Origin: Bacteroidota bacterium
GTDB lineage: Bacteria > Bacteroidota > Bacteroidia > Palsa-965
Assembly (NCBI GenBank): GCA_003153435.1
Contig: PLYR01000034.1
Coordinates: 34,144 to 86,763 of the forward strand
Length of the DNA: 52,620 nt
Direction of reading: 5' to 3'
The notes under the pieces are model-generated. The model saw only the letters and a program-made list of their open reading frames with translations. It made no database searches and had not been told where the DNA came from. Both the position numbers and the translations under genes were made by a program. This document shows positions 1 to 52,620 of this stretch, one piece after another (the stretch's first letter is position 1; each line of letters opens with the position of its first letter).

Positions 1-2429
1 TTGGAGGTTACTGTAAGTGTAACGCCAAAGGTGCCAGGTGTATTATAGCAATGGTTTTCGATTCCGTAAACAGATTGAGAGGCAGCAGGAGAGCCGTCTC
101 CATAATTCCAAGTCCAGTTAGCAATCGTTCCGCCGTTAACAGTAGATGCATCGGTGAAGTTTACGCACCATGGTGTACAGTGAACCAGCGAATCTCCTGT
201 AAAGACTACAACAGGTAAGTAATAAACTGATACGACATGCGTAATGGAATCAACGCATCCGTTATTGGTAGTACTGGTCAAGTGAACCGTATAGGTTCCA
301 GCTGTAGTATAAGTATGTGTAGGGTTCTGGGTAGCACCTGTGCTTCCATCGCCAAAATTCCAGTTCCAGGTGGCAAGTGTGGAAGGCGGGCCAACAGTGG
401 ACCCGTCGGTAAATGTTGTCGGAACATTGACACAGACATTGGTTCCCGTGAAGGAGCTGGTTGGTAAAGCATTGACAACGATTGGAACCGTGATGGTGTT
501 TGTACAACCTCCTGCACCAACACTTGCCAACACAACAGAATACGTTCCGGCAGCGGCATAAGTATGTGTAGGGCTCTGGGCTGTAGAATTTGTTCCGTCA
601 CCAAAAGTCCATGAATAACTGGTTGCATTAATCGTGGTATTATTAAAAGTAGTTGCAGTATGCATACATACAGGTGGTGCTGTAAAGGAAGAGGTGGGGC
701 CTTGGCTTACGACTACGTTTTGTATCACATTTCCTGAACAACCTCCGGCGGTGATAACATTGAGAGTCACTGTATATGTGCCAGCAGCGGCATAAAGGTG
801 GGTAGGGTCTTGAGAAGTAGCTGAGGTTCCGTCTCCAAAATCCCATGAATAAGTTGGTACAACGGTGTTAGTCAGGAAAACACTTGCTGTACCTACACAT
901 ACGGCTTGCGCAGTAAAGGTAGGAGCAGGAGGACCTGTCACGGTTACATTAATGATCGTATCATGGGTACAAGGCGGCCAGGTAATAGTTAGATGGACCG
1001 GGTAGGTTCCTGCCGTAGTATAGGCATGCGTTGGGTTTTGAGTGGTAGCCGTTGTTCCATCTCCAAAATCCCATGCCCAGGCAGTAATTCCTCCGGCCGG
1101 AAGTGAATGGTCCGTAAATTGCATTGGCACGCCGGCACAAACAGTAGTAGCATTGAAAAGCGCTGTTGGAGCCGTTGGATTTCCGGTAATAGTAATATTG
1201 AGTGTGGTCGTACATCCACCCATTGCTGACGTCATCGTAACCGAATAAGTACCGGCAACATTAGCAGAAATAATTTGTGCGGTACTGGTTCCAACAATGC
1301 CGGGACCAGTCCAGGTATAAGCGCTTGCACCAGGAGGGGCTGTCAGCGTGATGGTGCTGCTTCCACAAATTGCCGGAGAAGAGGTGACGATTTGAGCAGG
1401 AGCGCAGGAAGCATCAACATAAGCATACCCATAGTGACCGCCTTGAGTACAGTCACGACAAACATAAGTCATGGTGATACACTGACCCACATAAGCTGTA
1501 AGATCTACAAACATAGTAGTCCAAGGTCTGTAATAGATATCTGTTCCAGGTAATAAAGTAAAGCCTGGAAGACCGGGGCCTGCAGTTACTGCATAGGCTC
1601 CGCAGTTAAGTACATTGCCAGCCTGGTCTGTAAGATTTAAAAAGAAATAAGGTTGATCAGAAACAGCATGTCCTGGATCCTCAAGCACCACCGCATAAGC
1701 ATATGTAAAGTTTGTAGTTGTTGCAGAAACCGTAAATGAAGTAGAGAGCTCACCAGCTTCTGCTCCGTTTACTGGACCATTGCCTACCATTGCTGAATGG
1801 GCGCCACCAGCTGGGTAAACCATGTTTAACGGTGCACCTACAATTGGGTCTGGGCCGGGACTGGTAATTGAGGTTTGATTTGTTCCGGGAGACATAACAA
1901 CACCGGCCAGTCCGGCACCACTCACAGCTGTCCCTTCAAATTGATTCCAGGCGGTGAAATCATTGGTTTCATAACCAGGGTTGGTACAGGGTTGTCCACA
2001 TGCCAAGATCCCAGGGTTTACAGTAACAATACCCTTCTGAGAAGCTGAAGCCGCAACACTGTCGGAGAATGTTTTAAAGTCGGGATAAAATGAGAAATAT
2101 TTATTTTTCCTCAGTTCGAAATAAGCATTTATGTTAACAGGGTTAATGACACCAATTCGTGCTTTCATGAAAAAATCAACCTGATCTTTATAGATTTTTT
2201 TCTGCTGAATGAGATATTTTTGAAAAGCATCGAACTCCACATCGTCTATCCCAAGTCTTTTTTGAAGATCCTTCTGAAAAGCATTATGGTCATAGCTACT
2301 CCAAAGAGCTTCAGAATTATAAACCTGTCCTTTTGCTATTGCAGTCTGTGCGTGAATTTTGGAGTTCAAAAACACACATAGAGTGGTGACCAACATGGTT
2401 ACCGAAAAAACGCGAGGAAAAAATTTCAT
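1..2429 (-). CDS. Giant exported PKD-repeat protein (5' part only; C-terminus lies beyond the window)
   Basis: The frame is open from an ATG at 2429 to the window edge, about 809 codons. Residues 1-28 form a signal peptide (basic start, hydrophobic core, ending near IHAQ). Residues about 130-320 resemble a lectin/CUB-like module around a Cys-rich stretch (YVCRDC). An Ig-like segment follows at about 325-400. Then five PKD repeats of about 80 residues carry the WDFGDGT-type core near residues 453, 530, 608, 691 and 775. PKD arrays of this kind are typical of Bacteroidota cell-surface adhesins or enzymes exported by type IX secretion, and I infer a C-terminal sorting domain beyond the edge. No catalytic domain is visible in the part present. 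The repeats are visible at DNA level too (for example near 303-327 and 561-585). Surface location is inferred and the function is unknown. Confidence 0.88.
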   Translation of the reverse strand, partial: MKFFPRVFSVTMLVTTLCVFLNSKIHAQTAIAKGQVYNSEALWSSYDHNAFQKDLQKRLGIDDVEFDAFQKYLIQQKKIYKDQVDFFMKARIGVINPVNINAYFELRKNKYFSFYPDFKTFSDSVAASASQKGIVTVNPGILACGQPCTNPGYETNDFTAWNQFEGTAVSGAGLAGVVMSPGTNQTSITSPGPDPIVGAPLNMVYPAGGAHSAMVGNGPVNGAEAGELSTSFTVSATTTNFTYAYAVVLEDPGHAVSDQPYFFLNLTDQAGNVLNCGAYAVTAGPGLPGFTLLPGTDIYYRPWTTMFVDLTAYVGQCITMTYVCRDCTQGGHYGYAYVDASCAPAQIVTSSPAICGSSTITLTAPPGASAYTWTGPGIVGTSTAQIISANVAGTYSVTMTSAMGGCTTTLNITITGNPTAPTALFNATTVCAGVPMQFTDHSLPAGGITAWAWDFGDGTTATTQNPTHAYTTAGTYPVHLTITWPPCTHDTIINVTVTGPPAPTFTAQAVCVGTASVFLTNTVVPTYSWDFGDGTSATSQDPTHLYAAAGTYTVTLNVITAGGCSGNVIQNVVVSQGPTSSFTAPPVCMHTATTFNNTTINATSYSWTFGDGTNSTAQSPTHTYAAAGTYSVVLASVGAGGCTNTITVPIVVNALPTSSFTGTNVCVNVPTTFTDGSTVGPPSTLATWNWNFGDGSTGATQNPTHTYTTAGTYTVHLTSTTNNGCVDSITHVVSVYYLPVVVFTGDSLVHCTPWCVNFTDASTVNGGTIANWTWNYGDGSPAASQSVYGIENHCYNTPGTFGVTLTVTS

Positions 2430-2600
2430 GGGGATTATATTAGTAGTGTGATATCAATAATGAGATTTTTTGAGTTCGTTGGTATACTAAAATTGAGTGT
2501 TTGTAGATGGAAATCTAAGCTCAATGTACTCCAAGAAAATTGAATCCGCAAGTATTTAGGGATATTTATTCTGCCATTAATGGAACTTTCGATAGAAAAG

Positions 2601-2711
2601 TGCTAAAAACAAGCCTTTTTCGACGAAAATCCAGAGAATTAAAGAGCGGCCTAAAGTCCTGGCAGACATGATTCTATCGGACGTTCGGTAAATATATTTG
2701 CTAAAAACAAG
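2601..2711. repeat. 13-bp direct repeat pair between the PKD gene and the XRE gene
   Basis: The sequence TGCTAAAAACAAG occurs at 2601-2613 and again at 2699-2711, where it overlaps the stop codon of the XRE gene. The rest of 2430-2700 is AT-rich and shows no gene, no TAnnTTTG promoter on the minus strand and no strong hairpin. The pair could be chance or the trace of a small duplication or excision. Confidence 0.35.
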
Positions 2712-3099
2712 AGAACCTCTCTAAGGCAACAGACTTCCAATGTTTGAGAGAATTAATTCTTAAAATAGAGTCAATTGGTTGATGTCGAGCAGATTGACTA
2801 AAATTTCTTCCAAAACGTAACTTAGATAACCTCTTTAATTTGCTGCCTGCCCTTAAATTTCGTCGATGAGAAGACAATTTCCTTGTCAAAAGTGTCAGCA
2901 ATTCGGGACCTAAGGATTCTTGAAGCAATTCCCGGATATCAACATTCAGTACATCGGCAATTTTCCGTAGGACTGAAATCTTTGGTTGAGTTTTGTTGTT
3001 GCAGTAATTCTTTGTGACCACATAACTTTTCCCAATTCTCTCTGCTAACCACGCTTGTGATCTGCCCTGAAGTTTCAATATTTCTTTGATGCGGTTCAT
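2701..3099 (-). CDS. XRE-family helix-turn-helix regulator with an unusual basic C-terminal tail
   Basis: Residues 1-59 form a compact Cro/C1-type HTH that starts MNRIKEIL, has the recognition region SYVVTKNYCNNKTQP and ends at IRELL. I chose the ATG at 3099 rather than the upstream start at 3120 because the second copy in this window, at 22459, begins with the same MNRIKEIL. About 40 of the first 59 residues are identical between the two by my count. Such proteins are normally about 70 residues. This one continues for a further 70 or so residues rich in Lys, Arg and Ser with no recognisable fold, which could be a real extension, a frameshifted end or loss of the original stop. Targets are unknown. 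It stands alone between unrelated genes. Confidence 0.75.
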   Translation of the reverse strand: MNRIKEILKLQGRSQAWLAERIGKSYVVTKNYCNNKTQPKISVLRKIADVLNVDIRELLQESLGPELLTLLTRKLSSHRRNLRAGSKLKRLSKLRFGRNFSQSARHQPIDSILRINSLKHWKSVALERFSCF

Positions 3100-3292
3100 T
3101 ACCAAATAGATTACTAGCATTTGTAATTAAACTCACTGGACTTCCTTTTTTAGGTTAATTATTAATTCACTTATGAAGTTAGTGAGAAAAGGCAGAAAAA
3201 GCAAGGACAAATGTCAGGCTTTTGATGATCTTAATTTGGAACCGGCCTTGTTCGAGTATGCTTAATGAGTTCCTTCAGAAAGGCTAAGATTG

Positions 3293-3300
3293 TATCTTTG
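3293..3300 (+). promoter_or_regulatory. Promoter -7 element (TATCTTTG) for the polysaccharide deacetylase gene
   Basis: TATCTTTG matches the Bacteroidota -7 consensus TAnnTTTG exactly. The -33 TTTG element is not clear (TTCC at the expected distance). A transcript would start near 3305, downstream of the earlier possible start codon at 3265 and just before the ATG at 3316, so the site decides the start codon. Confidence 0.6.
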
Positions 3301-3315
3301 GGGCTCAATCTTCCA

Positions 3316-4206
3316 ATGCAAAAAAATCTGCTCTTGAAAACCAGTACCAATCCTTTATATGTTCTTGTTCTGTTCTGGCTAAATTTCAGTCAGATGGCAA
3401 ATTCGCAAAACATTGTGACTATGCTTAGTCGGAAACAAGTGGAAAACAAGAATATCTTGGAGATGCTCTATAAGGATAGTGCTTATGTACAAAAGAAAAG
3501 GCTTGTTAATACGCTTTTTGCTCATACTTCTCCAGGCCAGTGGGGAGAATTTGTGAAAGGGGTAGATGAAGAACTCGTAACACAAAAAAAGATAATAGCC
3601 TTCACGTTCGATGCCTGTGGAAATAAATCCAACAAGTATAATAATGAACTCATTGATTATCTCCGGAAAGAAAAAATTCCCGCTACCCTCTTTGTCAGTG
3701 GTGCCTGGATCGATGATAATTACAATACTTTTCTTGAGCTCTCGAGAGACACTTTGTTCGAAATCGAAAACCACGGTTTAAATCATCAACCTTGTTCCGT
3801 GAATGGAGAAAGTGAGTATGGAATTAAAGGAACTCCAAATGTGCCTGATGCTTTTGACGAAATTGAGGCGAACGAACGGAAAATAGAACTCCTTACCGGA
3901 AGAAGACCCCTTTTCTACAGATCGGCAACTGCTTTTACAGATGAGGCTTGCGCTAGAATTGCAAAACTCCTTAATGTGACCATTGTCAGCTTCGATATTC
4001 TTTCCGGAGATGCTATGCCGTTTGCGCCGGCCCAGTCTATCGTGAATAACGTAATCAAAAATGCTAAACCAGGTGCAATCGTAATTATGCATTTCAATCA
4101 CCCCGAGTGGTTTGCATGTGATGCAATGATGGGGATTATTCCTTCTTTTCGAAAGAAAGGGTATACTTTCACAAGACTCAAGGACTATCCATTAAAGAGC
4201 AGGTAA
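3316..4206 (+). CDS. Exported polysaccharide deacetylase-family (NodB/CE4) protein
   Basis: This 296-residue protein has an N-terminal signal peptide (hydrophobic core at about 14-25, ending near ANS) followed by a NodB-type domain from about residue 93. Family motif 1 appears as TFDAC (97-101): the catalytic-base Asp is present (D99) but the usual metal Asp is replaced by Ala, a variant known in part of the family. The metal-binding His pair is H153 and H157 (HGLNH), and the late His is H259 (IMHFNH). CE4 enzymes remove N- or O-acetyl groups from glycans such as peptidoglycan or chitin-like polymers. The substrate cannot be told here. The ATG at 3316 is preferred over 3265 because it gives a clean signal peptide and lies after the promoter. 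Confidence 0.85.
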   Translation: MQKNLLLKTSTNPLYVLVLFWLNFSQMANSQNIVTMLSRKQVENKNILEMLYKDSAYVQKKRLVNTLFAHTSPGQWGEFVKGVDEELVTQKKIIAFTFDACGNKSNKYNNELIDYLRKEKIPATLFVSGAWIDDNYNTFLELSRDTLFEIENHGLNHQPCSVNGESEYGIKGTPNVPDAFDEIEANERKIELLTGRRPLFYRSATAFTDEACARIAKLLNVTIVSFDILSGDAMPFAPAQSIVNNVIKNAKPGAIVIMHFNHPEWFACDAMMGIIPSFRKKGYTFTRLKDYPLKSR

Positions 4207-4222
4207 ATCTATCTCCGAAAGC

Positions 4223-4654
4223 TTAGCTGCTTCCATAAGAAAGAGTGTGGTTGACTGAATGGATCAATTCCTCTATGCCAAACGGTTTAGGAAGAAAATG
4301 ATAACCTTCCAGTTTATACCCACCTTCTCTTAACTCCTGTGGATCTATTGCAGAAATAATTATAACAGGTACCTGCTTTTCAGATTCAAAACGGGCTTGA
4401 ATGAGATGAAGGAATTCAGGCCCTGAAACATACGGCATCATGAGGTCCAATATGATCAGATCAGGCCTGTTTTTTTTAAAATGATCCAGGGCTTCACCTC
4501 CATCCGCAGCCGTGATTACCTGAAAGCCGGCTTTAATGAGTTGCCTTTCTATTGAATACCGCATCAGGTCATCATCATCTGCAATTAAAATTTTTTTCCT
4601 TGGTAAGGAAGATGATTTAATTTCTTGAGTTTCCTCGAGGGCTTCACTTTTCAT
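4223..4654 (-). CDS. Single-domain response regulator (CheY-like receiver)
   Basis: The 143-residue protein is one receiver domain with a short N-terminal tail of about 20 residues. The acidic pocket is D26-D28, the phospho-acceptor is D70 in LDLMMP, the switch residue is S101 and the conserved Lys is K123 in LPKPF. There is no output domain, so it must act by protein contact or as a phosphorelay intermediate. No histidine kinase lies nearby. It ends 16 bases from the deacetylase gene, which is convergent, and its upstream region is the long intergenic stretch it shares with thrA. Partner and process are unknown. Confidence 0.9.
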   Translation of the reverse strand: MKSEALEETQEIKSSSLPRKKILIADDDDLMRYSIERQLIKAGFQVITAADGGEALDHFKKNRPDLIILDLMMPYVSGPEFLHLIQARFESEKQVPVIIISAIDPQELREGGYKLEGYHFLPKPFGIEELIHSVNHTLSYGSS

Positions 4655-4952
4655 GAGTACGAAATCAAAGTATATGGAATGAATGCATTTAAAATGAAAT
4701 ATACTAACAGGTCTGAAAGTTCGGATTTTATCCCAGTTATTACCAAATAAATGCTTTATGTTTTGTATAAGAAAAAATAACTTGGCGTAGATTTCTTGAT
4801 CTATTCTGATAGACTCATTTGGTTCGTATGATTGAGGTTTGGTTAATATAGACTAATGAAAATCAATCAACTATAGAAATTATCTTCCAATTCTGAAGCT
4901 GATGATTGATGAGGATAGAAGAAAACTGGATTTTCTGATATAAACTTATGTA
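4655..4952. other. Gene-free stretch upstream of the thr promoter
   Basis: This AT-rich spacer lies between the divergent response-regulator and thr transcription units. I see no open reading frame with coding character, no tRNA and no strong inverted repeat. Near 4666-4674 there is only an imperfect -7 element for the response regulator, CAAAGTATA on the plus strand, with a three-base instead of a two-base spacer. Confidence 0.5.
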
Positions 4953-4960
4953 TACATTTG
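4953..4960 (+). promoter_or_regulatory. Promoter -7 element (TACATTTG) of the thr operon
   Basis: TACATTTG is an exact TAnnTTTG match. A weak -33 element (TTTT at 4931-4934) lies 18 bases upstream. Transcription would begin near 4965, giving a leader RNA of about 240 bases before thrA. That is far longer than the 15-60 bases seen at the other promoters in this window and is consistent with an attenuator. Confidence 0.6.
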
Positions 4961-4980
4961 TAACCTAATAATAGCTTAAG

Positions 4981-5053
4981 TGGAACCTATAGCATCTCAT
5001 ATCTTTTATTCTCGGCAGATTGACATCATGTCAATCTGTGGGATGCTGTTCCA
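4981..5053 (+). promoter_or_regulatory. Extended RNA stem covering the start of the thr leader peptide
   Basis: Three nested inverted repeats are exact. TGGAAC (4981-4986) pairs with GTTCCA (5048-5053), AGCATC (4991-4996) with GATGCT (5042-5047), and CAGATTGACA (5016-5025) with TGTCAATCTG (5029-5038) around the three-base loop TCA. The two outer helices abut on the 3' side and are separated by four bases on the 5' side. The leader-peptide ATG at 5028 sits at the loop of the inner hairpin, and the in-frame ATG at 5043 lies in the outer 3' strand. The structure could control translation of the leader or shield the RNA 5' end; I infer this from sequence alone. Confidence 0.7.
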
Positions 5054-5108
5054 TATAATTTCCACAACAACGATTACCTCCGGTGCTACCCTTTGGGTTA
5101 CGCGCTAA
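5028..5108 (+). CDS. thrL: thr operon leader peptide (ThrL-like, Thr/Ile-rich)
   Basis: This small frame of 26 codons runs from ATG 5028 to TAA 5106-5108. It contains ISTTTITSGATLWVT, with six Thr and four Ile codons overall, and strongly resembles the ISTTITTTITITT core of the Escherichia coli thr leader. It lies just upstream of thrA and is followed by hairpins, as expected for ribosome-mediated attenuation by charged tRNA-Thr and tRNA-Ile. The start is uncertain: ATG 5043 (21 codons) is in frame, and GTG 4980 could give 42 codons. Thr codons are ACA, ACA, ACG, ACC, ACC and ACG. The symbol is given by functional analogy, not by proven homology to the enteric peptide. Confidence 0.72.
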   Translation: MSICGMLFHIISTTTITSGATLWVTR

Positions 5109-5169
5109 TATTACCCCAAACTTTCGGCTTCTTGCCATCCTGAGCAAAATTTCAAATTTTATCTCAGGA
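5092..5169 (+). terminator. Candidate thr attenuator hairpins
   Basis: After the Thr codons, TTTGGG (5092-5097) can pair with CCCAAA (5115-5120) across the leader stop codon. Further on, TCCTGAG (5138-5144) pairs with CTCAGGA (5163-5169), and the AT-rich interior AAAATTT/AAATTTT can extend the helix. The second hairpin ends 34 bases before thrA. The tract after it (CTTACTGTTTCATTTT) is only moderately T-rich, so it is a weaker terminator than the others reported here. A ribosome stalled on the Thr codons would block the first hairpin. How that affects the second hairpin is not clear from inspection. Confidence 0.5.
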
Positions 5170-5203
5170 CTTACTGTTTCATTTTGAATAAATACTAAAC
5201 ATT

Positions 5204-7654
5204 ATGCAAGTACTCAAATTCGGAGGAAGCTCCGTTGCTTCTGCAGAGAATATCAGAAAAAGCATGGATATAATTAAGAAGGCACTTAATCAGAAAGCTA
5301 CCATTGTAGTTGTTTCAGCCTTCGGAGGGATGACAGATCTTCTTGTCGAAACATCCAGGCAGGCTGAAGCAGGGGATGAAAACTATCTGAGCAAACTCCA
5401 TCTCATCGAAAAGCAACACCTGCAAGTTATAAAGGACTTGATTCCACTCAACGCGCAAAGTGCTGTGCTGAGTCTCGTGAAGAGGAAATGTAATGAACTC
5501 GAAAAAATTTGTGAAGGAGTCTTTATTTTGCAAGAACTTTCCGTAAGGACACTCGACCATATTGTAGGGTTCGGAGAACTCCTTTCCTCCCTCATCATCT
5601 CTGCAACCTTACACTCCAGGCATGAGGAACATCGATGGCTGGATTCAAGGGAACTCATTAAGACTGATTCCAACTATGGATTGGCATCTGTTGATTTTGC
5701 GAATTCAAACCACCTAATCTGTGAAGCAATAAATCAAGATGGCCAGAAACTATTCCTTCTTCCTGGATATATCGCCTCGAATGAAAATGGCACACCGACT
5801 ACTTTAGGCAGAGGAGGATCAGACTACACTGCAGCAATCCTGGCCTCTGCTCTGAATGCTGACGTGCTTGAAATCTGGACTGATGTGAGCGGGTTGATGA
5901 CTGCGGACCCTCGTTTGGTTAACCATGCGAAAGCAATTCCGCACATTTCCTATAAGGAAGCAATGGAACTATCCTACTTTGGAGCAAAGGTTATTTATCC
6001 CCCAACGATCCAACCGGTTATGAACAAAGGTATTCCCATCAGGATCCGGAACACTTTTGCCCCGGACGAAATAGGAACCCTGATCGAAAGCGATGTTCCT
6101 GGAAACCGCGATTCCGTGAGAGGACTCAGCAGCATAAGTCATCTGGCTCTTTTAAGCCTTGAAGGCAGCGGAATGGTTGGAATCCCGGGATCTTCGAACC
6201 GCCTTTTCGAAGCACTCTCCAGAGAAAAAATCAATGTCATATTTATTACCCAAAGCTCGTCTGAGTATTCCATCTGTGTGGCTATTGATGAGCGTGAGGC
6301 GCATCTCGCTAAACAGAAAGTAAATGAAGCATTCCGGCATGAAATTCAGTCGGGGCTGCTGGAACCCTTAATCTCGGAATCAGGTTTATCGATGATAGCC
6401 TTAGTGGGTGATCGAATGAAGAATCATCCGGGGATTGCCGGCCGGATGTTCAGTGCGCTTGGAAGAAATGGAGTTAATATCAGAGCCATTGCCCAGGGAT
6501 CATCGGAGAAAAACATATCGGCGGTGGTTCGGACTGCAGATTTGAAAAAGGCTCTCAATATTCTTCATGAAGAATTCTTTGAAACATCATTTAAACAAAT
6601 TAATCTGTTTATTGTGGGTGCTGGTAATGTAGGTAGCCGGCTTATTGAACAGGTGAAGAGCCAACAGGAACATTTGCGTACAAACTTTAAACTGGAGTTG
6701 AAGATAAGGGGAATCGCCAATAGCCGGACCATGATCCTTTCTGAAGGGGGCCTCTGTCTTGAAAACTGGGTGGATTTGTTAGGAGGGGGAGAGCCAGCGA
6801 ATATGAACAGGCTGCTGTCTTTCATCGGAGAAAGAAATTTGCGCAATTCTGTATTTATTGATGTTACAGCCAATGAAGTAGTCGCTGGTCTATACCCGGC
6901 ACTACTCAAACAAAGTATTTCGGTAGTTGCCTGCAATAAAATAGCATGTTCGTCGGCATTCAGTAACTACCAAACCCTGAAAGCCCTTGCCTCTGAGTTC
7001 AACACCTCTTTTCTTTTTGAAACCAATGTAGGCGCAAGCCTTCCCATTATCGGAACCTTGAACGACCTTATCAGGAGTGGAGATACTGTGGTGAGGATAG
7101 AGGCAGTTCTTTCCGGAACGCTCAACTATGTTTTCAATTATTATGATGGCTCCTCATCCTTTGCCGGAATAGTACGGCAAGCTCAGGAGGAAGGGTACAC
7201 CGAGCCTGATCCTCGTACCGACCTGAGTGGAATTGATGTCATGAGAAAAATTCTTATCCTGGCAAGAGAAGCCGGACATGTCCTAGAGATGGATGACTTA
7301 GTGAACAGGCCTTTTTTACCCAGTGCCTGCATGGAAGGGGATGTCGCCAACTTTTACCGGGAACTGGAAAATAACGAAGCTCATTTCTATAAGCTGTTTC
7401 AGGAGGCATCCCTTGTTGGATGTAAACTTAAATTCGTTGCAACTCTTACCAATGGCAAAGCCGAGGTTGGCCTGCAGCACGTTTCTCAGGAAAGAGACCT
7501 GTTCCACCTGTATGGAAAAGATAATGTGGTGGTATTTTATACAGCAAGGTACAAAGAACAACCCCTCGTCATTAAAGGTGCTGGTGCTGGTGCAGAAATC
7601 ACCGCTTCCGGAATATTTGCTGATGTCATCCGTGCCGCGCGCATTGGTGTTTAA
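5204..7654 (+). CDS. thrA: Bifunctional aspartokinase / homoserine dehydrogenase
   Basis: This 816-residue fusion catalyses the first and third steps from aspartate to threonine: phosphorylation of aspartate and NAD(P)H reduction of aspartate semialdehyde to homoserine. The aspartokinase domain begins with KFGGSS (residues 5-10) and carries TTLGRGGSDYTAA near residue 205. Two ACT-type regulatory segments follow at about 310-455, the usual site of threonine feedback. The dehydrogenase half begins with the dinucleotide-binding IVGAGNVGS at about 468 and carries the substrate motif EPDPRTDLSGIDVMRK. Length and order match ThrA/MetL fusions; I call thrA because thrB and thrC follow directly. The gene sits behind the leader peptide and attenuator. 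Confidence 0.97.
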   Translation: MQVLKFGGSSVASAENIRKSMDIIKKALNQKATIVVVSAFGGMTDLLVETSRQAEAGDENYLSKLHLIEKQHLQVIKDLIPLNAQSAVLSLVKRKCNELEKICEGVFILQELSVRTLDHIVGFGELLSSLIISATLHSRHEEHRWLDSRELIKTDSNYGLASVDFANSNHLICEAINQDGQKLFLLPGYIASNENGTPTTLGRGGSDYTAAILASALNADVLEIWTDVSGLMTADPRLVNHAKAIPHISYKEAMELSYFGAKVIYPPTIQPVMNKGIPIRIRNTFAPDEIGTLIESDVPGNRDSVRGLSSISHLALLSLEGSGMVGIPGSSNRLFEALSREKINVIFITQSSSEYSICVAIDEREAHLAKQKVNEAFRHEIQSGLLEPLISESGLSMIALVGDRMKNHPGIAGRMFSALGRNGVNIRAIAQGSSEKNISAVVRTADLKKALNILHEEFFETSFKQINLFIVGAGNVGSRLIEQVKSQQEHLRTNFKLELKIRGIANSRTMILSEGGLCLENWVDLLGGGEPANMNRLLSFIGERNLRNSVFIDVTANEVVAGLYPALLKQSISVVACNKIACSSAFSNYQTLKALASEFNTSFLFETNVGASLPIIGTLNDLIRSGDTVVRIEAVLSGTLNYVFNYYDGSSSFAGIVRQAQEEGYTEPDPRTDLSGIDVMRKILILAREAGHVLEMDDLVNRPFLPSACMEGDVANFYRELENNEAHFYKLFQEASLVGCKLKFVATLTNGKAEVGLQHVSQERDLFHLYGKDNVVVFYTARYKEQPLVIKGAGAGAEITASGIFADVIRAARIGV

Positions 7655-7671
7655 CTTTTATAAACTAAATC

Positions 7672-8610
7672 ATGGAAAAAGAAATAACTGTATACCCTCC
7701 TGCAACTGTTGCAAATATTGTTTGTGGGTTTGATGTGCTTGGATTTGCATTAGATAAGCCAAGGGATAAAATGGTCGTCAGGCTTTTGCCTGAACGAAAA
7801 GTCAGTATTATTAATAAAGATGATTTTGACCTTCCTCCGGAACCCGAACGGAATGTTTCAGGTGCAGCTTTGTTAGCTATGTTAAAAGAACTCCCTGAAG
7901 GCATTGGGTTCGAAGTGGAGAGTACTAAAACAATACTCCCTGGAAGCGGTATAGGGTCTAGTGCTGCAAGCGCAGCAGGCGCTGTTGTCGGTGCAAATTA
8001 TTTGCTTGGAAACAGGTTCTCGGACAATGAGCTGGTACGGTTTGCAATGAGTGGGGAAGAGCTCGCTTCTGGAGTAAGACATGCCGATAACCTGGCACCC
8101 TGCATTTATGGAGGTGTTACGATTATCCGGAGCACTGATCCCTTGGATATTATAAAGATCCAGTCACCCTTGCTCTTTGTGACCATCATACATCCGCAGA
8201 TCGAGGTAAAAACTTCCGATGCAAGACAAATCTTAAAAAAGCAGATCCACCTCAGTCAAGCGATTCAGCAATGGGGAAATGTTGCAGGTCTCGTTGCCGG
8301 ATTTATGAAGGGTGATTATGACCTGATCAGCCGCTCTCTGGTTGATGGTATCATTGAACCGGTTCGGACTATTTTGATTCCGGGATTTGATGAAGTGAAA
8401 TCTCAAAGCATGAAAGCGGGTGCATTGGGAGGTGGAATTTCAGGTTCCGGTCCTTCTATATTCATGTTCAGCAGAACTGAAGAAACAGCCCACCTCGTGG
8501 AAAACCTCGGAGCTGAGACGTATTTGAAAATGGGGCTTCCATGCCGGACATATGTGAGTACAATCAATCAAGAGGGTGTGAAAATTACTCGGAAAGAAGT
8601 AATTCTCTGA
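7672..8610 (+). CDS. thrB: Homoserine kinase
   Basis: ThrB phosphorylates homoserine to O-phosphohomoserine with ATP. The 312-residue protein is a GHMP-family kinase: an N-terminal strand region with PATVANIVCGFDVLGFAL and the phosphate-binding loop LPGSGIGSSAAS at about residues 89-100. Near residue 253 the late glycine-rich motif ALGGGISGSGPSIF completes the fold. It starts 17 bases after the thrA stop and 28 bases before thrC, so the three genes form one operon under the same leader. Confidence 0.97.
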   Translation: MEKEITVYPPATVANIVCGFDVLGFALDKPRDKMVVRLLPERKVSIINKDDFDLPPEPERNVSGAALLAMLKELPEGIGFEVESTKTILPGSGIGSSAASAAGAVVGANYLLGNRFSDNELVRFAMSGEELASGVRHADNLAPCIYGGVTIIRSTDPLDIIKIQSPLLFVTIIHPQIEVKTSDARQILKKQIHLSQAIQQWGNVAGLVAGFMKGDYDLISRSLVDGIIEPVRTILIPGFDEVKSQSMKAGALGGGISGSGPSIFMFSRTEETAHLVENLGAETYLKMGLPCRTYVSTINQEGVKITRKEVIL

Positions 8611-8638
8611 TTCTCCCAACACTATTGAACATTTAGCT

Positions 8639-9958
8639 ATGAAAAAACAAATGAAATATTATAGTCTCCGAATGAAAAGCCCGGAAGTTGGTTTCAAGGA
8701 GGCCTGTATTAATGGACAAGCTCCTGATGGGGGCTTATATTTTCCACAATATATTCCGGCACTAACTCAAGATTGGCTGAAAAAATTCAGAAGCCTTTCT
8801 AAAGCAGAGCTTGCATTTTCTATTATGAGGCCATACGTGGAGAATTCTATGCCGGCGCATGAACTATTCAGAATCTGTGAAGAAACCTTTTCTTTTGAAT
8901 TCCCATTGCGACAACTCCGGGATGGTATTTATTCTCTAGAGTTATACCACGGCCCTACACTCTCTTTTAAGGATGTAGGTGCCCGATTTATGAGCCGTTG
9001 TCTCTCCTGGTTCTCCAGAGGAGATCATCCACCTATAACAGTGCTCGTCGCAACATCCGGTGATACCGGAAGTGCCGTTGCAAATGGATTTTTGAATGTT
9101 GATGGGGTGGAGGTAGTGATTCTTTATCCCGCCGGAATGGTGAGTAAAATTCAGGAGTTGCAGATGACCACGCTTGGAAAGAACGTGAGGGCCTTCGAGG
9201 TAAAAGGGACATTTGATGATTGTCAGAGGATGGTCAAAGAAGCATTTTCAGATGAGGAATTAAAAAAAAATTTATACCTCACCTCCGCCAATTCCATAAA
9301 TGTGGCACGATGGCTTCCTCAGCAGGTCTACTATTTTTTTGCGCTTCAGCAGTGGAGTGCAGAATGCCCTCCGGTTTTTTCCGTGCCCAGTGGAAATTTT
9401 GGAAATATTTGCTCGGGTTTACTTGCTTTCAAATCGGGAATGCCTTCCTCTCATTTTATAGCGGCGTGTAATAGCAATAAGGTATTCACCGAATTTATGA
9501 AATCAGGAATATACTCTCCTATCAAATCGGTGAGTACGATTTCGAATGCCATGGATGTAGGAAACCCCAGTAATTTTTCGAGAGTGATGGAATTATTTGG
9601 GAAAAGTCATGGAGATATGAAGAAAGTAATCAGCAGTTATAGTGTAAATGATCATCAGACAGAAGAGACTTTGTGGGAAGTGTATCGCAAAGACGGATAT
9701 CTGCTAGACCCACATGGTGCCGTAGCCTGCAGGGCTCTGATGAACTATCAGGAAAAACACCCTGGAGAGCCTGGAATCATCCTTGAAACGGCACATCCGG
9801 TGAAATTTGGAGAGATCATCGAGACCATTACGGAAGAAGCCGTAAGGATCCCTTCTTCAGTGAAGCCGTTATTGGAACTTCAAAAACAGACAGAGGTTAT
9901 TGCCCCCCTGTATAACGAATTGAAAAACCGGCTTTCCAGGAATGAACTCAAATATTAG
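8639..9958 (+). CDS. thrC: Threonine synthase
   Basis: ThrC converts O-phosphohomoserine to threonine with pyridoxal phosphate. The 439-residue protein shows the family start (GLYFP near 33) and the cofactor Lys K111 in SFKDVGARF. Further on are the phosphate/PLP loop SGDTGSAVANGF and the late DPHGAVACRAL motif. It is the last gene of the thr operon. The ATG at 8651 (MKYYSL) is an alternative start that would trim four residues. Its stop codon overlaps by four bases the end of the convergent pentapeptide-repeat gene, so no terminator separates the two units. Confidence 0.97.
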   Translation: MKKQMKYYSLRMKSPEVGFKEACINGQAPDGGLYFPQYIPALTQDWLKKFRSLSKAELAFSIMRPYVENSMPAHELFRICEETFSFEFPLRQLRDGIYSLELYHGPTLSFKDVGARFMSRCLSWFSRGDHPPITVLVATSGDTGSAVANGFLNVDGVEVVILYPAGMVSKIQELQMTTLGKNVRAFEVKGTFDDCQRMVKEAFSDEELKKNLYLTSANSINVARWLPQQVYYFFALQQWSAECPPVFSVPSGNFGNICSGLLAFKSGMPSSHFIAACNSNKVFTEFMKSGIYSPIKSVSTISNAMDVGNPSNFSRVMELFGKSHGDMKKVISSYSVNDHQTEETLWEVYRKDGYLLDPHGAVACRALMNYQEKHPGEPGIILETAHPVKFGEIIETITEEAVRIPSSVKPLLELQKQTEVIAPLYNELKNRLSRNELKY

Positions 9959-10527
9959 AGCAAACGAATATCATGCCTTGAAAGCAATCCCGGAAGTCCA
10001 TGTAAAGAAAAACTGGCTTTTTTAATATCATTTAGCTCCGGGTCTATGCTGAAATTAAATGCGGAAGTCAGATCGGCTTTTCGAAGAGAAGTTTTGTTAA
10101 ACAGGGTTCCGAGGAGGTCTGATTTGTCAAATATTGCCTCACTCAGGTCGCAGGATGAAAAATTTACATCTTTAAGAGACGAGTTGAAGAATAAGGTTTT
10201 AGGGAGTTTCTTACCCATGAAAGTGGCAAAATCAAGAATACAATGTTTAAACTGGACGCTAAATAAAAAATTGTCACATTCACTAAAATTCACCCCGAGT
10301 AATTTGGAGTCGGAAAATAAAATGTTCCTTAAACCTGTGTTCATCAGTTTTGCAAGGGAGAGATTGCAGTTCTGAAAGTGACAGTCCGTAAACCGGTTTC
10401 CAGAAAGATTACTTCCTGAAAAATCGCAAGCCCTGAAAATGCATTGATCGAATTCACGGTTCTTTAATTCCTTACCAGCATAGTTGACCTTTTCAAATGT
10501 TTTATGCTCATGTATTTTCTCTTCCAT
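9955..10527 (-). CDS. Pentapeptide-repeat protein (Qnr/McbG-like fold)
   Basis: The protein of about 190 residues is built almost wholly of A(D/N)LXX-like pentapeptides (for example FSGSNLSGNRF, LSEAIFDKSDLLG), which fold as a right-handed quadrilateral beta-helix. The C-terminal stretch from SIDPELNDIKKA to GLLSRHDI is a conserved cap in chromosomal Bacteroidota relatives. Some members, such as Qnr, protect DNA gyrase by mimicking DNA, but most chromosomal ones have no known role and I do not assign resistance. The ATG at 10527 is preferred over the TTG two codons upstream. It follows the methyltransferase gene by 11 bases and may share its transcript. Confidence 0.85.
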   Translation of the reverse strand: MEEKIHEHKTFEKVNYAGKELKNREFDQCIFRACDFSGSNLSGNRFTDCHFQNCNLSLAKLMNTGLRNILFSDSKLLGVNFSECDNFLFSVQFKHCILDFATFMGKKLPKTLFFNSSLKDVNFSSCDLSEAIFDKSDLLGTLFNKTSLRKADLTSAFNFSIDPELNDIKKASFSLHGLPGLLSRHDIRLL

Positions 10528-10538
10528 TGTCAAAGCTC

Positions 10539-11141
10539 TTATTTATACATAAATATAGTATAGTCTCCCGCTTGATAATCTTCTCTCATGGAAACTTTCG
10601 AAGTAAGAGTGCGGGTATATTCCATAATTCGGTAAGGTTGGTAAGCGTTAAGCTCTCCTGGAGGATGACCTACCTTACTGAGCAGGTTAAACCCCAGCCC
10701 TTTTTTAGACACAGAAAAAAGCTTCGCAATCATTTCAAAAATGAATAAAGGATTGGCGTGCCTATAGTTCAATGTTCCGGAAGCAAAAACGAAATCAGCA
10801 GGTGGAAGCTGGCATTCCCATATATTAGCTTGAACGAATTTGGTACGTGGGATATGTCCGTACTGTTTTTTGGCAAGAATAATAAAAGGCTCCAGCTGAT
10901 CTATTCCTGTGTAGTCTATTCCAGGGTAACGCAAGCCGAGATGGACTCTTAGATCGCCCCGCCCACAACCTACGTCAAGTACAGAATGATTACTCAGATC
11001 AGCAATGTCTGCCAGCACTTCAAAACGAACCTGTTGGCTGCTCTCGGTATTCCATCCCAGAGCCATTGAAGACCGCAGTCCATAGGCCTTAATACGGGCC
11101 ATGTGGTAGGCTTCAATTTTTTGAAGATTCGGATCTGACAA
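10539..11141 (-). CDS. Class I SAM-dependent methyltransferase
   Basis: The 200-residue protein has the Rossmann-like methyltransferase motif I VLDVGCGRGDLR at about 55-66. An acidic ribose-binding residue follows in GIDQLEP, and motif IV-like FVFASGTLNY comes later. The substrate cannot be predicted. The longest frame starts with TTG at 11141, nine bases after atpG. An ATG at 11102 would trim 13 residues. I keep the longer form because KIEAYHMARIKAYG reads as one helix, but the choice is open. It probably rides on the end of the atp transcript without functional linkage to ATP synthase. Confidence 0.8.
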   Translation of the reverse strand: MSDPNLQKIEAYHMARIKAYGLRSSMALGWNTESSQQVRFEVLADIADLSNHSVLDVGCGRGDLRVHLGLRYPGIDYTGIDQLEPFIILAKKQYGHIPRTKFVQANIWECQLPPADFVFASGTLNYRHANPLFIFEMIAKLFSVSKKGLGFNLLSKVGHPPGELNAYQPYRIMEYTRTLTSKVSMREDYQAGDYTIFMYK

Positions 11142-11150
11142 GATTGGTTC

Positions 11151-12029
11151 TTAACCGTTGAGGGCTTCAGCCCCACCAACAATTTCAAGAATTTCGTTGG
11201 TGATGGAAGCTTGACGAGCTTTATTATAGGATAATTTAAGTTCTCTCAAAAGATCCTTCGCGTTATCCGTAGCTTTGTGCATTGCAGTCATACGTGCTCC
11301 ATGTTCAGCAGCATGAGAATCTAGCAGGGCTTTATAAATCTGGGTCTTGAGAGAACGTGGAATAAGATCCTTAACGATTTCTTCCTTAGATGGTTCAAAA
11401 ATGTAATCAACCTTAGAGCTTTTTCCTTCGGTTTTTGTAGCTACAACCGGTAAAAACTGCTCGACAGTTGGTATCTGAACCGCTGCATTTTTGAACTGAT
11501 TGTAAATGATGTCAATTTTATCAAACTCTCCCTTGGCATAAACTTCCATAATTTTTTCTGCTACCGGAGCAACGTTATCATAGGTGAGCTTATCGAAAAG
11601 CTCATTTAGCTTACGGGGCATATCGGATCCAATTATTTTGAATTCCGTCCTTCGGAAAAAATCATTCCCTTTTTTACCGATGCAAAGTACAGTTACATTA
11701 TATGCTTTATACTCGTTCTTGGCGAGAGCAACGGCACGTTTGATAATATTCGCATTAAATGCACCCGCAAGGCCACGATTTGAAGTTACAACAATGAGCA
11801 GAACATTCTTTACAGGCCGCTCCTTTGAAAAAGTCCCATCATTGCTGTCAAGACTGGCACTTAAATTTTCAAGGATTTCTCTTAGCTTTTTAGCATAAGG
11901 CCTCATCTGAGTAATAGCTTCCTGTGCTCTTCTCAACTTAGCTGCACTCACCATTTTCATAGCACTGGTGATCTGCTGGGTAGATGAAATGGAAGTGATC
12001 CGGTTACGTACTTCTTTTAAACTGGCCAT
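11151..12029 (-). CDS. atpG: ATP synthase F1 subunit gamma
   Basis: The gamma subunit is the rotating central stalk that couples c-ring rotation to catalysis in the alpha/beta hexamer. The 292-residue length is normal. The N-terminal helix (LKEVRNRITSISSTQQITSAMKMVSAAKL) and the C-terminal helix (ARMTAMHKATDNAKDLL) carry the family signatures; together they form the coiled-coil axle. It follows atpA by three bases and is the last atp gene of this cluster. Genes for beta and epsilon (atpD, atpC) are not here, as is usual in Bacteroidota. Confidence 0.97.
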   Translation of the reverse strand: MASLKEVRNRITSISSTQQITSAMKMVSAAKLRRAQEAITQMRPYAKKLREILENLSASLDSNDGTFSKERPVKNVLLIVVTSNRGLAGAFNANIIKRAVALAKNEYKAYNVTVLCIGKKGNDFFRRTEFKIIGSDMPRKLNELFDKLTYDNVAPVAEKIMEVYAKGEFDKIDIIYNQFKNAAVQIPTVEQFLPVVATKTEGKSSKVDYIFEPSKEEIVKDLIPRSLKTQIYKALLDSHAAEHGARMTAMHKATDNAKDLLRELKLSYNKARQASITNEILEIVGGAEALNG

Positions 12030-12032
12030 TGC

Positions 12033-13613
12033 TTAATGTTTGTATTTGGCAGCGAGGTCTTTTCCAACTGATTCAAGCGTGTTTGTGATATCGTCTGTAA
12101 GTTGTCCGGCCTTAAGTCCGTTAAGGACATCTTTATTTTTTGCTTCCAGATATTGAAGGAATTCTGTTTCAAATTCCCTTACTTTATTTACAGGTACATC
12201 TCTGAGAAGCCCCTTGGTTCCAAGATAAATGATAGCGATTTGTTGTTCTACACGCAGTGGTGAGAACTGACCTTGTTTAAGGATTTCCACATTACGGGAA
12301 CCTTTATCAAGAACTGCTTTGGTAGCAGAGTCAAGGTCAGAACCGAATTTAGAGAACGCTTCAAGTTCCCTGTACTGAGCTTGGTCAAGTTTCAGGGTTC
12401 CTGCTACTTTCTTCATGGATTTAATCTGTGCATTTCCACCTACACGGGATACAGAGATACCTACGTTGATCGCAGGGCGTACTCCTGAGTTAAACAGGTT
12501 AGACTCCAGAAAGATCTGACCATCGGTAATTGAAATTACGTTCGTCGGAATATAAGCAGAAACGTCGCCGGCTTGGGTTTCAATAATTGGAAGAGCAGTC
12601 AAGGATCCTCCACCTTTAACAAGCGGACGGATACTTTCAGGCAAGTCATTCATGGCCTGGGCAATACTGTCGGTCTTGTTAATTTTTGCCGCACGCTCGA
12701 GCAAACGGGAGTGCAGGTAGAATACGTCACCAGGATATGCTTCACGTCCAGGAGGACGACGGAGAAGAAGGGATACCTCACGGTAAGCTACCGCCTGTTT
12801 GGAAAGGTCATCATAAACAACAAGTGCTGGCTTACCGGTATCCCGGAAGAATTCCCCGATTGCTGCTCCAGCCATCGGTGCATAGAACTGCATCGGTGCA
12901 GGGTCAGAAGCGGTAGCACAAACAATGGCTGTGTAGGCCATAGCTCCGTTTTCTTCAAGGACACGTACAATATTCGCAACGGTAGAACCTTTTTGTCCGA
13001 TAGCTACGTAGATACAGAATACGGGTTCTCCTTTTTCGTAAAATTCTTTCTGGTTGATGATAGTATCAATACAGACAGCAGTCTTTCCGGTCTGACGGTC
13101 GCCGATAACCAACTCCCGCTGTCCGCGTCCGATTGGAATCATGGCATCGATCGCCTTGATCCCTGTTTGGAGAGGTTCGTTTACGGGCTGACGATAGATT
13201 ACACCAGGAGCCTTACGCTCGAGGGGCATTTCATACAAATCACCTTTAATGGGGCCTTTCCCATCGATCGGGTTGCCGAGCGTATCTACCACTCGACCTA
13301 GCATACCGTTACCAACTTTAATGGAGGCAATCTTTCGGGTCCGTTTAACGGAATCACCTTCTTTGATATTATTAGATGAGCCCAGTAATACCGCTCCTAC
13401 GTTATCTTCTTCCAGATTCAGAACGATTCCTTTAAGTCCATTCTCGAACTCAATAAGTTCACCCGACTGAACATTCGACAATCCATAGATACGGGCGATA
13501 CCGTCACCAACCTGGAGCACGGTTCCGATCTCTTCCAGTTCGGTTGCTGATTTTACGCCAGCCAGTTGCTGACGGAGTATTGCGGAGACTTCTGATGGTT
13601 TAATTTCTGCCAT
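12033..13613 (-). CDS. atpA: ATP synthase F1 subunit alpha
   Basis: The 526-residue alpha subunit forms the non-catalytic nucleotide sites of F1. An N-terminal beta-barrel domain (about 25-95) is followed by the nucleotide-binding domain with P-loop GDRQTGKTA near residue 172, the Walker B region [12 protein letters not shown], and the alpha signature [14 protein letters not shown] near 375. The C-terminal helical domain ends in KYKH. It lies six bases after atpH. The product must pair with a beta subunit encoded elsewhere. Confidence 0.98.
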
Positions 13614-13619
13614 TTTATT

Positions 13620-14168
13620 TTAGTTTAATGTATTCTCTTTAAATGTTCTTTCGAGTTGACGAAGTTTACCCAGAATGCTGGTATCGTTTTGTTTATCACC
13701 TACGCGGAGGATGAATCCCCCGATCAGATCTTTATTAACTTTTTCGACCAGTTCCACTTCTGAATTCAATTGTTTCCTGACGAGTTCATAAACTTTTTTG
13801 CGCATTTCTTCATCCAGGCCGGAAGCGGTTGTAATGACTGCAGTGAGGATATGCTTGTGATTTTTGTACTTCCGGACAAACTCCTCACAGATTAGTTCAA
13901 GGAATTCTTCCCTTTTTTGTGTAGCAATAAGCTGCAAGAAAGCGTTGGTAATCGGAGTGATGGTTTTGGAAAAGATCAATTCGAGTATTTCCTTTTTCTT
14001 TTCGGTTTTGATCACTGGGCTCCTGAGCATCGCTGAAAAATCACGATTTTCTTTGATTGTCTTCAGGATCAATAATACATCAATTTGAACTTTTTCAAGC
14101 TCCCCTTTTTCGAGGGATTGATCAAGCAACGATTTAGCATATCGAGAAGAAGCCCTTGTTCCTTTCAT
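13620..14168 (-). CDS. atpH: ATP synthase F1 subunit delta
   Basis: The delta (OSCP) subunit joins the peripheral b stalk to the top of F1. The 182-residue protein has the conserved N-terminal start (RYAKSLLDQSLEKGEL) that forms a six-helix bundle, and the C-terminal signature LIGGFILRVGDKQNDTSI. The start ATG at 14168 lies one base after the atpF stop, so translation is likely coupled. Confidence 0.95.
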   Translation of the reverse strand: MKGTRASSRYAKSLLDQSLEKGELEKVQIDVLLILKTIKENRDFSAMLRSPVIKTEKKKEILELIFSKTITPITNAFLQLIATQKREEFLELICEEFVRKYKNHKHILTAVITTASGLDEEMRKKVYELVRKQLNSEVELVEKVNKDLIGGFILRVGDKQNDTSILGKLRQLERTFKENTLN

Positions 14169-14169
14169 C

Positions 14170-14664
14170 TTAATTCAGGTTAACGTCGTTAAGGAGTGTT
14201 TTCACCAGAGTCTTTTGCTTATCACTGGAGGAAAGTTCTTCTTTCAAAATCTTTTCAGCAATTTCAAGAGAAAGTGCGGCTACCTGGTTTTTCATTTCAG
14301 CTATAGCAGCATTCTTTTCACTTTGAATATTTTCACGGGCGGACTTGAGAAGTTTATCTGCTTCCTTCTGTGCAGCACCTTTGGCTTCACCGACAATCTG
14401 ATCCTTGATCTCCCGTGCTTCTTTCAGCATAATATCGCGCTGATTTCGAGCTTCGTTAAGAAGTTTTTCATTGTTTGACTGAAGCTCTGCCATTTCTTTT
14501 TTGGCACGCTCGGCTGAACCCAGTGCATTTGTGATAAAATCTTCACGCTCTTTGAGCATATTTAAGATTGGTTTCCAGGCAAATTTTTTCAGGATCCAAA
14601 AAATGATGCCAAAGGATACAAGCATCCAGAAGATAAGGCCGAATTCGGGTTTTACTAATTGCAT
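14170..14664 (-). CDS. atpF: ATP synthase Fo subunit b
   Basis: Subunit b is the peripheral stator stalk. The 164-residue protein has one N-terminal membrane helix (about 8-27, FGLIFWMLVSFGIIFWILKKF) followed by a long charged helical coil rich in Ala, Lys and Glu that reaches delta at the C-terminus. Only one b-type gene is present, so the stalk is probably a homodimer. It is separated from atpE by 83 bases that contain a terminator-like hairpin. Confidence 0.96.
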   Translation of the reverse strand: MQLVKPEFGLIFWMLVSFGIIFWILKKFAWKPILNMLKEREDFITNALGSAERAKKEMAELQSNNEKLLNEARNQRDIMLKEAREIKDQIVGEAKGAAQKEADKLLKSARENIQSEKNAAIAEMKNQVAALSLEIAEKILKEELSSSDKQKTLVKTLLNDVNLN

Positions 14665-14698
14665 GATTTTATATTTAAATAATCAGTTCAATCATTTG

Positions 14699-14739
14699 AA
14701 AAATCTCTGCATCATCACCAACCGTGATAATGCAGAGAT
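14699..14739 (-). terminator. Terminator-quality hairpin between atpE and atpF
   Basis: Read on the minus strand, ATCTCTGCAT, one base, ATCAC, a five-base loop, GTGAT, one base, ATGCAGAGAT form a stem of ten plus five perfect pairs with a single mismatch between them. It is followed directly by a run of five T. It starts nine bases after the atpE stop and ends 35 bases before atpF. This is the form of an intrinsic terminator, yet atpF, atpH, atpA and atpG must be expressed from beyond it. A partial terminator or an RNA processing/stability stem is the likely role. Confidence 0.8.
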
Positions 14740-14747
14740 AAATTTTC

Positions 14748-15071
<324 letters not shown>

Positions 15072-16199
15072 TTAATGATGTTCTGCGTGTGCATGTTCTT
15101 CGGTTGCAGAACCGAAATACATTGCAGCAAGCAGTGTGAATACATAAGCCTGCAAGAATGCAACCAGCAATTCCAACATGCCCATGAAAATAGTAAAGGC
15201 TACAGAGAAGATCGCAACTCCAAAACCTACTCCGGTACTCATTTCCGCAAAAATGAAGATAAGAGAGAAGAAGGATAAGGCTATGATGTGACCTGCAAGT
15301 ATGTTTGCAAACAGTCGGATCATCAATACGAAAGGTTTAAGAAACATCCCAAAGATCTCAATCGGGGTAAGGAGAACAAGAACTCCGATGGGAACACCCG
15401 GCATTGCCAGAATATGCCTCCAATAATTTGCATTGCTACTGAAAAGAGTTATGATGAAAACGATTGCCGCTAACGTCATGGCTACTGCAATATTCCCAGT
15501 TACATTGGCTCCTCCAGGAAGGAATGGGATCAGCCCGAGCATATTGCTCAGCCAGATGAAAAAGAAGATGGTAAGCAGGAAAGGCATATAGCGAGCATAT
15601 TTTTTTTCGCCAATAGCAGATTTTGCAATATCATCTCTTACAAAAAGGATCATGGGTTCTACAAAACTTTGTATTCCTTTTGGAGCAACTCCAGGCGAGC
15701 GCTTATATGCTTTAGCAGCGGAAAGAAAAATCCAAAGCATCAGTGCCATGGTAATGAAAATAGATAGTACATTCTTGGTTATGGATAAGTCCCACACCGT
15801 AGAGGTGACCGCTTCATCTTCCACGCCGTTTGCGCCCAGAGCAATCATTTTGTGGCTTCCGTCCTTCAGCTTTTCATATTTAAATCCGCGGGTTCCATCC
15901 TCGAGGTGACTGGAAAGAAATACAGATAGACCTCGGCTCGAATAGAGAATGACAGGAAGGGGAACTGCAATATGACCAGCAATATGCCATTCGTGTGAAT
16001 CTGAAATATGATCAATGATTAGTTCACCAGCATTAAATTTTTCGGATTTAGGCTCCACTTTTTCAACAGAAGGAGTTTGGGCCCGGAGGGTATCATTATC
16101 TGGATCGCCGGCAAAAAGAAGGCTTGTAGGGAGAATAAATGCTAATATTAGCAGGAAACGCCTGAAAAACATCTCGAAACTCTTGTAGTTATTGGCCAT
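15072..16199 (-). CDS. atpB: ATP synthase Fo subunit a, with exported N-terminal extension
   Basis: Subunit a forms the proton half-channels next to the c-ring. The C-terminal two thirds carry the membrane helices and the essential Arg in MIRLFANILAGH. The protein is 375 residues, about 100 longer than the enteric form. It begins with a signal-peptide-like segment (FFRRFLLILAFILPTSLLFA) and a soluble, charged region of about 100 residues before the first core helix, an extension common in Bacteroidota. The last residues are His-rich (HAHAEHH). An ATG at 16172 would drop nine residues and give a more compact signal sequence. A gap of 144 bases precedes the gene. Confidence 0.96.
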   Translation of the reverse strand: MANNYKSFEMFFRRFLLILAFILPTSLLFAGDPDNDTLRAQTPSVEKVEPKSEKFNAGELIIDHISDSHEWHIAGHIAVPLPVILYSSRGLSVFLSSHLEDGTRGFKYEKLKDGSHKMIALGANGVEDEAVTSTVWDLSITKNVLSIFITMALMLWIFLSAAKAYKRSPGVAPKGIQSFVEPMILFVRDDIAKSAIGEKKYARYMPFLLTIFFFIWLSNMLGLIPFLPGGANVTGNIAVAMTLAAIVFIITLFSSNANYWRHILAMPGVPIGVLVLLTPIEIFGMFLKPFVLMIRLFANILAGHIIALSFFSLIFIFAEMSTGVGFGVAIFSVAFTIFMGMLELLVAFLQAYVFTLLAAMYFGSATEEHAHAEHH

Positions 16200-16343
16200 C
16201 TGGCAGAGAGGGTTAGCAATTTTGGAAATCGGGTGCGAAGATAGATAATCTGCAACAAATAGTGAATAATTGGGAGGGTATTTTTTAACAAAATATTAGA
16301 AAGGATTGCTTTGCTGGTAAAGATAACCCCAATGCGACTTCAA

Positions 16344-16712
16344 CTATTTTTTTAGTTTCTGGTATAGGGAGGATACTTCGAAGACGGAGAAAAACAAATA
16401 CATAGCCAAAAAGTAAAGCGCAATGGCTCTGGCGTGGTCTCTGTTAATAAGGAAAACAATTATGAGAAAAGTGAGATAAGCAAGGAGTTTAAGAGCTGTG
16501 ATACCCATGAATTTACCAACAAATGCCTTTGGATCACCTTTTGATGATTTGAGCAGATAAGCATGTACGAGGAAGGTACTCAGCGAAAAGAAGATAAGTA
16601 TAAACCAGGAAATCTGATCATGAAGAAATTCCGGTGTAAACAGGTTCCAGGCGTAAAGTAAGACTCCACATAAAATTGTGAAAACAAGCAGCTTAGGACC
16701 AAAGGATTTCAT
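16344..16712 (-). CDS. Small four-helix membrane protein of the atp cluster
   Basis: The 122-residue protein has four predicted membrane helices (about 8-26, 32-52, 68-88 and 96-114) with short Lys-rich loops. I do not recognise a named family. It overlaps the atpZ stop by four bases (ATGA) and precedes atpB, the position occupied in many bacteria by AtpI, an assembly or ion-uptake helper of the c-ring. An AtpI-like role is therefore possible, but this is inferred from place and topology only. Confidence 0.75.
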   Translation of the reverse strand: MKSFGPKLLVFTILCGVLLYAWNLFTPEFLHDQISWFILIFFSLSTFLVHAYLLKSSKGDPKAFVGKFMGITALKLLAYLTFLIIVFLINRDHARAIALYFLAMYLFFSVFEVSSLYQKLKK

Positions 16713-16945
16713 TTCTTCTTCAGAAAGTCACGGATAAAGAACCAGAGGGCGACAGCCACCCCAACAAGGCAAAGAATAAGGGTAAAGATTGGAACTTTTT
16801 TAAACTCGAGGAAATTATCGAGCCAATGCCCGGCAAATATAAATACCCCCATGATGGCTACCATTTGCAACCCCATGGCCGAATATTTAAAAAAATCAGT
16901 AGGCGACTGCTTTTTCTTTGGCGGTGGCGTTGGACGGTCCTGCAT
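16709..16945 (-). CDS. AtpZ/AtpI-family small membrane protein
   Basis: The 78-residue protein has a Pro/Lys-rich N-terminus and two membrane helices (about 24-43 and 53-72) with the family hallmark GHWLDNFL between them. This family sits at the head of many atp operons and has been linked to c-ring assembly or Mg/Ca transport. Its first 50 bases overlap the end of the bactofilin gene in another frame, which is unusual and suggests tight translational coupling. Confidence 0.85.
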   Translation of the reverse strand: MQDRPTPPPKKKQSPTDFFKYSAMGLQMVAIMGVFIFAGHWLDNFLEFKKVPIFTLILCLVGVAVALWFFIRDFLKKK

Positions 16946-17330
16946 TCTTCATATCTTTTACTACCCCTCCCATGCTGCAAGAACCTGTAAAGTCGGCACC
17001 CGGTTCAATGGAAAGCTTGTTTGTGATCAGATCTCCGGAAAGCTTTGCAGTGGCCTTTAATGAAAGTAGCTCAGAAACAGTCACTTTGGCACGAATAGTT
17101 CCCATGAAATCAGCATTCTGACATACGACTTCCCCATCCACAACTCCGGTTGGGCCAATAACCAGCTTACCTTTTACATTGATAGATCCTTTGATGCTTC
17201 CATCAATTCGCATGTCGCCATGCGCTTTGATATCACCTTCTATAACAGTGCCAGAGCCGATCATGTTAATCGACGGGGAATCAGTTGAGTTCATCTTGGA
17301 CATTCCGTTTGGTTTATTTGAGTTAAACAT
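16896..17330 (-). CDS. Bactofilin (polymerising cytoskeletal protein)
   Basis: The 144-residue protein has a central right-handed beta-helix domain (about 25-115) made of short Gly/Val/Ile-rich turns (for example GDMRIDGSIKGSINVKGKLVIG), flanked by disordered polar tails. This is the bactofilin layout. Bactofilins self-assemble into filaments without nucleotide and scaffold envelope processes. The ATG at 17330 is chosen because the 23 residues before it do not belong to the fold. It lies between porW and the atp genes on the same strand and overlaps atpZ by 50 bases. The target process is not known. Confidence 0.88.
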   Translation of the reverse strand: MFNSNKPNGMSKMNSTDSPSINMIGSGTVIEGDIKAHGDMRIDGSIKGSINVKGKLVIGPTGVVDGEVVCQNADFMGTIRAKVTVSELLSLKATAKLSGDLITNKLSIEPGADFTGSCSMGGVVKDMKNAGPSNATAKEKAVAY

Positions 17331-17488
17331 AATCGGGATATTGTTTTGTAATATTGAATTCCAGTAAAAGTAAGTAAAAAAGCTTGAAAATGAGGACAAA
17401 AGGAAGAAGAAACGAACAATTAATTAACAAAATCAAAACAAATGGGTCGATTTCTTCCTGAAAATCACCTGCATTCAGAAGATTAAGA

Positions 17489-20221
17489 CTAGGGATTCCT
17501 CTTAAAGTAGTTGTCGTTGAAGAAGGTCTTGTACTCATCTGTACTTTTCTCCTGATAAAAAGTCTTGAAGTTTTCTGTGGAAAAAGTATAGACTTCAACA
17601 TTGGTAAGCGGGATATCCTTAAAAACATCTTTATCTCCTTTTACGAACTCGTAATACGTCATGGCAGCCTTTTTGTCATCAAAAGGCTTTATCTGGAAAA
17701 TCTGGAACTCTTCACTGAAGGGGACAGCGGTGATCGTGAGGCTCAGATTAGAAAAATACTGCTGGTTAAAATTGCTCAGGTTGGTTTTGAAAGCAGATGC
17801 ATCTATCCCCTTGCCTCGTAATACAATAACCGCACTGTGAGGAACCTGGTCATTGTAAAAGTATTTGTCCTTTTTAATTGAAGCAATGGAATCCTGCTTT
17901 GCACTGGCGGCGGCGCCCATCTTGACTCTTTTAATAGCCTCAAGCATCCCGGCTGCTTGTGTTTTTACATCGTCTTTGGGATACTTCACCGTCACTGCAG
18001 TAAGAGCGATCTCATAGGCCTTGAGATCACCGGTATGACCAATTGCAATGGCTTTGAGATATAGAAACTTAGGACTGAGTTTGCTTCCTCCATACATTGA
18101 ATCCGCCTGTTCACAACGTTGAATAACCAAAGGATAGTTACCAGCCAGATAGTTTGAATAGGTCTCCGTGTAAAAAGCTTTTACAATTTCCTGACTCCCT
18201 TTCATATTGCTGATGTGCTCTGGATTTTTGATCAACGCCGCGAGTTCAGAATCAGGATATTTGGATAATATGATCTCCCGGTTTCGGTCTGCTTTCTCCT
18301 GTTCTTCCATGCTCAGATAAATCCTGTATAGGAAGTAGAAGGAAGTAGGGATGTATTTATTCTCCGGGAAACGGCTGAGCATTTCTTCCAGTGTTGAGGC
18401 AGCCCGTTGGTTGTTCATGAGGGCTTCTTTATAGATCATGCTTGCATTATAGTAAGCATCAACGATCTTTCCATTTGATTTTTCTCTGGCTTCTTTCGTA
18501 AGCGGAAGGCCTTTGAGATAAAAATCACGAGAGGAGGTTAAAGTTGCTGGGTCTTTCTTTTTAGGTCCACCCTTACCCAAGGTAGGGGCTCCTTTTGTGG
18601 TGTCCTGGGTATCTGATGTCGCCGTGGGATCTCCGAACCCATTGGTTTCTTTACTGGCCCTCCTCCAGTTATCTTCCAATTTTCGATCTCCCCATTTCTT
18701 CCGGAAATCGGTAATGCCAAATGTAATGGCAGCAGAGTTATAGAAGTACCAGGAACCGGCCTCACTGGTAGTTGGAGCACCTGGAGTGGTAGCGCCGGGT
18801 GTCGTAACGGTGGGTCCTCCGGAGCTGCCATTCTTAACAGCCGCAAGCCTTTCCTCTTCCTTCTTTTTTTCTTCTTCTTTTATCTGGGCAATGAGTTTAT
18901 CTATAAAAGCATTCCGGGATGCCGTATCCATGGCAGCGATATTCTGAAGGCTATCCTCTACAGTAATAATTTTGAGGTTCTTGATCAGCTCGTTGAGGTT
19001 TTTGTCTCTGGCCAGGATCGTTTCATAATCGGGGTAATCTTTCTTGATCAGAGGCATTACACTGTCATAGTATGCCTGAGCCAGCTTATAGCTGGTTTTG
19101 TCATAATACAAATTCGCGAGTTTGAGATAGGAGCGTGTTTTTTGGACAGGATTTTTCGTACTTACCTTTACAGAGCTTCGCAGATAAGAAATCCCCTGAG
19201 CTTCGTTATTTTCTTTTAGTTCAATAATTGCTAGAGTGTAATAGATCTGGTCGCGATAATCTTCGTTCTTGAAGTCCTTTATCATTTTCAGAAGCTCGGC
19301 TTTGATCTTCTCGCCTTTGCCTTCCGAAAAATCATACAGCCTGGCATGATTAAGTCTGGCATTGAACTCCATATCATATTTTGGCTTCATTTTTACAACC
19401 ATTGCAAAGAGTTCGGAAGCTCTTTTGGTCTCTCCCATTTTTTCCCAAAGCTGAGCAAGAACAAACAGGTATCTGGCCCTGACATCCTTATTCTTACTCA
19501 GAGGGCTATTCTTAATAATGTCAAATTTTTTAAGCGGGCCTGCAGGCTCGAGGTAAGCAATGGCTTTGGAAAGGTTTCCGATTGCTGCCTGCCATTGCTC
19601 CCGTCTAATGTTGTAATCTGCAGCGAGGGCATAGAGTTCAGGGTATTTGCTCTTTGGAAATTTACGATCATCCTTCAGCATGGTGATCAGTTCTTCCGAT
19701 TTTGAAAAGATGCTTGTTTCGTTATAGGTGCGGATGAGCCAAAGGAATCCATCATAACGGATCTCCCACTTTACATATTTCTTTGTGACATATTCAAAAG
19801 CATCAACAGCACCAAAATATTCTAATTTATAAAACCTGGCCTGGCCGATGGTCATGTAACAATCGTCAATCCAATTGTTGGCCATGGCAATCTCTACATT
19901 TTTTTTATCAGTAATCATGTGCCTTTCAATGGCACTGGTACATTTCTTTATTGCCTTGTCCATATCGCCGGAAGCCATTTTCTGACTTTCCTTATTCGCA
20001 TAGACAAACAGGGGTAAAATCTGAGAGTAATCGTCGATATTTGCTTTATTGATCTTTATAAGCCCCTCTTTGATCGCTTCCCGCGCATAGTAGTATCCGT
20101 TGTAGCGGGTGTTGAGACGATGGTAACCCCTTGTTCTCCAATTGTTTTTGTTGGTGGCGCACCCCATTAATCCCATAACCAGGATGGTAAAACAAAGAAG
20201 ATGGAGTCTTGTCTTTTTCAA
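17489..20221 (-). CDS. porW: PorW/SprE-like TPR lipoprotein of the type IX secretion system
   Basis: The 910-residue protein begins with a lipoprotein signal (MKKTRLHLLC..GLMGC, lipid-bearing Cys21). TPR-type helical repeats fill about 60-440, a charged Glu/Lys stretch and a Gly/Pro/Thr-rich linker lie at about 445-490, and more TPRs precede a mixed C-terminal domain containing FDDKKAAMTYYEFVKGD. Length, layout and linkage to a bactofilin and atp genes match PorW (Porphyromonas) / SprE (Flavobacterium), a periplasmic lipoprotein needed for type IX secretion and gliding. The start codon is TTG at 20221; no in-frame ATG lies between it and the upstream stop near 20261-20263. A TAnnTTTG promoter is 55 bases upstream. 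Confidence 0.88.
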   Translation of the reverse strand: MKKTRLHLLCFTILVMGLMGCATNKNNWRTRGYHRLNTRYNGYYYAREAIKEGLIKINKANIDDYSQILPLFVYANKESQKMASGDMDKAIKKCTSAIERHMITDKKNVEIAMANNWIDDCYMTIGQARFYKLEYFGAVDAFEYVTKKYVKWEIRYDGFLWLIRTYNETSIFSKSEELITMLKDDRKFPKSKYPELYALAADYNIRREQWQAAIGNLSKAIAYLEPAGPLKKFDIIKNSPLSKNKDVRARYLFVLAQLWEKMGETKRASELFAMVVKMKPKYDMEFNARLNHARLYDFSEGKGEKIKAELLKMIKDFKNEDYRDQIYYTLAIIELKENNEAQGISYLRSSVKVSTKNPVQKTRSYLKLANLYYDKTSYKLAQAYYDSVMPLIKKDYPDYETILARDKNLNELIKNLKIITVEDSLQNIAAMDTASRNAFIDKLIAQIKEEEKKKEEERLAAVKNGSSGGPTVTTPGATTPGAPTTSEAGSWYFYNSAAITFGITDFRKKWGDRKLEDNWRRASKETNGFGDPTATSDTQDTTKGAPTLGKGGPKKKDPATLTSSRDFYLKGLPLTKEAREKSNGKIVDAYYNASMIYKEALMNNQRAASTLEEMLSRFPENKYIPTSFYFLYRIYLSMEEQEKADRNREIILSKYPDSELAALIKNPEHISNMKGSQEIVKAFYTETYSNYLAGNYPLVIQRCEQADSMYGGSKLSPKFLYLKAIAIGHTGDLKAYEIALTAVTVKYPKDDVKTQAAGMLEAIKRVKMGAAASAKQDSIASIKKDKYFYNDQVPHSAVIVLRGKGIDASAFKTNLSNFNQQYFSNLSLTITAVPFSEEFQIFQIKPFDDKKAAMTYYEFVKGDKDVFKDIPLTNVEVYTFSTENFKTFYQEKSTDEYKTFFNDNYFKRNP

Positions 20222-20275
20222 AGTAATACCGGTCGCATTTGGGCATACCGATTCTGTAGTTTAACGTAAGAAGGG

Positions 20276-20309
20276 CAAATTTATTGTATTTTATGAAAAC
20301 TCGGTCAAA
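20276..20309 (-). promoter_or_regulatory. Promoter for porW and possibly the porW-bactofilin-atp block
   Basis: On the minus strand, TTTG (20309-20306) and TAAATTTG (20283-20276) are separated by 22 bases and fit the Bacteroidota -33/-7 consensus. Transcription would begin near 20271, about 50 bases before the TTG start of porW. I see no other TAnnTTTG promoter in the two larger gaps of the block (17331-17488 and 16200-16343), so it may drive the whole series. Confidence 0.6.
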
Positions 20310-20322
20310 TCCCTGGAAGGCT

Positions 20323-20330
20323 TACCTTTA
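20323..20330 (+). promoter_or_regulatory. Weak promoter -7 element for the TraB/GumN-like gene
   Basis: TACCTTTA differs from TAnnTTTG by the last base. It lies only five bases before the ATG at 20335, so a transcript from here would be almost leaderless. It is divergent from the porW promoter and only about 15 bases from that promoter's -33 element, so the two could interfere. Confidence 0.35.
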
Positions 20331-20334
20331 TCCA

Positions 20335-21198
20335 ATGAAAATTCAGATTGTTATTGCCCTTCTTCTTCTTTCCGGAATAAAGTTGTACTCCCAATCGAAC
20401 AATTCCCTGCTCTGGGAAATTAATGGTAAGGACTTGAAGAGTCCATCCTTTCTTTTCGGCACCTACCACCTGATCACCAGCACTTTTATCGATTCCTTCC
20501 CTGTGATTCAGAAACGTTTTTCGGTAACTGGGAACGTCATCGGGGAAATGGTTCTGACTACCTCCATGAGTCAGAAACTTATGGAAGCAGCCATTATGAA
20601 AGACTCGACTCTTGATCAGCTCATGAGTAAGGAGGACTATAAAATTGTAGGAGATTATTTAATGGAGACCAGCGGCTACAACATAAGTCTTTTCAACAAG
20701 ATGAAGCCGGTTCTTGTGGGTACGCTGTTTTATAAGGCGGTAATAACTCCAGGCGATACCGGCAAGCCGATGGATATTTACTTTCAGGAAATGGCTAAAC
20801 GAGACGGGAAACTGGTATCAGGACTGGAATCCATGGACGAGCAGCTTGGGATTCTATTTAACAACTCTTCTCTCAAACGACAGGCAGAGGTGCTAGTCAA
20901 AACGGCGAAAGAAAAGGATAAGAGCTCAGCAGAACTGAATAAGATGAATAGTTGTTACAGAGCTGGGAACCTGGATTGCCTTGCTGAATCAATTCAGATG
21001 GAGGAGGAGTACACAAAAGAAGAAAAGGACAAGCTCCTTTATTCAAGGAACAGAGCCTGGATCAAGCTTTTACCTATGATGATGAAGGAGCAAAGCTGCT
21101 TTATTGCAGTAGGTGCAGGACACCTTCCCGGAAAAGAAGGATTAATTGAATTGTTGAGAGGAGCTGGGTATTCTGTAAAGTCAATATCTTTAAAATAA
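20335..21198 (+). CDS. Exported TraB/GumN-family protein
   Basis: The 287-residue protein has a signal peptide (MKIQIVIALLLLSGIKLYSQ) and then the TraB/GumN hallmarks: SFLFGTYHLI near residue 35 and a C-terminal GAGHLPGKEGLIELLRGAGY. The family is related to the Tiki/EreA metal-dependent hydrolase fold, and bacterial members are mostly uncharacterised periplasmic proteins. The ATG at 20335 is preferred over 20284 because the signal peptide begins there and 20284 lies upstream of the likely promoter. holB follows after 14 bases. Confidence 0.85.
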   Translation: MKIQIVIALLLLSGIKLYSQSNNSLLWEINGKDLKSPSFLFGTYHLITSTFIDSFPVIQKRFSVTGNVIGEMVLTTSMSQKLMEAAIMKDSTLDQLMSKEDYKIVGDYLMETSGYNISLFNKMKPVLVGTLFYKAVITPGDTGKPMDIYFQEMAKRDGKLVSGLESMDEQLGILFNNSSLKRQAEVLVKTAKEKDKSSAELNKMNSCYRAGNLDCLAESIQMEEEYTKEEKDKLLYSRNRAWIKLLPMMMKEQSCFIAVGAGHLPGKEGLIELLRGAGYSVKSISLK

Positions 21199-21212
21199 CC
21201 TATTTTTACAAA

Positions 21213-22343
21213 ATGCTTTTTAGTAAGATTATCGGTCAGGAAGACATTAAAAAACTTCTCAGACATAGCGTTCAAGAAGATAGGATCAGCCATGCCCAGT
21301 TATTCCTGGGGTCGGAGGGTAGCGGAAGTCTCGCACTGGCCCTTGCATATGCCCAGTATCTTTATTGTAAAAACCGTCTTCAGGATGAATCCTGTGGTGT
21401 TTGCCCTTCTTGCCAGAAAATCGGCAAAATGGCTCATCCTGACCTTCATTTTGTATTTCCTATCTATCTATCCAAAGACACACGAACGAGTGATAACCTC
21501 ATCGGGGAATTCAGAGAAGCGCTTTTGGCTGACCCCTATCTCACTCTCCAGGATTGGTTTGGAAGTATTGGTGCGGATAACAAGCAACCGGCAATAGCGG
21601 TTGATGAAAGCGCTTCCATTCTTAGAAAATTGAGCCTGACGACTTTTGAAGGAGGGTACAAAACAATGATCATTTGGCTTCCCGAAAAAATGCAACCCCC
21701 TGCAGCAAATAAGCTCCTCAAAATTCTGGAAGAACCACCAGATAGAACGCTGTTTATACTCGTCACGGAGAATGAGGATCAGATACTCAGAACTATCGTT
21801 TCGCGTACGCAGATGATTAGCATCCGGAAGATTCCGGATGAGGTTTTGTGCAACTATCTCCATGCTCATCACGGACTTAGTGCTGAGGAGGCCATCAAGA
21901 TAGCCTTTCTTGCTGATGGAAGCTATAGTACCGCCAAACGTATACTTGGAGAAAACCAAAGCGCTGGACTCTATCTGAAATTGTTTCAACAATGGATGAG
22001 AGCATGTCTGAAGTTTGATGCTGTAAAAGTGACTGAAGTAGTGGAAGATATGGCACCTTTGAAAAGAGAAAAACATAAGGAATTTATTCGTTACGCACTT
22101 GGTATTCTCCGGGAATGTCTTGTTATGAATTATGGAAATTCATCACTGGTCAGGCTTCAGGGAGAAGAGTTGGAATTTGTCAAAAAATTTGCACGGTTTA
22201 TCCATTCCGACAATTGTGAGCGGTTCATTTCGGAACTTGACAAAGCTTCAGCTTCCATCGAACGGAATGCTGCACCCAAAATGCTCTTTATGGACCTCTC
22301 ATTCCGGGCTAATGAACTCCTCAACATCCCGATCCCGGCCTAA
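21213..22343 (+). CDS. holB: DNA polymerase III subunit delta prime
   Basis: Delta prime is the stator of the clamp loader that opens the sliding clamp. The 376-residue AAA+ protein starts IIGQEDIKKLL, has a degenerate P-loop (GSEGSGSLALA) as usual for this non-hydrolysing subunit, and a zinc-binding Cys cluster CGVCPSC after an earlier Cys. Sensor and arginine-finger-like regions (LLKILEEPP, IVSRTQ) follow. Its stop codon lies inside the loop of a terminator hairpin. Confidence 0.93.
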   Translation: MLFSKIIGQEDIKKLLRHSVQEDRISHAQLFLGSEGSGSLALALAYAQYLYCKNRLQDESCGVCPSCQKIGKMAHPDLHFVFPIYLSKDTRTSDNLIGEFREALLADPYLTLQDWFGSIGADNKQPAIAVDESASILRKLSLTTFEGGYKTMIIWLPEKMQPPAANKLLKILEEPPDRTLFILVTENEDQILRTIVSRTQMISIRKIPDEVLCNYLHAHHGLSAEEAIKIAFLADGSYSTAKRILGENQSAGLYLKLFQQWMRACLKFDAVKVTEVVEDMAPLKREKHKEFIRYALGILRECLVMNYGNSSLVRLQGEELEFVKKFARFIHSDNCERFISELDKASASIERNAAPKMLFMDLSFRANELLNIPIPA

Positions 22344-22363
22344 ACTTTTCATGCCGGGTTTTT
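22334..22363 (+). terminator. Intrinsic terminator overlapping the holB stop codon
   Basis: CCCGGC (22334-22339) pairs with GCCGGG (22353-22358) around a 13-base loop and is followed by five T. The holB TAA at 22341-22343 is inside the loop, so the stem's 5' arm is coding. A ribosome terminating there would cover part of the stem. Confidence 0.75.
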
Positions 22364-22458
22364 CCATGATTTCTCTTTCTAAATTATTTGTTTTTTTAAT
22401 CAGAAATAGTATATTTACCTGTCTTTTTTGATTAATAATTTACGTCTATTTGGATAAA

Positions 22459-22677
22459 ATGAACCGGATCAAAGAAATACTTGAAGATCAGGGAAGGACA
22501 CAAACATGGTTAGCCAAAAAAATCAAGAGGAGCTATGTGGTTACAACCAATTATTGTAACAATAAAACTCAGCCCAGTTTGCCCATTCTCTATTGCATTG
22601 CCACCGCCTTAAAAGTAGATGTAAGGGAACTGCTCGTGTCTACAAATAACACGAATAATAAGAAGAAAGCAGGTTAG
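22459..22677 (+). CDS. Small XRE-family helix-turn-helix regulator (second copy)
   Basis: The 72-residue protein is essentially one Cro/C1-type HTH (MNRIKEIL to VRELL) with a short Asn/Lys-rich tail. The recognition region SYVVTTNYCNNKTQP is almost identical to that of the regulator at 2701-3099, so the two may bind related sites. ATG 22459 is preferred to the TTG at 22450 because both copies begin MNRIKEIL. It follows the holB terminator and has its own AT-rich upstream region, where I could not find a consensus promoter. Targets are unknown. Confidence 0.85.
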   Translation: MNRIKEILEDQGRTQTWLAKKIKRSYVVTTNYCNNKTQPSLPILYCIATALKVDVRELLVSTNNTNNKKKAG

Positions 22678-22751
22678 ACCTTATTTCTCCCCGACTTCTT
22701 AAGCCAATGTAAACCAATTTACTACCCTGTTTTTTATCTCTAAACATTCTG

Positions 22752-22759
22752 TATCTTTG
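22752..22759 (+). promoter_or_regulatory. Promoter -7 element (TATCTTTG) for ricT and following genes
   Basis: TATCTTTG matches TAnnTTTG exactly; the -33 region is T-rich (22730-22735) but lacks TTTG. Transcription would begin near 22764 and leave a leader of about 100 bases before ricT. That leader holds two small inverted repeats (AGCCCC/GGGGTT and CCTTT/AAAGG) of unknown meaning. Confidence 0.6.
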
Positions 22760-22864
22760 ACCTTGTGCTAAGCCCCCTCTTAGGGGTTGCATATTTCCTT
22801 TGTCAAAAGGGACTAAAAAGATCGCGTTAATCCGTTTAGGCGGAAAACCAAATAATATACAAAA

Positions 22865-24289
22865 ATGGGTTGCGGTGGATGTTCGACCGGAAGGGGCTGC
22901 AGTACTAGCGGTACACCTGGAGGTTGTAAGAATAACGGTTCTTGTGGGACAGGAGGCTGTAATAAACTGAATGTGTTTGACTGGCTAGCAAATATGGAAC
23001 TCCCCGGAGGCCAGGCTCCATTTGATATCATCGAAGTAAGGTTCAAAAATAGTCGGAAAGAATTTTTCCGAAATGTAAACAATCTCCCTATCGTAACCGG
23101 AGAGGCGGTTGCTGTGGAAGCATCACCGGGTCATGACATGGGTACCGTTTCCATGTCAGGCGAACTGGTTCGACTCCAGGTCAAAAAGAAAGGGATGGAT
23201 CCGGCTTCCCCGGAAATCAGAAAATTATATCGTAAGGCCCGTCAGAGTGATATCGACAAGTGGAAAGAAGCGCAGCAACTGGAAAGTAATACGATGTATA
23301 AAGCTAGAACCATTGCTGTTCGGCTTGGACTGAAGATGAAAATCAGTGATGTAGAATACCAGGGAGATAAAACGAAAGCTATCTTCTATTATACTGCAGA
23401 AGAAAGAGTTGATTTCAGAGAACTTATCAAAATTCTTGCCGATGAGTTTAAGGTAAGGATTGAAATGAAACAGATTGGTGCCAGACAGGAAGCCAGCAGG
23501 CTCGGTGGAATTGGTTCTTGCGGAAGGGAACTGTGTTGTTCCACCTGGCTAACTGATTTTCGCTCGGTCACTACTGGAGCAGCCCGTTATCAGCAACTCT
23601 CCTTGAACCCCTTGAAGCTGGCCGGTCAATGCGGAAAACTGAAATGTTGCTTGAACTATGAGCTGGACAGTTATCTGGATGCTCTCAAAGAATTCCCGGA
23701 AACAGATACCAAATTGGAGACACTTCGTGGGATCCCCTTTCATCAGAAAACGGATATTTTCAGACGAGTGATATTCTACTCTTATAAAGATGAGCCGGAT
23801 GTATTTATTCCTGTACCTGTGACACGGGTAAAGGAAATCATTGCCATGAATAAAGAAGGCAAGAAACCGGATACCCTTGTTATACATAAAGAGCCTGTTT
23901 TTACAGTCAAAGAACCTGATTTTGAAAACGTGGTTGGACAAGATAGTCTGACTCGTTTTGACAAGAAAAAAGGACCCCGAAATAACAATAATCGGAATAA
24001 GAAACGCAAGCCCCAGGGCCCAAGAGATGCTGGAGGCACTGCCATGGCAAATCCGGAGCAGAAAACGGGAAGCGAAACAAATCAGGTGAACCAACGGCAG
24101 GCCAGACCACAAAATCAAAACCGCAGGCCACCGCAGAATAAGCCTGCGCAGAACAAGACGGACCAACCCCCGAGGCCTCCACAGCAAAACCGGCCCCCGC
24201 AACAAAACCGTCAACCTCAGCAACGCCGTAATAGGCCACCTAGGACTAATGATAAACCAGGTAATCCAGGAGATGCAGGAAAAGCTTAA
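22865..24289 (+). CDS. ricT: RicT-like PSP1-domain iron-sulfur protein
   Basis: The 474-residue protein has three parts: a Cys/Gly-rich N-terminus with six Cys in the first 32 residues, a central PSP1 domain (about 50-290), and a tail from about 370 dominated by Pro, Gln, Asn and Arg. The central part carries GSCGRELCCSTWL and GQCGKLKCCLNYE, which match the Cys motifs of RicT/YaaT. In Bacillus subtilis RicT acts with RicA and RicF in an iron-sulfur complex that affects RNase Y maturation. The role in Bacteroidota is not established. The Cys-rich start is usual in Bacteroidota relatives. gldH follows after 15 bases. Confidence 0.85.
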   Translation: MGCGGCSTGRGCSTSGTPGGCKNNGSCGTGGCNKLNVFDWLANMELPGGQAPFDIIEVRFKNSRKEFFRNVNNLPIVTGEAVAVEASPGHDMGTVSMSGELVRLQVKKKGMDPASPEIRKLYRKARQSDIDKWKEAQQLESNTMYKARTIAVRLGLKMKISDVEYQGDKTKAIFYYTAEERVDFRELIKILADEFKVRIEMKQIGARQEASRLGGIGSCGRELCCSTWLTDFRSVTTGAARYQQLSLNPLKLAGQCGKLKCCLNYELDSYLDALKEFPETDTKLETLRGIPFHQKTDIFRRVIFYSYKDEPDVFIPVPVTRVKEIIAMNKEGKKPDTLVIHKEPVFTVKEPDFENVVGQDSLTRFDKKKGPRNNNNRNKKRKPQGPRDAGGTAMANPEQKTGSETNQVNQRQARPQNQNRRPPQNKPAQNKTDQPPRPPQQNRPPQQNRQPQQRRNRPPRTNDKPGNPGDAGKA

Positions 24290-24304
24290 GAGATAAGATC
24301 ATTT

Positions 24305-24778
24305 ATGAACCCATTCCTGAAGATTATTTTGTTTGTTGCCTGCCTGGCAATTGCCCTTTCTGCATGTGACAAGAAGAGGGTGTTCGAGGAAAACAAGGAA
24401 ATAAAAGATTATACCTGGGAGGTAAAAGATACTAAAGTATTTGAGGTAATCGTTACGGATACAATCACCCCTAATAATTTCTTTATCAATGTGCGGAATT
24501 CAGATGGATATCCCTACAGCAACCTTTACCTATTTATCAAAACAACATTCCCTAACGGCCGCTTCGCCCATGACACACTGGAGTGTATCCTGGCTAATGA
24601 CGAAGGCCGTTGGCTTGGAAAAGGGTTAGGTGATATCTGGGATAACCAAATTCCGTTCAAAAAGGCAAAACGATTTCCCCTAAAAGGAAAATATGTTTTC
24701 CAGCTTGAACAAGGCATGCGTTTACAGAAACTGCCAATGATTATGGATGTGGGGATGAGGATTGAGAAATCGAATTAA
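24305..24778 (+). CDS. gldH: Gliding motility lipoprotein GldH
   Basis: The 157-residue protein has a lipoprotein signal ending ALSAC (Cys21). The rest matches GldH: VFEENKEIKDYTWEVKD, the middle region PYSNLYLFIKTTFPNGR, and DEGRWLGKGLGDIWDN. GldH is needed for gliding and chitin use in Flavobacterium johnsoniae, but its biochemical job is unknown. Its place between a ricT-like gene and a class A penicillin-binding protein fits what I recall for this gene in gliding relatives. Confidence 0.92.
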   Translation: MNPFLKIILFVACLAIALSACDKKRVFEENKEIKDYTWEVKDTKVFEVIVTDTITPNNFFINVRNSDGYPYSNLYLFIKTTFPNGRFAHDTLECILANDEGRWLGKGLGDIWDNQIPFKKAKRFPLKGKYVFQLEQGMRLQKLPMIMDVGMRIEKSN

Positions 24779-24825
24779 GGAATTTATTATTTTTTATTAC
24801 CCTAACCAAACGCCTTTTCCGAACA

Positions 24826-27102
24826 ATGGCTGCTGAAAAAGAAAAGCAAAAAAAACCATTTCGTAAATATATACGGATCTTTTGGATCTTGTTATTGCTC
24901 CCCCCGGTAGCCTTGGTTATTCTTGTGCTCTCCATTGCTTTATTCGCTGATCTGCCTTCAACAGGCGATTTAACGAATCCCAAAACAAACCTCGCATCTG
25001 AAGTTATTTCAGCCGATCTTAAAATTCTTGGAAAATACTATGCGGAAAACAGGGTCAATGTAAAGTACAAGGATCTTGACACGATGATGGTTGCAGCTCT
25101 CATTGCTACAGAAGACGCCCGCTTTTATAAACACTCCGGAGTAGACGGAATGGGACTTGTAAGAGTTTTTACCCGAACAATCATCGGAGGAAATGGAAAT
25201 GCAGGAGGGGGAAGTACCTTGAGCCAGCAGCTGGCTAAAATGCTATTTCCACGTCAGAAATTCCATACCAAATGGCAGATTGTTAAACAGAAAATTAAGG
25301 AATGGATTATTGCCGCCAGATTGGAGAGGCAATATACCAAGGAAGAGATAATGACTATGTACTTAAACAAGTTTGATTTTCTGAATCAGGCGGTAGGGGT
25401 CAAATCGGCGGCTCAAATTTATTTTGATACAACACCTGACAAACTTACCGTCGAACAAAGTGCAATGCTTGTTGGAATGGCCAAGAATCCATCCCTTTTC
25501 AATCCTGTGAGGAAAGCCGAAGCTACACGGCTCCGCCGGAATGTGGTACTAAAGCAAATGGTCAAATACAAGTACCTCACCCAAGCTAAGTATGACGAGT
25601 TGAAAGACAAACCTATCAAGTTGTATTTCCATGCGGAGGATCATAATGAAGGACTGGCCACTTACTTTCGGGAACATCTCCGAACGCGCTTTCTCAAAAA
25701 ATGGTGTGCCGAAAATCTGAACCCTGCTACAGGTAAGAACTATGATATTTATCGGGATGGTTTACGAATCTACACAACGATAGATTCACGCATGCAAAAA
25801 TATGCTGAAGAAGCAGTAGCAGAACACATGGCATACCTGCAAGGAGAATTCTTCAAAGAAAACAAACGTAACTTTCCATTCAGCTGGAAGGTTACCAAGG
25901 ATGAAATTCAAAATATCATGCTCGCCGGTATGCATGAATCCGATCGTTACAGCAATATGAAGGATGCGGGGGCTACAGAAGGAGAAATTGAAAAGTCATT
26001 TCATACGCCAACTGAAATGAGGGTGTTTAGCTGGAAGGGCGACCGAGATACCATAATGAGCCCCTGGGATTCTATCCGTTACTATAAGGCTTTCCTGCAA
26101 ACAGGATTCATGTCTATGGAACCACAAACCGGCTACATCAAAGCATGGGTAGGAGGTATAAATTACAAGCATTTTAAATATGACCATGTGAAGGAAGGGA
26201 AGAGACAGGTAGGTTCTACATTCAAACCCTTTGTATATGCATTAGCAATTCAGGAAGGCTGGTCACCATGCCTCCAGGTGCCCTGTGTTAAAACCTGCAT
26301 AGATCTGCCCGATGGAAAACAATGGTGTCCGGCTAATTCGGGCGGCAAAATTGATGACGAATTGGAAGGTAAAATGATTACGCTGAAAAAAGCACTGGCC
26401 CTGTCGATCAATTATGTCTCCGCTTATATTATGAAACAATTCGGCCCTAAAGCAGTTGAACAGTTTGCCAGAAGATGTGGAATTACAAGTCCGATAGATG
26501 TGGTGCCCTCCATGTGCCTGGGTACCCCAGATATTTCAGTCTATGAAATGGTTGGGGCAAACAGTACATTTGCGAATAAAGGCACCTGGATTGAACCAAT
26601 CTATGTGACCCGTATTGAAGATAAAAATGGAAAAGTCATTGCTGAATTCGTCCCTAAATCGGATGAGGCTATGAATGAAGAAAAAGCTTATATCATGACT
26701 GTGCTCATGAAAGGGGTTGTAGAATCTGGAACAGGAGTGGCCTTGAGGGGACCTAAATTTAAGCTCCTGAATCCTATAGCAGGTAAAACGGGCACCACAC
26801 AGAATAATTCCGATGGGTGGTTCATGGGACTCACTCCTGACCTGGTTTCAGGGTGCTGGGTGGGAGGAGAAGACAGGAGTGTGCATTTCAATACCATGCA
26901 GCTTGGTCAGGGTGCGACAATGGCACTTCCAATCTGGGGAAAATATATGCGAAAATTGTACGATGATAAAACACTGAAGATCTCCCAGCGTGATTTTGAA
27001 AAGCCGGCCAAGAAAATTTCAATCGAGCTGGACTGTTCCAAGTATGACAAAGATACCGGAATCATAGAGGATCCGGGTGATGGTTTCACAGAACCTGAAT
27101 AA
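24826..27102 (+). CDS. Class A penicillin-binding protein (PBP1A-like)
   Basis: This bifunctional enzyme polymerises and cross-links peptidoglycan at the outer face of the inner membrane. The 758-residue protein has one N-terminal membrane helix (about 18-41). The glycosyltransferase domain carries catalytic E96 in ATEDARFYKHSG, plus GGSTLSQQLAKML and RKxK-like KQKIKEWIIAARLE. The transpeptidase domain carries S464 in STFK, the SIN triad in ALSINYVSA and KTGTTQ. All catalytic motifs are intact. It follows gldH by 47 bases. Confidence 0.95.
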   Translation: MAAEKEKQKKPFRKYIRIFWILLLLPPVALVILVLSIALFADLPSTGDLTNPKTNLASEVISADLKILGKYYAENRVNVKYKDLDTMMVAALIATEDARFYKHSGVDGMGLVRVFTRTIIGGNGNAGGGSTLSQQLAKMLFPRQKFHTKWQIVKQKIKEWIIAARLERQYTKEEIMTMYLNKFDFLNQAVGVKSAAQIYFDTTPDKLTVEQSAMLVGMAKNPSLFNPVRKAEATRLRRNVVLKQMVKYKYLTQAKYDELKDKPIKLYFHAEDHNEGLATYFREHLRTRFLKKWCAENLNPATGKNYDIYRDGLRIYTTIDSRMQKYAEEAVAEHMAYLQGEFFKENKRNFPFSWKVTKDEIQNIMLAGMHESDRYSNMKDAGATEGEIEKSFHTPTEMRVFSWKGDRDTIMSPWDSIRYYKAFLQTGFMSMEPQTGYIKAWVGGINYKHFKYDHVKEGKRQVGSTFKPFVYALAIQEGWSPCLQVPCVKTCIDLPDGKQWCPANSGGKIDDELEGKMITLKKALALSINYVSAYIMKQFGPKAVEQFARRCGITSPIDVVPSMCLGTPDISVYEMVGANSTFANKGTWIEPIYVTRIEDKNGKVIAEFVPKSDEAMNEEKAYIMTVLMKGVVESGTGVALRGPKFKLLNPIAGKTGTTQNNSDGWFMGLTPDLVSGCWVGGEDRSVHFNTMQLGQGATMALPIWGKYMRKLYDDKTLKISQRDFEKPAKKISIELDCSKYDKDTGIIEDPGDGFTEPE

Positions 27103-27112
27103 ACAAAACAAG

Positions 27113-27811
27113 ATGAACAAAACAGTTAAAGATGCCTTCGAAGCTGTTTCCGATATCGGACATGACTCAACGCTTATGATCGGCGGGTTCGGACTTTGTG
27201 GTATACCGGAGAACTGCATTTCGGCTTTGGTGAAGAAAGGGTGCAAAGGGCTCACCTGCATCTCCAACAATGCCGGTGTTGATGATTTCGGAATCGGATT
27301 ACTGCTTAAAACCAGGCAGGTGAAAAAAATGATTTCCTCCTATGTAGGAGAGAATGTAGAATTCGAGCGGCAACTCCTAAGCGGTGAACTGGAAGTGGAA
27401 CTGATTCCTCAAGGTACACTTGCCACCCGATGCTTGGCTTCCGGATATGGAATGCCGGCGATCTTTACACCTGCAGGAGTTGGTACTGAAGTAGCTATCG
27501 GAAAAGAGATCAGGAACTTTAATGGAAAAGATTACCTGATGGAGTATGCATTCGATTCGGATTTTGCGCTCGTGAAAGCATGGAAAGGCGACAAGCATGG
27601 AAATCTGATCTACCGTGAAACAGCCCGCAATTTTAATCCGATGATGGCAATGGCCGGTAAGATAACAATTGCTGAAGTAGAGATACTGGTGGAAGCTGGT
27701 GAACTGGATCCAGATCAAATTCATACGCCAGGTATTTTTGTCCACCGGATCTTTCAAGGTGTAAATTATGAAAAGCGTATAGAACAACGTACCGTCAGAA
27801 AACGTCAATAA
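27113..27811 (+). CDS. scoA: 3-oxoacid CoA-transferase subunit A
   Basis: ScoA with ScoB moves CoA between succinyl-CoA and 3-oxoacids such as acetoacetate. The protein of about 232 residues has the family motif IGGFGLCGIPENCI near 23-36 and the late PGIFVHRIF. The ATG at 27113 is preferred over 27077: it starts at the conserved N-terminus (MNKTVKDAFEAV), and 27077 lies inside the PBP gene. scoB begins eight bases after its stop. Confidence 0.94.
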   Translation: MNKTVKDAFEAVSDIGHDSTLMIGGFGLCGIPENCISALVKKGCKGLTCISNNAGVDDFGIGLLLKTRQVKKMISSYVGENVEFERQLLSGELEVELIPQGTLATRCLASGYGMPAIFTPAGVGTEVAIGKEIRNFNGKDYLMEYAFDSDFALVKAWKGDKHGNLIYRETARNFNPMMAMAGKITIAEVEILVEAGELDPDQIHTPGIFVHRIFQGVNYEKRIEQRTVRKRQ

Positions 27812-27819
27812 GAATCAAT

Positions 27820-28473
27820 ATGCTCGATAAAGTCGGAATTGCAAAACGGATTGCTAAGGAAATCAAGGACGGATATTATGTTAATCTCGGAATTGGTATT
27901 CCCACCTTGGTCGCAAATTATATTCCAGCGGGGATGAACGTGGTGCTGCAGTCGGAAAACGGATTACTTGGGATGGGGCCTTTTCCTTTTGAGGGAGAGG
28001 AAGATCCAGATTTGATCAATGCTGGAAAACAAACCATCACAACCGTTCCAGGATCAGCCTTTTTTGATTCAGCTCTAAGCTTTGGAATGATCCGATCCCG
28101 TAAAGTGGACCTCACCATCCTTGGGGCTATGGAGGTAAGCGAAAACGGGGATATCGCTAACTGGAAAATTCCAGGGAAGATGGTTAAAGGCATGGGAGGG
28201 GCTATGGACCTTGTGGCTTCTGCAAAAAATATTATTGTAGCTATGCAGCATGTTAACAAAGCAGGGGAGTCTAAGCTACTGGCGAAATGTGAGCTTCCAC
28301 TAACAGGTGTGCGTTGCGTGAAAAGAATAGTTACGGAGCTCGCTGTGATTGATGTAACTCCTGCCGGCTTCAAACTGATTGAACGCGCCCCGGGAATATC
28401 TACCGAAGAAATTAAAAATGCTACCAGAGGAAAGCTGATTGCAGAAGGAGAAATTCCGGAGATGACACTTTAA
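27820..28473 (+). CDS. scoB: 3-oxoacid CoA-transferase subunit B
   Basis: The 217-residue subunit carries the catalytic Glu that forms the glutamyl-CoA thioester, E46 in QSENGLLGMGP. It also has the glycine-rich NLGIGIPT near 22-29 and GAMEVSENGDIANW. Together with scoA it forms a complete enzyme, used for ketone-body or acetoacetate metabolism and fatty-acid breakdown. The gene ends 18 bases from the convergent membrane-protein gene. Confidence 0.95.
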   Translation: MLDKVGIAKRIAKEIKDGYYVNLGIGIPTLVANYIPAGMNVVLQSENGLLGMGPFPFEGEEDPDLINAGKQTITTVPGSAFFDSALSFGMIRSRKVDLTILGAMEVSENGDIANWKIPGKMVKGMGGAMDLVASAKNIIVAMQHVNKAGESKLLAKCELPLTGVRCVKRIVTELAVIDVTPAGFKLIERAPGISTEEIKNATRGKLIAEGEIPEMTL

Positions 28474-28491
28474 ACCTTAGCAGAATCAAGC

Positions 28492-30063
28492 TTAGTTCAG
28501 CTTATATAGTACCACCCATTCACCTTTGTATACTTGCGTATAGAACTGTTTGATCAGCGCATCGGTTCGGATATTACAACTGTCATTTTTATCTTCAGAT
28601 TTGCCCCAGGCAAAAATATAATCCACCTTCTTTGGTTTGGTTTTTAGTTCATATGGGTATGAAATGCAACCCTTTAATGAATCGTTTCCGATCAATGGCC
28701 TGCGAAATTCCTTCCAGTTGAAAACGAGAGGAAAATAATCCGTAGACGCTTCATAATTTTCCAGTATCACAACCGCCTTTTCATGTCCAAGATAATTAGA
28801 GAAGTGACTCATCAGCCAGTGTCCCGAGTAATCCAATGGCATTACCAGAGAATTGGGTTCTAATTTTAGGCCAGCATCATGACATTCTTTTACAATAGGA
28901 TTTAACTCTCTTGCTTTCCAATAATGAAAATGAATCTGCGAATTGAAAACGAAGAGAACAAATCCCACAGCTGGAACAATAATCCAATCGGGAAATTTCT
29001 GAACCGATAACCATATCAATAAAGCCAGAAAGAGAAGGAGACATAGCCTCATGGAGACAAACCCGGCATTTCCATCCGAATCCGGAAAGAGGAAGTATAG
29101 GCCAAGCAGGATCAAGAACAAAGCAAGCCATGAATCTGCCCGATTGAAAAAGGTTTCTTTAACAGCATTGCTTGCCCGGGATAGATAAAAATTTCGTACC
29201 CTCAGAATAATTGCAAGAACCATCAAGCCTGTCAGAACAAATAAAATATTTCTCGATGAGGCAAACTGATCGGTGAAGCTGAAACTGATCAAGGGACTCA
29301 GGTGTGTGATATAGTTCAGGCGTTCGTTGAAGGGAAGAAAAATGTTCACTCCCCTAGAATGACCAAGCAGATAATTCAATGCAAGTAGAAGAAAAGGCCC
29401 TGCCAGCAAGAGGAGAGGAATTAATTTCCTTAGCCTCTCGCGAATAGACATAGATTTATCTTTTTTGAACAGATCAGGAAGTTCATACAGGCCAATACTC
29501 ATGATTAGAATAAAAAACACAAAAATATGTGAGAAATAAGTGCAAGCCAGAAGGAAGAATAAAAGGAGATACGATTTTTTGCCAGTACTTGAAGATACCT
29601 TAATCCAGCAGGCGGCAGCTAAAAAAAGAAAGACGATGGCGAGGTTGAAATTGTAAAACCCCATCAGAAAGAAATAAGAATAGATAAAAGGGAAGATCAG
29701 GTAGCTCAGAAAAAGATTGCCTGGTTTCATAGAGATCAACAGGAAACGAAAAGCAAGCGGAAGACCGATTACATAACACAACAGAATTGCTTTCTCAGCC
29801 AGAAAAGCGGGAAGGAAAAGGTTGAAAAGCAAAAGAAGGATATGGCCAGTCCAGTTAGGAACAGCCCCTCTTGTGAACTCGAAAAAGGTCTTTAGCAAAG
29901 GAGCATCTCCTCTTAGGAGGTGTGCAATCAGTCTGGCATTATACTCGTGGGCTGGTCCATCTAATGTTGGGTAATACCGGAGAGCCACTACAGGCAATGT
30001 CCCGGCAAGGAGACAGAGAAAAAACACGAAAGGCTCAAGTTTACGTAATCGCTCAGGGATCAT
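28492..30063 (-). CDS. Polytopic membrane protein, GT-C-like, function unknown
   Basis: The protein of about 523 residues has ten or more hydrophobic helices in the first 380 residues and a soluble C-terminal domain of about 140. The first extracytoplasmic loop contains YYPTLDGPAHEYNARLI, with an Asp in the place where GT-C glycosyltransferases carry their catalytic acid, so a lipid-linked sugar transferase is possible. No family signature is certain. The ATG at 30063 is preferred to the GTG at 30096. It is divergent from a second GT-C-like gene, so both may act on the same glycan. Confidence 0.7.
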   Translation of the reverse strand: MIPERLRKLEPFVFFLCLLAGTLPVVALRYYPTLDGPAHEYNARLIAHLLRGDAPLLKTFFEFTRGAVPNWTGHILLLLFNLFLPAFLAEKAILLCYVIGLPLAFRFLLISMKPGNLFLSYLIFPFIYSYFFLMGFYNFNLAIVFLFLAAACWIKVSSSTGKKSYLLLFFLLACTYFSHIFVFFILIMSIGLYELPDLFKKDKSMSIRERLRKLIPLLLLAGPFLLLALNYLLGHSRGVNIFLPFNERLNYITHLSPLISFSFTDQFASSRNILFVLTGLMVLAIILRVRNFYLSRASNAVKETFFNRADSWLALFLILLGLYFLFPDSDGNAGFVSMRLCLLLFLALLIWLSVQKFPDWIIVPAVGFVLFVFNSQIHFHYWKARELNPIVKECHDAGLKLEPNSLVMPLDYSGHWLMSHFSNYLGHEKAVVILENYEASTDYFPLVFNWKEFRRPLIGNDSLKGCISYPYELKTKPKKVDYIFAWGKSEDKNDSCNIRTDALIKQFYTQVYKGEWVVLYKLN

Positions 30064-30173
30064 ACCTTGCAAAGAAACAAAAAACAAGGAAGACACCCTC
30101 TAATACTCGTTGAGAATAATCTTTGATCCGTTGGGTCTGTACGAAAACAACTTTTACTAACTTGCTGGCTCTC

Positions 30174-31811
30174 ATGGGAAAGTGGTATTCATTGCTAAAT
30201 CAGAATAAAGCTTCGCACCGTAACGTGACCTTCATTTTGGTTATTGTGGCTTTAGCTTGGGTATACAGCTTTCCTCATATTCTTCCGTTGAGACCAAGCT
30301 CTGTGCATCAATGGAGGCAGGCAGATTGTCTTTCGCTGGCCGATAATTACTACGAAGGAAACTGGAACCTTTTTAAGCCGTCGCTTCACTTGCTTTTCAG
30401 TGATAACGAAACCTCCGGTAAATCGGCCGGAGAATTTCCTGTTTTATACTATATAGTTGCCCTGCTCTGGAAAATATTTGGGAAGCATGAGTATATCTTC
30501 AGGCTTCTGACATTTGCGATTTCATTTGCTGGAATGTTTGCACTATTCAAACTTGCTTTTGCCCTGCTGAAAGACTTGTTCTGGGCCATGGCAACGGTGA
30601 TGTTCTTATTTTCTTCGCCTATCTATGTCTATTACACAAACAATTTTCTCATCAATGTTCCGGCATTTTCTCTGATGCTGGTGGCCGTCTGGTTTTTTTA
30701 CTTATTCTGGCAAAGCGGCAGGAATAAGTACCTGATTTGGAGCATGAGTTTCTTTCTGGTTGTTGGATTGTTCAAGATATCCACTTTGATGAGCTTTTTA
30801 ATTATCGGATTGATGTTCTTGCTGGAAGTTCTCGGCATTGTAAAATTCAAAGCCGAAGGAAAGGTTTTCGTTGAGCCGAGGAAACAGATTTTTCCATTCC
30901 TTGGTGTATTGGCAGGGGTAGCGATGTGGTACCTGTACACCAATCATTACAACCATGTACATGGCGGAAAGTATACCTTGAATTATGTTCAGACTTATTG
31001 GGCTTCCAGCAAGGATCAGATCCATGCCTGCTTGAAATCGCTTAAAAATTTCATTGTTTTCCAGGTACTCAGTATTCCGTCATATTTGTATCTGTGCCTT
31101 TGTATTATTTATCTTGGTTTCAACTTCCGCAAATTGAATACCGTGTGGAAAATGGCAATACCTGTTCTGTTAATAGGTTATTACTGTTTTGTCATGCTGT
31201 TCTTTTATTCGCTGAATAGCCATGATTATTACCATATAGATTTTCTGATTATCCCTCTGGTTATCCATCTGGGCTTTTTACATTTTCTTCAAAAAAATGA
31301 TACGGCATTTTTCCATGCCGCATTGTTTAAGTATTTTTTCTCTGCATTTCTGCTCTGGAACATAGTCTATTGTGCCAACAATATGCATATGCGCTACTGG
31401 GGCCCGTCTGAAAAAAATGAATATGTAACAGAGTTGATCGCTCCTAAAGTGGAGGTAGATGGTTGGGCTTATTCCCACTGGGCCTATCGGAATAAAGCCT
31501 ATGAAACAGTTACTCCTGTATTGAGACGAATGGGTATCCAAAGAGCTGATGCGGTGATTTGCCCTGATGATTTCAGTTACAGCATTACCTTGTACCTGAT
31601 GGATCAGGTAGGTTGGACAAACGTAGATTCACAACTAAAGGATAGTAGTGCTATTAATGACAGGATTTTGCATGGAGCAAAATATATGATGATTGTGGAT
31701 ACAACCGTGATGCATCAAGCGTTTTTGAAGGCATACGAGCAATATGAACTTCCGATGTATCTCAATCTTCATATTTATGATTTGAGACCTTATGCTCCAG
31801 CTATTCGCTAA
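30174..31811 (+). CDS. GT39/PMT-like membrane glycosyltransferase
   Basis: The protein of about 545 residues has a first membrane helix (about 20-38), then an extracytoplasmic loop with SSVHQWRQADC. HQWRQ is a frequent mark of Bacteroidota ArnT/PMT-type proteins, which move a sugar from a polyprenyl-phosphate carrier. At least nine more helices and a soluble C-terminal domain follow. The longer frame from 30123 begins with TTG and overlaps an imperfect promoter element (TA, three bases, TTTG, at 30117-30125), so the ATG at 30174 is preferred. Donor and acceptor are unknown. Its stop overlaps the end of ribE by four bases. Confidence 0.72.
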   Translation: MGKWYSLLNQNKASHRNVTFILVIVALAWVYSFPHILPLRPSSVHQWRQADCLSLADNYYEGNWNLFKPSLHLLFSDNETSGKSAGEFPVLYYIVALLWKIFGKHEYIFRLLTFAISFAGMFALFKLAFALLKDLFWAMATVMFLFSSPIYVYYTNNFLINVPAFSLMLVAVWFFYLFWQSGRNKYLIWSMSFFLVVGLFKISTLMSFLIIGLMFLLEVLGIVKFKAEGKVFVEPRKQIFPFLGVLAGVAMWYLYTNHYNHVHGGKYTLNYVQTYWASSKDQIHACLKSLKNFIVFQVLSIPSYLYLCLCIIYLGFNFRKLNTVWKMAIPVLLIGYYCFVMLFFYSLNSHDYYHIDFLIIPLVIHLGFLHFLQKNDTAFFHAALFKYFFSAFLLWNIVYCANNMHMRYWGPSEKNEYVTELIAPKVEVDGWAYSHWAYRNKAYETVTPVLRRMGIQRADAVICPDDFSYSITLYLMDQVGWTNVDSQLKDSSAINDRILHGAKYMMIVDTTVMHQAFLKAYEQYELPMYLNLHIYDLRPYAPAIR

Positions 31812-32404
31812 GCAGAATATTGCTTTCTCAAAAGTTTAGCAGCATATTTTCCCAGGATGTCAAACTCGAGATTGACTTTGTCCCCAGCCTTCAATGTGCG
31901 GAAATTTGTATGTTGATAGGTGTATGGTATGATGGCTACAGAAAAGTAACCCTCTGACGAATCAACTACAGTAAGACTAACACCGTTCACACAGATTGAA
32001 CCTTTCTCAACGGTGATGTTTCCCTTCGAAGTATCATATTCAAAACCAAAGACCCAACTACCCTGTTGTTCCTCAATAGTTTTGCAAGTACCTGTCTGAT
32101 CGACATGGCCCTGCACAAGATGCCCATCAAGACGGTCACCCAGTTTCATGCAGCGCTCGAGGTTTATAAGATCATTGGGTTTAAGGCTTCCGAGGTTTGT
32201 CCGCTTCAAAGTTTCTTCTATAGCCGTAACCTGATAAATATCCTTGTCAACGGATATAACAGTCAGACAAACACCATTATGTGAAAGGCTTTGATCAATT
32301 TTAAGTTCGGAAGTAAATGGGCAACGCAAGGAGAGTTGAATATTCCCACCTTCTTTTTTCAGGGAGGCAATAATTCCCTCCCCTTCGATAATTCCGGTGA
32401 ACAT
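31808..32404 (-). CDS. ribE: Riboflavin synthase alpha chain
   Basis: Riboflavin synthase joins two lumazine molecules to give riboflavin and a pyrimidine that is recycled. The 198-residue protein shows the two homologous barrels of the family: the first begins MFTGIIEGEG, and the second contains LVQGHVDQTG near 95 and SICVNGVSLTVV. It begins two bases after the stop of the upstream secreted-protein gene and ends in a four-base overlap with the convergent GT39-like gene. No FMN riboswitch is visible here. Confidence 0.96.
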   Translation of the reverse strand: MFTGIIEGEGIIASLKKEGGNIQLSLRCPFTSELKIDQSLSHNGVCLTVISVDKDIYQVTAIEETLKRTNLGSLKPNDLINLERCMKLGDRLDGHLVQGHVDQTGTCKTIEEQQGSWVFGFEYDTSKGNITVEKGSICVNGVSLTVVDSSEGYFSVAIIPYTYQHTNFRTLKAGDKVNLEFDILGKYAAKLLRKQYSA

Positions 32405-32406
32405 AA

Positions 32407-35199
32407 TCAGCGGTTAGATTCTGGTGAAGAAATGAGCTGGATAAAACCCTTAAGCATATATGAATTGATACCGTTAAGTTTCTCTGCATTCACTTGACAG
32501 ATATAATAATATACCCCATCCGAACAAAGCTGACCACTCTGAATGGCTTTCCCATCCCAATGAATATGTGGATCGGTTGTCTGGAACAATAAAACGCCCC
32601 AACGATCATAAATCTTCATATCGACACTTTTGATATAGCGGTAAGGAAGGGCGTTAAAGAAATCGTTCACGTTATCACCGTTTGGAGAAAAAACATTCGG
32701 CAACTCATAGAGTGGACAATTGTCAACGCAGATTATATTGCTCATGACACTTTGATTTACAGCACCCGTATCCAGAGCTGTTACACCATAGCAGCCGGCT
32801 ACAGAACCAAGACTGGTAAAGGAAAGGGTTGTGTCAAGACTTACTGTTACAGTCTGTACAATACTCATCGGAGAGGTGGTATTGGGTGAGTACCAAATAT
32901 TGTATGTCACCACATCATCTGCGCAGGAGTGGTTTGGATCTGTCCATCTTAATGTGTTCTCGAAACCAATGCAGTCCGAATTTACCATCAGAATCGGGGC
33001 ACAAGGAGGAATGTTATCAAAAGGAGCCATACATACTCTCTCAGAACGATTCAGAAGGGTATCCGGAAGCGTTGCATTAAAATAGGAACCAAACGATTTT
33101 ACGTAGTAGCAGTAGGTATGGTGATTGATCAAGTTGGAATCAGCAAAAGATTGTGATGTTGCTGTTCCAATCAGGTTCCAGATGTAGGGAGAAACTGTTG
33201 GGTCTGCTTTGTATATTTTGTATTTGTAATTGGTCCAGGGTACATTTTCCTGCCAGGAAAGATTAAGTTTATGATCTGAAGGGGTGATCTTCAGATAAAC
33301 GGATGAAGCCTGTTGTGTCGCTCCGATCAGTATACTTGGGCTTCCTCCATAGAAGTCAATTCGATAAGACCAGGCACTGTCCTGGCTGTTGAGAACTGGG
33401 AAAATATCATAAAGAGAATCTGCAAGGTTGTAGAGGAAGTTACTGGTGAATGTCTTTACAAGATGGGGACTGCTCAGGACAAACCCATTGGAGCGCAAAA
33501 TGTTTAGTGTATAAGGCCCCGGATAAGCGGTTGTATCCAGCCCTCCTGTGAATGGGGGTTTATTCGCAATCGCATTTCTCCATCTGACAATAATCTTCCC
33601 GACAGTTGAACTTGTTGAATCCACATCCACATTGGTGATGACCGGTATATCCCGTTTTAGGCTTGAGCAGGCATTTTTCGAAGGTTGACTTTCTGCCCCG
33701 TCGGAGAATAGTGCCACAATTCGGTAAGAATAGGTGACCCCGGGAACGAGCCCGAATCCGTTATTATTATCAACATAAGAAGTAGCATTAATCTGACCCA
33801 ATGCTGTTGTACCAATAAGAGTATATCCCCATGCTGCAGGAACCCCGGTAACACAAGGACCGGGATTATTTGTATCACAGCCGGAACGGCGGAATATTTC
33901 ATATTGAAGAAAAGGGTTGGGAGCCGGGTTGCAGGTTTCCTGATTCCAGTTCAGATGCATGGTTTGCCCAAGAGGGGAAGCCGTAAGTCCTGTCGGTGCC
34001 GGAGCTATAATAGTAATATTAATGGTGGTATACGCCAGCAAATCAATCGGGTTATTGGGATCGTTAGAGTCATTGTTCTCCAGTCTGAAGGTAGCCTGGT
34101 GAGCAGAATTCCTGACATGATCGCAGGTGGTCTGCCAGTCAAAAAAACCGGTGATAGGATTTGATCCGAAAACCCCTGGCGCCGGAACGGTAGGGAATGA
34201 AGCCGCTGGACTGATGACGTTAAATGCGTCTCCGGAAGCACTCAGATTTAATTGATTGCTTGCAATAGCATCATGACCGACAACCGGGAAATGGATATGG
34301 GTGCCTGCGAGTACACAAAGATCGGGGAGGGGGGAAATAACCGGATTGTCATTATTACAGGCTCCAGTGATGATCTGCATATCTCGGATCACATATCCTA
34401 CTTCATAATAGGATCCCTGCCATTTTCTCCATTTGGTGATCTTGATGCAAATATTGTAATTACAGATCTGTGCTGGTGAACACCATTCCATCAGGCCGGT
34501 AACAGGGTTGATACTCAGTGTTCCGCCGGGTGTGATATCAGGCTGGGACCATGTGACAAGTGGAGCCTGCGTAGTATCCATGCAAGGTGATAACGCATAA
34601 GAAAGGCTGTCACCATCCAGATCATAAGCGCCAGGGTTATGATAGAAACAATGTCCGACACAAGCCTTGTCCAAAGGAATGGTGCTAAGAAGGGGGGAGC
34701 TTTGGTTACATCCAAGGATATCATTGATGACAAGCTCACTCTGCAGATAAAACTGATCACTGACGGAATTAATAATGTTACATATACCGGCAACCCGGTT
34801 CGGGTCTTTCATAGAAATGATATAGACATTCGCCCCGGGATAGGTATGTTTTACATGGTAGTAATTCTTTTTGAAGTTCGGATAAATAGCACCGACCAGA
34901 ATTCCGCAACCTTGAGAGCCAGTGCAGTTAAGGCTTTCGGAAATACAAAGGCTTGGATCATCTTCTCCGGCTAGGTTAGATCGGTCGACCCAGGCACTTG
35001 TGCCGTCACCGAAAAAAACCTGTAAAGAACATCGGTCTGCAGAAGAGCGGGTGTCGGTGTAGGTGGTTACTGTAATTTCATATTCGTGGCAGGCACCTCC
35101 GGTTGACTTATAGGTAATGTCACCGGCTACGTTGTGAGTTGCGAACATTGTGGAGAAGGGCAACAAACAAAATAAGATCAGACTGCAATATCTTCTCAT
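32407..35199 (-). CDS. Secreted Fn3/Ig-like protein with type IX gliding-type C-terminal sorting domain
   Basis: The 930-residue protein has a signal peptide (ending TMFA), then a conserved start ATHNVAGDITY found in many Bacteroidota surface proteins. Several Ig/fibronectin-III-like domains occupy about 270-830 (for example LTASPLGQTMHLNWN, PSDHKLNLSWQEN). The last 90 residues are the gliding-motility-associated (CHU_C, type B) sorting domain: LPNVFSPNGDNVNDFF, KIYDRWGVLLF, HWDGK, and an end at YMLKGFIQLI. Type B domains direct export by the type IX system. No enzyme motif is visible, so an adhesive or structural surface role is likely. Confidence 0.92.
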   Translation of the reverse strand: MRRYCSLILFCLLPFSTMFATHNVAGDITYKSTGGACHEYEITVTTYTDTRSSADRCSLQVFFGDGTSAWVDRSNLAGEDDPSLCISESLNCTGSQGCGILVGAIYPNFKKNYYHVKHTYPGANVYIISMKDPNRVAGICNIINSVSDQFYLQSELVINDILGCNQSSPLLSTIPLDKACVGHCFYHNPGAYDLDGDSLSYALSPCMDTTQAPLVTWSQPDITPGGTLSINPVTGLMEWCSPAQICNYNICIKITKWRKWQGSYYEVGYVIRDMQIITGACNNDNPVISPLPDLCVLAGTHIHFPVVGHDAIASNQLNLSASGDAFNVISPAASFPTVPAPGVFGSNPITGFFDWQTTCDHVRNSAHQATFRLENNDSNDPNNPIDLLAYTTINITIIAPAPTGLTASPLGQTMHLNWNQETCNPAPNPFLQYEIFRRSGCDTNNPGPCVTGVPAAWGYTLIGTTALGQINATSYVDNNNGFGLVPGVTYSYRIVALFSDGAESQPSKNACSSLKRDIPVITNVDVDSTSSTVGKIIVRWRNAIANKPPFTGGLDTTAYPGPYTLNILRSNGFVLSSPHLVKTFTSNFLYNLADSLYDIFPVLNSQDSAWSYRIDFYGGSPSILIGATQQASSVYLKITPSDHKLNLSWQENVPWTNYKYKIYKADPTVSPYIWNLIGTATSQSFADSNLINHHTYCYYVKSFGSYFNATLPDTLLNRSERVCMAPFDNIPPCAPILMVNSDCIGFENTLRWTDPNHSCADDVVTYNIWYSPNTTSPMSIVQTVTVSLDTTLSFTSLGSVAGCYGVTALDTGAVNQSVMSNIICVDNCPLYELPNVFSPNGDNVNDFFNALPYRYIKSVDMKIYDRWGVLLFQTTDPHIHWDGKAIQSGQLCSDGVYYYICQVNAEKLNGINSYMLKGFIQLISSPESNR

Positions 35200-35267
35200 G
35201 GAATTTCCGGTGAAAAAGGAATCTAATTTACGACTTTTTATTTGGAAAACAGGCCTGATTCGGGTAA

Positions 35268-36395
35268 TTAGTAATTAATAACTTGTTCCTCCATTTCAAC
35301 CGGAATTTCACGGAATTCATATTGCTGGGTCCTGAGTTGGGGCTCGAAGCCAGCTTCCCGGATAGCAAGCTGAATGCCTTTGGCGGTAAAACGGTGCGGT
35401 GCTCCGGCGGCAGATACCACATTCTCCTCGATCATGATAGAGCCGAAGTCGTTAGCGCCGGCATGAAGGCAAAGTTGGGCCACTTCCTTGCCTACCGTAA
35501 GCCAGCTAGCTTGAATATTTTCGATATTGGGGAGCATAAGCCTGCTCAAGGCAATCATGCGTATATATTCCTCACCGGAAACCGTATTCTTAATTCCCTT
35601 ATGCCTGCGTAACAGAGTTCCATCATCCTGAAACGGCCAGGGAATAAAAGCCAGAAAGCCTTTAGCATCAACTGGTTTTTCGGATTGGACCTGTCGGAGT
35701 AGCGCGAGGTGTTCAAAGCGTTCATAGATGGTTTCCACATGCCCGAACATCATGGTAGCAGAAGTGGTCAGATTCAGTTTGTGGGCAGCCCGCATGATAT
35801 CCAACCATTCTTTTCCTCCGCATTTTCCTTTGGAAATCAACCTCCTTACACGATCGTTTAAAATCTCCGCTCCAGCTCCTGGCAGGCTATCCAGTCCTGC
35901 TTCTTTCAGAGCATTTAATATTTCTGTATGGGTGGATTTTTCAAGCTTGGTGATGTGGGCAATCTCAGGAGGGCCAAGAGAATGAAGTTTTAGTCTGGGG
36001 TACAGCCTTTTCAGTTCCCGGAACAGATCTGTGTAAAATTTAAGTCCAAGATCAGGGTGGTGCCCCCCTTGTAATAGCAATTGTTCTCCTCCGAAACGGA
36101 ATGTTTCTTCAATTTTTTGTTTATAGGTTTCAATGCTGGTAATGTAAGCTTCGGCATGGCCCGGAATTCTGTAAAAATTACAGAACTTGCAATTAGCTAT
36201 GCAAACGTTGGTAGTATTAACATTTCGATCTATTATCCATGTAACTTTCCCATCAGGTTTTTTCAGTTTACGTAATTCGTTGGCGGCAAATATGAGTTCG
36301 GCCTGTGGTGAATTTTCAAAAAGAAAGACACCTTCTTCAATGGTGAGAAATTCTAACCTAAGGGCCTTTTCGAGCAATTCATCAGTTCGGTTCAA
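35268..36395 (-). CDS. mqnC: Cyclic dehypoxanthinyl futalosine synthase (radical SAM)
   Basis: MqnC carries out the radical cyclisation of dehypoxanthinyl futalosine in the alternative menaquinone pathway. The 375-residue protein has the radical-SAM cluster C65-x3-C69-x2-C72 in NTTNVCIANCKFCNFYR. The family motifs LLQGGHHPDLG, TSATMMFGHVET and GANDFGSIMIEENVV are present. The last distinguishes it from MqnE. The frame starts with TTG at 36395; no ATG lies upstream in frame. The presence of MqnC implies menaquinone made by the futalosine route. Confidence 0.92.
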   Translation of the reverse strand: MNRTDELLEKALRLEFLTIEEGVFLFENSPQAELIFAANELRKLKKPDGKVTWIIDRNVNTTNVCIANCKFCNFYRIPGHAEAYITSIETYKQKIEETFRFGGEQLLLQGGHHPDLGLKFYTDLFRELKRLYPRLKLHSLGPPEIAHITKLEKSTHTEILNALKEAGLDSLPGAGAEILNDRVRRLISKGKCGGKEWLDIMRAAHKLNLTTSATMMFGHVETIYERFEHLALLRQVQSEKPVDAKGFLAFIPWPFQDDGTLLRRHKGIKNTVSGEEYIRMIALSRLMLPNIENIQASWLTVGKEVAQLCLHAGANDFGSIMIEENVVSAAGAPHRFTAKGIQLAIREAGFEPQLRTQQYEFREIPVEMEEQVINY

Positions 36396-36455
36396 GAGGC
36401 TTGGTATTTTATGAAGCTTTTTAGCGGAAAGCTATGATTGATCTTGCAATTTATA

Positions 36456-36463
36456 TACATTTA
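36456..36463 (+). promoter_or_regulatory. Likely promoter -7 element (TACATTTA) for the aminopeptidase gene
   Basis: TACATTTA differs from TAnnTTTG in the last base. Transcription would begin near 36468, 20 bases before the ATG at 36488 and after the alternative start at 36434, so it favours the shorter protein. No clear -33 TTTG is seen. Confidence 0.4.
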
Positions 36464-36487
36464 CGCTCCTCAAAAGTAAGAAATATA

Positions 36488-37918
36488 ATGACAACACTTA
36501 AGAAGATCGCAGCGGTATCGGCGAATGATAATTTAATCATTCTGTGCAGCAGGAAAACAAATTTCCAGGCCCTTGGGTTGAATTTGACAGAAGCTAACTT
36601 CGTGAAATCGGAGCTGGAACAAGACAAGAAGCAGGTGGTTCTGAACCAGTTCAGGCGTTTTATCTTTGTTCAGCTGATTCCTGAAAAAAAATCAGGAGCT
36701 CAAACATTGGAAGCGATGCGCAGAGCCGGAGATGGCATTGCCAAAGTTTGTAATGAATTTAAATTAAAAACGGTTTCCATAGCGGATACAGAAAATAAAC
36801 CGGCATTGGCCCTCGCCCTGGCAGAAGGCATGGCACTGGGGAATTACCAGTTTATTAAATACAAAAGCGACAGACGCACAGAATTGCATAGCCTCAATAT
36901 GATTTGTATAAACAGCAAAAACCTGAAAGAGGTTGAGTTGTCAAACCTGAGCATCTGTGTAGAGGCTACACTTATAGCTCGCTCCCTGGTAAATGAGCCT
37001 GTTAATCATTTGAATGCTGTTAAACTTGCAAAGGAGTTCGAGCGTCTTGGTAAAGAAGCCGGATTCCAGGTCGAAGTGTTGAGTGAAGCCAAGATTCAAT
37101 CGTTGAAAATGGGCGGACTCCTTGCTGTCAATCAGGGCAGTATTGATCCTCCAACATTTACGGTGATGGAATACAAACCTAGAGGAGCCAAGAACAAACG
37201 CCCTTTTGTTCTGATCGGTAAGGGTGTGACCTATGATACAGGAGGTTTAAGTCTTAAACCAACAGCTAATTCCATGGACCTGATGAAATGTGATATGGCA
37301 GGAGGAGCAGCGGTAGGTGCCCTGATGTATGCCGTAGCCAAGGCAAAACTCAAAGTACATGTGATTGCCTTGGTTCCTGCAACAGATAACAGACCTGGAG
37401 AAAATGCGTTTGCGCCTGGCGATATTATTACGATGATGAGTGGACAAACCGTTGAAATGCTTAACTCTGATGCGGAGGGAAGAATGATCCTTGCCGATGC
37501 CCTTCATTATGCAAAACGGTATGAGCCTGAGTTGGTATGTGAATTTTCCACGCTTACAGGAGCGGCTGCAGCGGCTATTGGTGGCGGAGGGATAGTGGTT
37601 ATGGGGAATGCAAATGAAAGTTATAAAAACAAACTGAAAAAAAGCGGGGAAGAGGTTTATGAACGCCTGGCTGAATTTCCATTCTGGGAAGAGTATGATG
37701 AAATGCTCAAATCGGAAATTGCGGACATGAAAAATATAGGGGGTCCTGCCGCAGGAGCAATCACTGCCGGTCGATTCCTCCTGAAGTATACCAACTATCC
37801 CTATATGCATTTTGACATTGCCGGCCCGGCATTCATTTCCGGGAAAGACGGATACAGACCCAAAGGCGCCACTGGCGTAGGGGTCAGGTTAATGTTCAAT
37901 TTTTTCAAGAATCTTTGA
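36488..37918 (+). CDS. Leucyl aminopeptidase (M17 family)
   Basis: M17 enzymes remove N-terminal residues from peptides in the cytoplasm using two metal ions. The protein of about 476 residues has an N-terminal substrate-control domain and a C-terminal catalytic domain. Metal and catalytic motifs are IGKGVTYDTGGLSLKP, MKCDMAGGAAV and the family signature NSDAEGRMILADAL. The late region GGPAAGAITAGRFL is also typical. The ATG at 36488 is chosen over 36434 because of the promoter between them and the start MTTLKKI. pdxA follows after 35 bases. Confidence 0.93.
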   Translation: MTTLKKIAAVSANDNLIILCSRKTNFQALGLNLTEANFVKSELEQDKKQVVLNQFRRFIFVQLIPEKKSGAQTLEAMRRAGDGIAKVCNEFKLKTVSIADTENKPALALALAEGMALGNYQFIKYKSDRRTELHSLNMICINSKNLKEVELSNLSICVEATLIARSLVNEPVNHLNAVKLAKEFERLGKEAGFQVEVLSEAKIQSLKMGGLLAVNQGSIDPPTFTVMEYKPRGAKNKRPFVLIGKGVTYDTGGLSLKPTANSMDLMKCDMAGGAAVGALMYAVAKAKLKVHVIALVPATDNRPGENAFAPGDIITMMSGQTVEMLNSDAEGRMILADALHYAKRYEPELVCEFSTLTGAAAAAIGGGGIVVMGNANESYKNKLKKSGEEVYERLAEFPFWEEYDEMLKSEIADMKNIGGPAAGAITAGRFLLKYTNYPYMHFDIAGPAFISGKDGYRPKGATGVGVRLMFNFFKNL

Positions 37919-37953
37919 TAAGTCAAAAAGAGGAGATCAACTAAAAGAGAATC

Positions 37954-39012
37954 ATGTCAGAAAATAAAATACGGGTCGGAATTTCTCAGGGTGATATCAA
38001 CGGTATCGGTATGGAGGTTATCATTAAGACTTTTCTGGATCCAGCTATATTGGAACTCTGCACACCCGTGGTGTTCAGCTCTCAAAAGACAGCCGCATTC
38101 CACCGGAAATTACTTAATATAGAAGACTTCAGCTTCCATTATATGAAGGCTGGAGAAACACCTAATCCCAAGAGAGTAAATCTGGAGAGCTGTTATGAAG
38201 AGGAAGTTGCAATTGAACCAGGTCAGGGAAGTCCCCTTGCAGGAAAGTATGCCCTGCGTTCCCTGGAAGCAGCTTGCGACGCCATTGAAAAACAGGAAAT
38301 AGATGTGCTTGTTACAGCACCGATTGATAAGCATACGATTCAGAGCGAGGAGTTTAAATTTGCCGGACATACGGAGTATCTGAAAATGCGTTTTGGAAAC
38401 CCATCTGCGCTCATGCTGCTCGTATCTGATGATTTGAAAGTGGGAGTGGTGACCGGGCATATTCCTTTGAAAGAAGTAGCTGCTTCGATCACTCAGGAGT
38501 CTATCCTTGAAAAACTAAATCTTTTGCATCAGACGCTTATTAGTGATTTTGGAATCCGTAAGCCCAAAATAGCTGTGTTAGGGCTCAATCCACATGCGGG
38601 AGACTTGAGTACTATTGGTAAAGAGGAGGAAGAGATCATCATCCCTGCTGTGAACAAAGCTAAAGCTCAAAATATGATGGTTTGGGGCCCATTTCCTGCT
38701 GATGGCTTTTTCGGGAATGCTTCCTTCAGGAAGTATGATGCGGTCCTCGCGATGTATCATGATCAAGGCCTGATCCCATTCAAAACGATAGCCTTTAGCA
38801 CCGGAGTAAATTTTACAGCAGGACTAAGAATAATACGGACTTCCCCTGACCATGGAACGGCTTATGATATTGCCGGAAAAAACCTGGCCGATGAGACCTC
38901 TTTCAGGAGAGCGGTATATCTGGCTTGTGATCTATACCGGAAACGAAAAGAGTACGGGGAGTTAACTGTTAATCCGCTAAAAATCACGCAGTTGAAAAAG
39001 GAAAGAAGTTGA
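37954..39012 (+). CDS. pdxA: 4-hydroxythreonine-4-phosphate dehydrogenase
   Basis: PdxA oxidises 4-phosphohydroxy-L-threonine in the DXP-dependent route to pyridoxal phosphate. The 352-residue protein begins ISQGDINGIGMEVI, has the metal His in TAPIDKHTI and the substrate motif FAGHTEYLK. The late DGFFGNASFRKYDAVLAMYHDQGLIPFK region carries the second metal His. dxs, which makes the other precursor (deoxyxylulose phosphate), is also in this window, though not adjacent. Confidence 0.95.
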   Translation: MSENKIRVGISQGDINGIGMEVIIKTFLDPAILELCTPVVFSSQKTAAFHRKLLNIEDFSFHYMKAGETPNPKRVNLESCYEEEVAIEPGQGSPLAGKYALRSLEAACDAIEKQEIDVLVTAPIDKHTIQSEEFKFAGHTEYLKMRFGNPSALMLLVSDDLKVGVVTGHIPLKEVAASITQESILEKLNLLHQTLISDFGIRKPKIAVLGLNPHAGDLSTIGKEEEEIIIPAVNKAKAQNMMVWGPFPADGFFGNASFRKYDAVLAMYHDQGLIPFKTIAFSTGVNFTAGLRIIRTSPDHGTAYDIAGKNLADETSFRRAVYLACDLYRKRKEYGELTVNPLKITQLKKERS

Positions 39013-39061
39013 TATTAAAAACATTTATCGGAATAAAACAGTATTTATTTGCCAGAATTGC

Positions 39062-39081
39062 TTAAAAATCTCCGTTTTTAA
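39062..39081 (+). terminator. Weak AT-only hairpin after pdxA
   Basis: TTAAAAA (39062-39068) and TTTTTAA (39075-39081) form a seven-base stem round a six-base loop. The stem has no GC pairs, so terminator function is doubtful, but it is the only candidate between pdxA and the next promoter. Confidence 0.3.
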
Positions 39082-39134
39082 CCCACTATTTGATGATTTT
39101 GAGCGAAATGTTCAATATATTATTTTAATGCCTG

Positions 39135-39165
39135 TTTGGTGATGTGGCTTTAATTTTTACCTTTG
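39135..39165 (+). promoter_or_regulatory. Strong consensus promoter of the yceD-rpmF-plsX-fabH-accBC block
   Basis: TTTG (39135-39138), 19 bases, then TACCTTTG (39158-39165): both elements match the Bacteroidota -33/-7 consensus exactly. Transcription would begin near 39170, 15 bases before the first gene. It is the best promoter in the window, as expected for a ribosomal-protein gene. Confidence 0.8.
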
Positions 39166-39184
39166 CAACCTTTTCATGTAAAAC

Positions 39185-39706
39185 ATGCCAACGGCAAGAC
39201 AGTACATAATACAGTTTGCCAATTTGCCTTTGGGAAGGCATGAGTTTGTCTTCCAGGTGAATGATTCGTTCTTTGCAAACTTCGAAAACTCAGAAATCCG
39301 GAAAGGGGATTTCAAGGTGGAAGTTGGATTACAGAAACAGGCCATTATGCTGGTCATGACCTTCAAAATCAAGGGGAAGGCAATGGTTGAATGCGACCGT
39401 TGCGGAGATGAATGCGAGTTGAAGATAGAAGGAGAGCAGAGTCTGATTGTAAAACTGGATGGGGGAGTTGAAGAGGAAGGGGATGAGATCGTTATGCTTT
39501 CCTCCTCAGCAAGCGAGCTTGAAATTTCTCCGTTTATTTATGAGTTTATCATTTTATCTCTCCCTTTGAAGAGAATGCATACTGGGAAAAAAGGTAAAAA
39601 TGCCTGTAATGCGGAAGTGATACGAAAACTGGAAGAGATTGCTGTACACACAGAGAAGCAGGAAGATCCCCGGTGGAATGACTTGAAAAACATTAAATTA
39701 TCTTAA
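39185..39706 (+). CDS. YceD/DUF177-family protein
   Basis: The 173-residue protein has the DUF177 layout, with a beta-rich N-terminal half and the Cys motif VECDRCGDECEL near 75-86. The family is almost always encoded just upstream of rpmF, as here. Homologues have been linked to ribosome or 23S rRNA processing in plants and bacteria, but the bacterial role is not settled. It starts 20 bases after the promoter -7 element and 42 bases separate it from rpmF. Confidence 0.88.
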   Translation: MPTARQYIIQFANLPLGRHEFVFQVNDSFFANFENSEIRKGDFKVEVGLQKQAIMLVMTFKIKGKAMVECDRCGDECELKIEGEQSLIVKLDGGVEEEGDEIVMLSSSASELEISPFIYEFIILSLPLKRMHTGKKGKNACNAEVIRKLEEIAVHTEKQEDPRWNDLKNIKLS

Positions 39707-39748
39707 TATTTTATCTGAATACGCATCCATTAACTAAAAAATAAAGCA

Positions 39749-39934
39749 ATGCCAAATCCTAAACACAAACACTCCAAAAGCCGCAGTGCAAAGCGGAGGA
39801 CTCACTACAAGGCGAGTGCTCCAACTATTAGCACATGCTCAAACTGTGGAGCTCCTGTACTCTATCACCGCGTTTGCGGAGAGTGTGGACACTATAGGGG
39901 TAAACAAGCCATAGAAAAGTCAGTCACTGCTTAA
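39749..39934 (+). CDS. rpmF: Ribosomal protein bL32
   Basis: This 61-residue basic protein of the large ribosomal subunit starts PNPKHKHSKSRSAKRR and has a zinc-ribbon formed by CSNC and CGEC, so it is the zinc-binding form. It is followed by a strong terminator-like hairpin before plsX. The yceD-rpmF-plsX-fabH order is conserved widely in bacteria. Confidence 0.97.
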   Translation: MPNPKHKHSKSRSAKRRTHYKASAPTISTCSNCGAPVLYHRVCGECGHYRGKQAIEKSVTA

Positions 39935-39946
39935 GAGGATATGATG

Positions 39947-39997
39947 AAGGAAATCAGAAAAGTCAGTTCATTAATTGAAATTTCTGATTTCCTTTTT
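39947..39997 (+). terminator. Strong intrinsic terminator between rpmF and plsX
   Basis: AAGGAAATCAGAAA (39947-39960) and TTTCTGATTTCCTT (39981-39994) pair perfectly over 14 bases round a 20-base loop, and the T run continues to 39998. I see no consensus promoter between it and plsX at 40045, so readthrough or a non-standard promoter must feed the fatty-acid genes. Confidence 0.8.
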
Positions 39998-40044
39998 TAT
40001 TCACCTTCTGCGATTGTTTCATCTCTGATAACAGACATTCGCTT

Positions 40045-40983
40045 ATGAATATAGCGATTGACATTATGGGTGGTGATTATGCACCCCGGGCTACTGTTCA
40101 CGGAGCCGTACTGGCTCAGCAAGAACTGCCCCCGCATGTAAAGATTATCCTGATCGGAGATCAGGCTCAAATACTCCCCCTTCTTAAAGAATTTAAGGCG
40201 GAAGCCGGTTCTTTCGACATCATCCATACCACGGATGTGATTGGTATGGGTGAACACCCTACCAAAGCCTTTTCTCAAAAGCCCAAATCGACAATTGCAA
40301 TTGGTTTCCAGCTTCTTAAAGATGGGAAAGCGGATGCCTTTGCCAGCAATGGAAATACCGGTGCCATGTTGGTTGGAAGTATGTTTTCAGTTAAAACAAT
40401 CGCGGGTGTGATCCGGCCCTGTATTACATCTGTTCTGCCTAAAGAAAGCGGTGGGGTAGGATTAATACTGGATGTTGGTACAAATGCCGATTGTAAACCG
40501 GATGTGCTTTATCAGTTTGGTATCCTTGGCTCTCTTTGTGCTGAACATGTTTATGGAATTAAAAATCCTAAAATAGGATTACTTAATATTGGAGAAGAAC
40601 CGGAGAAAGGAAATCTGGTCAGCCAGGCAGCCTACAACATGATGAAGGATACCAAAGATTTTAATTTCATCGGAAATGTGGAAGGGCGTGATCTTTTTGA
40701 TGATAAGACTGATGTAATTGTCTGTGATGGGTTTACAGGAAACGTAGTTCTGAAAGAAGCAGAAGCATTCTATACTATTTTGAGGAAAAGAAATCTTATT
40801 GACGAATATTTCAGCCGCTTCAACTATGAGAATTATGGAGGAACACCAGTCCTGGGGATTAATTCCAATGTAATAATCGGACATGGTATCTCCAGTGAAG
40901 TAGCAGTAAAAAATATGATCAAGCTGGCGAAAGATGTGGCTGAAGCCAAACTTCACGAAAAGATCAAACAAGCCTTTCAATGA
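40045..40983 (+). CDS. plsX: Phosphate acyltransferase PlsX
   Basis: PlsX makes acyl-phosphate from acyl-ACP for the first step of phospholipid synthesis. The 312-residue protein begins NIAIDIMGGDYAPRATVHGAV and has FASNGNTGAMLVGS near 108-121. NIGEEPEKGN and the late VVCDGFTGNVVLKEAE region complete the signature (DVIVCDGFTGNV in full). Its TGA stop overlaps the fabH ATG (ATGA), so the two are translationally coupled. Confidence 0.96.
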   Translation: MNIAIDIMGGDYAPRATVHGAVLAQQELPPHVKIILIGDQAQILPLLKEFKAEAGSFDIIHTTDVIGMGEHPTKAFSQKPKSTIAIGFQLLKDGKADAFASNGNTGAMLVGSMFSVKTIAGVIRPCITSVLPKESGGVGLILDVGTNADCKPDVLYQFGILGSLCAEHVYGIKNPKIGLLNIGEEPEKGNLVSQAAYNMMKDTKDFNFIGNVEGRDLFDDKTDVIVCDGFTGNVVLKEAEAFYTILRKRNLIDEYFSRFNYENYGGTPVLGINSNVIIGHGISSEVAVKNMIKLAKDVAEAKLHEKIKQAFQ

Positions 40984-41984
40984 AAAAAATTACCGCTTCG
41001 ATTACAGGTGTTGCCGGGTATATACCAGATTATATTCTTTCCAATAAAGAGTTGGAAAAGATGGTTGATACAACAGACGAGTGGATACTTAGCAGGACCG
41101 GAATCAGTGAACGACGTATTTTGAAAGGAGAAGGTCAGGGTACTTCTGTAATGTGTATTGAAGCTGTGAACCGTCTACTTGATAAAAAGAAAATTTCTCC
41201 ACTGGATATTGATTTAATCATTGTTGCAACCGTAACACCTGATTATGAATTTCCTTCAACCTCCAATATTGTTTGTGATAAGGTAGGTGCAAAAAATGCC
41301 TGGGGCTACGACCTTAGTGCTGCCTGTTCAGGGTTTCTATTTGCGTTGACAACAGGTGCACAGTTTATTGAAACGGGCCGCTGCAAGAAAGTGATCATCG
41401 TAGGTGGGGATAAAATGTCATCTATTATTGATTATACAGATCGCTCAACGTGTATTATCTTTGGAGATGGGGCAGGGGCAGTACTCCTAGAGCCGGATCC
41501 TGAAGAATTGGGCATTCAAGATTTTATTCTTAAAACAGACGGAGCAGGGATTAAACATCTTTACATGAAAGCGGGAGGATCAGCATACCCATCATGCAGG
41601 GAAACAGTTGATAAGCGGGAACATTTTGTTTATCAGGAAGGTCAGGCCGTATTTAAAAGTGCCGTTAAGGGAATGGCGGATGTCTCCGCCGAACTTCTGG
41701 AAAAAAATAAACTAACCGGCGCTGATATACAGTGGCTGGTTGCGCATCAGGCGAATAAGCGAATAATTGAAGCTACTGCTGAGAGAATTCAGCTGGCTCC
41801 TGAAAAAGTGCTGATGAATATTCAGAGATATGGTAATACGACTGCCGGAACCATACCATTGCTGATGTGGGATTACGAACAGAAATTTAAAAAAGGAGAT
41901 AACATTGTTATTTCAGCCTTTGGAGGCGGCTTCACCTGGGGTGCAATTTATCTCAAGTGGGCCTATAACAGCCAAAATAAATAA
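40980..41984 (+). CDS. fabH: 3-oxoacyl-ACP synthase III
   Basis: FabH condenses an acyl-CoA primer with malonyl-ACP to start fatty-acid synthesis. The 334-residue protein has the catalytic triad C116 (DLSAACSGF), H256 (VAHQANKRI) and N286 (RYGNTTAGT). The N-terminal TDEWILSRTGI signature is intact. It overlaps plsX by four bases and precedes accB by 32. Confidence 0.96.
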   Translation: MKKITASITGVAGYIPDYILSNKELEKMVDTTDEWILSRTGISERRILKGEGQGTSVMCIEAVNRLLDKKKISPLDIDLIIVATVTPDYEFPSTSNIVCDKVGAKNAWGYDLSAACSGFLFALTTGAQFIETGRCKKVIIVGGDKMSSIIDYTDRSTCIIFGDGAGAVLLEPDPEELGIQDFILKTDGAGIKHLYMKAGGSAYPSCRETVDKREHFVYQEGQAVFKSAVKGMADVSAELLEKNKLTGADIQWLVAHQANKRIIEATAERIQLAPEKVLMNIQRYGNTTAGTIPLLMWDYEQKFKKGDNIVISAFGGGFTWGAIYLKWAYNSQNK

Positions 41985-42016
41985 CTAACCGTATTATTAA
42001 CTCAATACCACTTAAA

Positions 42017-42514
42017 ATGAAAATAACTGAAATTCAGGATCTGATCAAGTTCGTTGCAAAATCGGGTGTAAGTGAAGTGGAACTGCAGGATAAGGATTTC
42101 AAGATCATCATCAAAACAGGTAATGTAAAAGGGAAAACGGCAGAGCCGGTAATGATGGTTCAGGCTCCTCAGGTGCAGCAGCCTGTTCAGCAGCAAATTC
42201 AACAAGTTCAGCATACTCCTGAGGCAAAAGCTCCGGAAACTAAAAAGAATGATGCTGCCAATGACGAGTCAAAATTCGTGACTATAAAATCTCCGATGAT
42301 CGGTACTTTTTACCGCCAGAGCGGCCCCGATAAGCCTGTATTTGCTAATGTTGCAGATGAAATAAAACCAGGCAAAGTAATCTGTATCATTGAAGCGATG
42401 AAACTTTTCAATGAGATTGAATCGGATATCACAGGCCGAATTGTGAAAGTCCTGGTAGATGACGCGACCCCGGTTGAATACGATCAGCCCCTTTTCCTTG
42501 TTGAACCGATGTAA
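42017..42514 (+). CDS. accB: Biotin carboxyl carrier protein of acetyl-CoA carboxylase
   Basis: AccB carries the biotin that shuttles CO2 for malonyl-CoA synthesis. The 165-residue protein has an N-terminal helical region and a Gln/Pro/Val-rich flexible linker (about 48-85). The C-terminal biotinyl domain carries the modified Lys K129 in IEAMKLFNEIE. accC begins nine bases after its stop, giving the usual accBC pair. Confidence 0.97.
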   Translation: MKITEIQDLIKFVAKSGVSEVELQDKDFKIIIKTGNVKGKTAEPVMMVQAPQVQQPVQQQIQQVQHTPEAKAPETKKNDAANDESKFVTIKSPMIGTFYRQSGPDKPVFANVADEIKPGKVICIIEAMKLFNEIESDITGRIVKVLVDDATPVEYDQPLFLVEPM

Positions 42515-42523
42515 ATCAAGAAG

Positions 42524-43864
42524 ATGTTTAAAAAAATACTTATTGCTAACAGGGGAGAAATTGCCTTGCGCATTATTCGTACCTGCAGGGAAATGGGAAT
42601 CAAGACGGTGGCGGTATACTCTACTGCTGATAAAGATTCCCTGCACGTAAAATTTGCTGATGAAGCGGTTTGCATAGGCCCCCCCCCAAGCAAAGATTCT
42701 TATCTGAACATTCCTAACATTATCGCTGCCTGCGAGATTACAAATGCCGATGCCATACACCCCGGTTACGGCTTTCTGTCGGAGAATTCAAAATTTTCAC
42801 GGATCTGTCAGAAGCATAATATCAAATTCATCGGAGCAACCCCAGAGCAGATCGATGCGATGGGTGATAAATCCAATGCCAAGGATACTATGCTTAAAGC
42901 GGAAGTCCCTTGTGTGCCAGGCTCAGCCGGATTGCTTGCAGATGCTGAACAGGCTAAAGGGATTGCCATTGAAATAGGATATCCTGTGATCATCAAAGCG
43001 ACCGCTGGAGGTGGAGGTAGAGGAATGAGGATTGTATGGAAAGAGGAAGAACTTGCCGGACATTATGAATCTGCATCTAAAGAAGCAGAAGCCGCTTTCG
43101 GGAATGGTGCAATGTATATGGAAAAATACATTGAAGAACCCCGCCATATTGAAATTCAAATCGCCGGCGACCAGTACGGTAAAGTATGTCATCTGAGTGA
43201 AAGGGATTGTTCCATTCAACGCCGGCACCAGAAACTCATGGAGGAAACTCCATCTCCTTTTATGACCCCCGAATTAAGGGAGAGAATGGGAGAGGCTGCT
43301 ATCAAAGCGGGACTTGCTGTAGCCTATGAAGGAGTGGGGACAGTCGAATTCCTGGTTGACAAATACCGGAATTTTTATTTCATGGAAATGAACACTCGGA
43401 TCCAGGTGGAGCATCCGATAACGGAAGAGGTGATTGACTATGACCTTATCCGGGAACAGATCTTGATCGCGGCAGGGGTACCTATCTCCGGAAAAAACTA
43501 CTACCCTCAGTTACATGCCATAGAATGCCGTATCAATGCAGAAGATCCGTTCAATGGCTTCCGGCCTTCACCGGGAAGAATTACAACCCTCCATACTCCT
43601 GGAGGTCATGGCGTGCGAATCGATTCCCATATCTACGCCGGCTATACAATACCTCCGAATTACGACTCTATGATTGCCAAGGTGATTACTATGGCTCAGA
43701 CCAGAGAAGAAGCAATCATGAAAATGAGCCGGGCACTCGGCGAATTTGTAGTGGAAGGTGTCAAGACCACCATTCCTTTTCACCTCAGACTGATGAAGGA
43801 TGAAAAATTCCTCAAAGGAGATTATACCACCAAGTTCATGGAAAGCTTTGATCTGAAGGAATAA
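42524..43864 (+). CDS. accC: Biotin carboxylase subunit of acetyl-CoA carboxylase
   Basis: AccC carboxylates biotin on AccB using ATP and bicarbonate. The 446-residue ATP-grasp protein begins [20 protein letters not shown]. It has the glycine-rich ATP loop [14 protein letters not shown] near 159-172 and the catalytic region [12 protein letters not shown]. Length and motifs are complete. It is the last gene of the block and ends 14 bases from the convergent SiaB-like gene. The carboxyltransferase genes accA and accD are not in this window. Confidence 0.97.
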
Positions 43865-43878
43865 AGGCAGGTTAAAGG

Positions 43879-44970
43879 TTATTTCGAAATGGTGACCTGA
43901 ACGGTCAGAAAAGAATAATTTTTGTCCAGGGGATTTATCTCGTAGGCTATTTCACTATCGCTTTTGATTCGCATGTCAACAAAGCCGACACCGGCTGATG
44001 AGCCTGAATGTAAAGCCTTCATATGGCGCTCTTGAAGCATGGGTTTGTTCAGGCGATTAATGGAAATCAGATGTTCCGTGAGTGCCGCGGTCTTTGAATT
44101 CTCAATCAAATTTCCAGCAGTCAGCACATAAGAATCATTTCTTTCACCGATCAGAAACATTCCTGTTTTCCCTTCTTTATCTGTAACCGGATCATCGGCA
44201 TGTTGATACACATTCTGCAGCAGTTCAACAACGACATTGAAAATTTTATACCTCAGCAAGTGGTCCCTTTCATCCTGTATGCTCGCCTCTGTCATTGAGA
44301 GTATGCCCTTTACTATTTCCTGAGTAAAATCTCCACTGTAAATAAGGTTAAGATTATTGTCAATCATGAGCTGATGCATCTGCTTGGAAGCATCCAGTTT
44401 GTGATCAGAAAGATCTTGTTCAGGTCCCTCTGTTGAGATTTTAAGCTGAAAATAGAAATAGGAGATTGCATCGTTAATGTCAGAGAAATCAAACGCCAGC
44501 TTATTACCCGATTTCCGTGCCATCTCAACCAAGCCAAGCCCTGCGCCTCCTTTTTCAGAAAAGGTTCCCTGGGTCAGTATTTCGTTGGAATAGGTTTTTA
44601 AAGCATCCTTATCCAGACTGTTTACATGCTCAAGTTTTTCCCGGAGGGATTTTATTTCTTTTTTATCAATCGAATTCGCTGAAGTAAGATAATACTGTTG
44701 TTTGAGCGATTGGATGATAAAAAAGCTGGAAGAGTTTAATTTATTTGTGGGTGCAATTTCACTATGTCTGGCAACATTCTGAAGGGATTCAACCATTACA
44801 AAATAAAGCTTCTTCTTGACCTTTGTCGATTCAGCGTGTGAATCCACAGCAGATTCAGCAAAAGAAAGGATGCGGTCAGTCAGCGCCTGGGAAAGGTCGC
44901 CGTTATAAACATAACTGAAATCTGACTGCTTTAGCAGGCAGTGCAAATCGTATACGAAGCTTAGATTCAC
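43879..44970 (-). CDS. Tandem SiaB-family (DUF6272) histidine-kinase-like ATPase protein
   Basis: The 363-residue protein holds two copies of one domain. Copy 1 (about 17-179) has the ATP-binding N-box ESLQNVARHSE (E61, N65) and G-box GGAGLGLVEMARKSG (141-155). Copy 2 (about 206-363) has ELLQNVYQHAD (E249, N253) and a changed G-box SSAGVGFVDMRIKSD (323-337). Both start with a Y(N/S)GD element and contain a T(S/A)(A/G)N motif in the middle. SiaB-type proteins act as kinases in partner-switching signalling with SiaA (phosphatase) and SiaC, usually as single domains. No SiaA or SiaC gene is nearby. The start is GTG at 44970, just after a TAnnTTTG promoter. Confidence 0.8.
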   Translation of the reverse strand: MNLSFVYDLHCLLKQSDFSYVYNGDLSQALTDRILSFAESAVDSHAESTKVKKKLYFVMVESLQNVARHSEIAPTNKLNSSSFFIIQSLKQQYYLTSANSIDKKEIKSLREKLEHVNSLDKDALKTYSNEILTQGTFSEKGGAGLGLVEMARKSGNKLAFDFSDINDAISYFYFQLKISTEGPEQDLSDHKLDASKQMHQLMIDNNLNLIYSGDFTQEIVKGILSMTEASIQDERDHLLRYKIFNVVVELLQNVYQHADDPVTDKEGKTGMFLIGERNDSYVLTAGNLIENSKTAALTEHLISINRLNKPMLQERHMKALHSGSSAGVGFVDMRIKSDSEIAYEINPLDKNYSFLTVQVTISK

Positions 44971-44989
44971 AAGTCGGATTATGGTTATC

Positions 44990-44997
44990 CAAAAATA
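44990..44997 (-). promoter_or_regulatory. Promoter -7 element (TATTTTTG) for the tandem SiaB-like gene
   Basis: On the minus strand TATTTTTG matches TAnnTTTG. It ends 19 bases before the GTG start at 44970. No clear -33 TTTG is seen at the usual distance. Confidence 0.5.
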
Positions 44998-45037
44998 GAA
45001 TAATTTCGGGAAGAAGAAAATTTTAGGGAATATTACC

Positions 45038-46966
45038 TCAGGCGGTAATTTTTTTGCTTTCTCGCAACAATTCCAGGACAGCAGTAGCTATGGCAGGGGC
45101 ATCAAATCCACATTCCTGATAAAGTTCTTTCTGCTCCCCATGCTCTATAACGGCATCTGGAATCCCAAGTCTTCTCACCTGAGCAGAATAATCGTGATCA
45201 GCCATGAATTCAAGTACTGCACTGCCCATGCCACCCATGATACATCCATCTTCAATGGTAATAACCTTGCGGTATCTGGAGAAGACTTCATGAAGTAACG
45301 TTTCATCGAGAGGTTTGACAAAACGCATATCATACAGAGCTGCACTGATGCCTTGTTTTTCGAGGTCTTTGCAGGCCTGAAGGGCAATATTACCGATATG
45401 GCCGATGCTTAGAATAGCCACATCATTCCCTTCTCTTATTTTTCTTCCTTTTCCGATCGATATTTCTGTAAATGGACGCTTCCAGTCGGGCATTACACCA
45501 TTCCCTCTTGGATATCGTATTGAAAATGGGAAGTTATTTTTCTCAAGCTGCGCCGTATACATCAGATTTCGGAGTTCCTCTTCATTCATGGGAGCGGAGA
45601 CGACCATATTGGGAATACACCTGAAAAAGGCCAGGTCGTAGGCTCCATGATGGGTGGGTCCATCCGCTCCAGCTAAGCCTCCACGGTCCAGGCAGAATAC
45701 AACATGCAGGTTCTGCAAGGCCACATCGTGAATAACCTGGTCATATGCCCTTTGCATGAAGGATGAATAAATATTGCAAAAAGGAATTAAACCCTGGGTA
45801 GCCAATCCGGCAGAGAATGTAACGGCATGTTGTTCGGCTATGCCCACGTCGAAAGCACGGTCAGGCATAGCCTTCATCATGATATTCAGGGAACATCCGG
45901 AAGGCATGGCAGGAGTAATTCCCATTATTTTAGGATTGAGTTCTGCGAGCTCAACAATCGTATTTCCGAAAACATCCTGATACTTTGGAGGCTGAGGTTC
46001 TTTCGGAACCACTTTGATGATTTCCCCTGTTTCCTTGTTAAATAACCCGGGGCTGTGCCAAAGGGTCTGATTGCCTTCTTCAGAGTATTTATATCCTTTA
46101 CCTTTTTGAGTGAGGGTATGAAGAATCTTTGGCCCGGGAATATTTTTCATGTCTTCCAGGATCTTCTTCATTCTGATCACATCATGTCCATCTACCGGTC
46201 CAAAATAACGGAATTTAAAAGATTCAAACAGGTTGCTTTGTTTAAGCAGTGTGGTTTTTATCCCATTTTCAATTTTGGAAACAATCTCCTGTGCATTCGG
46301 GCCGAACTTGGAAATTTTGCCAAGCAGGTTCCATATATCGTCCTTGAAGCGGTTATAGGTCTGAGAAGTAGTAATATCAGTAAGGTATTCTTTGAGGGCA
46401 CCCACATTGGGGTCTATACTCATGCAGTTATCATTCAGAACAACAAGCAGATTGGAATTGGCGATCCCGGCATGGTTGAGTGCTTCAAAAGCCATACCTG
46501 CAGTCATCGCCCCGTCACCGATGACGGCAATTACATTCCGGTCTTTCTCCCCCTTGTATTTGGAACCTACTGACATGCCTAATGCGGTAGAGATAGAGGT
46601 AGAGGAATGTCCTACCCCCATAGCATCATACTCACTTTCTTTCCTTTTAGGGAAACCGCTGATGCCTTTATAAAGCCTGTTCGTTTGAAAACGGGAGCGG
46701 CGTCCGGTCAGAATCTTGTGCCCGTAAGCCTGATGGCCTACGTCCCAGACAAGCTGATCATAAGGGGTATTGAAAACATAGTGAAGTGCTACCGTTAATT
46801 CCACTACACCAAGGCTGGCACCGAAGTGTCCTCCTTTTTTGGAAACGACATCCACGATATATTGCCTGAGTTCTTTACAAACCTGAGGAAGTTCATCTTC
46901 CTTCAGTTTGCGAAGGTCTGATGGGAATTCAATCTTAGAAAGCAGCTCTCCTGCCTGAAAATCCAT
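45038..46966 (-). CDS. dxs: 1-deoxy-D-xylulose-5-phosphate synthase
   Basis: Dxs condenses pyruvate and glyceraldehyde 3-phosphate, the first step of the MEP isoprenoid route, and supplies the DXP used for pyridoxal phosphate and thiamine. The protein of about 642 residues has the N-terminal His motif WDVGHQAYGHKILTGR. The thiamine-diphosphate motif runs from GDGAMTAGMAFEALNHAG to NDNCMSI, and the transketolase-like pyrimidine domain contains DVGIAEQHAVTFSAG. I chose the ATG at 46966 rather than the start at 46987 because the promoter element at 46985-46992 overlaps the latter. Confidence 0.96.
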   Translation of the reverse strand: MDFQAGELLSKIEFPSDLRKLKEDELPQVCKELRQYIVDVVSKKGGHFGASLGVVELTVALHYVFNTPYDQLVWDVGHQAYGHKILTGRRSRFQTNRLYKGISGFPKRKESEYDAMGVGHSSTSISTALGMSVGSKYKGEKDRNVIAVIGDGAMTAGMAFEALNHAGIANSNLLVVLNDNCMSIDPNVGALKEYLTDITTSQTYNRFKDDIWNLLGKISKFGPNAQEIVSKIENGIKTTLLKQSNLFESFKFRYFGPVDGHDVIRMKKILEDMKNIPGPKILHTLTQKGKGYKYSEEGNQTLWHSPGLFNKETGEIIKVVPKEPQPPKYQDVFGNTIVELAELNPKIMGITPAMPSGCSLNIMMKAMPDRAFDVGIAEQHAVTFSAGLATQGLIPFCNIYSSFMQRAYDQVIHDVALQNLHVVFCLDRGGLAGADGPTHHGAYDLAFFRCIPNMVVSAPMNEEELRNLMYTAQLEKNNFPFSIRYPRGNGVMPDWKRPFTEISIGKGRKIREGNDVAILSIGHIGNIALQACKDLEKQGISAALYDMRFVKPLDETLLHEVFSRYRKVITIEDGCIMGGMGSAVLEFMADHDYSAQVRRLGIPDAVIEHGEQKELYQECGFDAPAIATAVLELLRESKKITA

Positions 46967-46984
46967 TTTGGGGGTATATTCCGG

Positions 46985-46992
46985 CAAAGGTA
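46985..46992 (-). promoter_or_regulatory. Promoter -7 element (TACCTTTG) for dxs
   Basis: On the minus strand TACCTTTG matches TAnnTTTG exactly and is identical to the element at the rpmF block. Transcription would begin near 46980, 14 bases before the ATG at 46966. The -33 region is not clear. Confidence 0.6.
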
Positions 46993-46998
46993 AGGAAA

Positions 46999-47181
46999 TT
47001 ATCCCTTTTTTGACTTATCCGGCAGCAGAAAGAGGATAAATATGGTGATTACAGGAAGAAAAAATCCGATAATGAACCAAATTTTAAAGGGTCTTCCCAT
47101 CTGCCTTGCAAGATTCCCTGCAATGGTCGGGAAAATGGTCAGGGCGGATACCAGCATGGAGGTCAAAAAGAGTATACCCAT
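46999..47181 (-). CDS. Small two-helix membrane protein, unknown function
   Basis: The 60-residue protein has two hydrophobic helices (about 3-20 and 34-53) joined by a short basic loop (NLARQMGRPFK) and ends in a Lys-rich tail. I do not recognise a family. It starts 15 bases after the RND pump gene on the same strand and ends just before the dxs promoter, so it is probably the last gene of the efflux operon. It could be a small partner of the pump, as AcrZ is for AcrB, but its sequence gives no direct support for that. Confidence 0.6.
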   Translation of the reverse strand: MGILFLTSMLVSALTIFPTIAGNLARQMGRPFKIWFIIGFFLPVITIFILFLLPDKSKKG

Positions 47182-47196
47182 GTTACAATAATCAGA

Positions 47197-50100
47197 TCAT
47201 GCCTTTAGCTGATAAACGTCCCGCTTTACGAAGATTCTGCAAATCAGAATGAAAAAAGGAACATACATCAAAGCAGGGGAAAGTTTCAGATGAGAGAGAA
47301 TTTTCTCAGAACGGACCTTCTGATTCTCTGACATAATATACATTACCGGAACCAGGATTAGGGTAAGGAACGTAGCAAAACTTAATCCGAAAATCATGGT
47401 CCACGAAAGCGGCCCCCAGAAAGCTACGCTGTCGCCTCCAAAATAGAGATGAGGATTGAGTTCCGTAAACAGGGTGGTGAAATCAATATTCAGGCCTACC
47501 GCGAGAGGAATAAGACCAAGAATTGTAGCGGAGGCTGTGAGGATAACGGGGGTCATCCTTGTTTTCCCTGCTTCTACAATAGCATCATAGGCTGTCATAC
47601 CCTGGGCCCTCATAAGATCCGCAAACTCAACAAGTAGGATTCCATTCCGGACCACTATCCCGGCAAGCGCAATAATACCGACACCGGTCATTACGATAGA
47701 CATATCCATCTTGAAAATAGCGACACCGAGCAGCACTCCGATGATACTGAAAAATATTTCAGTAAAGATGATGAGTGGTTTGGAGATAGAATTAAACTGG
47801 ATAACCAGGATCAGGAATATCAGTCCCATTGATGCAAGCATTGCATTTCCAAGAAAGGAACCGGTTTCCTTCTGATCTTCCTGAGCTCCCGTCATGGTGA
47901 TGGTGACATCATCGGTTTTATGATACCCGACAATCGCATTCTGGACCTTGGCTACAACTTCGTTTGCATTGAATTTGTTTTCATCGACGTTAGACGATAG
48001 GGAGATAATCCGCTTCTGATTTTTACGTTTGATGGCTCCATAGGTATTTTCATAACGGATGTCAGCAAAAGTAGCCAGAGGAACCTGACGGATCTGTCCG
48101 TTCATAGCCATATCCCGGTAAGTGATTTTCAGGTTACGCAGGGCATCCACATTGTTCCGTTGATCTTCCTTATACCTAACCTGGATAGGATATTCATCTT
48201 TCAGGTCTCTGAATTTCGCATATTGATCCTGCCCGAAAACACCGTTCCTAATTTCTGAGCCTATCTGACCTGCAGAAATACCTTCTCTGTTCGCTCGTTC
48301 CCTGTCAACATCAAAAACAATTTCAGGTTTGTTGTTCAGAAAATCTGATTTCAACTCTTGAACTCCTTCGATATGAAGTGAATCGAGGTAATGTTTCAAC
48401 TGGGTAGAGGTTGCAATTAAAGATTCCAGGTTATCACCAGTTATTTCAATATTTACAGGTTTAGGAACCGGCGGACCGGCTTGCTCATGAGCTACTGTAA
48501 TTTGAGCTCCGGCAACCCCTTTCACTGCTTTTTCAATGGCTGCAAAGAGATCAGCGGTGGATTTACCGTGTCTTTCTCCAAAAGGAACGAAAGACACCGC
48601 AATCCGTCCTTTGTTCGGATAGGTGCCCTGATCTTCATCCTGAGGATCTGTCACGGCAACGGTAACGTTTGTAATTACGGAGGAAACAATAGGATTGGTT
48701 TTCCCCTTTGCATTATCGATGCCAAGTACCGTATTGACCTTCGCTTCAACGGTTTTCATTACTTCATTGGTGTAGGCTTGGTCAGTACCCACAGGAAGAC
48801 TCACATAGATATAGGTAAAATTAGGATCGGCAGAGGGGAAGAAAACCACCTTTGGGCCTCTGATAGCAAAGAATACCAGGGAAAAAATAAAGAGTCCGAC
48901 TGTTCCGAGAAGTATCCTCCCGGGATGCCGGAGACATTTAACTAAAAGGTTCTCGTATCCCCGGACGACAGAGGGCCATACTTTCGTTTGGAATTTCCGG
49001 ATCCAGGAGAGGAGGACAAAATGATTCAGAAGATTCAGGAGGAGGAGGAGGATCAGGAAGTTTCCAAACCCGTTGTTCCCGGCTGCATAAAAGATAAGGG
49101 CCAGTGCTCCAAATACAATCGTCGAAATGATGGTTCCCTTTGTAAATGTCGGTCTTGTGCCATCAGCAGTTTCCTTGTGAGGTTTCATAAAACCGACTGC
49201 AAATACAGGGCTGATAATATAAGCTACAAAAAGTGAAGCCATCAGCGTTATGATGAGGGTGATCGGGAGGAAGAACATGAATTCTCCGATCACACCTTTC
49301 CAGAAGGCCAGAGGAATAAAGGGTGCAAGGGTTGTGAGAGTTCCTGCAAGAACAGGAAGAAATACTTCCCCTGCTGCGGTCTTGGCTGCGTCTTTTATTT
49401 TCCGTTTTCCGTTTCCGAAAATTCGGTGTGTGTTTTCAATAACCACGATAGCATCATCCACCACAATTCCCAGGGCAAGGAGGAAGGAGAAGAGGACAAT
49501 CATATTCATCGTAAAGCCAATTGTTGGCATGATGAGGAAGGCAATAAACATACTTAGCGGCACCGACATGGCCACAAAAATGGCATTGGTGGCCCCCATG
49601 AAGAACATCAAAATAATTGTTACCAGTATAAAACCAATGATAATGGTATTGATGAGGTCATGAAGCGTAAGCCGCGTTTGAAAACTCTGGTCGCCGGTAG
49701 TTACAATATTCAAATCTTTAGGCAGCACCTTGCGCATACTCGTAAGGATGTCCTGAATTTTGTCTGTTGCTTCGATGAGGTTAGCGCCGGAGCGCTTGAC
49801 AATGCTTAGGGTAATAACATTTTTACCCCCGAGGCGGGCATAACTCTGCTGCTCCGCATAGGTATCCTTGACTTCAGCAATATCTTTGAGGTATATTGGA
49901 GCACCATTAGGGGATTTAACAATCATGTTGCGGATTTCATCCACATCCTTAAACTCTTTCTTTACGTTGATCGTCCTCCTTAAGCCTTCCATCCTAACAT
50001 CTCCGCCGGAGATAGTCAGGTTTTCGTTTCCAACAGCCATCTTGATATCATACATGGAGATCTGCGCAGCCTGCATCTTGAACATATCGACATTGATCTG

Positions 50101-50670
50101 AATCTCCCTGTCGAGAGCCCCTATGATATCGGCACGGGTCACCTCCTTCATGGATTCAATCCGGTCCTTGATCTGGTCGGCGTAGTTTTTGAGTTTGTTC
50201 AGGTCAAAGTCGCCAGAGAGATTGACATAGAGTATCGGAATCTGGGAAAGGTCCACATCTTGTACACTGGGTTCCTGAGGGAGGTCTTTGGGGAGATCGG
50301 CCTTTGCTTTATCAATCTCATCCTTTACTTTTTGTTTGGCGAGATCAATTTTTACATCCGTATTAAACTCTACCGTAATAATGGAATAATTCTGATAAGA
50401 ATTGCTGGTAATCTTTTTAACTCCTTCAATCGATTTTACTTTCTTTTCAATCGGTTTGGTCACCAGGTTCTCCATATTGGCTGGAGAGGTGCCGGGGTAA
50501 ACAGTAGAAACAAAAATTTTCGGAATTTTTATTTCCGGAAAACTTTCTTTAGGAATGCTATTGTAGGCTGCAAGTCCGACGAGCGTAATAATGATGGTCA
50601 GCACAAAGATGCTGATCTTGTTATCAATGGCCCAGCTGCTGGGTTTAAATTCTTTTTCTATATCCTTCAT
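47197..50670 (-). CDS. RND-family efflux transporter (AcrB-like inner-membrane pump)
   Basis: The 1157-residue protein has the RND layout: a first membrane helix (about 17-35), a large periplasmic domain, a block of six helices (about 340-560), a second periplasmic domain and a final block of helices. The proton-relay motif of helix 4, GIVVDDAIVVIENTHR, contains the paired Asp, so it is proton-driven. Substrate cannot be assigned; the start NSIPKESFPEIKIPKIFVSTVYPG is typical of the broad HAE/CusA-like group in Bacteroidota. It is 21 bases downstream of the adaptor gene. Confidence 0.92.
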   Translation of the reverse strand: MKDIEKEFKPSSWAIDNKISIFVLTIIITLVGLAAYNSIPKESFPEIKIPKIFVSTVYPGTSPANMENLVTKPIEKKVKSIEGVKKITSNSYQNYSIITVEFNTDVKIDLAKQKVKDEIDKAKADLPKDLPQEPSVQDVDLSQIPILYVNLSGDFDLNKLKNYADQIKDRIESMKEVTRADIIGALDREIQINVDMFKMQAAQISMYDIKMAVGNENLTISGGDVRMEGLRRTINVKKEFKDVDEIRNMIVKSPNGAPIYLKDIAEVKDTYAEQQSYARLGGKNVITLSIVKRSGANLIEATDKIQDILTSMRKVLPKDLNIVTTGDQSFQTRLTLHDLINTIIIGFILVTIILMFFMGATNAIFVAMSVPLSMFIAFLIMPTIGFTMNMIVLFSFLLALGIVVDDAIVVIENTHRIFGNGKRKIKDAAKTAAGEVFLPVLAGTLTTLAPFIPLAFWKGVIGEFMFFLPITLIITLMASLFVAYIISPVFAVGFMKPHKETADGTRPTFTKGTIISTIVFGALALIFYAAGNNGFGNFLILLLLLNLLNHFVLLSWIRKFQTKVWPSVVRGYENLLVKCLRHPGRILLGTVGLFIFSLVFFAIRGPKVVFFPSADPNFTYIYVSLPVGTDQAYTNEVMKTVEAKVNTVLGIDNAKGKTNPIVSSVITNVTVAVTDPQDEDQGTYPNKGRIAVSFVPFGERHGKSTADLFAAIEKAVKGVAGAQITVAHEQAGPPVPKPVNIEITGDNLESLIATSTQLKHYLDSLHIEGVQELKSDFLNNKPEIVFDVDRERANREGISAGQIGSEIRNGVFGQDQYAKFRDLKDEYPIQVRYKEDQRNNVDALRNLKITYRDMAMNGQIRQVPLATFADIRYENTYGAIKRKNQKRIISLSSNVDENKFNANEVVAKVQNAIVGYHKTDDVTITMTGAQEDQKETGSFLGNAMLASMGLIFLILVIQFNSISKPLIIFTEIFFSIIGVLLGVAIFKMDMSIVMTGVGIIALAGIVVRNGILLVEFADLMRAQGMTAYDAIVEAGKTRMTPVILTASATILGLIPLAVGLNIDFTTLFTELNPHLYFGGDSVAFWGPLSWTMIFGLSFATFLTLILVPVMYIMSENQKVRSEKILSHLKLSPALMYVPFFILICRIFVKRDVYQLKA

Positions 50671-50691
50671 AAACCGGATTGTCAGAACAGA

Positions 50692-51795
50692 TTAAAATTT
50701 GATTTCTTCTCCTTCGTTTAGCTCCTGAAACCCTTTAAGGATCACTTTGTCGCCTTCCTTCAGGCCTTCTGTTATTTCTGCATTCCCGTTGTAGACATGG
50801 CCCGCTTTTACCTTTAACTTATGAGCCTTGTTGTTTTCTGCTACAATCACAAAATCCCCTTCTTCTGCATGTTGAATAATATTCACCGGAACAACGAGGG
50901 CTTTGGGATTCACATAATCTACAATTTTCAGAATTGCGATCATGTTCGGGTGATAGTCTTTTTTACGGTCCAGATTTACTTGGACTGTAAAGGTTCGGTT
51001 CAGAGGATTAATAACCTTAGCTGCGAAATCAATTTTGCCTTGAACGGAATCACCCATATCAGGGAATATGATGTCAACCCCATCGCCTTTTTTAATTTTT
51101 CCGGCAAATGCTTCCGATACTTCCCCTTTCACTTTCAGGTTGTCAAAATTAATGACGCGTATGCCGGGCATACCAGGCGCTGCCATCTGTCCAAGCCTTA
51201 GTGCCACTTCATCGACATTTCCGTTGATCGGAGAGATAATCCTTGAAAGGGCAAGCTGATCCTGCAAGGTAGCCATCTTTTTTTCCAGTCCTTCTTTCTG
51301 ATTTTTTGCGCTCAGGTATTGCACTTCAGTACCGATCTTCTGATCCCAGAGGTTTTTTTGTTTGTCATACATGGTCTTTGAAAGATCCAGTCCGGTCTGA
51401 AGTTCAGAGATACTTTGCAGGATAACCTTGTTATCTACTTCAGCGAGTATTTCGCCCTTGGTCACTTCATCGCCGACTTTCACATTGATCTTGGTCACAG
51501 CACCGCCCATCTGAGGGCTCAGTGAGATGTTTTCATCAGCATCGATTCGACCCTGGATTTCCACGTAGTTGCGGAAGAACTGCTGTTGAGCTGCAAGCAC
51601 TGAAACTTCAGGTATTTTTGCTTTGGCACTGGTATCCTTAGTGGCCGCCGCGGTTTCAATACCGGCAATTTTGGCGTTCAATTCGTCTCGTTGTTTTTTC
51701 AACTCGATGAGCTCTTTGTTTTTATCCGTTGCCGGGTGGCAGGAGGCAAGGAAGAGAACAGCAAGTGCAGGAACTGCGTATATAGCTTTTTTCAT
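50692..51795 (-). CDS. RND efflux periplasmic adaptor (membrane fusion lipoprotein)
   Basis: The protein of about 367 residues has a lipoprotein signal ending FLASC (Cys19) and a short coiled coil (ELIELKKQRDELNAKI). Next comes the biotinyl-lipoyl-like barrel with VTKINVKVGDEVTKGEILAEVD. A helical hairpin follows, then the second half of the lipoyl domain (ISPINGNVDEV), and beta-barrel domains lead to the C-terminus. It bridges the pump at 47197-50670 and the TolC-like channel encoded upstream. The ATG at 51795 is preferred over 51819 because it begins directly at the signal sequence. Confidence 0.93.
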   Translation of the reverse strand: MKKAIYAVPALAVLFLASCHPATDKNKELIELKKQRDELNAKIAGIETAAATKDTSAKAKIPEVSVLAAQQQFFRNYVEIQGRIDADENISLSPQMGGAVTKINVKVGDEVTKGEILAEVDNKVILQSISELQTGLDLSKTMYDKQKNLWDQKIGTEVQYLSAKNQKEGLEKKMATLQDQLALSRIISPINGNVDEVALRLGQMAAPGMPGIRVINFDNLKVKGEVSEAFAGKIKKGDGVDIIFPDMGDSVQGKIDFAAKVINPLNRTFTVQVNLDRKKDYHPNMIAILKIVDYVNPKALVVPVNIIQHAEEGDFVIVAENNKAHKLKVKAGHVYNGNAEITEGLKEGDKVILKGFQELNEGEEIKF

Positions 51796-51825
51796 AGTAG
51801 AGGGAAATAGACTTTTCATAAATCG

Positions 51826-52620
51826 TTATTTCAAAAGTGAACCGTTTGCCTTATCAAAATCAACTTTAGCATTGAGAGCATCATACAATGCGCTGTAATA
51901 ATTAGTCTGAGCTTCTTTAAGAGAAGACTCTGCATTTAGAACCTCCAAGTTGGACCCGACACCTTGTTCGTATTTCTTTTTGGATACATCATAGATCTCT
52001 GTGGCAAGATCAATGTTTTTTTTCTGGACCCCTAAAGTATTGGATGCATTTATAAGTTGTGTTTTGGCATTTGTAAATTCCAGGTCAAGCCCTTGTTGAA
52101 GCGCCTTAATATCATTATCTGTTTTCATGATATTCAGTTTATTTTGCTGAACCCTGGCGTGTTTTTGTCCTCCGTCAAAAATAGGAACGGTTAGCCGGAG
52201 TCCTACCAGGGAAGTGGCATACCAGGTGCCATTAGGGTCGGCAAAATCCACTTTTGTGCGGTATGCTGATTCCATTCCGCTTGCATAGGCTGCCAAGCTT
52301 GGAAAATAGCCATACTTGTTTTTCTTGAGTTCGAGGTAATTCATTTTCTGCTGTGTCTCAAGCAGGGAGAATTCTATTCTTTTGGAAGGATCGAACTTGT
52401 CATTTGCGGCAGCATCGGGAGAAAGCAGTGCATCGTTAAGCTTATCGGTAACACTCAGCTTCGTCTGCTGATCCATTCCCATCTGGTATTTTAGAAGATT
52501 ATAACTCAGGTCGGCAAAACGTTTGGTTTTATCGCGTTCAGTCATTAGGTTATTGTAGTTAACCGTAATCCGGTCAAGATCTATTTTCTCCACAAAGCCA
52601 TTATCATTTAAGGCTTTAGT
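51826..52620 (-). CDS. TolC-family outer-membrane efflux protein (3' part; start lies beyond the window)
   Basis: The frame runs open from the window edge to the TAA at 51826, about 264 residues. The sequence is the C-terminal half of a TolC-type protein: long amphipathic helices (RITVNYNNLMTERDKTKRFADL), a beta-barrel strand region around GLRLTVPIFDGGQKHARVQQ and a last helix pair with YEQGVGSNLEVLNAESSLKEAQTNYYSALYDAL. TolC proteins are usually about 450 residues, so some 180 residues are missing. It heads the efflux operon: channel, adaptor, pump. Confidence 0.92.
   Translation of the reverse strand, partial: TKALNDNGFVEKIDLDRITVNYNNLMTERDKTKRFADLSYNLLKYQMGMDQQTKLSVTDKLNDALLSPDAAANDKFDPSKRIEFSLLETQQKMNYLELKKNKYGYFPSLAAYASGMESAYRTKVDFADPNGTWYATSLVGLRLTVPIFDGGQKHARVQQNKLNIMKTDNDIKALQQGLDLEFTNAKTQLINASNTLGVQKKNIDLATEIYDVSKKKYEQGVGSNLEVLNAESSLKEAQTNYYSALYDALNAKVDFDKANGSLLK

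What the first reader, a model, noticed from the sequence alone, without database searches (positions are those of the whole stretch)
14699..14739. Terminator-like hairpin inside the atp operon, right after the c-subunit gene
A 10+5 bp stem followed by five T lies between atpE and atpF on the transcribed strand. It looks like a full intrinsic terminator, but four atp genes lie beyond it. ATP synthase needs about ten c subunits per one a, two b and one delta. A partial terminator or 3' stabilising stem after atpE would give atpB-atpE transcripts in excess, a transcript-level counterpart of the translational enhancer known for atpE in Escherichia coli.
Basis: partly seen in the sequence, partly recalled or inferred. 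Interest (0 to 1): 0.62.

Follow-up and report, generated by a model that had tools for sequence, protein, structure and literature searches.

The report
Conserved-loop hairpin after ATP-synthase c gene
Right after the gene for the ATP-synthase ring subunit c, most sampled bacteria of the class Bacteroidia carry an RNA hairpin whose stem letters have changed freely but whose loop (ARC-GGUUG-GYU) has been kept, which points to an undescribed RNA signal that probably raises the amount of c-subunit message.

Summary
The hairpin (minus strand, 14739-14703) has 16 contiguous pairs (10, one G-U, 5), pentaloop GGTTG and a T run to 14699. It folds far better than shuffles (z -7 to -7.5) and occurs once in the genome.

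The new fact is conservation. A hairpin with a GNNTG loop (mostly GGTTG or GATTG) lies between atpE and atpF in 77 of 123 Bacteroidia genomes (0.4 expected by shuffling, 0 antisense). The stem has been rewritten by paired changes while the loop was kept. Whole-genome searches with the model land almost only at atpE. Among 155 strong terminator-like hairpins in four genomes, only the atpE one has this loop. The loop sits 27 nt (SD 5.5) after the atpE stop, but at variable distance from atpF (SD 20), so it belongs to the 3' end of atpE. A run of four or more T follows in 68% and is absent in 14%, so termination is probably not its universal role.

Most likely mechanism: an atpE 3' element, part leaky terminator and part mRNA-end protector, giving more c-subunit message, with a loop read by an unknown factor. 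The structure is shown; the function is inferred, with no expression data. Rfam and the papers searched held no match.

The parts
14748..15014 (-). atpE, F0F1 ATP synthase c subunit (88 aa)
   Evidence: PF00137 E 1.3e-15; ORF and translation
14703..14739 (-). Hairpin: 16 contiguous base pairs (arms 14739-14724 and 14718-14703) with a 5-nt loop
   Evidence: fold -25.6 kcal/mol, z -6.9; covariation in relatives
14717..14725 (-). Conserved cap A-C-[GGTTG]-G-T; loop 14723-14719. Class consensus A-R-C-G-G-T-T-G-G-Y-T
   Evidence: loop GGTTG in 64 of 77 positive Bacteroidia genomes; base counts per position in 117 loci
14699..14703 (-). T run at the 3' foot (TTTTT; the first T is paired)
   Evidence: sequence; T run of 4 or more in 68% of relatives' hairpins, 2 or fewer in 14%
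14170..14664 (-). atpF, b subunit, first gene beyond the hairpin
   Evidence: PF00430 E 1.4e-28
15072..16199 (-). atpB, a subunit, upstream of atpE
   Evidence: PF00119 E 2.7e-55
11151..14168 (-). atpH, atpA, atpG, the rest of the cluster beyond the hairpin
   Evidence: PF00213, PF00006/PF00306/PF02874, PF00231

Best explanation
It is a cis-acting RNA element in the 3' untranslated end of atpE, conserved in the class Bacteroidia. In the atp mRNA it folds into a hairpin (typically 12-20 bp) capped by the loop ARC-GNNUG-GYU, about 27 nt after the atpE stop codon (shown by comparative sequence). It most likely defines a 3' end for atpB-atpE mRNAs. It would do this partly by leaky intrinsic termination where a U run follows, and partly by shielding the 3' end of terminated or cleaved mRNA from 3'-5' exonucleases, so that c-subunit mRNA exceeds that of atpF-H-A-G (inferred). 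The kept loop is most likely a recognition site for a trans-acting factor, probably an RNA-binding protein, that modulates this (inferred; partner unknown).
For: 1) The stem covaries: score 1.06 against 0.16-0.24 for slid controls and 0.23 for shuffles; all 15 pairs show changes on both sides (A1 likewise). 2) The loop is kept while the stem turns over: 77/123 Bacteroidia genomes (shuffles 0.4, antisense 0), 40/64 named loci (0.2), 0/20 in other classes of the phylum, 0/14 in other phyla. 3) It is specific to atpE: in 89 whole genomes 33 of 40 model hits at E<=1e-3 lie just 3' of atpE, among them the 29 best. In the own genome ACGGTTGGT occurs 24 times (28 for the reversed control) and only the atpE copy has a 16-bp stem. 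One in 155 strong terminator-like hairpins of four genomes has a GNNTG loop, and that one is the atpE hairpin. 4) It is anchored to the atpE stop: stop-to-loop SD 5.5 nt, loop-to-atpF SD 19.9 nt. 5) It acts as atp-sense RNA: G-U pairs outnumber A-C 64 to 25, and no antisense hits in Bacteroidia. 6) T run >=4 at the foot in 68%, against 17% in downstream windows and 26% in shuffles. 7) The gap upstream of atpE has no such hairpin: score >=20 in 1%, against 77% downstream of atpE. 8) Stem-loops after selected genes set operon stoichiometry in clostridia by partial termination and transcript stabilisation (PMC9045158, PMC8219983).
Against: No expression, 3'-end or protein data for any carrier. 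The element is absent where the gap is short (several genomes with 11-46 nt) and in the one Prevotellaceae and one Bacteroidaceae locus seen, so c-subunit excess can be had without it. No binding partner is known.
Confidence: 0.55

Rival explanations
1. Ordinary leaky intrinsic terminator inside the operon; the loop is only a fast-folding, stable pentaloop (as UUCG is in Escherichia coli terminators) with no trans-acting partner.
For: T run enriched at the foot; strong stem; clostridial internal terminators also have long stems and weak U tracts (PMC9045158).
Against: The loop is not used by other strong terminator-like hairpins of these genomes: none of 154 others. Hairpin and loop persist without any T run in 16 of 117 loci, three of them in the window's own family.
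Confidence: 0.25
2. Pure 3' stabiliser or processing stem (selective RNA processing and stabilisation): mRNA is cut downstream and exonucleases stop at the hairpin; no termination.
For: Stem strength is kept even where the T run is absent; clostridial precedent (PMC8219983).
Against: T runs are enriched well above control; a generic exonuclease barrier does not explain a kept loop sequence.
Confidence: 0.2
3. Translation-coupled signal: the hairpin sits just outside a ribosome standing at the atpE stop codon and slows termination, or recruits a factor, to help membrane insertion of the small c subunit.
For: Stop-to-stem distance median 13 nt and stop-to-loop 27 nt, SD 5.5.
Against: The stem base ranges from 0 to 38 nt after the stop; terminators also tend to sit beyond the ribosome footprint (general knowledge). 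The loop does not resemble the SRP RNA apical loop (GGAA-type) of the same genomes.
Confidence: 0.08
4. Chance inverted repeat or a mobile palindromic repeat (REP-like).
For: None beyond its palindromic form.
Against: Single copy in the genome; z -7.5; conserved at one site in many families with covarying stem.
Confidence: 0.01

Closest known systems
Internal terminators in ABC-importer operons of cellulolytic clostridia (PMC9045158)
   Same: Stem-loop after the gene needed in excess, within an operon; long stem with a short or weak U tract; proposed effect is more transcript upstream than downstream.
   Different: There the function was measured (termination efficiency 20.7-96.1%) and the paper says stem-loop sequences of terminators do not seem conserved. 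Here the loop is conserved across a class, the operon is atp, and function is unmeasured.
Selective RNA processing and stabilisation (SRPS) operons, SLOFE method (PMC8219983)
   Same: 3' stem-loops of chosen genes are held to set operon stoichiometry; ATP synthases are named among the operons whose stoichiometry is predicted in clostridia.
   Different: Defined by free energy and processing, with no shared loop motif described in the passages read; Firmicutes. Cleavage here is unknown.
L17 downstream element, RF01708 (PMC2864571)
   Same: Structured RNA in the 3' UTR of one particular gene, found by comparative genomics; protein feedback suggested but unproven.
   Different: Other gene (ribosomal protein L17), other taxa (Lactobacillales, Listeria), GNRA loops, often no gene immediately downstream. 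No Rfam family reached its cut-off on the window or on nine related loci.
Escherichia coli atpE translational enhancer (from general knowledge, not tested)
   Same: Also serves excess c-subunit synthesis from the atp operon.
   Different: It lies upstream of atpE and acts on translation initiation; this element lies downstream of atpE.

Membership tests
Intrinsic (Rho-independent) terminator | Stable G+C-containing stem-loop | tested here: met
   16 bp, -25.6 kcal/mol, z -6.9
Intrinsic (Rho-independent) terminator | U-rich tract immediately 3' of the stem, kept in relatives | tested here: inconclusive
   TTTTT in the window; run >=4 in 68% and <=2 in 14% of 117 relatives; the tool's terminator scan did not list the site
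Intrinsic (Rho-independent) terminator | RNA 3' ends form there | not testable with these tools
   no Term-seq or RNA-seq data held
SRPS 3' stabilising stem-loop | Stable stem-loop in the 3' UTR of a gene inside an operon | tested here: met
SRPS 3' stabilising stem-loop | Processed ends and longer half-life of the upstream transcript | not testable with these tools
   needs RNA decay data
Conserved structured cis-RNA motif (Rfam-type family) | Covariation supporting the helix, above shuffled and slid controls | tested here: met
Conserved structured cis-RNA motif (Rfam-type family) | Conserved unpaired nucleotides and constant gene context | tested here: met
Any existing Rfam 15 family | Match at or above the family's gathering score | tested here: not met
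   no match on the window or on nine related loci; sub-threshold matches look like chance
REP / dispersed palindromic repeat | Many copies in the genome | tested here: not met
   one copy

The most novel reading that the evidence does not exclude
The GNNUG loop is the binding site of a dedicated Bacteroidia RNA-binding factor, making this a regulated 3'-UTR element that tunes ATP-synthase c-subunit supply, possibly with feedback. It would be a sequence-specific 3'-UTR regulator conserved across a bacterial class in a core energy operon.
Probability: 0.3. Interest if true: 0.82.

Novelty: new variant of a known kind. Interest (0 to 1): 0.62.

Why it matters
How bacteria make about ten c subunits per a subunit from one operon is known mainly for Escherichia coli, at the translation level (general knowledge). 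Here is a concrete, class-wide, sequence-defined candidate for a transcript-level solution in Bacteroidia. The kept loop gives a sharp handle (swap the loop, keep the stem) for testing whether a trans-acting factor reads it. Conserved 3'-UTR RNA elements are rare in bacteria: the RF01708 paper calls such regulation 'highly unusual' (PMC2864571).

Tried and rejected
Chance or repeat element: rejected.

General terminator loop of these genomes: rejected; 1 of 155 strong terminator-like hairpins has GNNTG, and it is the atpE hairpin itself. Most off-target model hits that I opened lack the GNNTG pentaloop or lie in coding sequence; one (L358, loop GATTG) remains unexplained.

Antisense-strand function: disfavoured (no antisense hits in Bacteroidia; G-U 64 against A-C 25).

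Leader of atpF: disfavoured, since the distance to atpF follows gap length (r 0.97) while the distance to the atpE stop varies much less.

SRP-RNA mimicry: rejected for the SRP apical loop, which is the usual GGAA type. Mimicry of an rRNA loop was not tested.

Known Rfam family: none.

Full report
What is there. On the minus strand the window carries atpB (a), atpE (c), atpF (b), atpH (delta), atpA (alpha) and atpG (gamma), confirmed by Pfam. Between the atpE stop (14750-14748) and the atpF start (14664) lie 83 nt. These hold a hairpin of 16 contiguous pairs (10, one U-G, 5) with loop GGTTG and a T run at 14703-14699. The fold is far more stable than shuffles (z -7.5 for the gap), and the sequence occurs once in the genome.

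Conservation in close relatives. atpE was found in 37 of 39 genomes searched (30 loci fetched). In most of these loci the atpE-atpF gap folds into a long hairpin. Its stem letters are unrelated between genomes, but in about 20 of the 30 its loop is GGTTG or close to it, closed as a rule by C-G with A-U or G-C beneath. A gap-free 17-sequence alignment gives 92.6% paired cells and covariation 1.07, against 0.13-0.24 for slid controls. Forty-nine sequences give 1.06 against 0.16-0.24, with all 15 pairs changing on both sides. The sequences in these alignments were chosen partly because they form hairpins with a GNNTG loop, so the fixed G, T and G in the loop follow from the selection. The census below does not have this problem.

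Census. In 123 Bacteroidia genomes from a broad spread of families, 77 have a hairpin in this gap with a GNNTG loop closed by a G-C pair. Dinucleotide-preserving shuffles give 0.4, and the antisense strand gives 0. The loops are 64 GGTTG, 9 GATTG and 4 others. Named loci: 40 of 64 (0.2 expected). Other classes of the phylum: 0 of 20. Other phyla, mostly Planctomycetota: 0 of 14. The named and unnamed sets overlap (some contigs are the same) and should not be added; the genomes are also not independent draws. Positions left free by the search are also conserved in the 117 positive loci: position -2 is always a purine, loop position 3 is T in 111 and loop position 2 is G or A in 113. At least eight of the 46 negative genomes have gaps too short to hold it. 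Others carry variants: six genomes of one family (f30) have a capped hairpin of the form GC-[ACAGG or similar]-GC over a 3x3 internal loop, and four of another (f15) have GGC-[NNNNG]-GCC. Named carriers include Taishania, Solitalea and Rufibacter (loops GGTTG, GATTG and GATTG).

Specificity. The motif ACGGTTGGT occurs 24 times in the own genome, no more than its reversed control (28); only the atpE copy has a 16-bp stem. Searching 89 whole genomes with the covariance model gave 40 hits at E<=1e-3. Thirty-three lie just 3' of atpE, among them the 29 best (my own count from coordinates). The tool scored only part of the candidates in each genome, so its sensitivity is limited and off-target sites may have been missed. 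In 1.24 Mb of four genomes, 155 strong terminator-like hairpins include one GNNTG loop, the atpE hairpin itself. So this is not a common terminator loop.

Which gene and which strand. The loop lies 27 nt after the atpE stop (IQR 24-30, SD 5.5), but 53 nt before atpF with SD 20; gap length correlates 0.97 with the distance to atpF. The stretch upstream of atpE has no comparable hairpin (score >=20 in 1% against 77% downstream). G-U pairs outnumber A-C mismatches 64 to 25. The element is therefore part of the atpE 3' end and acts as sense RNA.

Terminator or not. A T run of at least four follows the stem in 68%, against 17% in control windows and 26% in shuffles, so termination is plausible in many species, this one included. 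But in 14% a strong hairpin with the loop has no T run, including three members of the window's own family, L015, L016 and L020. What selection keeps is the stem and loop.

Mechanism. The best single account is a 3'-end element of atpE that yields extra atpB-atpE message by leaky termination, by shielding the 3' end, or by both, with the loop read by an unknown factor. Precedents exist in clostridia, where stem-loops after chosen genes set operon stoichiometry by partial termination and stabilisation, with ATP synthases among the operons treated (PMC9045158, PMC8219983). In contrast, the ATP synthase operon of the archaeon Methanococcus maripaludis has no internal terminator (PMC10450193). The steps from structure to function are inference: no expression data were available.

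Novelty. No Rfam 15 family reached its cut-off on the window or on nine related loci, and no paper found in the held library describes the element. The main earlier catalogue not readable here (doi 10.1093/nar/gkx699) could contain it. I file it as a new variant of a known kind: an intercistronic, 3'-UTR stem-loop distinguished by a class-wide conserved loop.

Noticed in passing
L163, L164, L166, L168, L169, L171 (atpE-atpF gaps of one family, f30): A second conserved cap in the same place: outer stem, 3x3 internal loop, then GC-[ACAGG, AAAGG or GAAGG]-GC. It looks like a family-specific version of the same element.
   Followed up: partly
L176, L178, L184, L185 (family f15): A third version, GGC-[NNNNG]-GCC. 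All versions share a pentaloop ending in G and, as a rule, closed by C-G.
   Followed up: partly
L205-L216, L222 (other classes of Bacteroidota) and L084, L125 (Planctomycetota): Many genomes outside Bacteroidia also have a strong hairpin after atpE but without the GNNTG loop, so a hairpin after atpE may be older than the loop.
   Followed up: partly
L358 (G216:C4, about 45728-45768): A long hairpin with loop AAC-GATTG-GTT away from atpE, in a genome whose own atpE-atpF gap is only 12 nt; it may be an independent use or a relocated copy.
   Followed up: no
window 16344-20221, minus strand: Upstream of atpB lie a 122-aa ORF without a Pfam match, an ATPase_gene1 protein (PF09527), a bactofilin (PF04519) and a 910-aa TPR-repeat protein.
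   Followed up: no

Follow-up and report, generated by a model that had tools for sequence, protein, structure and literature searches.

A two-domain SiaB-family kinase of Bacteroidota with unequal halves, usually linked to SiaC

The stretch of DNA analysed here (the window, 52,620 nucleotides from a Bacteroidota genome which we call G000) holds a gene for a protein with two SiaB-family kinase domains. This protein is probably a single-chain SiaB, that is an asymmetric intramolecular dimer fused long ago, and it would phosphorylate SiaC-type proteins, in the genus of the window in trans.

The gene is located on the reverse strand at 43879..44970 and has 363 codons (363 aa) from a GTG start at 44970 to a stop codon at 43879-43881, with no internal stops. 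The N half (residues 1-180, 44431..44970, reverse strand) taken alone matches the Pfam family PF19788 (DUF6272) at residues 44-172 with an E value of 2.6e-35 and 121.4 bits, and the C half (residues 188-363, 43882..44409, reverse strand) at residues about 233-355 with 1.4e-29 and 102.9 bits; the cut-off is 26.6 bits. The NCBIfam model NF038262 (SiaB_fam_kinase, cut-off 85 bits) gives 133.5 bits for the N half and 114.9 bits for the C half. As each half separately exceeds the cut-off for both profiles, both belong to one family, and the original prediction of two SiaB-type domains in one protein has been borne out by the profile search which it proposed. An assembly artefact or a frameshift fusion can be ruled out, since 112 distinct tandem proteins were collected and the second genome of the same genus, G002, has the same two-domain architecture in a copy that is 78% identical.

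A dxs-like gene (45038..46987, reverse strand) lies 67 bp upstream of the tandem gene and adjoins it in G002 too; the two genes are possibly co-transcribed. On the other side a convergent accC-like gene ends 14 bp away from the stop codon of the tandem gene, and a gap of this size rules out a SiaC remnant between the two (both gene names are what we take their translations to indicate). A scan of positions 43700-47300 for promoters and terminators gave counts no different from those in shuffled sequences.

In the original prediction the single-domain protein was taken as the usual form; the tandem, however, is no exception and occurs commonly. With the window protein as query a SiaB-like match of any kind was found in 43 of the 59 genomes in a set of relatives, and for 15 of the 59 the profiles confirmed a two-SiaB-domain ORF in the regions retrieved. 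Of 247 genomes drawn across the class at least 45 have a match that extends over both halves, counted among the matches listed, which do not include the known tandems of G005 and G057. When 84,980 species genomes were scanned with the tandem alignment, at least 484 related stretches were confirmed; the best 80 of these match across both halves in every case, and their titles are all Bacteroidota bar one labelled Chlorobi. In a phylum-wide draw both halves are matched in 2 of 118 genomes (G000 and G072), most genomes in the draw having no match at all, and the frequency of the tandem therefore hinges on which Bacteroidota are sampled. The tandem form is frequent in many lineages of Bacteroidia known mainly as environmental MAGs and uncommon among the genomes drawn across the phylum, and it may have been overlooked for that reason. 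We found no description of it in the openly accessible full-text literature on SiaB, SiaC, DUF6272 and DUF1987, and judged on the searchable literature it is apparently undescribed so far. The objection that such forms might prove common and already described is thus right in its first part and, in that literature, not in its second. The survey of domain architectures also gave versions of the tandem protein fused to SiaC and to PP2C.

The origin of the tandem was analysed with a quick maximum likelihood tree of SiaB domains, in which 44 of the 112 tandem proteins were split into halves and all 26 single domains were included. The tree gathers 42 of the 44 N halves into one group; a second group comprises 42 of the 44 C halves and one stray single domain. 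The labels change 7 times on the tree, compared to 52 in shuffles. In its simplest reading the tree points to mainly one old duplication-fusion, and L050 and L054 are most simply read as separate events or as unstable placements in the tree.

An AlphaFold2 model of the window protein, built with 58 tandem sequences, has a mean pLDDT of 87.1 and a pTM of 0.86. The pLDDT of the N half is mostly 80-92, with two loops that dip to 55-62, and the block containing the inter-domain linker (about residues 180-189) has 57. The top match in the PDB, with Foldseek as well as VIA, is 6kko, the SiaB-SiaC complex of Pseudomonas aeruginosa, followed by SpoIIAB and RsbW; the C half aligns with 6kko_A at Z 15.5 (168 aligned residues, rmsd 2.4). 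Foldseek also gave proteins that belong neither to the GHKL nor to the partner-switch classes (e.g. 4efj, 3k8h), which we take to be chance or coarse matches. The residues used for SiaB dimer formation have been identified in the SiaB-SiaC complex (PMC7278518), so that the tandem is most naturally read as a covalent pair. The two SiaB kinases could also sit side by side in the chain unpaired with each other, each dimerising across chains and perhaps acting on a different SiaC. The divergence of N and C halves into two groups, as for different specificities, would agree with such an arrangement, as would the low confidence of the linker. We hold it to be very unlikely, since the whole-chain pTM argues for a defined mutual arrangement of the halves and most tandems are linked to just one SiaC. 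The intramolecular dimer is the reading followed below.

The motifs named in the original prediction were all found. The N half has an N-box at residues 60-69 (VESLQNVARH, with E61 and N65; 44764..44793) and a G-box at residues 140-147 (KGGAGLGL; 44530..44553), of which the G-box proper is GGAGLGL at 141-147. The C half has an N-box at residues 248-257 (VELLQNVYQH, with E249 and N253; 44200..44229) and an altered G-box at residues 323-330 (GSSAGVGF; 43981..44004), of which the G-box proper is SSAGVGF at 324-330; all four are on the reverse strand. The glycines of the GxG motif are G144/G146 and G327/G329, so each half has the full set of site residues. Presumably the N-box Glu is catalytic and the Asn binds Mg, as in GHKL kinases of the SpoIIAB type.

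The core of both sites is kept throughout the family. All 112 tandem proteins have the catalytic Glu in the N half and in the C half, the N-box Asn is found in about 99% of N halves and 100% of C halves, and the second Gly of GxG in 99% and 100%. The lid differs: in the N half the motif S-x-K-G-G-A-G-L-G is nearly fixed (the lid Lys is present in 97% of the 112), whereas the C half has both GxG glycines in all 112 with the Lys and the first Gly of the lid unfixed. The C half of the window protein keeps E249, N253, H257, N287, G327 and G329, and its lid, which is shorter than in relatives, has no Lys and has GVG(F) in place of GLG, is further altered than the C halves of the family. A fully canonical C-half lid is found in several lineages, e.g. 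L052, L147, L149, L150 and L151. The SiaB of P. aeruginosa has SGAGLGL at the G-box position, without KGG; it is an active kinase by assay, and Glu61 is the predicted catalytic residue (PMC7647112). An altered G-box alone does therefore not make a dead site. Judged by its residues, the second ATP site has a relaxed lid and a kept core of Glu, Asn and GxG, and is not clearly defective.

The inequality of the halves is a property of the whole tandem family and not of the window copy alone. Scored with a profile of single-domain SiaBs the N half is higher than the C half in 97 of the 112 tandem proteins; 26 positions are conserved at >=90% in the N half and 12 in the C half, and the mean pairwise identity is 0.42 and 0.33, respectively, so that C halves evolve faster. 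Between G000 and G002 the N halves are 88.6% identical (dN 0.077) and the C halves 69.0% (dN 0.202); synonymous sites are at or close to saturation. The identity of the N half despite this saturation indicates purifying selection on it, and the window protein is kept as a whole, with its C half under looser constraint. The original prediction of one canonical and one divergent ATP site is supported as far as the halves are unequal, with their fixed and relaxed lids, and is not supported as far as it would make the second site a clearly defective one.

All of these differences, the loss of Lys, the shortening and the GVG of the window lid included, would also fit an internal heterodimer in which the N half is the kinase and the C half is a catalytically dead nucleotide sensor or a dock for SiaC. 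One active and one sensing half are possible, and the internal heterodimer is an alternative that we take seriously without favouring it. Against it speak the near-constant Glu, Asn and GxG of the C half, the active SiaB of P. aeruginosa, which is likewise without KGG, and the canonical C-half lids mentioned above. The asymmetry is moreover reversed in L055:7157-8287 (G057), where the N half has neither the N-box Asn nor the G-box and the C half is canonical, so the active half is not universally the N half. No paper on pseudo-kinase halves in partner switching was found in the openly accessible literature. A different arrangement was seen at L045:1920-4502 (G034), where two tandem SiaB genes in series, the first with a divergent C half, are followed by one SiaC.

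The genes around the tandem loci tell in which kind of system the protein belongs. SiaB, SiaC and PP2C domains were called with profiles built in this analysis; the SiaC profile agrees with that of Pfam in all 13 of the 15 tandem-bearing genomes that have a tandem-adjacent SiaC. SiaC is located directly downstream on the same strand for 94 of the 112 distinct tandem proteins and within the same ORF for 9, of which 8 are full fusions. The remaining 9, including both proteins of the window genus, have SiaC neither adjacent nor fused; in three of them (L141, L144, L153) the sequence covers only about 1.4 kb downstream. The lack of a neighbouring SiaC is accordingly peculiar to this genus and a few others and does not go with the tandem form, 103 of the 112 having SiaC either as a neighbour or within their own ORF. 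The position equivalent to T68 of SiaC, the acceptor, is Thr or Ser in all 102 rows of tandem-linked or fused SiaC (68 Thr, 34 Ser).

The full fusions are SiaB-SiaB-SiaC proteins of about 505 aa (L072, L077, L085, L091, L100, L111, L126, L129), and Pfam finds two DUF6272 domains and one SiaC in each of the three that were searched (L091, L072, L111). L112 has just the start of a SiaC (22.5 bits, cut-off 24.5). A model of the L072 fusion has a mean pLDDT of 86.9 and a pTM of 0.75, and with this lower pTM the placement of SiaC on the SiaB pair is uncertain. At L093:2665-3428 and L130:7077-7861 one tandem SiaB gene is followed by two SiaC genes in series, and G035:C120:5792-6529 (262 aa) and G026:C46:22432-23196 (291 aa) each have two SiaC matches in one open-frame length, apparently a tandem SiaC.

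Of 95 loci, 41 have PP2C genes within 4.5 kb, in most cases on the opposite strand. L053:5322-9944 (G047) is one ORF of 1540 aa with the order Reg_prop - Y_Y_Y - SpoIIE - SiaB - SiaB, followed by SiaC. The linkage to SiaC and PP2C and the fusions place the tandem kinase in a partner switch of the SiaA-SiaB-SiaC type; that it is the kinase of such a module is well supported by its family and its linkage. A search of the 95 loci for a conserved neighbour that could be the output gene found that SiaC and PP2C alone recur, the next family being present at 8 of 95. GGDEF (PF00990) was found in none of the 15 tandem-bearing genomes, G000 included, and in 8 of 14 control genomes. The output in these 15 genomes can therefore not be SiaD, and their SiaCs must control a process other than the making of c-di-GMP by GGDEF proteins.

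The window genus requires a separate discussion. The prediction that SiaA and SiaC are absent nearby holds for the 52.6-kb window, in which neither was found, and fails for the genome as a whole: the genome search gave 6 SiaC and 42 SpoIIE/PP2C matches in G000. With the tandem included G000 has 4 siaB genes, so that a large set of phosphatases converges on few kinases. The nearest PP2C found is a Reg_prop-Y_Y_Y-SpoIIE protein at C75:88052-91300, whose start is 8.9 kb away from the tandem gene and 1.3 kb outside the window. SiaC adjoins the tandem gene in neither G000 nor G002, and the kinase would then have to act in trans in this genus. Three of the six SiaC genes of G000 adjoin single siaB genes, one adjoins a PP2C ORF (C83), and two, C7:21777 and C38:1986, adjoin neither; both of these orphans have a counterpart in G002. 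The acceptor position is Ser in C7:21777 and Leu in C38:1986, and C7:21777 is most plausibly the first candidate for an in-trans substrate of the window kinase.

It should be noted that none of the six SiaCs of G000 groups with tandem-linked SiaCs in a maximum likelihood tree of 134 of 139 rows (duplicates and rows of less than 90 aa were left out). When an orphan pair was held inside the main tandem-linked group the AU test did not reject this placement for either of the two pairs (p 0.77 and 0.75), and the constrained tree had a higher likelihood than that of the free search. The tree, the missing neighbour in both gene-bearing genomes of the genus and the fast-evolving C half would also be expected if the tandem of this genus had lost its SiaC pathway, and were either repurposed for another STAS-like or an unrelated partner or drifting. 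The SiaC-less members L144, L153 and L062 have very divergent C halves, which points the same way. C halves tend to be weaker where SiaC is missing, but not significantly so (p 0.08 to 0.09, 9 vs 103 proteins), and a tie between decay of the C half and absence of SiaC was rejected as a trend only. The purifying selection on the N half and the existence of unlinked SiaCs with an acceptor Ser also count against a lost pathway, which we consider unlikely.

The single-chain SiaB acting in trans could work as follows. An old fusion in Bacteroidota would have joined two SiaB protomers, which form a homodimer in Pseudomonas, into an asymmetric dimer within one chain. This dimer would bind ATP via its GHKL-type sites and transfer phosphate to the Thr or Ser equivalent to T68 in a SiaC-type (STAS-like) protein. 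PP2C/SpoIIE phosphatases would undo this phosphorylation, and the phosphorylation state of SiaC would switch its binding to an output partner, which is not a diguanylate cyclase of the SiaD type. The N half, with its near-invariant ATP lid, is the likelier main catalytic half, and the C half, faster evolving with its core kept, may be a slower kinase, a regulator or mostly a structural element. In the window genus the downstream SiaC gene would be gone and the kinase would act in trans, likeliest on the SiaC at G000:C7:21777 with its Ser acceptor. Of this picture the sequences show the two domains, the kept site residues, the linkage and fusion to SiaC, the acceptor residue and the lack of GGDEF, while the kinase activity, the pairing within the chain, the different roles of the halves and the target in trans are inferred. 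A more far-reaching version is a widespread, so far undescribed partner switch of Bacteroidota with an active and a sensing or docking SiaB fused to each other and sometimes to SiaC or PP2C, an output other than c-di-GMP, and in the window genus a cross-talk kinase serving several SiaCs; taken as a whole this version is doubtful.

Kinases of the GHKL anti-sigma type have been studied as homodimers, in which the roles of the protomers are hard to separate by mutation. The tandem, in which two unequal protomers are naturally joined in one chain, allows each ATP site to be mutated alone, and it can thus be tested directly whether the kinase requires both sites or only one. In addition, the wiring of the module is fixed by the SiaB-SiaB-SiaC and PP2C-SiaB-SiaB fusions.

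Among known systems the SiaABCD system of P. aeruginosa is the closest. Its SiaB (6kko) has the same fold and is the sole sequence match in the PDB, and the N-box Glu and Asn and the GxG align with those of the window protein. It is, unlike the window protein, a single domain that dimerises. It phosphorylates SiaC at T68 and is opposed by a PP2C phosphatase (PMC7278518). The output of that system is the diguanylate cyclase SiaD, whereas GGDEF is absent from G000. The window protein also stays below the cut-off of 225 bits for the SiaB equivalog NF038264 (it scores 98.8 bits as a whole, and its halves alone 57.2 and 47.2) and below that of 100 bits for the slr1658 superfamily regulator NF047703 (40.4 bits). 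The single-domain SiaB kinases of Bacteroidota (NF038262/DUF6272) are of the same family and three are found in the same genome (G000:C89, C5, C7), but they are about 170-185 aa long, mostly group apart from the tandem N and C halves, and each of the three is followed by a SiaC while the window tandem has none adjoining.

SpoIIAB and RsbW (1tid, 6m36) share the GHKL kinase fold with the window protein (VIA Z 10-11) and the logic of the partner switch. They are single-domain anti-sigma kinases which bind sigma factors, and they belong to another sequence family; none of their Pfam families matches the window protein at E <= 1, and the match found is one of fold. The RsbU-RsbW fusion Rv1364c (3ke6) likewise has partner-switch parts in one chain, and its RsbW domain matches the model at Z 10.0. 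Rv1364c joins a phosphatase to one kinase domain, whereas the tandem joins two kinase domains, in some relatives together with the substrate or the phosphatase.
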